Source of the DNA: Gavia stellata
Lineage: Eukaryota > Chordata > Aves > Gaviiformes > Gaviidae
Reading direction: 5' to 3'
NCBI RefSeq assembly: GCF_030936135.1
Contig: NC_082610.1
Location: 17,308,428-17,372,427, forward strand
Length of the DNA: 64,000 nt
The translations under genes were made by a program, and so were the position numbers. Shown in pieces: positions 1-64,000 of the stretch. Under the pieces are notes generated by a model. The model made no database searches. It was not told the DNA's origin and saw only the letters and a list, made by a program, of their open reading frames with translations. Position 1 is the first letter of the stretch. Every line of letters begins with the position of its first letter.

Positions 1-2948
1 AAAATATTTTCTGTAACTTGAATTCATTCAAGAAATTTGTGTGTATATCCTCAGCCAAAAATGTGACCTTTGGTCTTTCAATATTTAACATAAATACTCA
101 TTTTATATGAGACTTTTTTTTTTTTCTTTGCTTTCTGATGGTTGAGCTAAACCGATCTTCACTCTTAACAGTGGTAAGGTTTAAATATCACGGGGCTTCT
201 TGTAGATCATTTTTAGAACATACTGAGCACTAGACTGCTTACTGGCACTTGAGTTTCTTACTTTGAAGGTATTGATTTTTTGCCTGAAATAAATTGGGCA
301 GTAAGAGTAAAGTTGAATCTAGTTGCTGTTTGGTTGGGGTACAGAGCACTCTGCAGTTTGACTAGGGAGGCACCTTTCATTAGAGTATTTGATATATGGA
401 AGCTGAGTGGTGGTTGGCAGGACCTGCACTGCCATGCTATTGATTTGTTTCCCTGTAGCCATTAAATTCTTGCTTGCAGGAAGTGTTAAATTACTGTAAA
501 AGTTGTTCTGATTAATGGCTGGGGATATTGCCTCTATGTGGTTCTAAGTGAAGGGAGTTTCCCCATCATAGCCCAATGCTGGCAGGATGGTGTTAAATAG
601 TAATTAACATGATCTGTATTGCTTTAAGTATTCTTAGAGGTTAAATAAAAAGTATGCTGCTTCTGTAAAACCTGCAGAGTAATACAAATGTCCCCATCCA
701 TATACATATAACTTTAAAAATGTATCTGTATTTACAAAACATTTCACAGAATAGCCATTTGTAAAACTTTGGTTTTCGCCAAGAATCAAAATGTACATAC
801 TCTACAAAAATTTTACCATCATCTAGGATGGCTAACATTCAAACATATCCCATCAAATTAATTCTCTATTTTATGAGCTTATTAGTGTGCAAACTGGAGA
901 CTTGCACTGATCATTTGCAGTTGAGTCTTGACTTAATTTGTGAACATATCTAACAATGATGGTAAACAGAAAAAGGAAAACACTGTGCTAGCTGTACAAG
1001 GGGACGAAATGCAGAAAACCTCTGCAAAAGACATCAGCGATTGGTTGGTCAGAGCATCTCTATATTGCGCATCCTGACGTTTTACTTGAGTACTTGACCA
1101 ACTGCAAAGACCCCATAGAGTTGTCTCTGCAAGGATGCACAGTGGAGCAGATCTGTGCTCTAGTGCAGCCCTCGATGCTTGGGAAGAATTCTCATTAGTA
1201 ATGAATTGTCATTCAGATGTTCAAAAGGAGCAGTTGTTGTTGGTTACTTACCTTAAATTGACTACTCTGTGGTAAAGGTGTCCATGACTGAACTCCACCT
1301 GCATCTTCATTTCCTGCCATGGGTGCTGGTGCCATGTGGTATCTTGCTTTAAGCTGCTTCTGTGACACAGTGGGAAACCCTCTGCCCTCTTTCTAATGTA
1401 TCATGAGTTGACCAGAATTGGGACAAACCTGTTCATTGTAACCGTGCCTGCTCTTGTCTTTTGCTGCCAGTCTTAACATCCAGCATTCTCAAGGTCCTCC
1501 TTTTCCTCCCCATTACAGCATTCTTATTCACAATAGCACAACATCTCTTTCACATTCAAGGCTTGAAATTCAAAGGCTTGAAATTCAAGGCTTGAAATTC
1601 AAAGACAATGTGAGAAGAGGTCTGGGAAATAGTCACAGGCTCAAGGAGTGCCTAGCTGCCAGGGTGTTCATGGGCACTGGTGATAAGGTACTATCCCACT
1701 GGTTTCCTGATCACTGTCCTCAGTGAGGATAAAGGTTTATATCTTGGGGCAGCACATAAACAACCCCCTACCCAATCCCTAAACATCTTTGCTCTGGAGG
1801 AACCACATGCGAAGAACAGGCACATTTCAGCCCTAAGAAGCACAGTGCTGACTCCTCTGGATGACAGAGGATTGATCAGAAGATGTGTCCTTTCATAAAT
1901 AATACATGTTTTCTTATACATTTCTCATTATTCTCTACCTTGATGGATTTCTTCTTCTTAAACTTTCAATAATTCATGATTTCAGATATGTAAATATTTA
2001 TAACTGAGCAGACATTGTTTTATTGAATAAGCAGTAGGTGTACGAGATACACGTCGTACCAAGAATGTAATTCTTTTGCCTAGGTTAGAGTCAACACCTT
2101 TTAGTGTTAACAGCCAGTGAGGTAATCTTATCCCTTGTTTATCTTAATGGCTTCTTTAGAGTTGCATCGAACATGAATGTGGTTCACTGTGTGTAACTGC
2201 TCTGGATCAAGAAAAGTAACGACTTAGTTCATGGCAGACAAAAGAGCTTCTATAAAATGCAGTGCTTTCCTATACAAAGAGTCGCAGAACACTACCATGC
2301 AATGAAATAGGGTGGCTGTTCCTTTTTATGGGATAAGGATAGTCAGTGCTCTGTTCACTCTTCAGCTGAGGCTCTGAGAACTATGGAAGAGATGAAGGCT
2401 CAGGGATGGTACTTGTATCTACTGATACGTGCAGTGTTTAGTACAGTGTCTGGATGGCAGCTTCTACTGCCAGAACTATTACCTTTGACACCCCTCTTAC
2501 TTCTTACGTTTAACTAGCTGAGAGTTGTAGCACAGGATATGTTAATTTGTGATTTTTCTAAAATAGGGTTCTTAACCCTTCTTATTGGAAATCCTACAGC
2601 AACCATTAGGATCTTCCCGAGTCATATACCCTTCCACTATACCCTGGCAGAATTGTTGCATTGTTCCTGAATTGCCTTGGATTTTCTTTCTGTTCCCCTT
2701 CAGGAACAATGCGGGTATCTTGGGTGAGATTTATGAATTTCAAGTCCCCGCAAAGAAACGTGCTGCTTCTCTGTGTAGTTGAAAGAAGGCAGAACTTAAA
2801 AGGTTTATTGCTTTAAAACAAAAGAACTTTCTCTGGCCTGTGTGAGAGAGTGGCAATTTCTTAATTGTATTTAAATAACTATGTAGCAGGACAGAAGTAT
2901 ACTTTCACCAAATCTTACCTCACTTGAAGTATTTTTCATGTTCTGTAG
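1..2948 (+). other. CARS1: CARS1 intron sequence (gene continues to the left)
   Basis: This stretch precedes the first CARS1 exon I can recognise and ends in its acceptor AG. Inspection by eye found no upstream exon (the region encoding the segment before the V-T-E-V-L-Q sequence), so it is read as intron. It contains a small threefold tandem repeat near 1.56-1.60 kb. Open frames here are short and resemble no protein I know. The intron assignment is inferred from the exon at its right edge. Confidence 0.6.
1560..1603. repeat. Threefold tandem repeat of a 15-mer
   Basis: GGCTTGAAATTCAAA is repeated three times, the middle unit being one A shorter. Each unit contains a TTGAAATTCAA palindrome. 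It lies in the CARS1 intron. Confidence 0.9.
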
Positions 2949-3029
2949 TAACTGAAGTGCTGCAGTTGAGTGATGCTCTTCGAGATGACATCCTTCCTGA
3001 ACTTGGTGTTCGATTTGAAGATCATGAAG
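2949..3029 (+). CDS. CARS1: CARS1 coding exon A
   Basis: The exon follows a TGTAG acceptor and ends at a GTACCC donor. It starts with the last two bases of a codon and ends with one base of the Gly codon shared with the next exon. It encodes [20 protein letters not shown] and R-F-E-D-H-E. Confidence 0.93.
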
Positions 3030-6000
3030 GTACCCAATTATATGTCTTGCAACTTTTGTAGGTAGATGTTTTTATAATCTTACTATTTTCACAAGAAGTG
3101 GGAAAACAACCTGTCAAGACTAATCGGTAATAATCCAACAAATGCAAGGACTGCAAAGCTATAGCATGTCATATTTCTGATGTATTAATATATATTACAA
3201 AACTATATATTGCAATATATGTATAGAATATAAAAATGCACATTGCAATCTTTTTGACCTTTTTATATAGCACCTAATTTATTAGTCACTTTTGAGTAGT
3301 TACTCAGTTGTATGTGCTTTCAGCTTGCAAAAAGAAAAGAGTTATCATATGATAAATACATTTCTTTTTGACTATGCAAGCACTGGAAACTCATTCTTCT
3401 GGTTTTGCTTCTTAGGACTTCCAACTGTGGTTAAGTTGGTGGATAAGGACACATTATTGAAAGAAAGAGAAGAAAAGAAAAAGGTTATTATTTTAAGCAT
3501 TCTATATTTTGTAAATGTAAAGTAATGTGTAAGCTGTGGATACTTCTACATTTCTTTGATAACCTGTAAGAAAAATCTTAACAGACTAGCAACAAAGGAA
3601 AAAAAGAGAATTGATACTAAAATTTGAGTGGTGTTCAGGAAAAGAATTTTTGAAACAGTAACTTCTTGAAAATTTTATATGGGACCTAATGAATATCTCT
3701 AAGGTTTTTTATTTGTTTGTTTTTTAAGATCTTCATATAATTAAGGGATGTTGAGCATTGCATGCGTACTGTCTTACCTCTCTGGAAGAACGATTCCAAT
3801 GAGAAGTTAAATTGGACTTCTTTTGTCTGTACATATGAAGTTGACATTTTCCACAGAACTAGACTGCATTTATCTGATATGTGAGAACAAAATGCACTGG
3901 CTAAACCTTAATTAATGTAGTATGGATGAGTGAAATATTCAGGGTGTGGGGGCAAGAATTCACAGGTTACTATATAAAGATTGTGAATCCTCATTCACAT
4001 GCACAAGGTCTGTACAGAAACCTTCCTTTTGGCACTTGCTAGCATTAATATTTGACTTTGTAACATTTGAAAGCAATACTTCATATGCCGTTCTTCAGTT
4101 TTAACAAATAATAAAATTCCCTCATGACTAGAAAGAAGACCTTTGGAAGTTTGGAAGACTTTCCAACATTTCTCCTTTCACGTAGATGTTTTTTAGAAAA
4201 GGGAGAAGTAAAATGTAGTTTCAGCCAATTCCAGATGCTTTCATCAAAAAGACATTTGAAGGCAGTTTGTATATAGCTGCTGGGTGGGACCTGCAGCTAG
4301 AGTACATTTTCCCTGCAAACAGTATTACGTTCAGTACTGGCAGAACCCTTGGAGAACTGATAGGTCTCTCCTAAGCAAGTGCAAGATGAGATATTTAATT
4401 TTTTTTTAAGTTTTAGAAGTTGGCTAAATTTGGAGAGTTGTTTCCCTAGGAACATCAAGGGATACAACTGCTTCTTAAGAAACGCTAATGTCTTCACAGT
4501 TTGAGGCAAGAGCTCAAAATATGAACAAAATATGGTCTTTTTTTAAAGTCATTTGCAAAACATTTTTCCCTGTGAAATGGCAGGACCATTTCTTTTGCAG
4601 GCTTTGTAGGTATTCTTTCATATGTATACATTTTGCATGCAAAATGCATTCTGAACAGTTAAAACTGGTTTAACTGTGAATAAAAGCAAATGAATCAAAG
4701 CCATACAGTGGGAAGTATCAGACAATCCTAATTATAAGGCTTGGTGTTTCTGCTGCAGGTCATGCTGCCAGTTCTGTCTGTAATTAGACATCTAGGGGAG
4801 CTAGCTGGCTCAGATTTTTAGAAAACAACCAAATGAAGTAGTTACCTTTTACTCATAAACATTGCCTTTCGCAGATTGAAGAAGAGAAAAAAAGGAAGAA
4901 AGAAGAAGCAGCCAGGAAAAAACAAGAGCAGGAAGTAAGTGTTCAGATCCTTTTAATCTGGTTTTGAAGAAAAGTGTTAGCAGCAATAGTCACGTGCAGG
5001 AAAGATTACATTAGAACACAGGCTCTCTGCCCGGCCTTAACTGGGCCTCCATTTACTGTTTTTTGTCTGCAGTTTCCTGCTCAGAATGACTTTGGCTTGC
5101 AGTTCGGATTTGAATATTCAGCTCCTATTACAGAGAAGCCACATTTGAAAACACAACTGCAAAAGCTGCAAAAGCTTCTTAGAAGATCTTGTAGCACATA
5201 TTTCAGTCTATAGACAGTATTACCTCCTTAATTGCCAAAGTAGTATCTTACATGCCTGTTAGAGAAGATTTTACTCGTGTCATTTACTATTTTCTTCCCT
5301 TTTCAGTGTTGTAGGTTATGTGTGAAAACAGGGGTTTTTTTCCTCTTTAAGAATCCACCTATTCCCTACAATTGAAATCTGAAATATAGTGCTTTGTAAA
5401 AACACATTTTATCTCTACAGTTGGAATTGAGATAGCTGAGAGGTTTTAGGCTTTGGATGAGGAGTAGACAGCCAGAGGAGATGAACTCATAGGAAGAAAA
5501 GATTGTCTGCCATGCTGATGACTCTGTAACAGTACAGGAAACGTATTCCTGGGTTAAAAGAGGAAGTAAACTTTTAGAGAGCACCATGTACAGAGAGAAA
5601 ACCACATAAATAGCATTTATAATCCACAAATTCCAAGTAGCTTTTTGCATTCTTTCAAAAAGGTGATTCCCTTGCATTAGGCATAAATTACTTGGAAAGG
5701 ATTCTGAGATGTGCCTGTTTATAGGTAAGTGAATGTTCGGTATATTTTCAGTGCAATTACTTGCATCCTGATCCTGCTATGACCTGCATAGAAATATGTG
5801 CTTGTCAGCTGGAAAAACATATTTTTTTCCCCTGGACAAGCACAGCTAAGATTTATTGAGTTGTTACTCACTGAAAGTTTCTTTTCACATGATAAACAAT
5901 TGTGAATTAAATGCTCTTTGATTTGCAAATTATAGTCTACTTTTCCTTTTGCATAGGTGAGAGGTTGTCAGTAATTAACCGTGATGCTAATGCAGTTAAT

Positions 6001-7305
6001 GCACGTTTTGTATTACAGGCAGTGAAACTGGCAAAAATGAAGATTCCACCACATGAAATGTTTAAATCAGAACATGACAAATATTCCATGTTTGATGAAA
6101 ATGTAAGAGACTTTTCTTTAGATAGGGAGTGGTTTTCCTTCCCCAGTTGTACATACTCAGTTGTGTATATGTAGCTGTTCTTGTTCCAAAACCTCCAGGG
6201 TGGTGCTATTAAGATAGCGGGAGGAGGGAAGGAGAGGAAGAAAAGGAGATATATTAATTTTATGGTACATACATATTGCATTGGGGAGCAAGGTTCTCTA
6301 ACTGTTAGCCATCATTTCAAAGGTATTTTCATTGTGCATTAGTCTCCTTTGGCCCCCCTCACTGCAGAGCAAAATTCCCTGTAGATTTTGTGGGTAGGAA
6401 CATGTATGATGTTTGTTCACAAATTTATTACCCTGTTGCAAGTACAAACTCCCAAACTCTCCCAGAACTGATGTTTTTCAGAGCGGTCTTGTGCTTCCTT
6501 TTTGGTTCTGCCCACTGTTTTGCTGTCTTCTGGCAAAGGATCTCTGAAAGGGCTGTACGGCTAACTTTGCTCTTGATTGCTCCCCTTGAGGATAAAAGGT
6601 GTTACTTGGAAAACATAAAGCACTACTTGATCCGGGACATTGATCCTGCTTTTGCCTGTCCTCTTAACCTGCAAAAATTCAGGCCCTCAGGGGCAAGTAA
6701 GAGTGGAGAGTGTAAATACTGGAAAATACCCCTGCAAGCCAAGGAGAACGTCCGTAAAAACTCTGATCATACTTTCTCCATCGAGAACACAAATCTCTTA
6801 CTGCTTTTGCTTTAAGCTTTGGATTCAATATGCTAGTATGATTAAAAGTAGTCTCTTAACCATCTGTTCAGGGATTAGTCATTATTCTCTTAACTATAAC
6901 CATCTAGAAGTTAGTTGTCTAAGCTTCCCTTAGTACAGGACAGAAAATAAATACACCCTTTGCCCCTTCATTAACTAGGAAGGGAACACACAAAAATAGG
7001 CGAAGTTAGTTGTCAAACTTCTGGGTGACTAGTATTAGCCAAGATGCACCCCATCCTGACAGCTTGTCATTATGACATTATCCCCCTATCTTATTAAAGC
7101 AATTCCATACGGAGCAAAAGCAGTCCATGAATTTACCTTAAAAATATATATATTTTTTTTAATATTTCAGGGATTTCCCACCCATGATACAGAAGGCAAA
7201 GAACTCAGCAAAGGACAAATTAAGAAGCTAAAGAAACTTTATGAAACCCAAGAAAAGCTATACAAGGAGTATCTACAAATGGTTCAGAATGGAAGTGCAA
7301 ATTGA
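2949..7305 (+). CDS. CARS1: Cysteinyl-tRNA synthetase, cytosolic, C-terminal part (five exons, 5' truncated by window)
   Basis: CARS1 attaches cysteine to tRNA-Cys in the cytosol. Only about the last 142 residues lie here, and the catalytic and main anticodon-binding parts are outside the window. The five exons join in frame and give, in order, a segment ending [16 protein letters not shown], then [11 protein letters not shown], a highly charged K/R/E helix, the K-M-K-I-P-P segment, and the end [24 protein letters not shown]. This matches the human C-terminus closely, as I recall it. The charged helix and tail are the eukaryote-specific extension that follows the bacterial-type core. All junctions have AG acceptors and GT donors. 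The reading ends at TGA with a short 3'UTR. Identification is secure; the exon 2 donor is weak. Confidence 0.95.
3416..3483 (+). CDS. CARS1: CARS1 coding exon B
   Basis: The acceptor is CTTAG. The exon completes the split Gly codon and encodes [20 protein letters not shown], then K-K. The donor AAG/GTTATT is a poor match to the consensus, but this boundary keeps the frame into the next exon and agrees with the human protein. Confidence 0.9.
4875..4934 (+). CDS. CARS1: CARS1 coding exon C (charged helix)
   Basis: This 60-nt, phase-0 exon lies between a GCAG acceptor and a GTAAGT donor. All 20 codons encode the Lys/Arg/Glu-rich helix [20 protein letters not shown], which corresponds to the charged linker of human CARS1. 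Confidence 0.93.
6019..6102 (+). CDS. CARS1: CARS1 coding exon D
   Basis: This 84-nt, phase-0 exon lies between a TTACAG acceptor and a GTAAGA donor. It encodes [15 protein letters not shown] followed by [13 protein letters not shown], a conserved block in vertebrate CARS1. Confidence 0.94.
7171..7305 (+). CDS. CARS1: CARS1 terminal coding exon E
   Basis: The acceptor is TATTTCAG. The exon encodes the last 44 residues, from [12 protein letters not shown] to Q-N-G-S-A-N, and then a TGA stop. Confidence 0.95.
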
Positions 7306-7475
7306 AAACAACAGGACTTTTTTTAGAAGGCGAGTGCTGGGTCACCATTGAAGAAATGAGCATATACCGATGCTCAAATTTCTGTTTACACTTTCTATTA
7401 TGTGCAAAGTAAAAATCCTGTTTACGTGGATTAATAATGTCATCTGGAAAGTCAATAAAAATCCATTCTTAAAAA
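7306..7475 (+). other. CARS1: CARS1 3'UTR (end approximate)
   Basis: This is the short untranslated region between the CARS1 stop and the cleavage region after the first canonical AATAAA. The exact cleavage position cannot be read from sequence alone. Confidence 0.6.
7454..7459 (+). terminator. CARS1 polyadenylation signal AATAAA
   Basis: A canonical AATAAA lies about 150 nt after the CARS1 stop, the expected arrangement for a short 3'UTR. A further AATAAA near 8.69 kb could serve a longer form, but there is no direct support for that. Confidence 0.7.
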
Positions 7476-10400
7476 AAGCCAACCTGTAAGAAGTTTCTTC
7501 GCAACAACAGTAGCAGGTTGAATGGTTGCCAGTGCTATTTGGGAAGGTGCTGCTCAGTCAGCAAATCCACATAAGGATTCTTGTTTATTATAGCTGTCCC
7601 GGCTTTGGTTAATTTGTCCTGCATACTGATCTCTATCTAAAACCCACTGTAGCTTGCATTCTGGAATATGTCACAGTCAGCAAAATTTACTACTAAATGG
7701 GAGCTGAGTAATCTGTCCCACAGCAAGAACAGTATTTTCCAGATGACTTTAGTATCTTTACATAAGCAGGAAAAACTGGGTAGTTCCACTATGATACTTA
7801 CTCTATAGCTGCTGTTATTAAAAACTCTCATAAGTATACCCAGAACACTTTGCATAGTAGAAGCTAACAGTCCCTTTGTTGCAAAAGGGAACAGATGATC
7901 GTCTTTGCTCAACCTGCAGTTGTAATCAAGTGGGTAAGCACAAGGCAAATGCACCTGCATTGAACAAACAGGTGGGGAAGACATGAAGGGCTAATGGAGG
8001 AGGGTGGTGCCTTCTTGAGCTACCCCTCCAAGGAAACAGGAGTGCTGCCAAAGTACCTGATTACCCAAAATACTCAGGACCTAATTACCTGTTCAGAGCC
8101 AAGAGAAATTAACAGCGGGTTTCTTACTGAGATACAGTTTGTGGATTGGTCTGCAATTAGGAAATACAGCTACACATTGTTTGTTATTCAAGACTGATGT
8201 TTTTAACATGACAAGTTAACCCCAAATTAATAATCTTTCTGATGCAGTATGGTCACATTATGTTTGCAAGGACAGTTTTCTGTTGCCTAATAATGCATTT
8301 CACTGGCAGTAGCTACTACATGAAATCCTAAAAAATATCTCACCTACTTCACAACTGCATTTAACAGCTAAGTGTCCAATATGCAGAGCTGTATTCATCA
8401 AGTATTCTTAAGCCTCAAGGTGACTTGCAGGAGGTCATACTGTGACACCTCTGTTCTCTCAACTGTTATGTTTATGCTATAACCATTAGGCTATGTTCCT
8501 TTCCTTAATTAAGAGTTAAAACATCTTGGCTTTATCTTTTATACTTTTTTATTTATATTCCTCCTTCTGAGGAATGAACATATTTGGAGTAACAGAGAGG
8601 TCTAGTAGGCTTTTTTTCTAGTTTGTCTATATTTGCCTTTGAAAACATACGTAATGCTAAGGTCAGTAAAGCACATGCATCTTGTACGCAGAAAATAAAA
8701 ATCTGTTGTGAAGTACAAGTTGTACGCGACCTTTGTATAGTGTGAAGAACATAGAGTGCTTATCTTTATTCCACAACCATCTTTTTGAAATGTGGTTTAC
8801 AGAGCTTTTCCTTTAGCTTGCTATTACTAATTTAATTCATTTTGCATTCAGTATTTGATCATTCTGCTAATTTCTAATTAATTGTATAAATGCATGTTTA
8901 AGCTGCACAGTGGTACTTCAAACAGCCAGCCACAGCCACAAGGGCAACTTCTCCATCCTTTAGTCTGTGAACAGAAGAGGATCAGTTGCATTTTTTACAC
9001 CATTCGAGATTCTAACCCCCTTCAACATTATCAGCTTATCATTTTCTTCCCAGCCTGCTCCCCCAAGACACATGTGCACTCAGGATATCCCTGAAGGGAT
9101 GGGATGTGCCTAGGCTGCAGTCATAAGATGCTGCTTCTCAGCCAACTAAGGCACTCCAATTCCGAACTCCCTGCAGTCCTAGACAGATTCCAGGGCTAGC
9201 TCTGCAAACTTTACTAGGAATCCTAGACCTGAATAATTTCTAACCACAGCATAGACTTAACTACTTTCCTGAACATAAACTGCTTCTGAAGTTACTGCTT
9301 AATGTCAAATAGTGACAGTAATTTGCTTACAGAATTTTTGGTGATCTGAGTTAGCACTTCCTTAACGCTAGTTAGTATGTAACTGTGGGGAAGACGCTGT
9401 TAATCCATGGCTGTCCTGCGTTCTAGTTTCTTTAAGACATCTCCATGATAACATCTTGGCTTTCACCCCCACACACTGGTTTTTCTCTTCCTGCTATGTT
9501 TTTAGTAGAACCTCATACAATTCCATGGTTTATCTGTGACATCAAGGTAGATGAATTTTTTTTTAAAATGTCCTTTTCCCTTCCCAAATGCTTCATTTTG
9601 TTTCTGGGACAACTCTCCTTGCATAGATCTTAGGAGCATTTCAGACTCATGTTCTCAAAAGGTTATCTTCCATTTTTTTCTGTATGCTTCCCACATGCAC
9701 ATACTGCTTCCTCGTTCAGTATTTTTTTTAAATTCATAGTCATGTCAGATAAGGGTCTCTGCTGTATTTACTGCCCCATTAAGGTCTTATTCTACCTCCA
9801 AAATTATTTAGCTCATGCTTGCCATTTCTGTGTTTTGTCTGATTGTCAATTTGATTGTTTTAAACTATAAGATGACTTGAAAGAATCCTTACCCAAAACA
9901 TCAGGGCTGTTGAAGTCCTCTTTCTCTTCTGCTACAGCAGAAACAACATTCCTGTCTTTGAATTCTCTTTGAACACAATCAAAAGTCTCCTAAAATCAGT
10001 GGGATTCTTTTCATAGACATCATAAGGATCAGAGCCTTTGAAATCTCTCCTCTTCAGGCTCACCTTGTGTCTTGGATGATCATTGTTCTTCCACACAGCA
10101 AAGCACTATAAAAAGCTGGGGAGAGTATGTAGCTATCATCTAGTTCATGCATTTTCAAAGTTGCCTTCTTCAAGCAAGCTTGTCACTTGACTCCTCCAGC
10201 CATAAAGCCCTCAAAACCTTCCCATACTTGAACTTTTCTTCCCATACTTGAACTGGTCTTCCAGTTATAACTTTCTCTTCCTATCTGTTTCAGCTGTCCT
10301 TAGAAGTCAGCATTGTCGTCAAGGAAAATGTCTGCTTCACGAAGCATCTGTGAGTTAGCTGACAGGCCTAAGTATTTTCTATTAAAAAAAAAAAGCACAC

Positions 10401-13400
10401 AAATTGGCAACTCCACCTCTAAAGAAGCTGCTAAAATATTTCTCCTTGATACACAAACAGCAAGTTAATTAATTCTCTCCAAATAGAATCATATTTTGAG
10501 TTACTTTTTTTCCCCAAAAGCAGCAGGATAATAAAAACAATGACCTTGGCAAAGAGTCAGAAAAATAGACTTAGCCTCCTAGAATTTGGAGCTTGTTAGC
10601 TCCAGAGCTACTACAGATCAGTTACTTTTATCCTCTCTGCAGCCACAATTCTGGAAAAAATAACATATGCATAAAGTCATGGTGAAGGAAAACTTGCTAG
10701 CAAACAAAGAATGCTGCAGCCAAGCTTGGACGCACACTGTTTAAGATGACTTTGTCAGTGAAGGTGTGCCGATTGTGCTGTGTGATCGCTGAAACGGACA
10801 GCACAATACCTCTTCCCTGGCAATCCATCACAGTGGCACTTAAGTAAATACCACTGCACTTGCCTAGTGAGAGTGACCCAGCAACCAGGAGAAGAAAATC
10901 CAACAGCAATGGTCTGCATTCAGTGTCTTAGTTACCTGTCTCTCTCAGCAAGCAAATGGGAGAGGACAGACTCCCCAGTATTTTAATTTTTTTTATTTTA
11001 AAATGTGCATGTATGCATGCACATGCTCAGGGTAGCCAGTCTGGAATGTGATTTTCTAAGCATTATGAAAATCCCCACAGCAAAATCTTGGCATTTTTTA
11101 ATTTTCTGGAACAAGACATTGAGTTGGTCTGTACAACATGAAGCTTTTTATTTCCCACATATTACAGGATTTATTCAGAGATGGCAAGGCAAGGTAAAGT
11201 GTGGCGTTTCTGTTTTTAATTGCACCCTTGGCTGAAGGCCAAACTTGGCAGCAGCAAATTTTGTTTGTGTCTTTTGCTCAGAGCGTGCCTTTCAGCCTTT
11301 CTAATGTGAATATTCACATTAACATCAACTGTGAATACTGTTCCACTAAAGAGAACAAGTTCCTCCATCAGTCAGTTTGTTCAGATACTGGTAGAAAAAT
11401 CCGTGAATTGTTCAATCTGGTCTTGTTGCCACCAATCTTTTTCAAAGACTTTAAACTAATGAGTGCCTAATTACATTTATGATACTCTCTTTGACCTCTT
11501 TACCCTAATGTTTGCATTTGATGTCTGCTGTTCCAGGAAACCACTGATGCATTTTAAATGTGCAAATAAGCAAATCTCTGCCACATACAGTACATACCTT
11601 CAGCTTCTTTTTCTATATTTCAAGCTAACATTTTCAGGTGGTGGTACCTGTTGGACCAACTTTAGCTCCCTCTTTAATTACACAATTTCTACCATACAAA
11701 TATGGAAAGGAACTTTTACTCTTCTCTCTGATTTCACAGGACAATTTCTATACAGGACACTGTACCACATGCACAATACTTAACATGTCTCCTGAAACAG
11801 AACAAATTAATTAAGAAGCACATTAGCTATTTAGTACCAAGACTCCACTTAGCCATGATCAAAGTTCTTCTTCCCCCTCCAGAAAAAGTCATTGAGAAGT
11901 AAGTCTTATCTCTCAAATTAGGCTGTGAATGTCCGGCATCTCACTAAGTGAGAACAGTTTCCATTAATACCCACCCAAGGGCAGAAGACGCAGACATTTT
12001 CATGCCAGTTACAGATCCTAGCCTAAGCTTTCTCTCCAGCGTCTAGTGCATCTGTTCAGCAGCTCTGCCACAATCCCTTCTCTCAGTTTTGGTTCTCCAA
12101 GCTCTCTTGTATGCTAGGCTGGGTGTTTAAATCAAGCCAGGGTGATTCAGCAAGTATCTTTTTGCAGCTCTCTGCAGGGTAGGAGCACCTGACAGCAAGA
12201 TGACTCCACAGATTGTGCCTTATCCACAGTCCTAAAGTCCACCACTGTGCTACGAGAGGTTAGACAACAGTCAGCAAAAATCCCTCATTGATCATGGGAG
12301 ATTAATGCCTTTGGAGAGGGGCACTAAAAATCCAAGGATGTAAGGTAATTTAAATGTGTATTTACTTCGGTATCCATGAGTGGAGGAAGAGAGCCAAACA
12401 CTTCCAGCACTATGACCTGTTTCAAGGCTTTAGTAATTGGTCCAGAAGAAACCAAATCTACTTTTACAAGACCATCCTAATTTTAATTTAATTCAGGGTT
12501 TGCAGCATTTATGAGAACTGCATGAACAAGATAGCAACTAGTGCAGAGGGGCACACTCGACACATGCCACAGAAGATGCAGTAGTGCAACAAATAATCTG
12601 AACAGGGCTGCAGTATATTCCTGCAACAGCAGAAAGGTGCAGCTAGATCACATACCTAAGCAAAAACTCCTCAATCTTTGTAGGAGACGAAGTTTGGAGC
12701 TTGTACTCCAAACGTCTTCTGGGTGGAAAGGAGAAACAGCTTTTAACAAAATGGATATTGACAGAAAAAGCCAAAAAGAATACTTGACAGCTATGAACCA
12801 GCAGCAAGAAGTAGGAGCAGAGTAGGAATACCTTCAGATAAATCCTTCTTTCAGAGTTCATTATGCTCTTCTTTGGAAGGCTGAGAATTAAGTGTAGCCA
12901 CTATCATGAATAAAGTTGTCCCAAAATAAGAATTCATGGAAGTATGAGGAGGCCATTAACCTGCTGATGTCAGAAAAAGGACTGGTTTGGAGAAACATAA
13001 AGGGAGTTGGAAGCAAAGAAAAGAAGTGGAAGAACCTTCCATTGAGCATGTCCTCAGGCCCACCAAATATATTTGTGCAACTGACTCTACAACATTCCTG
13101 CACTTCTTTAGCTGTCTAAATGTAATTCAGAATTATGTTATTCTTTAATTACAGTACTGGTACCTATTTAACTAACAATTCCTTAGTTATTGTTGTCACT
13201 AAGTTCCTACAACTGAATTAATACAACATTAATGTATTGATTAGTTGTTAATAAGATATTGGTCTCATAATTTCCAAATTTTACTTTTACCTGTAAAAGG
13301 ATTGTGATGATAAACCCTAGTTGCTAACTACTGAAATCCAAGACTAAGTTCCAGACATGCAAAAAACCTTTTATGGAACAAGGGAATCCACTGACACAAT

Positions 13401-13900
13401 CAAGGGTTAGAGGTTTTTCCTAGTGAGTGAAATACTAAGACTCTTAAGTGGCTTCAGATGCTGAAACTGCACTGTTCCTAACACCACACTACACAGCATC
13501 TGCTGCTTACAAATAGCCACACAAACAGAAGACAGGCTGTTAAGGTTTTTTTGGGGTTTTGGGTTTTTTTTTCCTTTCCTAGAGAAGAGGAAAATACATC
13601 CATATCTAGACTAGGAAACTGCTGGGAAGGCCAACATCTGCATTTTCAAAAAGGTGCTCCATCTGAAACATCAAAAAGGGCGCTTTTTTAAAATAGGAAG
13701 CACTCAGCTCTTTATCTTTCAACTTTTAAAGTTCAGTCTTATCCATGCAAGTGATATACAGAGAGGTTCTTAAAACCGTGGTCACATTATTAATCTAGTT
13801 AAAATGCAACCCCTCAAACACACCTATGTGTATCCGCTAGGACAGTAAACCTTGCGGTGCAGGCAGGTGACTGAGCAGAAGACAGGCATTGCCAAGTCTG
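7476..13900. other. Intergenic region CARS1-NAP1L4
   Basis: This is AT-rich sequence with many short, scattered open frames on both strands. None resembles a known protein or shows a convincing exon chain. No tRNA or recognisable transposon was seen. Minor features are an imperfect 19-bp direct repeat near 10.22-10.26 kb and a G/T-rich tract near 13.54-13.57 kb. I see nothing else to annotate. Confidence 0.6.
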
Positions 13901-14380
13901 TCTTTGCTGCCGAAGAAACCGGAAAGCAGCACCGCATTTTAACAGCCAGCCACAGGACGCCTCGGAACCGCACGGATTATCTTAACGCCAAACCGAAGGC
14001 AAGGCAGATGTAGACTGCCTGCAGGTTAGAGATGCAGCAGTCATCGCTCCCCGGCATCCCAAACGCGCGTTCAGCCCGCCGCCGCCTCCTCCTCCCAACC
14101 GCACCGCGCACCGAGCCGGCAGCTCCCGGGCGCCCATCCGCGGCCCTCAGCCCCGCCCTGCCGCGGCCGCCAGGACGGCCGGAGCTCGCTCCCCGCCCCA
14201 GGCCCGGCCTCGAGCACACCGCGGGAGCCACGGCGCGGCCGCAGTGGTTAAAGGACACCCGGGGCGCCGCAGCACGGACAGCGGGAGGTCACCCGCTCCG
14301 CCCGGGCCGGGCCTGCCCCTGCCTTTCCCAGCGCGTTTCGAGAGCGCGGCCCTCCGACGCCCAACGACCACCAGGCACCC

Positions 14381-14391
14381 GCCGCCATATT
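14381..14391 (-). promoter_or_regulatory. YY1-like site
   Basis: GCCGCCATATT matches the reverse form of the YY1 core (AANATGGCGGC). Such sites are common in CpG-island promoters of housekeeping genes. It lies some 150-300 bases upstream of the CCAAT boxes. The assignment rests on the motif match only. Confidence 0.4.
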
Positions 14392-14545
14392 GTCGCCCAC
14401 CCCCCTCGCGCAGTCACTTTGAGGACGCAGGCACGAGCACGCCTCCCCCCGCCGCGCCCCGCATCACGCGCTCTCCCCGCGCGCCGCCAGCCCCGCTCGC
14501 ACATCCCTCAGCGGCCCCCCCACCCCGATCCGCTCTCGCTCTCTG

Positions 14546-14550
14546 ATTGG
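14546..14550 (-). promoter_or_regulatory. CCAAT box 1 (inverted, GATTGGCT)
   Basis: ATTGG in the context TGATTGGCTG is a good inverted NF-Y site. It is the first of three CCAAT boxes within about 120 bp upstream of NAP1L4 exon 1. Confidence 0.55.
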
Positions 14551-14618
14551 CTGAGCGCCGCGCCGTCGGATAGTCAACATGGCCCGCGTGCGGCGCGGCA
14601 GCGGTGGCGCTGCCAGGG

Positions 14619-14623
14619 CCAAT
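14619..14623 (+). promoter_or_regulatory. CCAAT box 2
   Basis: CCAAT in the context GGGCCAATCGG fits an NF-Y site. It is 73 bp downstream of the first box. Confidence 0.5.
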
Positions 14624-14661
14624 CGGCGGCGTCTTTGCTGAGGGAGGCGCCCGCGCTTCGG

Positions 14662-14666
14662 CCAAT
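14662..14666 (+). promoter_or_regulatory. CCAAT box 3
   Basis: CCAAT in the context CGGCCAATGGGAG fits an NF-Y site. It is 43 bp downstream of box 2. NF-Y boxes usually lie 60-100 bp upstream of a start, which would place transcription initiation near 14.70-14.75 kb. Confidence 0.5.
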
Positions 14667-14699
14667 GGGAGGGGGCTTTCTTGGCGGCGGCGCAGCCCG

Positions 14700-14779
14700 A
14701 GGGAGCCTGCGAGGAGTCAAGCGGCTGGCGCTGCTGCCTCTGCGGGCGCGAGGGGACGCGGGACGCGGGGCGCGGGCAG
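14700..14779 (+). other. NAP1L4: NAP1L4 non-coding exon 1 (5' end estimated)
   Basis: The 3' boundary is a strong donor, GCAG/GTGAGG, inside the CpG island. The next exon begins with 18 untranslated bases before the ATG, so a separate upstream 5'UTR exon is required. The 5' end is a guess from the CCAAT positions. Confidence 0.6.
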
Positions 14780-17700
14780 GTGAGGGCGCGGCCGGGCCGC
14801 AGCGCTGGGCTCCCGGCCTTGGGGGGGCGGTGGGGCTAGCGGGGGGTCCGAGCTGGCCGCCGCGACCGCAGCGCGGGGATGGGGCGCGCGTGCGGCGGCC
14901 GTTAGGGCCTGCTCCGGGGTGGAGCTCGGTGGCGGCGGGGGCCGCCTGGAGCCGCCTGGCGGAGAGGGGCGGGCCCGGCCCGGTCAGGCACCATTTTAAG
15001 GCTGGCTTGAGAAGTTTGGACCGAGAGAAGGGGGAGTCTGCGTCGCTCTGAGTCTGGTGGAGGGGGGACGGAGCCGTTCCGGCCACATGCATGGCCGCTC
15101 TCGCCCGCCCTGGGGAGCCTGGCAGTGAGCCCTCCCTTCCCCCGCCCTCCCGGGGGAAGTGGGGGAGGAAGAGGGTGGGAGGGCTGTTGTTTGTGGTGAG
15201 CAGTTTCTCAGTCTCTCACCCGGCGGTGCTCGGGTTGAGTCAAGCCCTTAGCCGCTTAGGTCAGGCGCGGTTCTTTCGTTTGACCTCATCCACGATCTTG
15301 TGTTCCCGCAGCGTGGTGTGGGATTTTGGGGGCTCAGTTTTTCATTTCGAGGTCACCGTCTCCCAAGTGAGGGCCTGTTTAAAATTTTTGCTGCTGCTGC
15401 TACGATTGCTTATTGCATATAATACCAGCGTTTGTAGGATTTGTCTGACTTCGTTCCTGTAACATCTGCCTGCAAGGCTTCAAAATAAGAAGGTAGAGAA
15501 GCAAGCGTGTAAGTTATAGGTGAAACCAGGATCACTAGGCAAATTTTTTTATTAAGTCATTTCTAACCAAAATAGTGTTCCCTCAAGAAAACTTTCAAGG
15601 TGAATTTAAGTATTGCTCGTGTTCCAGGCTTGTGGAACAGGTTAATGAGTTTCTTCCTCTTGACTATTTTTTCATTATTGCTTTTGACTTCCCTTACAAA
15701 AAGTATCAGACTAGTATGTTTGTGGCTTCCCACAGCGTTGCATCCCAGCAGCTCTAAAACGGAAGTCATAACTTTCCCTTCTGATTTGTTGTAGTTACAA
15801 AAACAGTAACAGTTGCGGGTAGAAGTCTTCCTGTGAGTTCAGGAGCCCATTAGTTTGCTGCTTCGTATTCTAGTTGTGCTTAGAAGGTTTGTACAGCAAG
15901 ACGTAGGCTTTTTTAGCAGAGAAAATTTATTCTGTGTACGCTTGTATTTATGAATATGTCTTGCCATTAAATGTACAGAACTTCTGCTATCTTAGTGTGC
16001 ATCGAGATAACAGTTTCTTGCTGTTTTAAGTGACTAGTCGTGTGTGACATCTGTGCTAGACAAATTGCAGCAGCCTGCTTTGTGGGACAAGGGGTTGATG
16101 TAGTCCCCTCTTTCCCCAAAGCTTCGGGTCTGCATTAGTTATTTGGAAACAGTGAACTGTTCAGAAGAAATAAGAGATGAGTTTGGCCTCTTGTTGGTGG
16201 TGGTAGTGATAATAACAATACCTTACACTATTCTTTTCTTGGAGTTCTGATAGCTTTTTCATGTTTTAATTGTCTGTAAACTGAGCTCACTTGCTTGGAA
16301 AATAACTAAGGCAATAAATGTGAAGGCTCAGTGCTTTGCTACTGTATGCTATCAACTAGGTGTGCATTTAACTTTGTCTCTCTAAAATCACCTTGCTCTC
16401 ACCAGCTTTTACTGAACGTTTTTGTCAGTAACTCTGCGGCAGTTAGGTCATTAGAAGACAACTGTAATGCAACTGGGAATCACAAGCTGTTTTGTAAGAA
16501 AGCTTCTTCTCATTATTTATTTATATACTTCTTTCTGCTTTTTAGTTACCGAAGGAAAAATTTAGAGGAGCGAAAGAAGACTTCAAGTATGTATTTGCAC
16601 CAGGGAATGGTGTCTTTTTTTTTTCTTCTTTTTTGTTGTTGTTGTTTCGTGTTACTTAGGTGAATGGCTTGTGTCAGAACATGCCCAATTCATGTCTGTT
16701 CCAGTGGAGATTAATTCAACTGCTATTTAAAAATTATTCAAGTTATGGGAACTTTATTCCATGTTTTCCAAACACAAATGAGGATGGAATGAGAATCTTG
16801 TCTTCCCTCAGCAGGGTTGAGAAGTAGTTCCCTGCAGGAAATACTGCACAAAAAACTGAGCAGAAGAATTTGTATGTGGAGTGGATTTTTTCCATTAGCT
16901 CTGTCATTGGGCCTAGGTTGGAAGAGACGAGTCTTCGGGGCTAATTTTTAAGTAACGCGAGTCTGCATTTTTAGTTGCTTACTATTGCTTCCTCTAATAG
17001 TGACTAGGATCATGTAACTTGTTGGCTAAGCTCTGATATTAGGTCAATTTGCTATGTCTTACCTTTTTAATCATATCTTTTTTTTCCCCTGCTTTCTGTC
17101 TGCTATGGAAGGAAAGACTCGTGTATGCTCCTTTATTTCTTCAGCTGTAAGATAGTAAAATTCTTCTGTTTTGCTCTAGTGGATGGTTGCTGGCATTGCC
17201 ACTTTCTCTTATTATGTTTAAGGCAAGAGTAAGTGTTGGCAAATAAATTTGCCTGAGTTGCTGAAACACACCTAGCCTACGTGAAGCCCCTTTTGTTTGT
17301 TCCTGGACTTAATCTATAGGGTGGGCTCATGTGCTTTTTTGGTAAATGTTAAGCACCTTTACTTCCTGTGGAATAGTCTAAAGTATACTCTTAGTACTTT
17401 CGTAAATGAACAAAGCTTTTCAACTCTATTTAAGTGGCTGTGAAAGTGTTGCTTTTCTAGCTTAGAGCAGGAATCAGCATTTTCCAGATGGGAGAGTGCA
17501 TGCTATCTCTGGGTCCCCTGCTCTGGCTGCCGCTCAAGATGTTGTTAGCACTTAGGTTCTTCTTTGGTAGCCATGTATTGGAAGCTGGGCTAAAGATCAG
17601 CCTCCTTGGTCTTTATAGAATCTAAGAAACAGACCTGTCAACTCTCATGAATGGTGGAAGGTACTTTTTATTCTAAATTTGACTTGCAGACTAATACCTG

Positions 17701-18762
17701 CTTTCTTGAAGGCTTGATGGTGGAAAATACCACCTATGCTTCTGTATGGTATGTAGTGATTACTTGGATTTGTGATGAACTGCTTAGAATGGGGGGGGGG
17801 GGAAAAACCCCAACCTGTATTACTAAAATAGATGTACAGGCTTGGATATTTCACCCCAGTAAAGAAATAACAGCAAAATAAGTTAGGCAATGTGTCTCCC
17901 TCTCGTTTCTCAGGAGAGCTAATTTAGATCTTGGGGGTTGGGGTACCTGTGCTAAACTTGGTTCCAATCATTGCTAATACCAAGACTTCAACTTCTATGT
18001 TTCCTCTTTGTTTTCTCACTCCCGATAAATAAATTCAAGACAAATCTTTGTATAGGGGATTCTGCCTTTGTACCTTTCTCTTGGTAAATAATTTTCTTTC
18101 CTATAGCCTTTTGCTTCTCTTTATCTAGCAGCAGGTTTAGGTTGTCATTCAGTATAGTGCAGCAGAAGCAGCTGTTCACAAAAATAGCCCTGATTAGACA
18201 GACAAGTGAGGTGTATTTTTTTCTGCTCCTGTGACATAAGAAAATTCTGAAGTTGTTGTAATTAATTTGAACTTTCATTGTTTTCACATCAGGCATAGTA
18301 ATGTAGTATATCCAGAGATTAAAATTTCATTATTTACTGTGATATTGTCAAGGAATTAGAAAATAATATATTTATGTCTTCCTCTTTGGCCTGATATTTG
18401 TTTTTAATAGAATGCAAAGCTAGTCTAGGAAACTATGACACTTGTCTTCAGACTGAAGACTTATGATCTGGTAGAAGTAGATCAACATCTGGAATACTTA
18501 ACAGAAAAAAAAAGTTTAAAAGGGTTAAATGAAACCATCTAACAGCCTGTTTAAAAAGTATGAGCAAGTTCCAGTTTGGATTGGGTATTAGGGGAGCTAT
18601 TCACTTTGCTGCAAGAGATTATGCATGATGAATTTCTTAGCAAAACCAGCAGCTGTTAATTTATATTGAGGTTTTAAACAATGACCTGTTCTATTTTCAT
18701 CTTCTGTTGAGGTAAACAAATTACCATTAAAATATTTTTAAACACTGTTTTTCAACTTGCAG

Positions 18763-18794
18763 GTGGATACAGGCACACAGATGGCAGATAACAG
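18763..18794 (+). CDS. NAP1L4: NAP1L4 exon 2 (start codon at 18781)
   Basis: This 32-nt exon follows a CTTGCAG acceptor. It has 18 untranslated bases, then ATG GCA GAT AAC AG and a GTAAGT donor. The ATG context is weak at -3 (C) but has G at +4. The short start exon agrees with the human arrangement and the encoded M-A-D start. Confidence 0.9.
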
Positions 18795-21700
18795 GTAAGT
18801 TGGAATGTTTTCTTGAAATCTTGTCTTTCTCTGGGAGAGTATTTTTCACCTATGAAAAATGGATTACCAAACTTGGATAAGAATAAAATGGTAATATTTT
18901 CTCTAACTAGACTGTGTTTCCTTACGGCAAGGTCAAAACACTTATTTGGTACAGGAGAAGCTGAGATTGTGTATTGGATACAGAATTACTCTGTTCTTGG
19001 ATTAACATAGTTTATGTTGTCTTGATTCAGTTTTCAGTGTTCATACTGAAATGCTCTAAAGACTTGAAGAGAACACTGATCCTCAGTGTTTCTCTGATCT
19101 GTATGATTTAAGCATGCAAAAGGCCCTGTTTTATTTTGTAGTTTTTACAGTGTTTTTGGAACAAATAATGGTGGTGTTAAACTGGTGTAAATCATGTTGG
19201 TCTTTCAAGGCTTGCAGTGCACCAGGGTAAGCTGGATAAGCTAGTCTATCTGGTAACTAGTAATACCCATTTGTGTATGTGATATCGTTTCTCCTTTTGT
19301 ATCTGAGTTAAGGTTAATTTCAGCAATACCCAATCTGTATTTTGTGACCTATAAGCTGGCAGGAACACAGGGAATGCTTGCTGGCTCTTGACTCATTCTG
19401 GGCCCTCTCTTTCTCCAGCACAGGAAGTGTGATGGAAGACACTGCGGCAGGGAGATGGGGAGGACAGGGACATCTCTTTTTAGAGTAGAAGTGAATCGTT
19501 TTACTGTTAATCAAACCAACTTGATGTAGAAATTCAAAAGAAAGAGCTTTGATCTCTTGTTTATCTTCCTTTCTTAAGTGTATCCTTTCTTATGTTTTTC
19601 TTCATCGCTTACACTAAAAGAGTGTCTTGTATTTTTCACTTGTGAGTAATAACATTTTCCTGTCCAGAGTGACCCAGTACAGATGAAAGGCCAGCTATTC
19701 TCTTAATGAGATGAATTTATTTGTCAGTGGTTTTGGGGTTTTTGTGTTTTGTTTTGGGGTTTCGTGTGGGTTTCTCTTGTTTTGCATCCTGTTCATCTTA
19801 GGATAACTAGTTTCATATCCAAACTTTTTAAGTTTTAAGAAGCTTGAAGACATAAATACATGTCTTCTAGTGGGATACTAGTTTATAAAACTTGTCCTGT
19901 GGTATACACTGAAAATTCAGAATACTTTTGTTCTTAAATGTTCACATTTTTATGAAGTGATGCCTTTTTAATATGTTACATTTTTAATTCTTTTAGTAAA
20001 ACAGAAGATACTGCTTCAGATTCGGTGGACGCCGCTAAAAATGCAAGCGACAAAAAAGGTAAGAAATACATAGTAGTAGGTAACATTACAGAGGTGGAAT
20101 AAGCTTATTGTCTTGTGTATTGAAGCTTCTTTGTATACAGTTCCAAAACCTCTACAGTCAAAACTACAGATGTGTTCACTGTGGAAAGCAAAGCAATGGT
20201 TTCTAGGCTAACTGTTCACTTCTGATGTTTTCCATGTTTATTGCGGGCAAGAGCAAGATAAAGGCTATATTTTCGTAAGAGTGAAAGTATTTTTGCATAT
20301 GTTCTGACTAGGATGTGTCACTATTGCATGAAATAACCCACTAGACAGTTGCAATAAGGCCTGCATAGACTAGCTTTGAACAACATGTAATCTTTATCAG
20401 CCTAATTATTAAAATGAGCTGTCCTGTATGTATGCATGCTAGTTCTTTACTATCTATCTTGTTGGTAGGAAAATGCATCTTTACAATACATCCTCTTGAG
20501 GTTTTTATTCTTCATTTGGAAAGTCTACAGATAACTGCTGAATAATGTTTTTCAAATTAATACTTCTCTGTGTGGAAAAAGCTACGGTTCCATTGTTATT
20601 AACCTGAATGCTCAAATTTGTAAGTTATAGTGAAATATGTTTCGCATATGTGGTCACTGAATGTTCTTTAGGTCTCACCACTTTTTTTTTTTTAAGAAGG
20701 CCTTTGTGACTGACGGTTGGAAATCACAGATAAACTGGTAGACGCCACTGGATAATTCTTGTAGTCAAGTTGGATTAAGAAAAACCAAGCAGGAAAAAAA
20801 ACCCACCCAAACAACACACAAACCCACCTATATAAAAGCTTCAGCAAGTTAGTGTGTGCTATGCTACTTATTGTTTTTTAATGTCTGGAGAGAAAAGCAG
20901 TGAGAAAGCATGGAAAGATTTGAAAAGCAAATGTCTTCCCACTATGACCGCCTTACTGGCGCAGTTATTGGTAAGGATTTTTAACTCCTGCCCAGAAGCA
21001 TTTTAGGTCTGACCTCCCATAAAAATAGTCATCCGTGAACTGTTGTGGCGGCTGTTTGAGGAGTCTTACAGACTGTAAATGTATCTTGAAGTAAAAAATG
21101 AGAGTTGTCAAGGAAGTGGTCATAGTGCTATGCTGCTTTGTTGTACAGTAGACAGCGTTTTCGTCAGTTGTTTTCATGAGTCACACTAACTGGAAAACAC
21201 TTTTACAAATGTCTTGGAAGTATAATTCAGTGGTTCTTCTCTTGCAAATGTATATGTGGCTTATAAGCTACAGCTACTATAGAGGGAGAATAGAGAAACT
21301 CCTATTTTGCGCTTTCGTACATAAGCAAGTTTCCCGTCTTCCCTTTTATGTCATCAATGTACTGCTTGCTTCTAAAAGCAAAGATTTGATATATTTGTGA
21401 AGAGAAAGGTGCATTTTCTATCATTATCCAATTTTATCTTTCTGAAATCTGATCCTGAAGTAATTTTGCTTGAGTTACTAGTTAACTATAGTGGTGCTAT
21501 TTGAGATCTGGAAAATAGTGAGTGTTTTTACTGTGACTGCTCTAAGACATACAGTATGACAAAAGCGCTATAAATATATTCAAATTTGTTTTAGAAGTGG
21601 TTTTCTGTCTTCATAGAAAAGCTAGCAGACCAAGTGATGCAAAATCCACAAGTTCTGGCAGCTCTACAGGAACGTCTTGACAACACGGCGCTTACTCCTT

Positions 21701-24700
21701 CAAGTTACATTGAAACGTAAGTACAGGGCATAATAAAATTCTTGAAAGCTAAAAGCATAATAGAACCTTATTACTGTATAATTAAGGTAGGAAATTAGAA
21801 CAAATGATTCATAAAGAAAAATGGTTGACTTAATCCCTGATTCATAGTGGCCTACTTCTGAAAAGAAGAGTCAAGTTTTAGTTTACTTACACAAAATTGC
21901 AAACAAAATTTTGTCCAGTTCAGTATTTTTCTTGACTATTATTATTTTGGTTAGAAATTACTCCCCTCCCCTTGTTTCCTTCTGTGACCCTTATCCTGTC
22001 AGGGCATGTGCTGCATTGAATGATGATTTATATAAAATTGCTGTCCAGGATGTAGTGGAAAGTTCAGGACCTGTAAAACCCTAGTTTGAAGCTTAGTTTT
22101 ATATTAACTGTAGAGTAGACTTAAACTTTAAAATTTTGCCTGTAGTAGATATTTGTGCTTTTATTTCTTGACTGGGAATAGCTGGTAGACCTCTTTTTTT
22201 AAAAAAAAAAAAGAATGCTATAAAAAGTTAGCTTAATAATTTAAAGTACGGGTGGGCAATATGTACTTTTCTGAGTATGACCCATGAATCAAAATTTTCC
22301 CCTGTAGAATGCACAGTTCTTATTTTTCACAGATGGATCAGTACAACTCTAGTCTCAAAGTTTAGGTGTAAATGAAGGTATTAATTTCAGATCTCTGAAC
22401 TACACGGGGAGGGTGGTGGCCCCAGGGAATGGAACAGAAGATAACACCTTTGAGAACAACTTGGGTAGGAGAGGATTCTTTCAACTTTTTGAAATAGGTT
22501 TTGAAGCAGTATGTATATTTGACATTAGCCTTTTATTTAAAAATTGCATTTAGTTTTAAGCAGCCTATTTCACAGTGATATGTTAAATAATGCTGAGGCA
22601 ACTAACTTTTAACCTTAAAGAATTGTTTGGTTTTTAGTTTACCAAAAGCAGTGAAAAGAAGAATTGATGCCTTGAAACAGCTCCAGGTGAAATGTGCCCA
22701 TATAGAAGCTAAATTCTATGAAGAAGTACATGATTTAGAGAGAAAATATGCAGCACTCTATCAACCCCTTTTTGATAAGGTGGGAAGACTATGTACATAA
22801 TCTCTGTCTCCTTCTAGCTGAGTCAGTTCTGTTTGCATATATGTAATTTTGTATCTTCAATGACATTCTTGATTTTTCTAACACAGAGAAGAGAGTTTAT
22901 TAATGGGGAAGCCGAACCCACAGATGCAGAGTCAGAATGGCACAGTGAAAATGAGGAAGAAGAAAAACTAGCTGTGAGTACAAGCCGGGTAATGAATTAG
23001 AGATATATTGGATTGTCAGAATTAATTGCTGTACAGTGTTTTCCATTGAAAGGCTCATCTTTTGGAAATAAAGGTTTTATCAGTAATGTGCTCTTGTGAT
23101 GAATACACTGTTATGTCCAGTGAAAGCTTTTAAACTTTTAGTTTAGCCTTTTTTCAAAATTGTAACTTGAATGAATTGAAAAGTTGCCTTTGTTTGCACT
23201 GTTCGTAACCTGTTAACAGTATCTTTCTGATAATGGGTTCCATTCCAGTGCTACATGATACCCCAAGATAATAGAAGGCTGGCTGTTTTGTTTGCCTGTC
23301 CCCTTTATTTTGGGGGACATAATTAGCTTTCATATCCATAGATACGGATTAGACATGTCACCTAGTCATAAAATGGAATCGGCCTAATAAAATGTGTCCT
23401 GGCTAGTGGATTCCTACTTGTCTATTGAGTAAGAGCTATCTAGATTTAGGAGGGATAATATAATCTGTAGGCTGCCTCTGACTCTCCTGTCTTCATTTTT
23501 GGAGATGTATACTCGTGGCTTGCTGCTTTTCCTCAAAGAAGTGACCTGCTTTCAATGCTGTGTCTGCCATTCGGTCAGGTTTTCTTTGCATGTTTCCCTT
23601 GGCCCCTTTTCCTTCAGTTTCCTTTGGACACTGTTCTGTATACAAAGCGAATTGTTCTCTTTGTTTTTACTGATCTCATGAGACTTAGCATGACACAGTA
23701 CTCCATGTGCATAAGCAAAAAAAGGTTTGTTAGGCTTTGTGTAAATACAGCATTGACAAGCCATATTCCATGCAATTATAAGATCAGAAACATGTCCAGA
23801 TGGCAAAGAAACTGCTGCTTCATATTTTTGGCTAGTCATAACCCAAGTGGTTGCTGTTCAGAAGATCTTATATATTTGCTGCTATCTAGTGGTGTAAAAG
23901 GAAAGGTGCAGCACAACTAATTCAGACTGTGAATTTCCTGTTTTTTTGGGATGAAGAAGTGACTTAGTCATTCTTCTTTTTTATAACATTTGACATCAGT
24001 TATGTGTAGGGAATCCTGTATCACAAAAGATTAATAATTGAAGACAGTGTGGTAATGAGAAATAACCATGAAAACCAACTTTACCAAGTATTCTGCAAAT
24101 TTGGGAAGCTAAAACAGTATTTCAGAGGGCAAAGTTAAATTTTAAATTTTTAGATGAAACACTGTAAATGGCACAAGAAGCTATAGGAATGAGATGATAG
24201 AAAAATAAATGTATTTATATTTTTTTTGTTTGTAGAAAGATATTTCTGTTTGCCAAGTCAATGAAACTGTCACTTGGTCTGTTTAGTTTTTGTACAGAAG
24301 AATTCCAAGTGAGTTGAAAAATCTGAATTAAATGTATATATGTTTTTAGTTGTGTAAATAAACCTTGTGTCTCTTAACTTCATTTACAGAGAAAAAACAG
24401 TGTAAATTTTAAATGTTCCTTAAACACAGCTTCAGAGATGGCAAATGTTTTGTATGTCTACGTCTGTTCATTAAATATATTAAGAAGTTGTGATTTAATT
24501 TCTTAAATGTTTCTGTATTTGTTTCACAGGGAGACCTGAAAAACGTAGTGGTAATAGAAGAAAAAGCAGAAGCCGAAGAGACAAATGTCAAAGGAATTCC
24601 AGACTTCTGGTTTACTATCTTTAGGAACGTAGATATGCTAAGTGAATTAGTACAAGTAAGTTTCTCCTCTGAAAAGAATAACTTCTGTCATGTGTCAAAT

Positions 24701-27700
24701 GCATTGCTACTTTTTCTGATTAATAGTGAGTGCTTCTAGAATGTGTGTGGGAGACCAAATCTTTGAGTCTTCAGAATCCCTAATATTCCTGAAGGTGCTT
24801 GAAAGGCTGATGATGGACAGGCAGAACAGCTGACCCAAACTGCTAAACACTATGTGGATTGTTTAAGAAATGATGTTGTAACAACCTTTGTAGATACGAA
24901 AATGCAAGTTTATGTACTGCTTACAACAGCTGTTCCCCTGTAGTTTTGTTCATTTAGTCCATAAAGGATTATTTTTGCAAGGATATGATAAGCATATCCA
25001 TGGATTGGTTGAATTTGTATTAAATAGCTTATGTAGTTTTGCCCTCAATTATATTAATTGCTTTTAATGCTTCTAAGGAAGAATTCCCTGAAGCATATCT
25101 TTCTGTGAATCTCACCGGCAATAAAGATCCTGAATGAAATTATTTTCAGTAATGTTCATTCAGCCTAGCATGGTAGCAGCTGTATTTAGTGAAGACGAGG
25201 CCTAATGATTTAGAATTTGGTACGTGGTATTTGCAACTACAATTAAGAAATTTGGATCCAAATCTGAACTTTAGCTGAAATTGTTGAATAATTACAAGGT
25301 CTGGTTCTTTCTTAAGAACAGGTTGAACAGGCAAGCTAGGTTAAAATTTTGTTCTTCTAAATATTGTCTGCTGAATAGGAATTTCTTTTTTCTTTTTTTT
25401 TCCTTCTGAGGAATATGATGAACCAATCTTGAAATATCTGCAGGACATTAAAGTTAAGTTTTCTGAACCCGGACAGCCTATGGTGAGTTTTCTCTGATTG
25501 TTTCTCATGAAGATTGTAGTAATGAAGTGAACAGCATTTCAAAGTTTTCATTCCATTCTCTTTGGCTGGAGTGTGTGTGTGGGGTTTCTTTCTAGGCTAT
25601 TATCTTCATGCTTTGCCTTTTAAAGATTTATCTACAGCTTTCCTGACCCTTTGCTCATTATTCCTTAGCCTGGACAACTCTGACGTCATTGTAGTTTCCA
25701 GATTAAAATTCTGGCTCAATACTGTTTAGTTTTCACTTTTTTTCTTGTCTCAAATTCCAAATTAGCTACTCTTACTAGTAAAGTTACATGGCTGCTTTTG
25801 GTTTGAAAATGAGTTGTGGAAAAAATTCTGGGTGCTACCTTCTATATTGACTATTTCATCAAAAGAAGAGATGTGACTCAGTAATATTAATCAAAAACAA
25901 TTATGATGGATACTGTGCCTATTGAAAAGGATAGAGAAATATATTAGATGGTCTTTTAAAATTGTACCTAATGCGTAATTTTTAAAGTAGAACTTTGCCT
26001 TTTTTTTTTTGGAAGTTGTTTTCTTGAGAAACAGATACTGTGTTTGTTAAAAATAAGTTGTTCTGTTGCTTATTTAATTCATGCAGACTACACTTGAACT
26101 TGTTTTGAGGGGGCAGCAGGGAGAAAGAAGGACGGGATTTGAGCCTACACATCCTTTCTTTAAACTTCATCCTTGTGGCTTTTTCCTTACATTTGGTATT
26201 TTTTATTTTGTCTTATGGAGTTACAGTCTTCTGACAAAGTCTAAAATAAATGCAAGAAATACTTCATTGAGGATTCATGTAAGAAAGGTGGAAGGACTTT
26301 CTCAAAATACCTTTTAAAGGTTAATAACATCTGAGGCAAAATTCTTTAGTCGTCATTGTCTTTCTCCTATTAGTATCAAAACACTTGAGCTGATAATCGG
26401 CAAGAGAACTAGTATGGACAGAGGAAAAATTAGGAATGAAGTTCCTAAATATTGCTAGGGCTGAAGGAGAGGATATGAGTTTTATGAAGAAAATGAATTG
26501 TTTAAGCACAAAGTGAAGTATTCTAAGAAGTTGGTGGTTTTAATCTTGAAGCTTATCTATTCGGTGGCATTTGACTGATTTGGGAATAGTTGGTTTTGCC
26601 TACAGCATTTTTGTGTTCTCATTCAGCTTTGTTTTACAGTACTTCAAGTTGAAGAACTGCTCTTAAAACATCAATAGGTTTATCTTGTCTTGCACTGTTC
26701 GTAACCTCTTGACAGCATATTTCTGTGAATGGGTTCCATTCCAGTGCTACATGAAATCCAGTAATGGAAGGCTGACAAATTCCATGTCCCTTCTGTATTT
26801 GGAGACAAAAGGATGCATTCCTGACTGCTTGAGTGAAACGTGCTATCCAGTTATATGTGACTGTCTTGTCTGAAATTCTCTTGACTGTTGAAAATTGGTG
26901 CATAAATAACAATAATTCTGCTGGGGATTAGGTTTTGCCGCTAAAAGAAATACGTAATAGTTAGGAATTCTCTGATTTACCATTGACCAAAGTGATTAAC
27001 TGTAGTTACGGTCCTCCAAAAGTAGATTTACCTGGCTACAGTAATGGTGCTTCAAAGTTCTGTTTGTTATAGCCTGTATATATAAACTTTTATCCGCATA
27101 AAATATAAGTGATTCCCTTACTTTTTGCTCTTATTAATTTATAATCGTATGAATAAACTTACATATGTTTGTATAAATATAATTTCTACTTATGTATTTA
27201 TTTGGACATCAGGATATTTAACTAGCAAATTCAGACCTGGATGATGCATCTGGTTATAACTTAAGTAAGTAGCTTAAAATAGGGAAGTTCTCTTTTTTGA
27301 ACTTCATGAGAACATCTCATACTACAGGGAAGATCCAGAAATACATGCTAGAAAGGTAAGCTGATATCAAAAGCGAAGATGTCCAAATAAAGACTACTGG
27401 AAAAGTTATTACAATGCTTTAAATAGAATGTGAAACTTGAAGCTTCTTCTTATTGTCTCCTAATTAGCAGGTATAGCACGAAATACTGAAGTGCAGTCTC
27501 TGCAGATGTTTTTGTCTTGCTAGTCCTTGGGATCCTGCATGCTGGGTAGTGCCACTGGTTACCTATTTATAATCCCAGTGATGGTTTGTGGGATTATTTG
27601 AGTACGAGTGTTAGTCACTGGTGGTGGATTAGCTAAGTTTATAACTCTTCCCCTGAGCATGTTTGCCAGAGAGAGATTTGCCTTAGCTGAAGACACCCTC

Positions 27701-30700
27701 CAAACCATACTAGCTGTCTCGAATTGCTTTAAAATGGAAGTAAAGGTGAAATAGACTACGTGAAGCCAACACAGATATTCCAGTGCACATGTGGTTCCCA
27801 GTGGCTTCCTTTCCTTAAACTGTGAGCATGTGAGTTGGGAAGGCTGCTGTTGCCGCTAGTCTTCATAACTCCTTGACCGCTGTCTTTCCAGATTTCAATT
27901 ACGTGAAGAGATTCATGGGATCTTAGAAAGACTAAGGGGTCTGTGGGAGATGAGTGAGGGATAAATGTCTTTGAATATGCTGTTGTCCCCAGCATTATGC
28001 ATCCCGTCTGCACATGGTGGGCCTTCAAAAAGAGAGGATGGCAAGGCAGACTTGGGTGATAACAGATGATTTTCTGGCCTGAGTCTGAAGAGTGCCTGGG
28101 AAAATATATTCAAGCCTAGTGTTTTTTGCAATTATCTAATCTGTTTTGTATGCACACTAAGTCTAGTTCTTATGGCATATTGCTGGGGGAGTAAATAAAA
28201 TATTTTAAGGTAACTGTTAGGCATACTGTGGCTGTGCAGTAGACACGATGATGTTGCGGGTTTTGACTTTCAACCCTTCTGTGTTGAAATGACCTGCAGA
28301 CTTTTTTCCCCCCTTCAAGTAACTAAAGCAATGCTGCTGAAAACCTTTATTGTTTCCCCAGTTCCAAGGCAGTTTGTGTTTTGTTTTACTTTTAAATAGT
28401 TCGTAGTTGATCCTGAGTGCGAAGTGGGCATATATATATAGCATTGTGCAAGCAGTTTTTGAAAGCTTTACAGATTTGAAAATTGATGCATTGTGTGTGC
28501 TGCAGTTTTCCATAACCGGAGCCTTTTGTTCTCCATGTAAGAAACTGAATTTCTGCAAACAACTTTCAGGTGCCACAGGAGGCTCAAACATAAGCAGAAA
28601 CACCTGCTTCAGGCTGTAATCTGTTAAGACCTGTGTAATCTCAGGCTTCAGTTTATGAAGTCGGTGTTCTTTTGCAGGATTTTCTATTATCAAATGAAAA
28701 AAAACCCTCTGGTTCATGGTGGAGTGCACTGTTTAAATACAGACTCCTGCAATCTAATTTTTTTTTAATTGGAAGCAAAGTCTGTTTTAGTCTCTCAAGA
28801 TTATGACATTTAATGATCCGAGTCAGGGGAGTAACAGAACCTGATGGTGTTATTCTGAAGTCATTCTGACATCAGAATAGCAACTTCTTCATCCCTAGTC
28901 AAAGGTTGATGACTAGGCTTCCATAGAAAATGAAACCAAGGCTTTTCTCGAAAGTACTTTATTTCTAAGGTTGCTTTTAAAATAGCAATTATATACGTAA
29001 AGGTGAATGAAATGTAGTAATTACCTGATTATAATGTGAATGTTAATACTAGCCAAGGTTGTTCTAGCTTCCTGCATGTTCAGAATTGGTTGACATTCTT
29101 AATTTCCTGCTTCTGCTGTAGTTTGAAAGATATATTTGCCATCAAATTCTTATTTTTTACTGTATTCAGGGTTTGATTAATGGTAATTCTGCTGATGCAC
29201 TGCTTCAAAGATAAAAATTAGTGGTAACATAAAATTGTAATGGAACTTTCTTCCAGTCTTTCTCATTAGAGTTCCACTTTGGGCCCAACGACTACTTTTC
29301 TAATTCAGTCCTGACAAAAACATACAAGATGAAGTCGGAGCCAGACAAGACAGATCCCTTTTCATTTGAAGGACCTGAAATAGTTGATTGTGAGGGGTAA
29401 GGAAAACCTGAAATTCAAAAAAACCCTCTGAAGTAATAGTCTGTATTTTCTAGATGCTGTTTTCTCTTACTGTGATAATAATTAATGAAGATAAAATAAA
29501 GCTTTTGCTGACTTAAAAACTGGGAGAGTTTGTAGGGATGATGATCTTAGCCTCAGCATGCAGAAGTAACAGATACATAGATATAAATATGTTTTAACAT
29601 AGTGTGCATTTTAAATATTACACCTTTCAAGTTTAATAGATTACTAATGAGGTAACAAGCCTTTTATTTCCAGATAGCGGGGTAAATTAATTTTAATCAT
29701 TACATTTCATAGACCCCCCCATCCTCAGTCTGATAAGTAGCCTTAGACGCTCTTGGACTCTTGCTCATCTCCTCAGCAATTTTTATTCTAGCAGTACTTT
29801 TGAATCTGGCAGGAATTGGTCATATGTATGATCTGTTCTTTCAGCCTGTTTTGAGGCTGGAACATACTGGCCACGCAGTTTGGTTCTGGCAGTTGTGGCT
29901 AATGCAGTGATTTTTTTTTTTTTTTTTTTTTTTGCAAAATGTGTTCAGAAACTGACTGTGGGATGGTGTATTCTCATCTCTGTTCTGGAAGTCTAGTGAG
30001 TTGGACACCACATTAGAGTTTTTCTCTGGGTAAAGGATCATTCCATCTAACCTAACACTTTCTCTTCCCATCAGTGATCTCTGCTCTATAACTGATGTTC
30101 AGTGCCATACCAGAGCAGAGCTGACACAACTAAAAAATACTTTTGTACCTGATTTTATTTTGCTTCCTTGCTGTTTTGTCTGTTATTTTTTGTTTGCCTT
30201 TTTTTTTTCCCTTGAAGGATGTGTGTTTGGGTTTTGATGGGAGGGGTGTTTTTGTGGTTTTGGGTTTTTTTTTGTTGTTTTAAACTAACATTTAAGAAAG
30301 GGTTAGTTAAGAAGATTTTTAATTGATATAAAAGTGTCAGTTAGCACAGTAGCAGAAAGGAACTGAAAAGTAAGCTCTTCCTAGCTTGCTGTGCTTGACT
30401 GCCAAATCGGTCTGGGCACTGCTCTTTGGAGAGGTAAAATGTGCCTCTGCCTGGCCACTCCTTTTGCATTTATCTCCAAGGTAACTGGACGCTGCCTTGG
30501 CCTGTAGTGAGAGGATGTAAAGTATTGTTTTCTGTTGGTCCGACTGTTGGAAGAATAATTCTCAGCTGTTGAGATTTTTCTGGAATAGCTTAATCATGTC
30601 CTTGGTTACAAAACTCCAACAGTTGGAGCAAAGAGGTATTAAAGTATGGGTGGGGTGGGGGCAGTGATTACTCTGCGAAGACAAACTATTTAGCTTTTTC

Positions 30701-33700
30701 ATTTAAGGAAATACTTGATATATCCAACATACACATAGTCTCTAGCACTACTATGCATCTACTTGACATCTTGACAAGTAGATTCAGTTGCCAGTGTGTG
30801 TAAAGCTAGTTTTATCTAGAGAATGATAAGCCATCTTTGCTGTGATGTTTGTTGCTCTAATGCTCAGTTCCCTATTTTCACTGATGCCTTGTGTTAAAAT
30901 GTTGTTTCCCACATGTTGTCTCTAGGTGTACTATTGACTGGAAGAAGGGAAAAAATGTTACAGTTAAAACAATCAAGAAAAAACAGAAGCACAAGGGTCG
31001 AGGCACAGTTCGAACAATTACTAAACAAGTACCTAATGATTCTTTTTTTAACTTCTTCAGCCCAATAAAAGGTAAGCTTGGAAAATGAGAATTTAGGATT
31101 CTTAAAATATGTTGTGTTTTAATTATATGTATTTGTATTTATACAGCTTAAACCTACAAACCATTTATGCTGCTGCATTTTATACTTTCTTCTTACTAGA
31201 GGAAGATAGCAAACTGCAGTCCATCCAAACAGATCATTTTGTTCTGACATGATTCTGTAGAATTTGGCCATTAGGTGTGCTGTGTAAACAGGATTTGTAG
31301 TCTGGAGAGAGTCTTATGTAGAGTCTCCTAAAGAAGTTGACTTGTTTTACCACAGGATGGCTCCGTGCATCTATTTGAGGTCTTTAATGTGTGAAGGAAA
31401 TATCTTCCAGTGTTGGTCACGTTCTAGTATATTGGTTTCATTTAAACCTTTGTGTTAAGTGATGGAACTTCCTGTGGTTTCTTCTGTGATTAGTGATCCC
31501 TAATGCTCCATACATACCTTCCTAATTTTCCTAGTTATCTAACGTTAGATGTGTACTCACATATTTAAAACAATTTTAACAACATTATTTCTTCTTGATA
31601 CATCTCCCATTGTACTCTTTTTTTTTTTTTTCCCAAACGTGGATGGAAGAAGCAGTTTACTTTGGACTTCAGAGATGTACTGAACAAAATGGACATTAGT
31701 TCTTGATTCAGTCGTGGGCTATTATGAACTACCTGTCCCTTCTAAATACCACTGCAAATCCCTGTGTACATGGGGATAAGAAACAAGTGATAAGTATTTC
31801 CAAAGTTGGAGTTTGGTGCAGAAATGTCCTTTAACTTAAACAAGTTCATTAATTTTTTTTAATTTCAAGTAGTTGCTGCTTTCAGAAAGGGATGGAGATT
31901 TGTTTGTCTCATAATGGTTTTACCTTGGGTTTTTTTGAAGTAATTAAAGGATGTACTCTGGAGGCAGCCGTATAAGAAAGATAAGACTATGACGTCTGCT
32001 GACAGTTGATAGTTGCATTTTCAACTTGAGAACAGATTGAGCCAAATTATCACTTTCACAGTAGGATCGCAGTACCATGGCACCCAAGTAGAGAAGGGAA
32101 ATCTGTTTGTATGGGGTTTTCTTTGTTGGTTTTTTTTTTCCTAAACAAGCAAACAAAAGACCCCACCTTGTTCCTTACTGGTTAGAGTAACAGGCCTCTT
32201 TTCAACAATGCTTTGCAAATTCATGACAAAATGTTAATCTACTTGGTAGCATCTGTGTTTGGGGAGAGGAGAGGGTTTGTAGTGCTCTAGCAAAATAAAG
32301 CTATTGTAATTACAGCATTAATATAGAAACAAAACGTGTTGTTCTTTGAGGGGAGAAATGTGAACTGCGTGCTAAAATGGCAGCTTTGATGCTCTTATTA
32401 CAGCACATAAAATTCTTGCAAGTGCAATTTCTGTGGGTTTAATTTAGGATAAATCGGAATTGTCTTTAAAAGTTTAATAGTTAGCTTCTGAAGACTTTAT
32501 AAACCCCAGTGTTTTCTGGTATGACAAGGTCTTTATTTATACTGTGTTTTGTCATCTTGAATATTGAAGTGGGCTAGACTATACAAACTTTTCTTAAATT
32601 TACACTCTTTTTCTTTTTGCAGTATCCGGTGATGGAGAGTCATTGGTAAGTTTAGATTTCTGAAATGGCACAATTGCTCTTTGCCATATCTTTTTTGCTA
32701 AACATCTCTATAGTGACTACTCAGGTTCTTTTATTAAGTTCTGGGTATTTTTATTGTTATTGTTGCTTTTGCCAAAGTTTTGCCATCTTGATAAAATATA
32801 CTGTTGACTTCTCCAAGTAATCCATTGACATTTTGCTGCTACACATTTTGCTGATCCGATACATCTATAATGATCACTGTTGAGAAGAGGTCATTTTCTC
32901 TAGCCATTCAGCACTACTGCGTGGCTGGTGTCTGATTTTTTAAAAAATGGATCTGAAGCAGTCTGAACAATTCTGTAATGTCAGATGTCAGAACCAGTGA
33001 AGTCTGTATGAGCCTTTTTAATAGAAGGTGTTTCAGCAGGCCAGTAGCCTGTATGTAGAAAGCAGGAAACTTTTAAAATAAATCTCGATTCTGCAAGTCT
33101 GGATTTCGACTTGCAATATTTCTTTTATTGTTACAAAGTTAAGTGTACTGAAAGTACATGCGACCTGAAGGTTGGTGTTGATAACAGTGTGTTTCTCAAA
33201 CCTGTAACATTGAAATACTTTTGTTTGCTCCTCTGTAGCACATCGCATTTTTAGTAGAAAAGTCAAACTGACTTGCTTTACAGGATGAAGATTCAGAGTT
33301 TACTTTAGCAGCAGATTTTGAAATTGGACACTTCTTCCGTGAAAGGATAGTCCCTCGTGCTGTGCTTTATTTCACTGGGGAAGCTATTGAGGATGATGAT
33401 AACGTATGTATGCTATCAGCATTTTGTTTATTAGTCACCATGTAGATAGAAACATTTTCTTTCTTTTCTGATTAGACTAGTATGTAGTATTAATTGTATG
33501 AGAATAACAAAAACCTGAAGAGATTCCTGTTACTTGGGAATAGGAAAGAATGATTCAGCTTGCTATGAGTTGTTAATCCTTGCTTCTGGAAGGGGCTTAG
33601 TTTCAGTTACTGTGTTTTTAATATGCATAAAATCTTCTGCAGAAATAGGTCTAGCAAATATTAACAGAGCTAATAAAACCTTGGGTTTGTTTTTCAGTTT

Positions 33701-36700
33701 GAAGAAGGTGAAGAAGGTGAAGAGGAGGTGAGATGCATACTGTATCTTTTCTAGATAACTAATTACCTACTGTCCTATATGGAGCAGAAAATAGTTGTTC
33801 ATAAATGCTCATGTGTATGATACTTTCTAAAAGAGTTCAGCCTTCCTGACTTACAAAATCTATGGCTGTTTTTCTTCTTCACAACAGTACTTTCTGCAAG
33901 AACATTTATCCCATTTTTTTCTAGTATTTTAAAAGCTGCTTTCTGACATGAGTCAATTACAGATGAGCTTTTTTCTTGAGTGCTGCATGATAAGAACCTT
34001 CAGTCTTATTTTTAAATGTCTGTTAACTTAGGCAGTAGGTGGAATTCAGCCATCAGCTTTTAGTTGTCATAAGCTTGAATACTGGGCCTTGCTAAATGTA
34101 AAGTAAAAACGGGAGAGCGAGCAACTGCTCAGGATAAAGGCTTAATTTCGGCTGGAATTTCTAGTATACCAAGAGCTCTGGTCCATTTACAGTAGTGTTG
34201 TATGAATACAAACATAGTGTGCAAGGCTTTGCACAAAACCACTGAATGATACCACACTTAAATGAACTAACATCCTTTACAGGTAATTGTGTTTTTATTT
34301 TACTGCTTTTACTGTGGTGTTCTTGCTAATTGGTTAAAAGTACATACCTGGCTGTCATCAAGCTCAGCGTAGTAGAGTACATCAGAAGTTACTGAGCTGG
34401 TGGTCTGACATGAGCTGGCAGCCTTCAGCATGCAGTCTTTTTTCTCTCTTTGCAAGTTGCAATACAGACTTCTGGGCTTAGGCTTTTGAGTGACTAAACA
34501 TTTTCTTACTTCTGTTTTTTTAAGCTGGATCTTGATAGAAGTGTATGTGTATTTTTATTCTGTCTCCAATGCCAGATGTTACTACTTGGATGTAGGTGTG
34601 TGTACAACAGAGTGTGAAAATACTTCAAAATCATGTGCAAGAATGTGTAGCCTGTCCACAGTAATCCAAATAAATAGAGACTCTTTTGAAGGAGGTCAAA
34701 ACAAAGAACAAAATTGTGTGTGTATATATACTGATTACCAGAACTATAAAATTCCAAATAATAGGTCAGGTAGAAGTTAAAAAAAATTGCTGGGAGGCTG
34801 CAGCACCTTATGCAGGAAGGTTGCCTTAAGCCATGCTGAATCTTTTAAATCTATGTTTTAACTCTTCTTCTAAAGATTTTGCTTTAAGATTTTGAAGATG
34901 CTGAATTCTTTTAAGTCAGCCCAAGTAGTTTTAACGTTGACATCTGAAACACTCAAATATAGTGGTGATATAATTTGCTATTTTGTTTTTTCTCCATTAC
35001 AAAAAGTTGCACTTTTAACCTGTTTTAATTTCTGTTAGTTTATCTCTATTTTGTCATAGGAGTTGGAGGGGGAAGAGGAGGGAGAAGAGGAGGAAGATGC
35101 AGAGAGTGATCCTAAGGTAAGGATTTTTGCGTGCTTAGTCATAATGCAGACTATAATCATGAACAGTGTAACTAAGGCTATAATAGTTTTTTAAAATATT
35201 AATAAATTAAAAACAAAAAACCACGCTAGCTTCTGACTGCGATGTTTTCATCTTCTTCAGCACTCAAATTGTTCTTAAAAGAAAATTTAATGTTTCCATA
35301 AATTGAGAAAATGTAGGTTTTGTCTTCCAACCTGCACCAAGAAAAAGATAATTTCCAAACTGTGTGCCTTTACTTCTTAATGGTATCTCTGTATAATGAT
35401 ACATATTTTTCTCTTAGAAAGGTCTTATTTCAAATATTCTGTGGCTGGACTTCAACTTAGAATGAGTCTGACAAGTCTCAACTAGCTTGTTTGTCTATTT
35501 TCTTTTTCTTAAATTGTTCTTTTTGGTTGTCCTGATGGCTGCAGGTTAGACTCCACATGTCTGTACTCAGCTAGAAATCAAAAAAGTTAGTCCCCAACTT
35601 TGAATTTTAAACTTTATAAGACCTGGTTTAAAATTCAGCCTTAAGGGTTAGTGTTTCTTCTGAATAGGTATTTTTCAGTCCTTCAGTCACGGTAAAGTTA
35701 ACGCTTACATTTAGTGAAGCTGGGGCACTGATGACAGACTTGTGTTCATTTAGTTCTTAAAACATCAGCTTTTAATTTTTTATTAAGACACAGATGAAAA
35801 AGTGAAAGGCATGCAAAACTGCTTGATCTTTGGATGAAAGTCGTAACAGCAGCTTAACAAGTCACTCTTCTGACACAGAGTTTTGTATACATCATCATAT
35901 CACTAGTAAATGCTTTTTGTCACCGTATCAAGAATTGAGCTTGTTTTTTCTTTAATGAGAAATCCTGTATACTAAAGAAAGTCTGTCTTGTGGAAAGATT
36001 GATCAAATGGGACTAGAGTGGCAGAAATGAGTGTGCTGCAGGATCAAAATGCAGTGGTGCACCTGTAATGGGAAAAAGTGGGACAGCTGAGAAACAAAAT
36101 GTTAGTTCTGAGTTGAAGTATGTTTTTGTTAAGTATTGAATATCCTTTTAAAGGATTTGGTATTCTGTAGAAAAAAGCTTAAGGTATCTTGGAAGGTTAT
36201 AGTTGTTGCCTCCTGTATTATTTTGTACATTTCACTTTTCATTCATGCTGACAGTTCCTTTCAATTTTTTCCCATTTAGGTGTAATTTAAGTCTGTTTAT
36301 CATTCATACATTTCTAGGTAAGGTGGAATTCCATTCATACCTAACTTCCAAGAGTCCCATTTGTAGCCATGCAATGTGGTTTGCTTTCTAGGGTTTTCTG
36401 TTTTGTTTCTTGTTTTTTCCTTGTGTGGGGAAAAGAAATGGGGGAGTAGTGACTTCAGAGTTCAGGATTTTTTAGTAAAAAATAGAAAAAAATGTGTATG
36501 GAAATGAATGCCTTTAAATCCTGTAATTAAATGAGAATTTTCAGAATGACCTCTCTGCCTTCCTGGCACAACTTCTGCTTTGCCCTTGTAGCAGTCAAAT
36601 TGTATTTTATATACACATGATAGAAGATACTGAGACTTGTCAGACTTTATCTTTTCCTTGCTTCTGATTTGATGTTGTGTCTCTTTACTGTTTCTAGTAT

Positions 36701-39700
36701 ACTTGCAAATTATTTCTTAAATATCTTCTCTACTCTTCTTGAACTCTTGTAAGTCATCAGCTTGCTTAGTATGTCTTCTCCAACATTATTCCTGTTCTAT
36801 GCTGCCTGACAAAGGCAGTCAGTCACTCTTAGAGGCCTTTTCTTGAGCTCATCATTCTGAACAGGTATTGCTCGCCTGCTCATCTATTTCTTTATTTAAA
36901 AGGAAAAAAAAAGTTCCTTCTATGGTATGCTGTCATCTTTCACCTTTCATCCCATGCCTCATAGAGAACAATGCCTGCAACAGGCTCCATACTTTTTTCT
37001 CCTGTATTTTAGACTTGTATCTCTTTTTTTTTTTTTTTTTCCCTTTGGCTACTTAGGAGAAGCTGTAATCTTTTCAACTCATTCCCTCTCTGCATAGATA
37101 ATGCCCTTCTTTGCCTTTGTTATATTCAAAATTGAGCTGTGTTTTGGTTTTGTTTTTTTTATTTTATTTCCAATCTGATATGCTTCGAGAAGCCAGCCAC
37201 CCTGCCTCAACATACTTGCACTGTTTATTCACCTGCAATTGTAGAACATCCATTTGTCACAACAGCTTGTGTGTCGTCCTGCTGCAGTCTGTTACACGGC
37301 TGTCTCTCTTTCTTACAATTAAACATTGTCAGCCACTGGCTTCAGTTTTTCAGGTCAACTTGGAATTCTGGGTTTTGTCTTTTAAGACTCATACCCCCCT
37401 TGATCCTGTTTTCCATTCCTTCTTCTGTCCATCCCATTTTCTGGTCCTGTTTCTCCCTGTCCCCTGCCCCTCTTTGCCTTTCAGTTCCCCCCCACCCGCG
37501 GCTTTTCTTATGTATAGAATAGTTTTCCTTTCAAATCCAATTTCTCCTCTTCAGTCATTTCCATATTACCTCCTCCTTTACTGTCATACTACATTTGCTA
37601 CATAAATGTCAACGCTTTCTGTTTTGTTAACTTTTCATCCTTCCTTCCTCTCACTCCTGTCAGTTTCAAGTACGTTTCAGTTCAGTTAGAACCTGGTCAT
37701 TATATATAACATCAGTGCTTTGTGTAAGAGATAAGTTGTGGCATTGGAAGTAGCTTCAGAAGATGCTACAAAAACAGATAATGTAGCTTGTTTTGTCTAG
37801 TAAGTTTTTCTGTGTGCTTGCATGCCCTGTCCCTTTAGCTGCCTTTATTTCACATTACTGACGCTAAGCTTGAAAAGAGAAGTAGCTGACAATGTAATAT
37901 AGAATGCTGTTTTGAATTATGAACTAAAAAGCTGCTGTGGGGAGAGACTGCACATGCTTCAAGGTGCTTAGTCTATCTTTTAAGTAAAAGTGGCAGAAGG
38001 GCCTGTTAGCAGCAAATTCATATTCAGAACATTTGAAGCGTTCTGTACAGTTGTGGAGGAGGCAGTTTGGACCGCTTGCTTGCTTAGCTCCAGTTAGCTC
38101 TGGGTTTACTTCCTGTGTATGTATTTGATATCTTTGCTTTTTCTCATTCAATAACATAGATTAGAAAATGAACAAAGATAAGGTTTAGCTTTAGGACCCC
38201 TAACTGGACTATTTCATGGTAGGACATCTGAAATATTGAAAGGCTTTCTTCCTCCTCTGCTGGAAAGGACATCAGCTTTAATGCCTGCTGCCTGCATTGA
38301 TCCCACTGTTGGCAGCAAAGTCTGTTTGAGAGTCAGGTGGGATCTTGACTGGCTTGCCTGTGCTTCTTCAGTGGATGGGAAGCTTCCCAAAAAGTGATTT
38401 GTAAAAGTAAGGAGGTAAAGGCTCGATTGCTCTTTGAATCACCTAGGAATGTGTCCTGCCTAATTTGTTTAAACATTGAAGATTAATAGAAATTCAGTGT
38501 CTTTTTCAGCAGTAACTTTATGTGAAAAAGATCTGGTTTGAAAGGATTAAATTGCTAAGATAAATGGCATGGATACTTTGCCCCCATCCTCTAGGACACC
38601 AGATTAATTGGCTGGTGGGCTGTGTCTATGAAAGTCATGAAAGCAATATTACTTCAGACCTGCTTTTCTTCTCCATTTTAGCCCTATGAGCCTGCAAATT
38701 TTAGGTGAAATTCCCTCTTGAAATTTGATGCATGTCTTCTGTGTCTATAAGCAGCTGATGCAGTTTAGCTGATGTAATTGCTGATGTCTGAGCAAGTGGT
38801 CTGTACGTAAGCTAATTAGCTCAAGTTTCTTGCATTGTTCTCCTGGGTAGTCAAATGCCAGAAGAAAAATGTTCATGCCCATTGTAGCAAGAGTATTTTT
38901 TTAAATTCTGAACAAGTGATGCAATAAATAAAAGGTAGTGGCAAAAATGCTTGTTAGGAAAAAAAACAGGTGGGAGTCTCATTTAGCTTATATATCTCCA
39001 TTGGCACAGCGTCTCAAACTGGAATCAAAAAGCCCAGAATAGTTTAAACTCCTTGCGCAGAATAAGTAAATATTAAAAGATGTAAAAATAAAAAATTCTA
39101 CCACTTTTCATATGAACTTAAGTCATTGTTCATGACTGCTATAGAAAATCTCTTTATGACAAGAATTCTTACTTGTCTCTGTACAGCGCTGGTAGTGAAC
39201 TTCAGTACATGTGTTTGCTGCTAAGTTTATTTTAAAATAAGATGCAATTCCTCCTTATCTTTGCCAGTTAAAGTCTCTGTTTGGTCTTTATTGCCTGGCT
39301 GATGTACTTCAACAACATTTCTAAGATATCTTGGGAAGTTAATTTAGGGAAATACAGCATGAATGGAAATCTTGCTAGAACGGGGAGAAAAATAGCACAG
39401 GGTCTGTCTAAGGCAAATAAATGGATTGGCAGTGGTTGGCTGACCAAGTGTCACCAACAGCCTGGGCAGTGCCGGAAGAGCAGGCTCAGCTTAATAGCCT
39501 TGCCTGCGGGAGTATGGATGTAGTATCTCGATCACACCTGCAGCTTGGGGTCTGGTCCCTAGTCTTGCGGGAGCCATTAGAGGCCAAAGATAAGTTTCAA
39601 CATGCGTGTGCCTGATGAGACAGCTGTAAGTTAAAGAAAATTGTAGTCGTCTACCTGTGCCGTTGTCATCTCGGGATTAGACTGCGAGATGCTTTATGTG

Positions 39701-41927
39701 AGGCTGACGGGTAACTGAAGGCAATATGGAGCTCACGTGCTGGCTTGCTCAGCAGGAGCAAGTGCTGTGCTATTGAAATGGTGGAAGAAAATTGATTGTG
39801 TTGGAGTCTGGGTCTGAGATACTGCTGTATTACTTATGCCCTGCTTAAGCATTTTCATATATATGGTCAAGATAGATATGCCCTCAACTGTAAGCTAAAA
39901 ATAGCAGTATTTCTCTCAAAATTCTCCAACAACTGACTTATATCCGAGAACCCCTTAAACTGTATTTTTTGCCTCAGAGCAGTAATCACCACTGAAAGGT
40001 CCTTAAGGAACTTTGTAATCCCTGTGACTCAGTTTTTACAGGATAAAGGTTATATGCAATAATATGATTCAAATGTTTACAGAAATAAAGACAAGTATAA
40101 ATAAAAGATAATGAAGTTTAGAAAATATAAGTGGGTTGGTTGATAACTAATTAAAATTCAGCTGAAATGGTTGCAGTGGTCAACTTAAGTGTGTCTGATA
40201 TAAATAGAACAGGTGAATAGGAAGGAAGGAGGGAGATGGAAAGATTTTTAAGTACTTCCTAATAACTGTTTGTGACTTGATTATGGCTATTATCCAGAAT
40301 GCATGGGGGAGGGCAAGTGATGGTGTGCACGACTCTGACCATGTTCAAATACAAAGGCTATAAGAAAAATAGATACTTTTGGAAAGCTTTTTGATAAGTG
40401 TTGCCTGTTTTTGCCTGCCTCTAAATGAAAAGGAATAGCATGCAACATATTACCAGTGGCAGTCAGATTCATTTATTTATTTTTTAAGAGGGAATGCTAA
40501 TTTGTGTTCTGTGTAAACATATCCCCTTTTCAAGAGGGAATTCGTGCTGCATTTAGTCCCAGATCAGTGAAAATTAATTCATATCAGTGTTATTTGGAAG
40601 GCCAGGCAGATGAGAGAGTACAAAGTTAAGTTAGCCAGATGTGCTGGGGAGGAGAACCACAAGGAAGAAGTGTGAAAGGTCCTTGGCATATCTGTGCAGA
40701 TGAGACAGTGTTTGGCTTTAATCCAGACTTCCAGTGGGAATGATAGTGACCGCTATAACCCTAGAGCAGTTTAGGTGAGGAAGAGAAAAATAGTCTGAGC
40801 TTAGTGCAGATTATCAAGGGCTTAAGATAATTTATGATAAGGAATCTTAGTTGCACCTGTCCTTCCTCACTACAGGCAGAATGCGTAAGTTGTCTTAGCT
40901 CTTGGTCCCGTGATGTATAATGAACTCTTGCATGTTTGCTTCTTTTACAACACATAAAGCTCTTCTTTAGGATAGTTACTAAGAAACATTTTACTTTGTG
41001 GTCAATGACATTCAAGGGGTCATGTTTTATACCCGTATTTTTCTTTACTAGAATTCAGCAGGTTTCTGTGACTGCTATTTGTTTATAATAAACTATGTTA
41101 AGAATGGTAAAGGGAGAAGCAAACAGGAAATAACACCGAATAAATTCTCCTGCTTTCTAAGAATTTGATTTTATAACAAAAAACAAGTGCAGTGTAAAAT
41201 GTGAAGTTCTGAGCTGTTTGAGTACTTGTTCTCCTTCCCAAATACACTTCCTTTTGCCATAGGGGAAGTTGTTTTACTACTTAATGAAGGTGTTTCTACT
41301 TTTACATACTCAAATTAACATGTGGACTTCTTGCCCAGTGTTAAACTGTTGAATAGTTACCTGCTGGTGATGCAGAACCTAGAAGAAATCAACACATTAA
41401 TTACATTTTTATCACCTTAGCAGAAAGGGCAAGGCTTCTAAGAAAAAACTCGGACGTGCTGCAGAATAAGCAGCCTACCTTCCCTGCCTTCCTCCCTCCT
41501 CAGAGTTACTGAGGAGGTGGCAGTTTATTGTTAAACTGCTTAGTAGGCACTGAAAGTCAAATTGAGCCTCTGGTTGGGGGGAGTAGAAGGTGTTTTGCTT
41601 TCTTGTTTGTTTGAACCTTGGCCTACTGGATGGAGTGTAAAGAACACAAATGTAGATTAAATATATTATGGGGTACCAAGCAGTTGGGGGGGGACACACC
41701 CAATAAATACGGTGGCTGCTGTTCAGACCTTTATCATCTAGCTTGAGTTTACATGTAGCTTTTTTGTACATGCTAATGATATCTCTAGCTAATTCAAAAC
41801 AGCATAGCCAACTTCTTTTATTTGTTGAAGTATTTTCTTGTATGCCATTTTGATTTTTAACAGTTTTTTTCTTTTTCCCTTTATACAGAAAGATTCCAGC
41901 CAACCTGCTGAATGCAAACAACAGTAA
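18763..41927 (+). CDS. NAP1L4: Nucleosome assembly protein 1-like 4 (14 coding exons, 385 aa)
   Basis: NAP1L4 is a histone chaperone that binds H2A-H2B and shuttles between cytoplasm and nucleus during nucleosome assembly. The exons join in frame to give 385 residues, against about 386 for the human long isoform. The N-terminus is M-A-D-N-S-K-T-E-D. The NAP fold spans roughly residues 50-345 and includes the long dimerisation helix in exon 5 and the acidic S-E-N-E-E-E-E-K stretch in exon 6. A basic cluster at residues 265-273 (K-K-K-Q-K-H-K-G-R) is likely the nuclear-localisation signal. Residues 345-372 are very acidic. The C-terminus is C-K-Q-Q, a CaaX-like end shared with NAP1L1. The start is chosen from the human N-terminus and the short 5'UTR in the same exon. 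The promoter is a CpG island. Two introns carry related H/ACA snoRNAs. It is distinguished from NAP1L1 by its close match to human NAP1L4 and by its neighbours. Its exons, not the whole span, are coding. Confidence 0.96.
19997..20058 (+). CDS. NAP1L4: NAP1L4 exon 3
   Basis: It lies between a TTTTAG acceptor and a GTAAGA donor. It completes the Ser codon and encodes K-T-E-D-T-A-S-D-S-V-D-A-A-K-N-A-S-D-K-K, the variable N-terminal tail. Confidence 0.93.
21617..21716 (+). CDS. NAP1L4: NAP1L4 exon 4
   Basis: It lies between a TCATAG acceptor and a GTAAGT donor. It encodes E-K-L-A-D-Q-V-M-Q-N-P-Q-V-L-A-A-L-Q-E-R and onward to S-S-Y-I-E-T, the start of the conserved NAP region. Confidence 0.95.
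22638..22779 (+). CDS. NAP1L4: NAP1L4 exon 5 (dimerisation helix)
   Basis: It lies between a TTTTTAG acceptor and an AAG/GTGGGA donor. It encodes the long helix region L-P-K-A-V-K-R-R-I-D-A-L-K-Q-L through H-D-L-E-R-K-Y-A-A-L-Y-Q-P-L-F-D-K, the hallmark of NAP dimerisation. Confidence 0.96.
22887..22973 (+). CDS. NAP1L4: NAP1L4 exon 6 (acidic segment)
   Basis: This is a phase-0, 87-nt exon between ACACAG and GTGAGT. It encodes R-R-E-F-I-N-G-E-A-E-P-T-D followed by an acidic stretch with W-H-S-E-N-E-E-E-E-K-L-A. Confidence 0.95.
23195..23322 (+). ncRNA. SNORA54: Intronic H/ACA snoRNA, probable SNORA54 (copy 1)
   Basis: This is a roughly 128-nt hairpin-hinge-hairpin-tail element on the sense strand of a NAP1L4 intron. 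The 5' hairpin has lower stem GCACTG (23196-23201) with CAGTGC (23246-23251). Its upper stem is AACC/GGTT continued by TTA/TAA and CAG/CTG, leaving an internal pocket of TTCGT and CCATTC. The hinge holds ACATGA (23253-23258), which fits the H box ANANNA. The 3' hairpin has lower stem CCCCAA (23261-23266) with TTGGGG (23310-23315) and upper stem AGGC/GCCT. It is followed by ACA (23317-23319), three bases from the inferred end. Such RNAs guide pseudouridylation and are processed from the spliced intron. Mammalian NAP1L4 is the known host of SNORA54, which supports the name; I could not align to it. The modified target is not assigned. Confidence 0.8.
24530..24655 (+). CDS. NAP1L4: NAP1L4 exon 7
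   Basis: This is a phase-0, 126-nt exon between TTTCACAG and GTAAGT. It encodes G-D-L-K-N-V-V-V-I-E-E-K and then the conserved block G-I-P-D-F-W-F-T-I-F-R-N-V-D-M-L-S-E-L-V plus Q. The V-V-V-I-E-E-K-A-E-A-E-E-T-N-V part is the variable loop before the conserved core. Confidence 0.96.
25411..25482 (+). CDS. NAP1L4: NAP1L4 exon 8
   Basis: This is a phase-0, 72-nt exon between TTCTGAG and ATG/GTGAGT. It encodes E-Y-D-E-P-I-L-K-Y-L-Q-D-I-K-V-K-F-S-E-P and G-Q-P-M, a core NAP block. Confidence 0.96.
26691..26810 (+). ncRNA. Second intronic H/ACA snoRNA, SNORA54-like (copy 2)
   Basis: This 120-nt element lies in a different NAP1L4 intron from copy 1, on the same strand. Its first 64 bases differ from copy 1 at six positions, all in the upper stem and loop. 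It has the same lower stem GCACTG/CAGTGC, pocket TTCGT/CCATTC and H box ACATGA (26749-26754). The upper stem is kept as AACC/GGTT with ACAG/CTGT. The 3' hairpin has diverged in bases but still pairs: lower stem TCCA/TGGA and upper stem ATGGAA/TTCCAT. It ends with ACA (26805-26807) plus three bases. Base changes that preserve pairing argue for a functional RNA rather than a decayed copy. I infer a duplication of the SNORA54-like gene. Whether both copies are expressed is unknown. Confidence 0.75.
29257..29396 (+). CDS. NAP1L4: NAP1L4 exon 9
   Basis: It lies between CTTCCAG and GTAAGG. It encodes S-F-S-L-E-F-H-F-G-P-N-D-Y-F-S-N-S-V-L-T and onward through P-F-S-F-E-G-P-E-I-V-D-C-E, the central beta-sheet region of the NAP fold. 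It ends with two bases of a Gly codon. Confidence 0.96.
29911..29933. repeat. Poly(T) run of 23
   Basis: An uninterrupted T23 lies inside the intron after NAP1L4 exon 9. I saw no retroelement body or coding remnant beside it. Confidence 0.9.
30926..31071 (+). CDS. NAP1L4: NAP1L4 exon 10 (basic NLS region)
   Basis: It lies between TCTCTAG and GTAAGC. It encodes C-T-I-D-W-K-K-G-K-N-V-T-V-K-T-I, the basic run K-K-K-Q-K-H-K-G-R-G, and N-D-S-F-F-N-F-F-S-P-I-K. The basic run corresponds to the NAP1-family nuclear-localisation signal. Confidence 0.96.
32623..32645 (+). CDS. NAP1L4: NAP1L4 exon 11 (23-nt microexon)
   Basis: This 23-nt exon lies between TTTTTGCAG and GTAAGT. It completes a Val codon and encodes S-G-D-G-E-S-L, matching the human S-G-D-G-E-S-L segment. 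The very short length is real because the frame requires it. Confidence 0.93.
33284..33403 (+). CDS. NAP1L4: NAP1L4 exon 12
   Basis: This is a phase-0, 120-nt exon between TTTACAG and GTATGT. It encodes D-E-D-S-E-F-T-L-A-A-D-F-E-I-G-H-F-F-R-E and the block ending G-E-A-I-E-D-D-D-N, the end of the structured NAP domain. Confidence 0.96.
33698..33727 (+). CDS. NAP1L4: NAP1L4 exon 13 (30-nt acidic microexon)
   Basis: This is a ten-codon, phase-0 exon between TTTTCAG and GTGAGA. It encodes F-E-E-G-E-E-G-E-E-E, the start of the acidic C-terminal tail. Its phase would allow skipping without a frameshift. Confidence 0.93.
35060..35116 (+). CDS. NAP1L4: NAP1L4 exon 14 (acidic tail)
   Basis: This is a phase-0, 57-nt exon between GTCATAG and GTAAGG. 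It encodes E-L-E-G-E-E-E-G-E-E-E-E-D-A-E-S-D-P-K. The acidic tail contributes to binding basic histones. The human tail is similarly acidic. Confidence 0.95.
36280..36285 (+). CDS. NAP1L4: Candidate alternative last exon of NAP1L4 (encodes Val-stop)
   Basis: A good acceptor lies inside the last intron: branch-like CTGAC at 36248-36252, a pyrimidine tract, then CCCATTTAG. Joining exon 14 here adds GTG TAA, so the protein would end P-K-V, the ending of the canonical 375-residue human NAP1L4 as I recall it. The resulting 374-residue protein would lack the CaaX-like tail. An ATTAAA at 36526-36531 could serve as its polyadenylation signal. This is inferred from sequence and the human isoform; only the coding end of the exon is given. 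Confidence 0.5.
   Translation: M
41889..41927 (+). CDS. NAP1L4: NAP1L4 exon 15 (C-terminal CKQQ)
   Basis: The acceptor is TTATACAG. The exon encodes K-D-S-S-Q-P-A-E-C-K-Q-Q and then TAA. It matches the human long-isoform end closely. The final C-K-Q-Q matches the end of NAP1L1, where it is annotated as a CaaX prenylation motif. Confidence 0.93.
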   Translation, partial: KDSSQPAECKQQ

Positions 41928-42140
41928 TAAGGAAATACCACTTGGAAGTGACATTTGAACAACTTGTAACAAATATTTGGATACCTGGCCTGCAGTTCAG
42001 GATATTCCATTGCTGCAGCACAATCTTATTAACAATGCTTAAAATTAATTTGTTTAAAAATGCATGATTTTCACTAACTTTTCTTTATTGCTTAACATGT
42101 ACAGTGGCAACTTCAATGCATTTGGGAAATAGGAGGTTTA

Positions 42141-42146
42141 AATAAA
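42141..42146 (+). terminator. NAP1L4 proximal polyadenylation signal AATAAA
   Basis: A canonical hexamer lies about 210 nt after the stop codon and would give a short 3'UTR. Confidence 0.5.
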
Positions 42147-42847
42147 GCACACTCTACAGCCGTTGGTACACTGTAGCTAAGTATGTCAGTAGGCCTTTAG
42201 AGCCTTTTGCCCTAGGCATGGGGGAATAGTCCAGACTACCAAGTGAGGATTATCCATTTTCTTGTTGAACATTGAAAATTGTGGAATAGCAATGTGCTGA
42301 GAGGCTAAAGTAAATGGATTTCATGTATGGTAGCTGAAACAGATAGAGCAATATGACTTTTTTGCTAGTTCCCTCCCCCCTTTTTTAATGTTTCTTGCAA
42401 TCTACAAATTGAACTAGTGCTTGAGCAGCTTTAAATGTCATATTTATTATCTCAGTAAAACCAATTGAAGGGGGTGTCATATTTGAGACTTAGTTGTTCA
42501 TCTTACTATTTATTTATTCATGTTTGTAAGTACTTTGACAGAATTAGTGCTTTTTAATAGTTTTTAATATACTTGAAAATCTTTTTCCTCTTTTGCATAC
42601 AATATGGGTACTTGTAAAACAAATAATTTGAATTGGTCTCAATGTAGTAGTCTAGACAGAAGAAACGAACTCACATCAAAATGACAACTCTTCTGGATGA
42701 AGATCAAAAAGCAAAGGCCAAACTGTTGCTGTTGATGGAAGTGGGTTGCAGCCAAAGAACCAGAAAATTTCCAGTAGTCTTACTGCTTAGTGTCCAGCAT
42801 GGAAGGACCGTTCACTATGAACACGGAAGTTTATCAAAATTCAGTTC

Positions 42848-42853
42848 AATAAA
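42848..42853 (+). terminator. NAP1L4 middle polyadenylation signal AATAAA
   Basis: A canonical hexamer in TTCAATAAATCTG is followed by T-rich sequence. It would give a 3'UTR of about 0.95 kb. Confidence 0.5.
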
Positions 42854-43128
42854 TCTGAAGCTTTGGTGTCTTACTTGCAACACTGAAATTATTCCATTCC
42901 ACAGTTTGTTTTATTTAAAGCTCTGAAGTCTTCAAAATGACCTTTTGTTGCTGTGTGGCACTCCAGGTACACGTTTCTAGTTTCAGCATCCATTGCCAAC
43001 CTCTGGCAGCAGTTGAATAGCAGCTGTATCAACACTGTGACCAGGCATGTAGAGTGCTCCAGCCTTACCTTACACATTTGTAACTTAATACGGTGTTTTC
43101 AATTTGTACAGAATAGATAGAATATTCT

Positions 43129-43134
43129 ATTAAA
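43129..43134 (+). terminator. NAP1L4 distal polyadenylation signal ATTAAA
   Basis: The common variant hexamer ATTAAA is followed within 20-45 nt by GT-rich sequence (TTGTGAAAC, then GTTGGTGCCTGTCTGG). That is a plausible cleavage and downstream element. Confidence 0.55.
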
Positions 43135-46100
43135 GTTGTGAAACATGATCGTTGGTGCCTGTCTGGTCCATAATGCTTCCTAGGTTAAGTGAATATCCCT
43201 TTGACTTCTGGTAGTGAACGGTGAAGTGTTTAACAAGGGCTGTGCTGGCTGCTTGGCCTCGAACAGCTCTTGTCGGAACATCCTGCTAGATTCCTTTGTT
43301 GTCAAAAGCCAAAGAAAATGAGCCCTTGTGAATATGGCATTATAGAGTTCTTTGATGTAAATCAGAACAAACTTGCTCAATTTGCAAGTAAACAGTCTGG
43401 AATGGTTTGTGGGATTTGGGTTTTTTGGGGGCAACGTCATTGTTAAAGATTCCCTGTGTTCTATGCAATTTGGTCACGGACTAAATAAGGTGCTGGGGGA
43501 CATCAGCTGGTTTATGACGTGTTAAGATATTCCCCCATCAATACCTTGCAGTCAGAAAATGCGTGGCACTAATGCTCAGGTGACATGTTACAGTGTTAAG
43601 GCAGGAATAGGTTCTGGACTTTCATTTAAATACAAAGTTTTTGTAACCAGTCATTAGACTGTAGTGCACTGTGGCAGGCACAGAGAAGAGCATAAAGGCA
43701 TGTCTCACAAGGGGAGGAATAACAAACGGAGTTTGCACACATGCAAACTGGCTAATAACAGAACAGCATCAGTGATGTCAGGCACATCAAATAGAGCTAT
43801 TTGACCGGCTTATTTTTTTTTCTTTTTATATCAAAAGAAATGGAATAGTAGTTTCACCATCCTAAAGAAGTACTTTACATTACATGGTTAAAGAGGAGTG
43901 CTGCTACCTGGAGATAAACATCTGCAAATTAGCACACCGAAGTAATTTATGTGCATGAATCCTGAAAGGCTAACTTTAATTTTGACAAAACGGGAAATTC
44001 CAGAACTCTGAGAGCAAATGTGCCAGCATTCGGGGAGCGCAAATGAGATGGGTGGGTAAGGAAGCTGCCTGGCGAGATGTTCATCCTCGGGAAAGCGATG
44101 GGAATGCTGAGCTTGGGTTCGTTAAAGCAGAGTTAACTCCAGTTGACACAGAAAACAGATCTTGTCAAAACCAAGCTGTGCTCTTGCCATTACAGATGGA
44201 GCTGATAACAGCAGAGATGAGCGTTTCAAGGACTCTTCTCTGCTTTCAGATGGTCATTTATAGACTTTATCTACAGGAAAAGTAACGAACAGGTACTTCA
44301 ACAGCTCAGCTCATTCCTTCAGCAGAAAAAGAGTATCAAGAACTGATGGGTGGGTTGTCAGAATGTCACGGCTTGGCAAATACAGTCTGGATGGTAAATA
44401 GAGGGAGTGTGGGTGTGCAAAAAGGAGGTAAGAGCGATTAACTGTTGGAAAAGAAACTTAAAAAGGTCAATATTGGTGTTTTCTGAAGACCATGTCTTAG
44501 GACAAATAAATTGGGGGCCCTATGCAAAATGAAAGTGGGAAGTTTTAAAAATGGTGAGGTGATTCCAGAGAAGTGACTCTACATGCATACATGCCTGATT
44601 ACCATCACAGCAACCTGCTAAAAGAAACTGTGAAGTTTCATCTGTGGGAACACGCTCTTTTGATGCAGTCTTCATGTCGGTAGCTTCTCATCTGAGGGGA
44701 AAAAAAAAAAGCTCCATTTCTGGGTCTGAAAGCTGAAGCAGCTGGAAGTGGTCCAAGCGAGATTAATTTGGCGTGTCGCCTACTCGGGCTGCAGCGTGAT
44801 TAACAGCTTCTCAGCTCCTCGGTTGTCTAGGAAGAAAGCCTTGGAGGTACTACCCCTATCTGATACAGAAACAAATGGCAAATATGCTGCTTCCAGCTGA
44901 AAATTGGGGACGGGCTGTGGTTTCTCAGGAGCCTTTTGCACAGCGTTAAGGTACCTTCATGGGAGCTTGGTATTTGGGATAACCGAGAGCTGTAGGCTTT
45001 CGGTCCAATATCAGTTATCTGGGGTTTGCTATCTGGTTAGGATTTGTGGTAGCTGGAAAAATTAAAATGTTCTCTGCGTGTTTCCACTCTCCTCATTAAA
45101 CAGGCTTTTCCTGTTTCAAAATAAAGGAGACTCGTAATAAATTCATCCTCAGTTAAATGCTGCCTTGACGGCAGTTCCTCAAGCAAATGAGGTCTCGCCA
45201 AGGAAGCCAGCTCAGCACAGCGCGGTCCGCAGGAGGCCCACGCTGGAGAGGAGCGCGCAAAAAGAGGTCGGACTAGCTACGGCACGAGGAAATCGCTCGC
45301 TCTTTGCGTGCTCAGTGGTTCGGGAGGCGAGTTTAAGATGTGAGACATGCCCCGGCTGCCTGACGTTACAACCTTATGAACTTGCGCTTGAAATTTGCAC
45401 CACCTTCTGAAACATCCTAGCTTGAGCCCTTTTGGGAGCAATTATAGCTCAGCCAGAAAACGGAAGAAACATCCTTTCTAGTTGAGCCTATAAGCGCAAG
45501 TAGGGGACTATGCAAGCTAGATGGGAGACTTGCTTCTCCCACTGCTGGAGCACACCTTATGTGCCCCAAAGCCTTGGATTCGCTAAACTTCACCTGGTCC
45601 CGTGGCTCTTCATGTCCGCCAATATGTGGCTTTTGGAAAAGCATGAAGAAGTTTACTTTGGGCTCCTGCAAATCACCTCTCGATAGCCTGTTGTAAATGG
45701 CAATGAGTAAACAAAAAAATAAAGTGCTGCATTCATGCTTCTTTACCCTCTGCCTCTTCCTACGGCTAAGTATCTATTATTTCCCAAATGAAGTCTGGGA
45801 GGCGTTGATCTTGGGTCAATATAACTGTTCAGGACTTCTCCCCTGAAGCTGAAGCCCTCACAGTTTTTACCTTTGCTGCCCATGTTTTTCACTATAATCG
45901 GTATGCGAACAGCTCTGTCGCCATAGCTGTGACCTGCGCATGGACGAACCTTCATCCTGCCTTTGCCAAACAGTTTACAGTCATTACGCTAATAACAGGC
46001 AGAGTTATTTTTTTTCCATATGCTCATACTGCTGTCCTAAATACCTCCAGCCTCTCGTGGGCCAGGACCAGGAAGCCAAATAATAAACACTGTAAGTCAC

Positions 46101-47960
46101 TCAGGTTTGCCAAGCGTCAAAAAAAAAAAAAAAAAAGGATAGAAAAAATTAAAAAAAATAAAAATCCAAGCCTGTGCGCTGTTAATGAAGCATCATGTGA
46201 ATGAAGGCTGAGCTGTTTGCCAAGTGCCAGCTTTTGTTTCCAGACCGGCTTTCCTCTCTGCTTGTTCACCTCACCATTACACAAGCAAAAATGCGCGCTC
46301 CACCCAGCAGCGCGCTCGCCTCTTGCACAAGCTGCCTTACCCTCCGTTTTTTACCGTGGGAATCCGGACACCTCGTGGGGATGCCAAACCGGGCTAACAC
46401 AACCCGGCGAGCGAGCGCTCCAATTGCCGGCGCGGCTCTGCGCAGCCTCCCAGCTCCTACGAGCCTTCCTGGTAACAGTCCTGCGCTGCAAAAAAAGAAA
46501 ACCCCTCCTAGCAAATTTTCCGTTCCCAAAGGAGCCGTCGTCAGTGGTGCAGTGGCCGCTTGTTGACTCGCCCCTGCCTCACTGCTTGCCCCCAGCATCT
46601 GCAAGTTAAACATAACCGAAACCAGACCCATCCCAGCTTAAGAAAAGGGCTGAAGAGAAGGGAGACGGTACGGAAATGAATTAATTCATTATGCAACATA
46701 ACCCAAAGGGGGCAAAAAAAAAAAAAAACAACCCACAAAATAATAATTTGCCCCTACTTGGGGCAAAAACCAAAGAACGTAGGATAGTGCTGGAAAAGAA
46801 GGACTATTGGTCTGTCACCGATGCAAACAGTCTTTGCACCCTGCAAATATTCTTTGTGAGCTGTTAAACTGATCTTTTCGCAAAGCAAATTCACCCCGCC
46901 GGTGGCTGAGTCAGTGCTTGTCCACCTGTTAGGGGTAAAGGAGGAACGTGCCTCGGTGTTTTAGCATTAACATCTACTGGGCCTACAGTGGTAAGGTCAC
47001 ACTTAGGAGGTGTTTGGGTTTTTTTCCTTTTTTTATATTATTTTTTACTTCACCCGATTATCTAGTCTTCCTTCTTCCTTTTCACGCTCCTGACTTAAGG
47101 CACATTTGAAACTCTTTGATTTTCCTGGACAGAAAGAGCGTGAGAGAAGGAGGGTTGGGTACAAAATTAGTACCAGAGCCACTACCAAAGCAAACTCCTG
47201 AAGTCAGCGATGGGATATAACTTGTTAGGGGAGTTAAAGCACTTGCTGTAAAGGTCACGTAGAGCTCCTGCACACAAGTGAATAGTTCAAGGCAGTTTGA
47301 TGCAGAGAAAAACCAATTAAGATATAACTGCTGCTGACATTCCCCTAAGCCGTTTCATCTCTTACCGCTTCAAAAAAGCAGGGAAAAACAAATTATGTAC
47401 TTTCAATCTGAGATTTATATAGGATGAATTGTTGCTTAGCCTATGAAAAGATCAAAAAGGAGATCTTTGAAGAAAGATCGCCTACAAAGAACGCTGGACT
47501 GTTATTATACCAAAAAAAAAAAAAAAGAGGTTAATAAGCACGGTTCAGGTCAAAACGTAGGCAAGTGCGGTGTGTGCAACAAAGCGTTCGCAAGGGCTGC
47601 TTGCTCAGGCGTTTCAAAGCCGGGCAGCAAGAGAGTAAATCACTGAGCCGGCATCTCGAGCAGCGCCGCCGCTGCTGCTGTGTATTCGGCTCTGCGCTTG
47701 TAGACTTGGTAGAGGTGCTCCGGCTGGAAACTCCTGCAGTCCCAGAGATGGCTTGTCTTGTGTCGGGATCTGCTGGCCAAGGAGAAGGGGGGATGGACCC
47801 CTGAACGATGGAGAGTGAAAGGCAGAGCTGCAGGCACTGGCCCAGCAAGCCCCTGGCGCCGGGGGCTCCTCAGCCGGGCATGGGGGAGTCTTGTTCTCCA
47901 TCCCTCATCCCCCCGAGCATCCCTCCTCCGCACGTGGCCCAGTCTGCCGGTGCAGGGCAG

Positions 47961-48001
47961 GAGGAGGAGGAGGAGGAGGAGGAGGAGGAAGAAGAGGAGG
48001 C
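47961..48001. repeat. GGA/GAG trinucleotide tract
   Basis: This is a purine-only run of GGA units with GAA interruptions near its right end, within a CpG-dense patch. It is polypurine/polypyrimidine DNA. Confidence 0.85.
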
Positions 48002-48777
48002 AGCTTGGCCTCCCTTTCCCACCGCGATGCGCAGCGGCCTCTCCCAGCACCCGGCCCGACCAGTACGCGGGGTTTGCTGGGCGCGAGGAACCCGCCAGCG
48101 CCGTTTCACCCGGGGTCTGATTTCAAAGCCAGCCCTGATTAAGACGTTGGGTGAAGGCAAAGCAAACAGACACCGTAATTGCGGTGCGCGCTTTCTCATC
48201 TCCACGGCGAGTTGCAAAATGTGCCACCTCCTCCCTCGTCAGCCGGGTTTTAATTGGCTTTAATGAAGAGGCAATTACACGATTTCAGTTTTTAATTAAA
48301 GGGGATGGCGGTGCAGGGGAGGGGGGGACCGGCCCCCTTCGAGCGTGTCTGTAGCACCATGGGAGATCTCTGGGCATGGTGTGCAACAGGGTTTGGGGGG
48401 GTTCCCCTGTCACCCCCCAGGGTGGACAGGGCTTTGCAAGCAGCTCTGGGGTGACTGGTGGGACCAGATCGAAGCCGACAGCCTCCCAGCCACGCTGCCG
48501 GCACTTTCGGATCCCGCCCCGGCACCCCCAGGCAAGCTGCAATAGGCTTTTTTTTGGTGTTGGAGCCAGCACATCAAAGGGGCAACGAACAGCTTAAAAA
48601 TACCCCAAACCCAAAAAACCCTCCGAAGCCAAACCGAGCCCTCCCCACACACTGCACCAGCCAGAAACGCCTCCTGGATAAAATACTGGGTGGTTGTTGA
48701 TAGAGGACAAGCTGCTGGGGTGGGATGAGTGTCTGAAAGCAAAAGCAGAGCCTCAATTAGGACCTCAAAAAGTAATT

Positions 48778-48904
48778 ATTTCATTTTATTTTACTTTGTT
48801 TTATTTCATTTTATTTTACTTTGTTTTGTTTTATTTTATTTTATTTTATTTTATTTTATTTTATTTTATTTTATTCTATTCTATTCTATTCTATTTTATT
48901 TTAT
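48778..48904. repeat. (TTTTA)n pentanucleotide microsatellite with variants
   Basis: About 127 bp is built of TTTTA units. The left part has a duplicated block of about 24 bp containing TTTCA and TTTTG variants. The middle is a pure TTTTA run, followed by four consecutive TTCTA units and a return to TTTTA. Interrupted structure of this kind points to slippage plus block duplication. Confidence 0.9.
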
Positions 48905-50287
48905 GCCAAGCAGTAGGCAGCCGTGCTCTGATAGAGACAGCCTCCCCATGACCCCACACAGCAAGCACCAAGGTGGGACTAACCCATCCAGCCCACGTGT
49001 GCACTTTTCCTGTAGGCACCACCTTGTCTGTCTGTCCTAACGCATGACCAGGGAGGGAAAAATGGCAGCACGTGGTAGAAATCTCCCTTGGGAAAGAGTG
49101 ATAATTGCAGGGGCCGAACTGCTGGCTTAGTCCCACGATGCCTCTGCGTTTTATTGCTCTCTGGCAGCCGGGAGGCCAGAGCTTTGGCCTTGACTGGGTC
49201 CGGTGCGCTGGACTGTCCGTCCTCCTCAGGTTTCAATGAAACGTAATTGCTTTACAATTTCCTCCTGCCAGAGAGAAAAAAAAATATTACAAAAAAAGCC
49301 GGCGGCTTTGTGGCTGCACCACACCCTCGGCGTTTCCTCCGCCCCTGGCCGGCGCCGCTGGGCTTGCCCTCGGCTCACAGGGGCAGGCGGCCCCGGGACC
49401 ACCGAGCTGCCGGCCGGGCGTTGGATGGCCAACGCGTGGCCACCCCGCAGAGCCCCGGCCTTGGGCAGGCAGGGAGCCGGGGCTGCCGCCCGGCCGGTGC
49501 CGCTCAAGGGAGTGCGGCCCCAGGGAGGGGAAGGGGAAAAAAAAAGGGGGGGGAAAGGGAAAGAAGTCAAGGTCCAAGGTCTTTCTGTGCAATATTGATT
49601 CACCTGCTCGGCAAACGTAGCCAGGCTGGATGGCAGGCTGCTGCGTGGGTGAGCTGAGTCACCCGCCGCTGCCGGCCGGCCGCCCCAGCCCTGCGCCGGA
49701 TGGGAGAACAAGGGCGCCTTTAACCAGGGAGAAGTGAAACCTGCTTTTTTAAACGCCCAGATGGGAGCAACATCCAAGAGCTGGGTCGGGTCCATCAGTC
49801 AGTGCCGAGCCAGCAGCCTCCTCCCTTCGAAGGCCGGGGCTGAGATCCCGCTCCAGGCTCCCCAAAGCCCCCACGAACACAAACCTCCTCCCTGCCTTCC
49901 CGCTCCCTTTGCCCCGGGGTCCCAGATGCTCGACAGAGGCTCATCGTCCTGGATGCCAGCAGCAATCATGGATCACGGCCTGGCTTTGCAGAGGGGACAT
50001 TTTTGCAGCGTCCCACAACCTGTTGATCTCCCGGAGAAATGCAGTTCCACTCCCGTGGGGACGACTGAATCCCCATCCCGCTTCCCAGCTTTCTCACCAG
50101 GTTAAAGCCTTTTTCCCCTCTTCTCCCCTCATTGCTGTCAGATGAGAAATCCCTTACGATTCAAGATGACTTGTAGCAACCACTTGTGGGGAATGAAAAT
50201 ACAACCACCCTCCTGCATTTCAGGCTGGGGAGCAGGGTGCTGTGTGTCAGCGGTGCTAAGCAGCTGCCCTTCCTTCAGGGCAGCCCC

Positions 50288-50350
50288 CTCATCATCCTCA
50301 TCCTCATCCTCATCCTCATCCTCATCCTCATCCTCATCCTCATCCTCATC
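50288..50350. repeat. (CTCATC)n hexanucleotide microsatellite
   Basis: One CTCATC, an ATC half unit and then nine perfect CTCATC units form a 63-bp array (GATGAG on the other strand). It lies in intergenic DNA. Open frames through it only repeat dipeptides such as Ile-Leu or Ser-Ser. Confidence 0.9.
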
Positions 50351-52971
50351 TGTGCATGGCCATCACCTGTGGCTGGCGTGCTGGTGTAGCTAAGGGTAGG
50401 CAAGGGGGTCCCGGGCTCCTGCCTTGGTACCCCATGTGCACAGCGCCGGTCTCTGCGCATCCGCAATGTGTATGTACACAGAAATATATAGCCTTCAGGA
50501 GAAGACATGGCTGTAAGAAACCTGGGAGGAAACACAAAAATCTCCCACCACTGCCCATCATGGTGGCAGTGTGGGGCGGCGACTCACGGGGCACACTCCA
50601 CGCCTGGGAGGGTGTTTCTCCTCTGCAGCAACACAGCACCCCACACATCCCACAGGGCCGTGGTGCGCCCAAGCATCCCACCCCGACCTGGGGACCTCCT
50701 TTCCCTCCACTGGCAAACACCCAAAGTCCCCAGCACCACACGGCCAGGTGGCGTGTCCAGGTGTCCCCATTCCCAAACTGGGGGCAGCATGGGGATGAGC
50801 TGCCCCGCGGCACCGGGACACCCAGAGATGCCTTTCAGGGGTTGGGAAAGACGCGATGGCTTTGACCACCCAAGACCTTGGTGAGCTGGTGATGGCCTGC
50901 GGCATAAATAAGAGAGGATTTTTATTTTTAATTCATTATCATGCCAATGCAATTGCCATTCAGTTCTGAGCAGGGGTAAAGCAAACTCTCCCACGGCACT
51001 ACCGTTACAGCCTTGCTTTACGCCGTGAGAGGAGCAGCAGAAGCAGCGAGCGAGGCACCGCAGGGCGATAAGCGATTGAATGACCATGGCTAAAGGGGAT
51101 TTCTGGGTGCAGGTGTGGTTGTCCTCCTCCTGCCCCTGGTCAACACTTAGGAGCTTTCCCATGGAGGAGGCAACCAGCCCTTGACGCACAGGTGAAGCAG
51201 GAGCAGCCATGAGTCACCAAAGGTAAAGGTCAAGCTCCTTCTCTTATCAGCCACGGGACAGGCCGGGCTGCGGGCTGTGGGCTGGGCGTGCGGCGAAGAA
51301 ATGTGCTCAGAGGGCAGCCGGAGCCAAAAATCCCAGCGCCGGGGAGACCGCTGCCCAGGGGACCAGCCCGGGGGATGCCGGGAGTGACCGCCTGGTTTTC
51401 TTCTTCCATTGCCCGTTTCCCAGCAGCATCCGATGATGATGACGATTTTTGGTGGTGTCGTGAGCCGAGCGGCGCCGATACGGCAGTTAAAGAAGTCGTG
51501 GGTGGTGAAGCAGCCGCACGGCTCCCCACGGGGTGCTTGGTTATTGTCACGCACTGCTGGAGTGGCTGCAGACAAGTCCCATCCAGAAGGGAAAGGAATG
51601 AGCGATCCCGGCAACGGCTGGGCAAACAGCAGGCGCTGCCGCATCCCTCCTCCGTGGCCGGAGGAGGAGAAGGAAGAAAGGAGGTGGACTCACTGAAATC
51701 AAACATTTCTCCTCCTGCTATCACATAGCTTCGCACCTCAGGGTCTTGTAAGAAAAGTTAAGGATTGAGAGGTCCCTGTGCAAGCCCAAAGAGGCTTTTA
51801 GAAAGACCTTGGGAATGAAACCGGGCTGGCAGTGTCCATGTCGTAAACTCCAGCCTTGTTTGCCGCTATTTTGCCCAAATGCATGATGTGCTATTTCTGT
51901 TCATTGCTTTCTTTTTTGCAAAGCACGCACACTCACAGACATGCATCTCCCTTCCGGAGCTGCCCTGCCCGTGGCCCCACCAGCCGCTCGGAGCCCAGCA
52001 CCGCTTTTGCTGCAGCCCCGTATCCCGCAGTTCTGACCAAGGGTTTCCAATTATGGGAAATGTGTCCAGCTCTGTGACTTTGACTCCTGCTCCAGTAAGG
52101 CTGGAAGAATGACTTAGTCATCCTGGCTGCCTGCCAAGCCATTTAACTCATTTTCCTCCGTTTGCAGGTTATTTCCCAGCTCCGAAGGCCAGCCAGCCAG
52201 CAGGACTTAATACTTCAAATATCCAATAGATTGAGAAATTAGGAATTTAAAGCATTTTATCCCTGCTGTAGCAACCCCTCTGGTTACAACAGCTCCAGAA
52301 AAGCTCAGATAAACCCATCCCGGGGTGGTAAATGCCAGTCAGTGCTACCTGTCTTTGCTCGCAGAAGGGAACCCTCTTCTAAAGGACACCAGTAATTTGG
52401 GGTTAATAGCTATACTTTTAGGACATTTGGCCCAGTGAGCACTCAGAAATTGTGCCACATTAAGGGGGTTTCCGTGTTTTAAGCTATTACACAGCTTTCT
52501 GTGTTTTCAGCTCAATGACAATAACTTTTCCTCCGCAGCTGTACCAGGCACCGGGCTGGATGCCCACTGAGCCGACGGAGGGCACGCGAAGGGGGAAGTG
52601 TGGGTGCCAGGCTCCCAAGGAATCCCCCGGGAAGGGGGGAGAAAGCCGCCCCCAGTAAAGCAGCGGGATGCCTTCAGCAGGGCAATACGTCTCTGCCCCC
52701 TCGGATCCCCCGTGGGTGCCGTGGCTGCTTCCCACCCCCACGGCACGCAGGGACTTCAACCTGGGCGCTGGCTGCCCTGCCTCCCGGGAAATTTATTTTT
52801 GGCTCGTTCCCCGGGGAGCAGAGCCTGGCCAAGGTTACGTGCCAAGCGCCCTCATTTCCTCCCCATAACTGCCTCCCTGCTTTATCACAAACTTTCTCGC
52901 TTCATCTTTTTTTCCACTCGTAAAGGCTGCGGTCACCGGTGCCTCCAGCAGCACCGGCACAGGCTGCCCCT

Positions 52972-53013
52972 TGGCCACTGGGCCACCAGGCCACCGGACC
53001 ACCGGGCCACCAG
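52972..53013. repeat. GCCACC-based minisatellite
   Basis: About five imperfect units of 8-9 bp (GGCCACTGG, GCCACCAGG, CCACCGG, ACCACCGG, GCCACCAGG) lie in tandem in intergenic DNA. Confidence 0.75.
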
Positions 53014-56000
53014 GCTCGTGCCCATCGCCAAAAGTGCCGGCTTTTGCTCTCTGCACAAAACACACAGAGGTTTCTGCAAATCCGTTTCTCCCTGCCACCA
53101 AACAGTGGTTTCTTTAACAGAGTGGAAAAAAATCAAATGCTCAGCTTTGTATGACTTATGATTTCCCTTTCCCATGTCCTGGTTCAGCCGATCGGCTCGG
53201 GGACCGTCAGGAGGAGAATAACGGCGTCATTGATGCTCGCTGCTTTCCCCACCCAGCCCGAGTTACGGCAGGAGAGCTGGGCTCGTCTCCAGGACCCAAG
53301 GCTGTGACATGCCCTGAGCTATTTATTGCAAATATTTGCTAAGGTGAGGCAGGGTGTTCGAATATGAGGCAGTCTGAGTAACAGGCAGGAAAAAAAGAAA
53401 GTTTGGCTTTTACATGTTAGCCCCATCAGCAAATATTAGTTTGGGCACCACGGAGCAAGCGGGCTGCCGTTATCCTCCGCCATATGACCCAAAAGGCAAA
53501 GGACAGGTACAAATTGGGTGGCACCTGGAGTTTATACAGACCAAATTCTATGGCTCGGGGCTGTTGAACTCACCCCATTCCCTTTTATTTGGTGGCTGGA
53601 GTGGGGAAATAAATCGGTGACAGGTTAGATTTGGGAAAGTCAACCAAAACTGGAAAAATACATATTGCTGATTCCCCTTCTCCTTTTTGTCCCATAGTTT
53701 TAGAGGTCTCATTGAAGCACCTGAAGCCGAAGCATGGAGACCTTTATTATTATTTTCTTTTTTAATCCACCATATCAGTCACCCGTTTCCCTCCAGTTTT
53801 CCTGGGCACTGCCAGTGAGGCAACGTGGCATCCTCAGCTCCCGCTGGCTGCACGGGCGGAGAGCTGGCCGTGGGTGCGGGTTTGGGAGGGAGCAGCAGGG
53901 AAATCATAGCGGGTAAAGTTCATGGCAGTGGGGACATTAGCAAGGAGGCGGAAAGCCTCAGGAGAGGACAGCCGGTGCCAAATACCCTTCATGCCTGCCG
54001 CAGTGCAGTGTCCCGGCTTCAGAAAGAAAAACTGGCGGCCAAAGGATGATGTGAAACACGACAGCAGCGCTAACCCATGTCCTCTCGCACACGCTGGCTG
54101 CCCAGGAGGGAAAGGATGCTCTTCCCCTTCCAGCCCTTCCCCGCAGCCCGGCCCTGGCCACTGCTGGGAACGATGTGCTGGAGACAAGGAACATCCCAAA
54201 TCTGGACAGTACTATGACCTCATCACTGTCGTCCCCCCCAGACTCCCTCAAGTTTGTTGATGTTGTGGTTGGGCCGTCCTTCGACACCTTTCAGTGTTTA
54301 CCCTTGAAGTTTACACACTGGTAGTTAAAAAAAAAAAAAAAGGAGAAAAGCAGAAAGCAGGGCCCGGAGGATGCGCCAAGCAGGGAGCTCAGCCATCCGC
54401 CGGCGGGACAGCCGGGCCGGGCGGCCGGGCCACGTGCCACACCGACACCAGGCAGCGCAGCCCAGCGATGCGCTTGGATGTGACGCAGGACATCCCGCTC
54501 ATACACGCTTGTCAGTGCTGGACCCACCGGAGTCTCCACACCTAGATAAAAATGGGAAAAGATGGTTAACAGCCACTTTACTGGTCTCTGCAGATTTCGA
54601 AAGGGCGGGTTATTTGGAGTGGTGACCTTCAGTTCGGCGTGGGGTGTCAGCATATTACTACAAGGCCTGGCCCTTCGTAATCTCCGGTAAATGTATTGCT
54701 GTAGCACACCAGGGTAATAAAAGGCTGGCTGGTAGCAGACAGGCAATGTCAGGCTGAATGGCATGAGCTGTAATCAGTGGAGACCTCACATGCAAAGAGC
54801 ATAGCAGCGTCAGTCAGGGCTGAGGTCTCAGACACAAAATAAAGATATCCCAAATATTTATCTTGCACAGACTTGGTTTGGGAAATCGAAGACTTTGGAG
54901 GGGAGATGTCCCATCATTTTAAAATTATGAGCTGTGCCCTAAACCATCTCCTGAGATCATTAGACATGAAAAAACGTTCATGGTGTTCAAAGGGGCCAGT
55001 AAATAACCGCATAGTTCAGGGCAGCGCTTGGCAAGCCACTGGTCTTCCCATGCTCTCGGCAGAAGTCTTTATTAAAGGGGAAGTACTGAGTCACCATGGG
55101 TCCCACGGCAGCCATGCAATAGGCCTCTCTCCTCCCCGCTGACATAAGTCTCAAGGTATTCGTGGATCCCCCTGTGATGCTCAGCAAGCCGCTTCGTGAA
55201 GGCGATTGTGAGAATGGGCTAAATCCAGGTCTGCCGGCGTTTAGACAGCAGCCCTGGACCAAACCCAACCTGTTGGGTCAACACCCTCCTTGCCTGCGTG
55301 AGGATGTATCCGGGGAGCGGGGAGCCGCGCCGTGCCCAGCTACGCACGGAACTTGCAGCAACTCTCCACCCGTTGTGATTCTGCCATATGGGCTTGAAGT
55401 TGGGCTGCGAGGCTGAAAGGTACGTGTATTAGGTGGGGGACCGGAGCAGGGAACTGCGTGACCAACAGCTCAAGAGACCAGATAACACAAGCCTCTGTTT
55501 TCCTTTTTTTTTTTTTGGTAACCAAACCAAACCCCTACACAATGTCCAAGAGAGGGGAACATGCTACACACACGGTCATGTCCAGGCTGCTGGGGAGAGA
55601 CGGCACAAAACACGCCCCCCCCGCCGCTCCGATTTGTAATCCCAGTATTGAAGTTCAGTGCCTGAAGTCCTCCTAAGCAGGTTTGAGTTGGCACATACCC
55701 ACCCTTATTTGGCTGTCTCCTTCAGAGCACAACCAAGGACAGGCTTACTGGAAATGACATCTTTTTTCCCCAGCCCCTCACGCCTGCTCCATGACTGTCT
55801 GCGGCAGTTTACAACATGTAATGGTAACACACTGAGTCAGTGGGATGAGGCATTTCAAGCTGCTTAGGAAAAAAAGAGTCTTAGTCAGATAAATATTAGT
55901 AAATTGAGCAAGCGGAGCTACGTGATATTGCTGATTAATGCATGGCTTGCGTACAGTGCAAAAAAAATTCTCACAGCTTGAGCAAAGATGCTTCCGCTGG

Positions 56001-59000
56001 TGCCCTTGTTTAAATTAACCCAAAAGCTCCGGCCTTGCTGCGTTTCATTTGCTGTCATCATTAAACAAACAGCCATGGTGGCCTTCGTCTCCCTGGCTGA
56101 GACCTTTCTAAGTGAGCTGCCCCTAAGAGAACTTCTTCACCCGAACTTGGCCATCTTGGAGTGAAGTACCTGAGCTCCCTCTGTGCTCATGGAAAGACCT
56201 GAACACCCCCAAAGCGAGATTGAGCCCCCTCATAGGGTGTCTCCATCTTGGGCAGCTGCCCCTGATGGGCTCCACGTCCCTCCAGCAGGTCCTGCCTGCA
56301 GAAGGGACCAGCACCCAGTGGGGTTTGGGGGGACCCAATGGCACCGGTTTGTCCCAGGACATTTCTGAAGGAGGAGAATAATAAGGAGCTATAACCAAAA
56401 ACTTCCCGGAGATATTCTGGAATAGTCTAATTAAAAAAAAACACACCCCAAATTTTAAGGAGTATGAAAATGTGAAAAAATGGAAATAAAAGCGTGAAAA
56501 AACTGCTGCTCCTCACAACCTTTCCACAGCAGCAACCCACACCCTTAGCTTACGGCTGTCCAGGGGTTTTTGAGCACAAGTTTCCTAGGAGACCCGGTGG
56601 TCACTGTACTGATGCCTGCGGATACAGCTACGCCCTAATAGGAACTTGGAGGGCAACAGTTTACAATGCAAGAGCATATGTTTCTCTGTTACTAATTGAC
56701 TTCAGCTGACAGGATTACAATGCCAATCCTGCAAACCAGCTTTTTTCCCTACAGATGTCGTGTTTAAATCATTATAATAAAAGAAGTTACACAGCCTTGA
56801 GTCTCCACTTTCCCCTGCTGCTGAGACGCTGGCGTAACGCCAGTGAAATTAGGGGTCCTTCTCGAGGGACAGACCCCTCAGAGAGGAGAAGCATGTCTCT
56901 GGGATTACAGAGTGACCACGGGAATAAAAACATGACAGCAGCGGGAATGCCGGTACGCTGTGATGGCTGATAGCTGCAGCATGAGCTCCTGCATCTCTTG
57001 GGAGGGAGATGCAATGTCAGGGCCAGCCGGAGACCTCGGCAGGCTAAATGCATTGCTAAATTCTGCAGAAAAGCTAGCAGGTCCCACCGACGGGCACGTG
57101 GGGAGAGCTGCAGAGGAGGTAAATTGTCAAAACCCCATTTTTTTGCATTTTTCCTCCGTGTGAGCCCAACCCGTCCTCAGCCTTGACCTCAGACCGTGGG
57201 GTCCTCCCGGCAGCGCCTGCGTGTCTGCTGTGCTGTGTTACCATGACTCACGTAGCTAAGGCAACCCGACGTTGCCAGCAGCAGGGTACATGACGCCTCA
57301 GACTCTAAAATGATGAACAAATCCCTTCTCCGGAGCAGGCACTCACTTGAGGGACATGTGCTGTGGCAGAGCCAGTGACCCAGCCTGCAAAAGCTGGCAC
57401 CCCAGCCCATCCAGCTGGCTGAGCGTGGCCGCTCCATCCCACACCCGTAAAAAAATCCCTATACACAACACACACACACATGCACGTACAAGTATCCCCC
57501 TCACCAGCGACCCAATGCTATTCCCTTCACCTGGGAGAGGGCTGAAGCCACGCTTTTGTGCCGAATTGCCACATAGGCTTTTAAAAATGCCCTTACTAGA
57601 ATAGAAATTGCTTTGGGGCGAAGCGAAGGGTGGTACCAGCATCCCTGGTGAGCGCGGGAAGAGGGAGACAGCCACGTGGGACGAGGCTCCAGTGAATGAA
57701 TGCCAGCGCATTTCCCATTGCCTCCCGCTGGTTAACACCGTGGTATTTTTTCACTCTTTCTAAGAAGAGAGACAAATTCCTAAATTTTCAAAATCCTGCA
57801 GATTTCTTGTGTACAGGGCGGGTAACGAAGGGCTGGTGCCTGACGACCTTTTTTAACGGCAGCCGCTGTAGTTGTATTTGGAGGTCACGCACTGCCGAGG
57901 CACAGGCTTGGTGATGTCCTGGGTTGCAAGAAAAAAAATCTCTTCTCTTGCTCTCACCGCTGTGTTTGGGAACATGAATAAACCAAACTAAACTAAACCT
58001 AAACTAAAGGCAGCAACAGGTTTCTCCCAGCCACCAGCCCAGGCTCGGACAGAGACAGCAGCAGTCTCCCGAACTGCAATCGCCCAGAGCTCCTGTTAGC
58101 TAAAGCTGGGTCGTGGCCCTTAATTAGCAAAGCCACCCACTGCCTCCACATACTCAAACCGCCCTGCGACACTCGTCCCAAGCTGTCCTAACAAGTCCTA
58201 AGCTTCGGTGCCAGGGTACAGTGCAGGGCTGCATCGCATCCCTTCCCCTCTCCCCGAGCACTGGAGATGAAATTAGCGCTCTGCTATCAACTCCTTCACC
58301 TTGTCAGCTCCTCATCTAAGCTATTAACCCTTATTATTTAAAATATAAGGCAATATAGATATTTTTTCTTTTTCCAAGCAAAGCTAGTGCTATACACTTG
58401 TAACAGTACTGACCAGATACCACAATATACACTAGGATTAGGGCTGCACTACTTACTTGTAAGCAACTGCCACGTTTCCCAGGTCAGATTGCTCTGAGCT
58501 CCTCAAAGCCCTCCGTTCTCTCCCGAGACGTGTTCCTGTAGGAGATTTCCAATGATTCGACTTCGCTGCCCAGGCTGGGTTCAGTTAGAATCACCTTTGC
58601 TTTCCTGTCTGTCTCAGTAAAGGTAAATACACTTTAAGACCTATTTTATGGAATTTTTGCATGGTGACAATGCCAGAGACCTAAAATTATGGTATTTTAA
58701 TGCACTGGACTTTCCTTTTATGTGGTTGTCCACTTAACAAGCCCATACTATGTTAAAAAGTGGAGAGCTCTTACAATGGACATGCATGGGAAACTAGGGT
58801 GCCGGTTCTGCAAGAACCTACCTTTTTGACACCGTGAGCTATTTTTTCACATTTTTTTCCTATTAATCTTTTATTTTTCTATCAGTTGTCTAATTTGGCC
58901 AGTGCTATGACAAGTTGACTGAGGTGACAGCTGGGTGAGGCTTTGAATTTTTCAAAATGATGGATAAACGCATAAGAAGAATCACTCAGATGAAAGCAAA

Positions 59001-61077
59001 AGGGGAAAGACAGAGACCAAAGCGGGCTGCTGACCCCGCATCCACAGATGCGAGTTTCATTTAAAAGCAAATTCAGTTTTTTTTACCGGACCTTTTGAAG
59101 CAAGGTGTGCACAAACATGCCAAGTCCTGCAGCCTTTCCACACCGGGAGCCGTCCTCCAGATGTTCCTTGTATGCTCCTGACTTGCTGCCTTGTTTTTTT
59201 GTCTTTTTGAAGTGGTGTCCCATTTCCTGTGCACAAAGACGACTCCCTGTTGTATTTTGGAGCCCAATTAAAAATATCATAACGATTTCTGCTTAAGATC
59301 CAGCTCTGCTCCTGGCTGGCTCCAGCTCCCTTATTCTTATGGGGCCTTTTGGGCAGGAACTTGCTGGTTTACCGAGCAGACCAGCATTTGTCCAGAAAAT
59401 GTAGATGTGCAGCCTGATGGTTAGTCAATCAAAGCAAACTAAATCACACTACAAATTGAGCTATAGTGTTGGCTTTCAGGGGAAAGCCTGCAGCTCTTCA
59501 CGCGTATGGTCTGCGGCCGCTTCCCCACCCCAGAAGCAGCGATGGCCAGCATGGTCTTCCCAGAGCCTCCCCCAGCCCAGCCCACCCCGAGGGGCTCAGG
59601 CAAACCATTCCTGGCTCCTTCATCAACCCCGAGAGCGTTGCGCAGACCCCACCTTTCTTCTGGCCCTCCCCACAGATGTGCACGCTGCCGTGAATTATCA
59701 AAGCGCGGCCGTATACTCCAGCCGATGAGTGATTTGCAGCGGAAATGGGTTTGGCTGTAGCTCTGATTTGTTCCCGGGAATGGGCTCCTGACCCTGCCGG
59801 AGTCCCTGGGAACGCCGCCAAGCTCTTCAAAGGGGCCAGGCCTCACTTTGTAAACTCACCTCTGGGGTTTGGCTTACAACCACCTACAGAGGTGTCGGTC
59901 ATTCAAGAAAGATGATGGAGGGGAATAGGGCTCAAAGTCCAAAGGGTGATGCTGCGCAACGTATGTAGCTGAGCAAATACTGCTTTGGAAACGGCGTGAG
60001 TAAGTCCATTAAGCGCAGCAGCCCTGCCCTTGGCTGCAGTGTCGAGGCAGCGGCTCGGAAGCTGGATCAGCCTTGTGTCAACTATCGTAAAAGGGAGACA
60101 AAGTGAATGGTACGCAGGAGGAAGGGACTGCAGGCTTGCATGTGCTTCTTAAATATCACTTCCAGCCGCCACAGCCTTTACTGATTTCCCCGTGGCGCTG
60201 AGCACTGGCCAGACTATAACGAACTGTAGTGCCTTTCCTGGGAGGGGGGAGTGGGCTGGGGGGAAGAAAATGGGATAAATCCGGTGATTACAGGGGACAA
60301 CAAAAAATTTAAGGGTGAGCAGCGTTAATGCAAAACCGGCCTGAGGAAAGGATGCAGGAAGGGCTGATGGTGATGGTGCAGAGCTGGCTGGATGCGGGGC
60401 CTCAAATGAGGCTGGTGGGCTTGGCCAGGCCCTGGCTGAGCCTCTTGGGGTGACCAGGGGCTGGGGCTCAAGCCAGGTGCCCATGGGGTGCCCGTGGGTG
60501 ACGGCAGTGCCTGCCACAGGCGGGGGTCAGGCCCCTCTGTGCCGGGTGGAGATGGTGCCAGGGCGGACCCAATGCGGCAGAGAAGCCCGGGCCCAGGACC
60601 ACAGGGATGTGGTTTTGGGGGCGTCGCGTGCCCCAGGGTGGACCTGAGATGGGGCAGGGAGTGCTCAGAGGGGCGAGATGGGGGTGCATCAGGTCGCAGC
60701 GGCCCCATCCTCACCGGGGGGGCTATCCCTGCTGGGCAGAGGGAACACACGGGGGCGGGCGGGGGGGGCAGAATTGGGGTCCCCTCCTGGGGCGGCCGCT
60801 GTCCTCCTGCCCACGGTGGCAACAGAGATGGGGCCCTCGGGGGAGCACCCACCTGCCCACACCCAGGCCGCCCGCCCGGGCGGGGCAGCACCCAGCACCC
60901 TCCCTTTGCTCCCGGGGGACCCCCCGCCGCCGCCCCCTCCCCGCAGCCCAGCGCCGAGGGGAGGCGGCGGGCGGGGAGCGCGGCCCGGGGGGGCGGGCGG
61001 GAGGCGGGGCGGCGAGGGGGCGGCGGGCCGGGCTCCCCGGGGGAGGCACCGGAAGGCGCCCGGCGCTGATTCATTGC

Positions 61078-61084
61078 AATAAAT
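61078..61084 (+). promoter_or_regulatory. TATA-like element AATAAAT upstream of PHLDA2
   Basis: An isolated AT-rich island, CATTGCAATAAATTG, sits in otherwise GC-only sequence about 165 bp upstream of the PHLDA2 ATG. It is a plausible non-canonical TATA box that would place the start near 61.105-61.115 kb. It includes ATTGCAAT, which resembles a C/EBP half-site. This is inference from position and composition. Confidence 0.4.
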
Positions 61085-61120
61085 TGTTCCCAGCGCGGCG
61101 GGGCTCGGTCAGCGCCGCCC

Positions 61121-61234
61121 GAGCCGGAGCCGGAGCCGGAGCCGGGGCCGCAGCCGGAGCCACAGCCGGAGCCGGGGCCGGGGCCGGGGCTGGGGCCGGA
61201 GCCGGGGCTGGGGCCGGAGCCGGAGCCGCAGCCG
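61121..61234 (+). repeat. GAGCCG-type hexamer array, 19 units, in PHLDA2 5'UTR or core promoter
   Basis: Nineteen consecutive hexamers of the form GAGCCG, with GGGCCG, CAGCCG, GGGCTG and GAGCCA variants, end 13 bases before the PHLDA2 start codon. Part of the array (61174-61195) has four GGGG tracts separated by two bases, a strong G-quadruplex motif on the transcribed-RNA sense. Confidence 0.9.
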
Positions 61235-61247
61235 CCGGGGAGGGAGG

Positions 61248-61646
61248 ATGAAGATGCAAGCCGAGGTGATCCGCGAGGGCGAGCTGGAGAAGCGGAGCGA
61301 CAGCCTTTTCCAGCTGTGGAAGAAGAAGCTGGTGGTGCTGACCAAGGACAGCCTCAGCCTCTTCCCCGACGGGCACAAGCGGGCCAAGGGCAAGGAGCTG
61401 GGCTTCGGCTCCATCCTCAAGGTGGACTGCGTGGAGCGCACGGGCAAGTACATCTACTTCACCATCGTCACCAAGGACCGCAAGGAGATTGACTTTCGGT
61501 GCCCGGACCAGAGCTGCTGGAACGCCTCCATCACCATGGCCCTCATCGACTTCCAGAACAAGCGGGCCATCCAGGACTTCAAGAGCCGCCAAGAGATGGA
61601 GCAGGCGGCGGGCACCCAGGAGCGGCGGCTGGCCCGGGCGCCCTGA
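61248..61646 (+). CDS. PHLDA2: Pleckstrin homology-like domain family A member 2
   Basis: PHLDA2 (IPL/TSSC3) is a small cytoplasmic protein that is almost entirely one PH domain. It binds phosphoinositides and restrains growth; in mammals it is maternally expressed and limits placental size. Here it is a single uninterrupted coding exon of 132 residues starting [20 protein letters not shown]. The PH fold spans roughly residues 7-100, with [21 protein letters not shown] and the C-terminal helix [20 protein letters not shown] matching human PHLDA2 closely. The tail after the PH domain is short; the human protein has about 152 residues with a Pro/Ala-rich end that is absent here. The start has A at -3, and a second Met follows at residue 3. 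The conserved neighbour NAP1L4 supports PHLDA2 over PHLDA1 or PHLDA3. Confidence 0.97.
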
Positions 61647-62211
61647 GCCACCGCCGCCCTCCCCGGCCCCAGGTGAGCCCCTCCTTGGCCCCTAACCCGC
61701 TCCGGCCTGGGCTTCCCATTTTTCACTTTTTTCTGTATTATTCCCACCACCACCCCCGCCACCTGCTTTGGGAAATCAGACGGGGACGGGCAGCGGGGGC
61801 TCCCCCTGCACCGCTCACCCCCTTTTTTTTTTTTGCCAGAGGGACCCCCGGCACCCACCGCCGCCGGCTGTCCGGCTCGCTGCTGGCCCACGAGGGTGCC
61901 TGGCCGCACCCTGAAACCGGGGCGCACTGCTTGGCCACTTCAGCGCAGGAGTTTTGGGGCTCGCACCCCCTTTCCTGATGTGGCACTGGGAATTTCTGGT
62001 GGGAGTCGGGGTTATGCAGGGCGCTGAGAATTGCGACTATTGGGGAGGAAATCGGAGCGGCACTTGGCAGTGCTTTCCTTACAGAATTTGCTAAAAAGAC
62101 AATATCGGCAAAAATAAATGCTGAGCGCTTCTCTCGCTTTAAAGCCCCCCCTTTTCTCCTGCCCCGCTGTCCTGTTCATTTAACTAACCTGCTTTCTCTT
62201 GCTGCCTTTAG

Positions 62212-62635
62212 AGTATACCACTGGATGATAAACCAGATCAAGTGTCTTGGACTGAAATGGGACAGGGTACCAATGAAGGAAAGCGAAGAAGAGAGCTGGA
62301 AGCAGCTTGGTTTTCTCCGAGCCCGTTGAGGCTGCTGAGCAAAGAGCCCTGAGCTTTGCCTGAGATGCATTTAAAGAAAAACCAAAGACTTTCGTAAAGG
62401 ACTTCTAGTGAAGCGTCCACGTGTTTTGAGTGGCACAGCTTTGCGAACGATTATCTTCTATTTATGAGACGCAAGGAAGATTCAACACTGACTGGTGGTG
62501 TTAAACACAATTTAAATTATTTGTAGTATCTATATTTGTATTTATTTTGATGAATGTCTTTCAGCAGTTACTGGTCTTAATATTGCTTTTGCATTAATAT
62601 GTCCATTCCAAATAAATTACTTGAAATGTTCCCTT
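62212..62635 (+). other. PHLDA2: PHLDA2 non-coding exon 2 (3'UTR; end approximate)
   Basis: The acceptor follows a good pyrimidine tract (CTTTCTCTTGCTGCCTTTAG). The exon carries only 3'UTR. The stop codon lies 26 bases before the exon junction, within the distance that avoids nonsense-mediated decay. It ends after an AATAAA signal. Confidence 0.75.
62611..62616 (+). terminator. PHLDA2 polyadenylation signal AATAAA
   Basis: A canonical AATAAA lies about 400 nt into exon 2. It is followed by T-rich and GT-rich sequence with TGTTCCC and TTTTTATT. Confidence 0.8.
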
Positions 62636-62639
62636 TTTA

Positions 62640-64000
62640 TTACTACACTCTGGGCTGCAGTAACTTTTGTTGACGCATGTTTGTGGAGCGGGCAGTGGTG
62701 TAGTGGCTTAAAAAGAGTGGGTAAGCTCAGCTTTTTGGTGCCCTGGACTGGGCAGTGGGAGGTGGAGAAAGCCCAGATAACCCATTTGTGTTTGACCTCG
62801 TCTCCCGACCAGGGAGGGAAAGTGTGTTGAGGTCCCATTCTGGTCAGTGGTGGAAATAATAGAAAAGCTTACCACTACCTGGACAAGTACCGTTTTTGAA
62901 GCGCTTTCCCATATAATTGAGTAATGGTGGCTACAGAAGGCACAAGAGCTCCCTGCGACAATAAAACGCTGTTAACGTCTCGCGTCCTTCCCCCGGCCCC
63001 CATAGCTTAGTGCTGTGCTAAGGCAGAAAACTGCATTCCTGATTTCGGAATAACACAGCGCCAACGCTCCATGGGATTCTTCAGCTTTGTAACAAAGCAA
63101 GCTGAACTCCTCGCTCTCTCTTCTTCCTCCACCTCTGCAGTCTCTAGCTTGAGTTCATTTTCTACAGGATAACTGGGAAGAACGGAGATGGTATTCTTCT
63201 GATAGCACCCAGACCAAGAAGCTTGGAGGGAAAAAAAGCAGCTTTTTTTTTTTTGGATAAAACTACTGAAGTTTTATCTTGTGAGGCTCAAGTATCACTA
63301 ACTAACCTGGGCTTCCTCGAGAGCAATGCTGCAGCACATGACTCAGCTCCGGCAGTCAGGACTATGAGCTTAGCAGGCAAAGTACTCGCTACTAATGCTC
63401 CAAACTTGGTAATCATCAATCAGGTAATTTCCCCTCCCAGTATCAGTGCAATTCTTGCAGAGACTTTGTACTAGAGGAAGTTGCAAAGTATGTAATTTTA
63501 AGTAGCCTGTAGTAAGAGCAAGAGAGACTCAGTACGGGGGGGGGGAAGCCTGGAAAGAGGGTTGGCCCCCGTTTCTGGAAGCAGCAGGGAGACTCCGGCA
63601 CTGCAGCGTGCTATGTTGTGTCTTTGTATCCTCCTTGCACGCTGCTGGCAGCCGCGCCGCCGCCCGCCGGGCTCGTGCAGAGGCAGGGTTGCACATGCTT
63701 GAGCTGCAGATGTAGCAAACCTTTGCCACAGTATTCGAAAGCCTTTGGCCTCGATCCCCCTCTAGCACAGGAATGCCAGAGGTGCAATTAATGCAGCAAA
63801 ATGACACTCCAAAGCAGATGTGTTTTACCTCGATTTTTCTTGGTGTCATTGCAGGGGCTGAAATAAAAGGCCAAAACAGAGCAGAGGCACTGGCTCCGAA
63901 TCCCCTTAGTTGCGGTGAATCCAAGCAGGAATGCTGACTGACAACAGCTGAGGATCTGGAGCTATTGCCTGCAATGACAGCCACTGCTGCGGGGAGGAAC
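62640..64000. other. Sequence downstream of PHLDA2
   Basis: No gene is recognised here. In mammals the next genes are SLC22A18 and CDKN1C, but I see no exon of either in this last 1.36 kb on either strand. It contains short A, T and G runs and a small CpG-rich patch near 63.64-63.68 kb. Confidence 0.5.

Follow-up and report, generated by a model that had tools for sequence, protein, structure and literature searches.

A second SNORA54 copy in an intron of the NAP1L4-like gene of Gavia stellata

The window analysed here (64,000 nucleotides of Gavia stellata contig NC_082610.1, positions 17,308,428 to 17,372,427) contains two similar H/ACA snoRNAs in different introns of one gene, which raises the question of whether the second of them is a guide RNA with its target preserved, a decaying relic, a molecule with a new target of its own or a member of a dispersed repeat. 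A literature search for ACA54 together with NAP1L4 returned only one paper, Shao et al. 2009 (PMC2653536), which describes two isoforms of chicken GGgACA39 (identified as ACA54), hosted by introns 7 and 9 of NAP1L4. The SNORA54 pair in bird NAP1L4 is already known, from chicken, and the novelty suggested by the first-pass annotation does not hold, the chicken pair having been published in 2009; because of this report, the pair is regarded as ordinary. According to the same source, nearly all chicken snoRNA paralogues were attributed to intragenic duplication, and RT-PCR was applied there to 14 guide and 20 orphan snoRNAs (PMC2653536). In all likelihood, the second Gavia copy (copy 2) is the intron-8 member of this bird within-gene pair, with a 5' pocket able to guide the 28S Psi3801 site, a reading adopted because of the full-length Rfam matches, the 4+7 duplex with 28S rRNA, the position of the differences between copies outside the pocket, lower stem and boxes, and the chicken intron spacing (N and N+2).

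The two copies and their host gene

When the whole window was compared with Rfam, no family besides SNORA54 (RF00430) reached its own cut-off. Copy 2 matches the full model (1-129) with 98.9 bits (E 2.4e-18) and copy 1 matches the full model with 94.9 bits (E 2.3e-17), both above the curated cut-off of 60 bits. The element that had been placed at 26691..26810 and called SNORA54 is confirmed as such by Rfam, its start being one base earlier (26690), and the observation of a second SNORA54 copy is likewise confirmed. The copies and the exons around them are as follows:

22887..22973, + strand: NAP1L4 exon 6 (reading frame and splice sites)
23194..23322, + strand: SNORA54 copy 1, H/ACA snoRNA, in the intron between NAP1L4 exons 6 and 7 (22974-24529)
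24530..24655, + strand: NAP1L4 exon 7 (reading frame and splice sites)
25411..25482, + strand: NAP1L4 exon 8 (reading frame and splice sites)
26690..26810, + strand: SNORA54 copy 2, H/ACA snoRNA, in the intron between NAP1L4 exons 8 and 9 (25483-29256)
29257..29396, + strand: NAP1L4 exon 9 (reading frame and splice sites)

Exon and intron numbers assume one 5' noncoding exon 1, to which no position is assigned, and with this numbering the copies lie in introns 6 and 8, the two introns being separated by two exons. The protein joined from exons 2-10 contains a Pfam NAP domain (300 bits), and its best solved-structure matches are NAP1L1 chains. The host gene appears to be NAP1L4-like, the L4 label coming from its sequence, the hosting of SNORA54 and a PHLDA2-like neighbouring ORF: we take the host protein sequence to match that of NAP1L4, and PHLDA2 is presumably the neighbour of NAP1L4 in human. 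This ORF (61248-61562, same strand, downstream of NAP1L4) contains a PH domain (31.6 bits) and looks like PHLDA2; it had no match in NCBIfam, which is a library for prokaryotes.

The chicken pair, compared by description only, is alike in family, host gene, the position of its copies two introns apart and a 5' pocket pairing with 28S-3311 through 4+7 nt; it is unlike in its intron numbers (7 and 9 versus 6 and 8 here), a difference probably due to exon counting. Mammalian SNORA54 (ACA54) shares the H/ACA anatomy, the 5' pocket, the Psi3801 target and the host gene NAP1L4. The intron of mouse Snora54, between exons 8 and 9, would be that of copy 2; one location is named in the mouse source (PMC12101510), as opposed to two copies here. 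Two published observations weigh against the main reading. Of the multi-member H/ACA families counted in human, only 7.3% are reported to have every expressed member in a single host gene (PMC8178906), which makes an arrangement such as this one less usual there. A rhesus SNORA54 probe was reported to give no northern signal in chicken muscle (PMC2832892); probe mismatch is a possible cause, because the conservation score of SNORA54 to chicken is given as 0.24 (PMC2832892).

The 5' half and its predicted pairing with 28S rRNA

Copy 2 has the box anatomy of an H/ACA snoRNA, with two hairpins, an H box (ANANNA) as hinge and an ACA three bases from the 3' end, and its parts are the following:

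26697..26700, + strand: 5' pocket left guide strand GUUC, which pairs 4/4 with the 28S segment
26735..26741, + strand: 5' pocket right guide strand UCCAUUC, which pairs 7/7 with the 28S segment
26749..26754, + strand: H box ACAUGA (copy positions 60-65)
26757..26803, + strand: 3' hairpin (fold versus shuffles; paired changes relative to copy 1)
26805..26807, + strand: ACA box, three bases from the 3' end (tail ACAAAA)

The first base of GUUC doubles as the closing base of the lower stem, and UCCAUUC lies 14 nt upstream of the H box. Of the 65 positions of the 5' half, 59 are the same in the two copies; the six differing sites (positions 19, 22, 27, 30, 37 and 38) all fall within the apical stem-loop. 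If six changes were scattered at random over the 65 positions, all would fall in these 24 with P ~0.0016, a value to be read with the region chosen post hoc. Both copies have the same H box (ACAUGA), the same pocket strands (GUUC and UCCAUUC) and the same lower stem of six pairs. The first-pass annotation had counted six differences in the first ~64 bases, all in the upper stem or loop, and had described the 5' pocket and H box as identical between copies; the alignment bears out both statements (six in 65), and its claim that SNORA54 has been duplicated into another intron of one gene is supported, with the boxes and the 5' guide kept. Compared with shuffles, likeness between the copies reaches z 17.2 for the 5' halves and 7.4 for the 3' halves, and that of the 150-base flanks is no greater than in shuffles (z 1.1 and -0.7); since the flanks are no longer alignable, copy 2 is probably old.

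A 28S-derived segment, GAAUGGA-U-GAAC, can form the same 4+7 bp duplex, with 11 of 11 pairs, in the 5' pocket of both copies. Its source is a short 28S-like fragment of contig C1 (~L007 4470-4640; G000:C1 near 27852506), which lies in lower-GC DNA and was the sole exact match to a pattern of the Psi3801 region. No Rfam family reached its gathering score in this fragment, and a pattern for the sarcin-ricin region of 28S had no exact match in the assembly. Several hundred bases upstream of the fragment there is an apparent CR1 LINE piece, which we take to be such an element. The target U is taken as human Psi3801 because of an assumed numbering and the agreement with the chicken 4+7 duplex. The base beside the target U is usually unpaired, and the fourth left-hand pair of the duplex uses this base. 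For human 28S Psi3801 the guide is given as SNORA54 (PMC9941101), and chicken GGgACA39 is reported to guide 28S-3311 via 4+7 nt of its 5' pocket (PMC2653536). With its boxes and 5' pocket intact, copy 2 very probably retains the 28S site of copy 1 as its target.

As an intron-encoded H/ACA snoRNA, copy 2 would, like others of its class, be freed from the spliced NAP1L4 intron and be bound by the H/ACA proteins dyskerin, NHP2, NOP10 and GAR1, and its 5' pocket, the pairing of which with 28S was found, could guide pseudouridylation at the site known as human Psi3801 or chicken 28S-3311. That copy 2 is instead a decaying and unexpressed snoRNA pseudogene would fit with a folding weaker than that of copy 1 and with the loss of two upper-stem pairs. 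Relative to copy 1, pairs 19-41 and 22-38 of the 5' upper stem are lost and pair 23-37 is gained; the whole-copy fold energy gives z -2.42 (5 of 500 shuffles as low) versus -4.08 in copy 1 (0/500), and the 5' hairpin of copy 2 alone gives z -2.54 (16/500). However, the Rfam score of copy 2 exceeds that of copy 1, its pocket, lower stem, H box and ACA box are untouched, the double-sided changes in its 3' base stem are still paired, and it is intact although probably old, all of which make a pseudogene very unlikely.

The 3' hairpin and its pocket

Between the 3' halves, 38 of 64 alignment columns agree when a gap is scored as a difference, and the 3' hairpin of copy 2 alone folds with z -2.01 (21/500 shuffles as low) or -2.23 (6/200). 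On mapping of the Rfam structure, 29 of the 31 model pairs can form in copy 1 and 28 in copy 2. In this Rfam-mapped alignment of the copies, which was fitted to structure, 7 of the 12 pairs of the 3' hairpin differ, and five of these are changed on both sides and paired in both copies. In the free folds, the four pairs of the base stem of the 3' hairpin are predicted for either copy with probabilities of at least 0.89; two of the four, model pairs 68-122 and 71-119, have different letters on both sides. The three other double-sided pairs are missing from the free fold of copy 1, in which the 3' stem continues with other partners, closing the pocket, and one of the three is missing from that of copy 2 too; above the four pairs of the base stem, the copies fold differently. 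Two compensated pairs are taken as firm, and three are not, because of this absence from the copy 1 fold. The drop from five to two leaves the standing of the main reading as it was, because the 5' half, the boxes and the published chicken entry are its grounds. The first-pass annotation had described the 3' hairpin as changed in sequence with its pairings kept; this stands for the four pairs of the base stem, which fold as it described, and fails for the upper pairs, which differ.

The letters of the 3' hairpin and of the apical stem in the RF00430 consensus differ from those of the copies here. Copy 2 has retained the consensus bases (UCCA/UGGA) at the base of the 3' stem, where two pairs have changed in copy 1; in the middle of the hairpin, 24 of 40 positions match the consensus in copy 1 versus 10 of 40 in copy 2. 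The right strand of the 3' pocket has three different readings, in copy 1, in copy 2 and in the consensus. Divergence from copy 1 in this strand could mean that the 3' pocket of copy 2 took a new target and was kept for that reason, and mouse Snora54 has been reported on two 28S sites, mediating Psi at 3478 and 4221 (PMC12101510). Such a new target is nonetheless unlikely: copy 1 and the Rfam consensus also differ there, so that the region looks free to drift, and the chicken GGgACA39 entry names a target of the 5' pocket only, in a table that shows one isoform only (PMC2653536). A division of labour, in which both copies keep the Psi3801 guide and copy 2 has acquired, through its 3' pocket, a separate target specific to birds, is considered quite unlikely. 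A drifting scaffold is a simpler reading of the 3' half than a shifted target in copy 2. The 3' hairpin of copy 2 is still a hairpin, its base stem conserved and its pocket letters different, and it probably acts mainly as a scaffold. The pair offers a clean example of within-gene H/ACA snoRNA duplication in which one pocket is frozen and the other hairpin drifts; it can help annotation and the dating of snoRNA duplications in birds, and changes no concept.

Copy number, origin of the pair and the SNORA35 locus

H/ACA copies in human have been credited mostly to retrotransposition (PMC8178906), and more than 40,000 snoRNA copies have been reported in platypus (PMC10234308), so both copies could in principle be members of a dispersed retroposed repeat family. 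The first-pass annotation had itself named a dispersed repeat at many loci as the finding that would overturn its reading. When copy 2 was used as a DNA query against the 1.32 Gb genome, at least two places were found, which are the two copies themselves, and the SNORA54 family search of the genome found at least two places above the cut-off, again the two copies, both in NAP1L4; both counts are lower bounds, and of 34557 first-look candidates 57 were scored in the family search. A third place found with RF00430, at 47.2 bits, is below the cut-off and corresponds to SNORA35. No direct repeat of nine or more bases bracketing either snoRNA was found. A dispersed repeat is rejected at the sensitivity of the DNA and family searches and is regarded as extremely improbable. 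Downstream of copy 2, the stretch 26832-26854 resembles 26743-26765 at 17 of 23 bases and was judged by eye to be a chance match.

With the within-gene pair as the preferred reading, the two copies can be compared as candidates for the ancestral one. In mouse Nap1l4, Snora54 is reported to lie between exons 8 and 9 (PMC12101510), and this intron position favours copy 2. Consensus identity (93/129 in copy 1, 79/129 in copy 2) favours copy 1 as the possible ancestor, and at the six differing sites of the 5' half copy 1 has the consensus base at four and copy 2 at none. The presence of the pair in chicken and in this bird would mean that it predates their split.

SNORA35 was found at positions 1501-1630 of locus L005 (G000:C10:25170128-25170257), the only place found and a lower bound. 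It lies ~0.7 kb downstream of the apparent last exon of RPS8, on the same strand; an RPS8 motif is present at L005:684, 1 of 12 RPS8 motifs having been found in the locus, and SNORD38 is located at 372-443. Mammalian SNORA35 sits in HTR2C, unlike SNORA35 here, which is near an RPS8-like exon. Among the papers searched, none has both SNORA35 and RPS8; the chicken snoRNA paper mentions RPS8 and not HBI-36 (PMC2653536). SNORA54 and SNORA35 share the lower 5' stem GCACUG/CAGUGC and an AUUC before its right arm, and the SNORA54 model gives SNORA35 its 47.2 bits; the two families may have a common origin.
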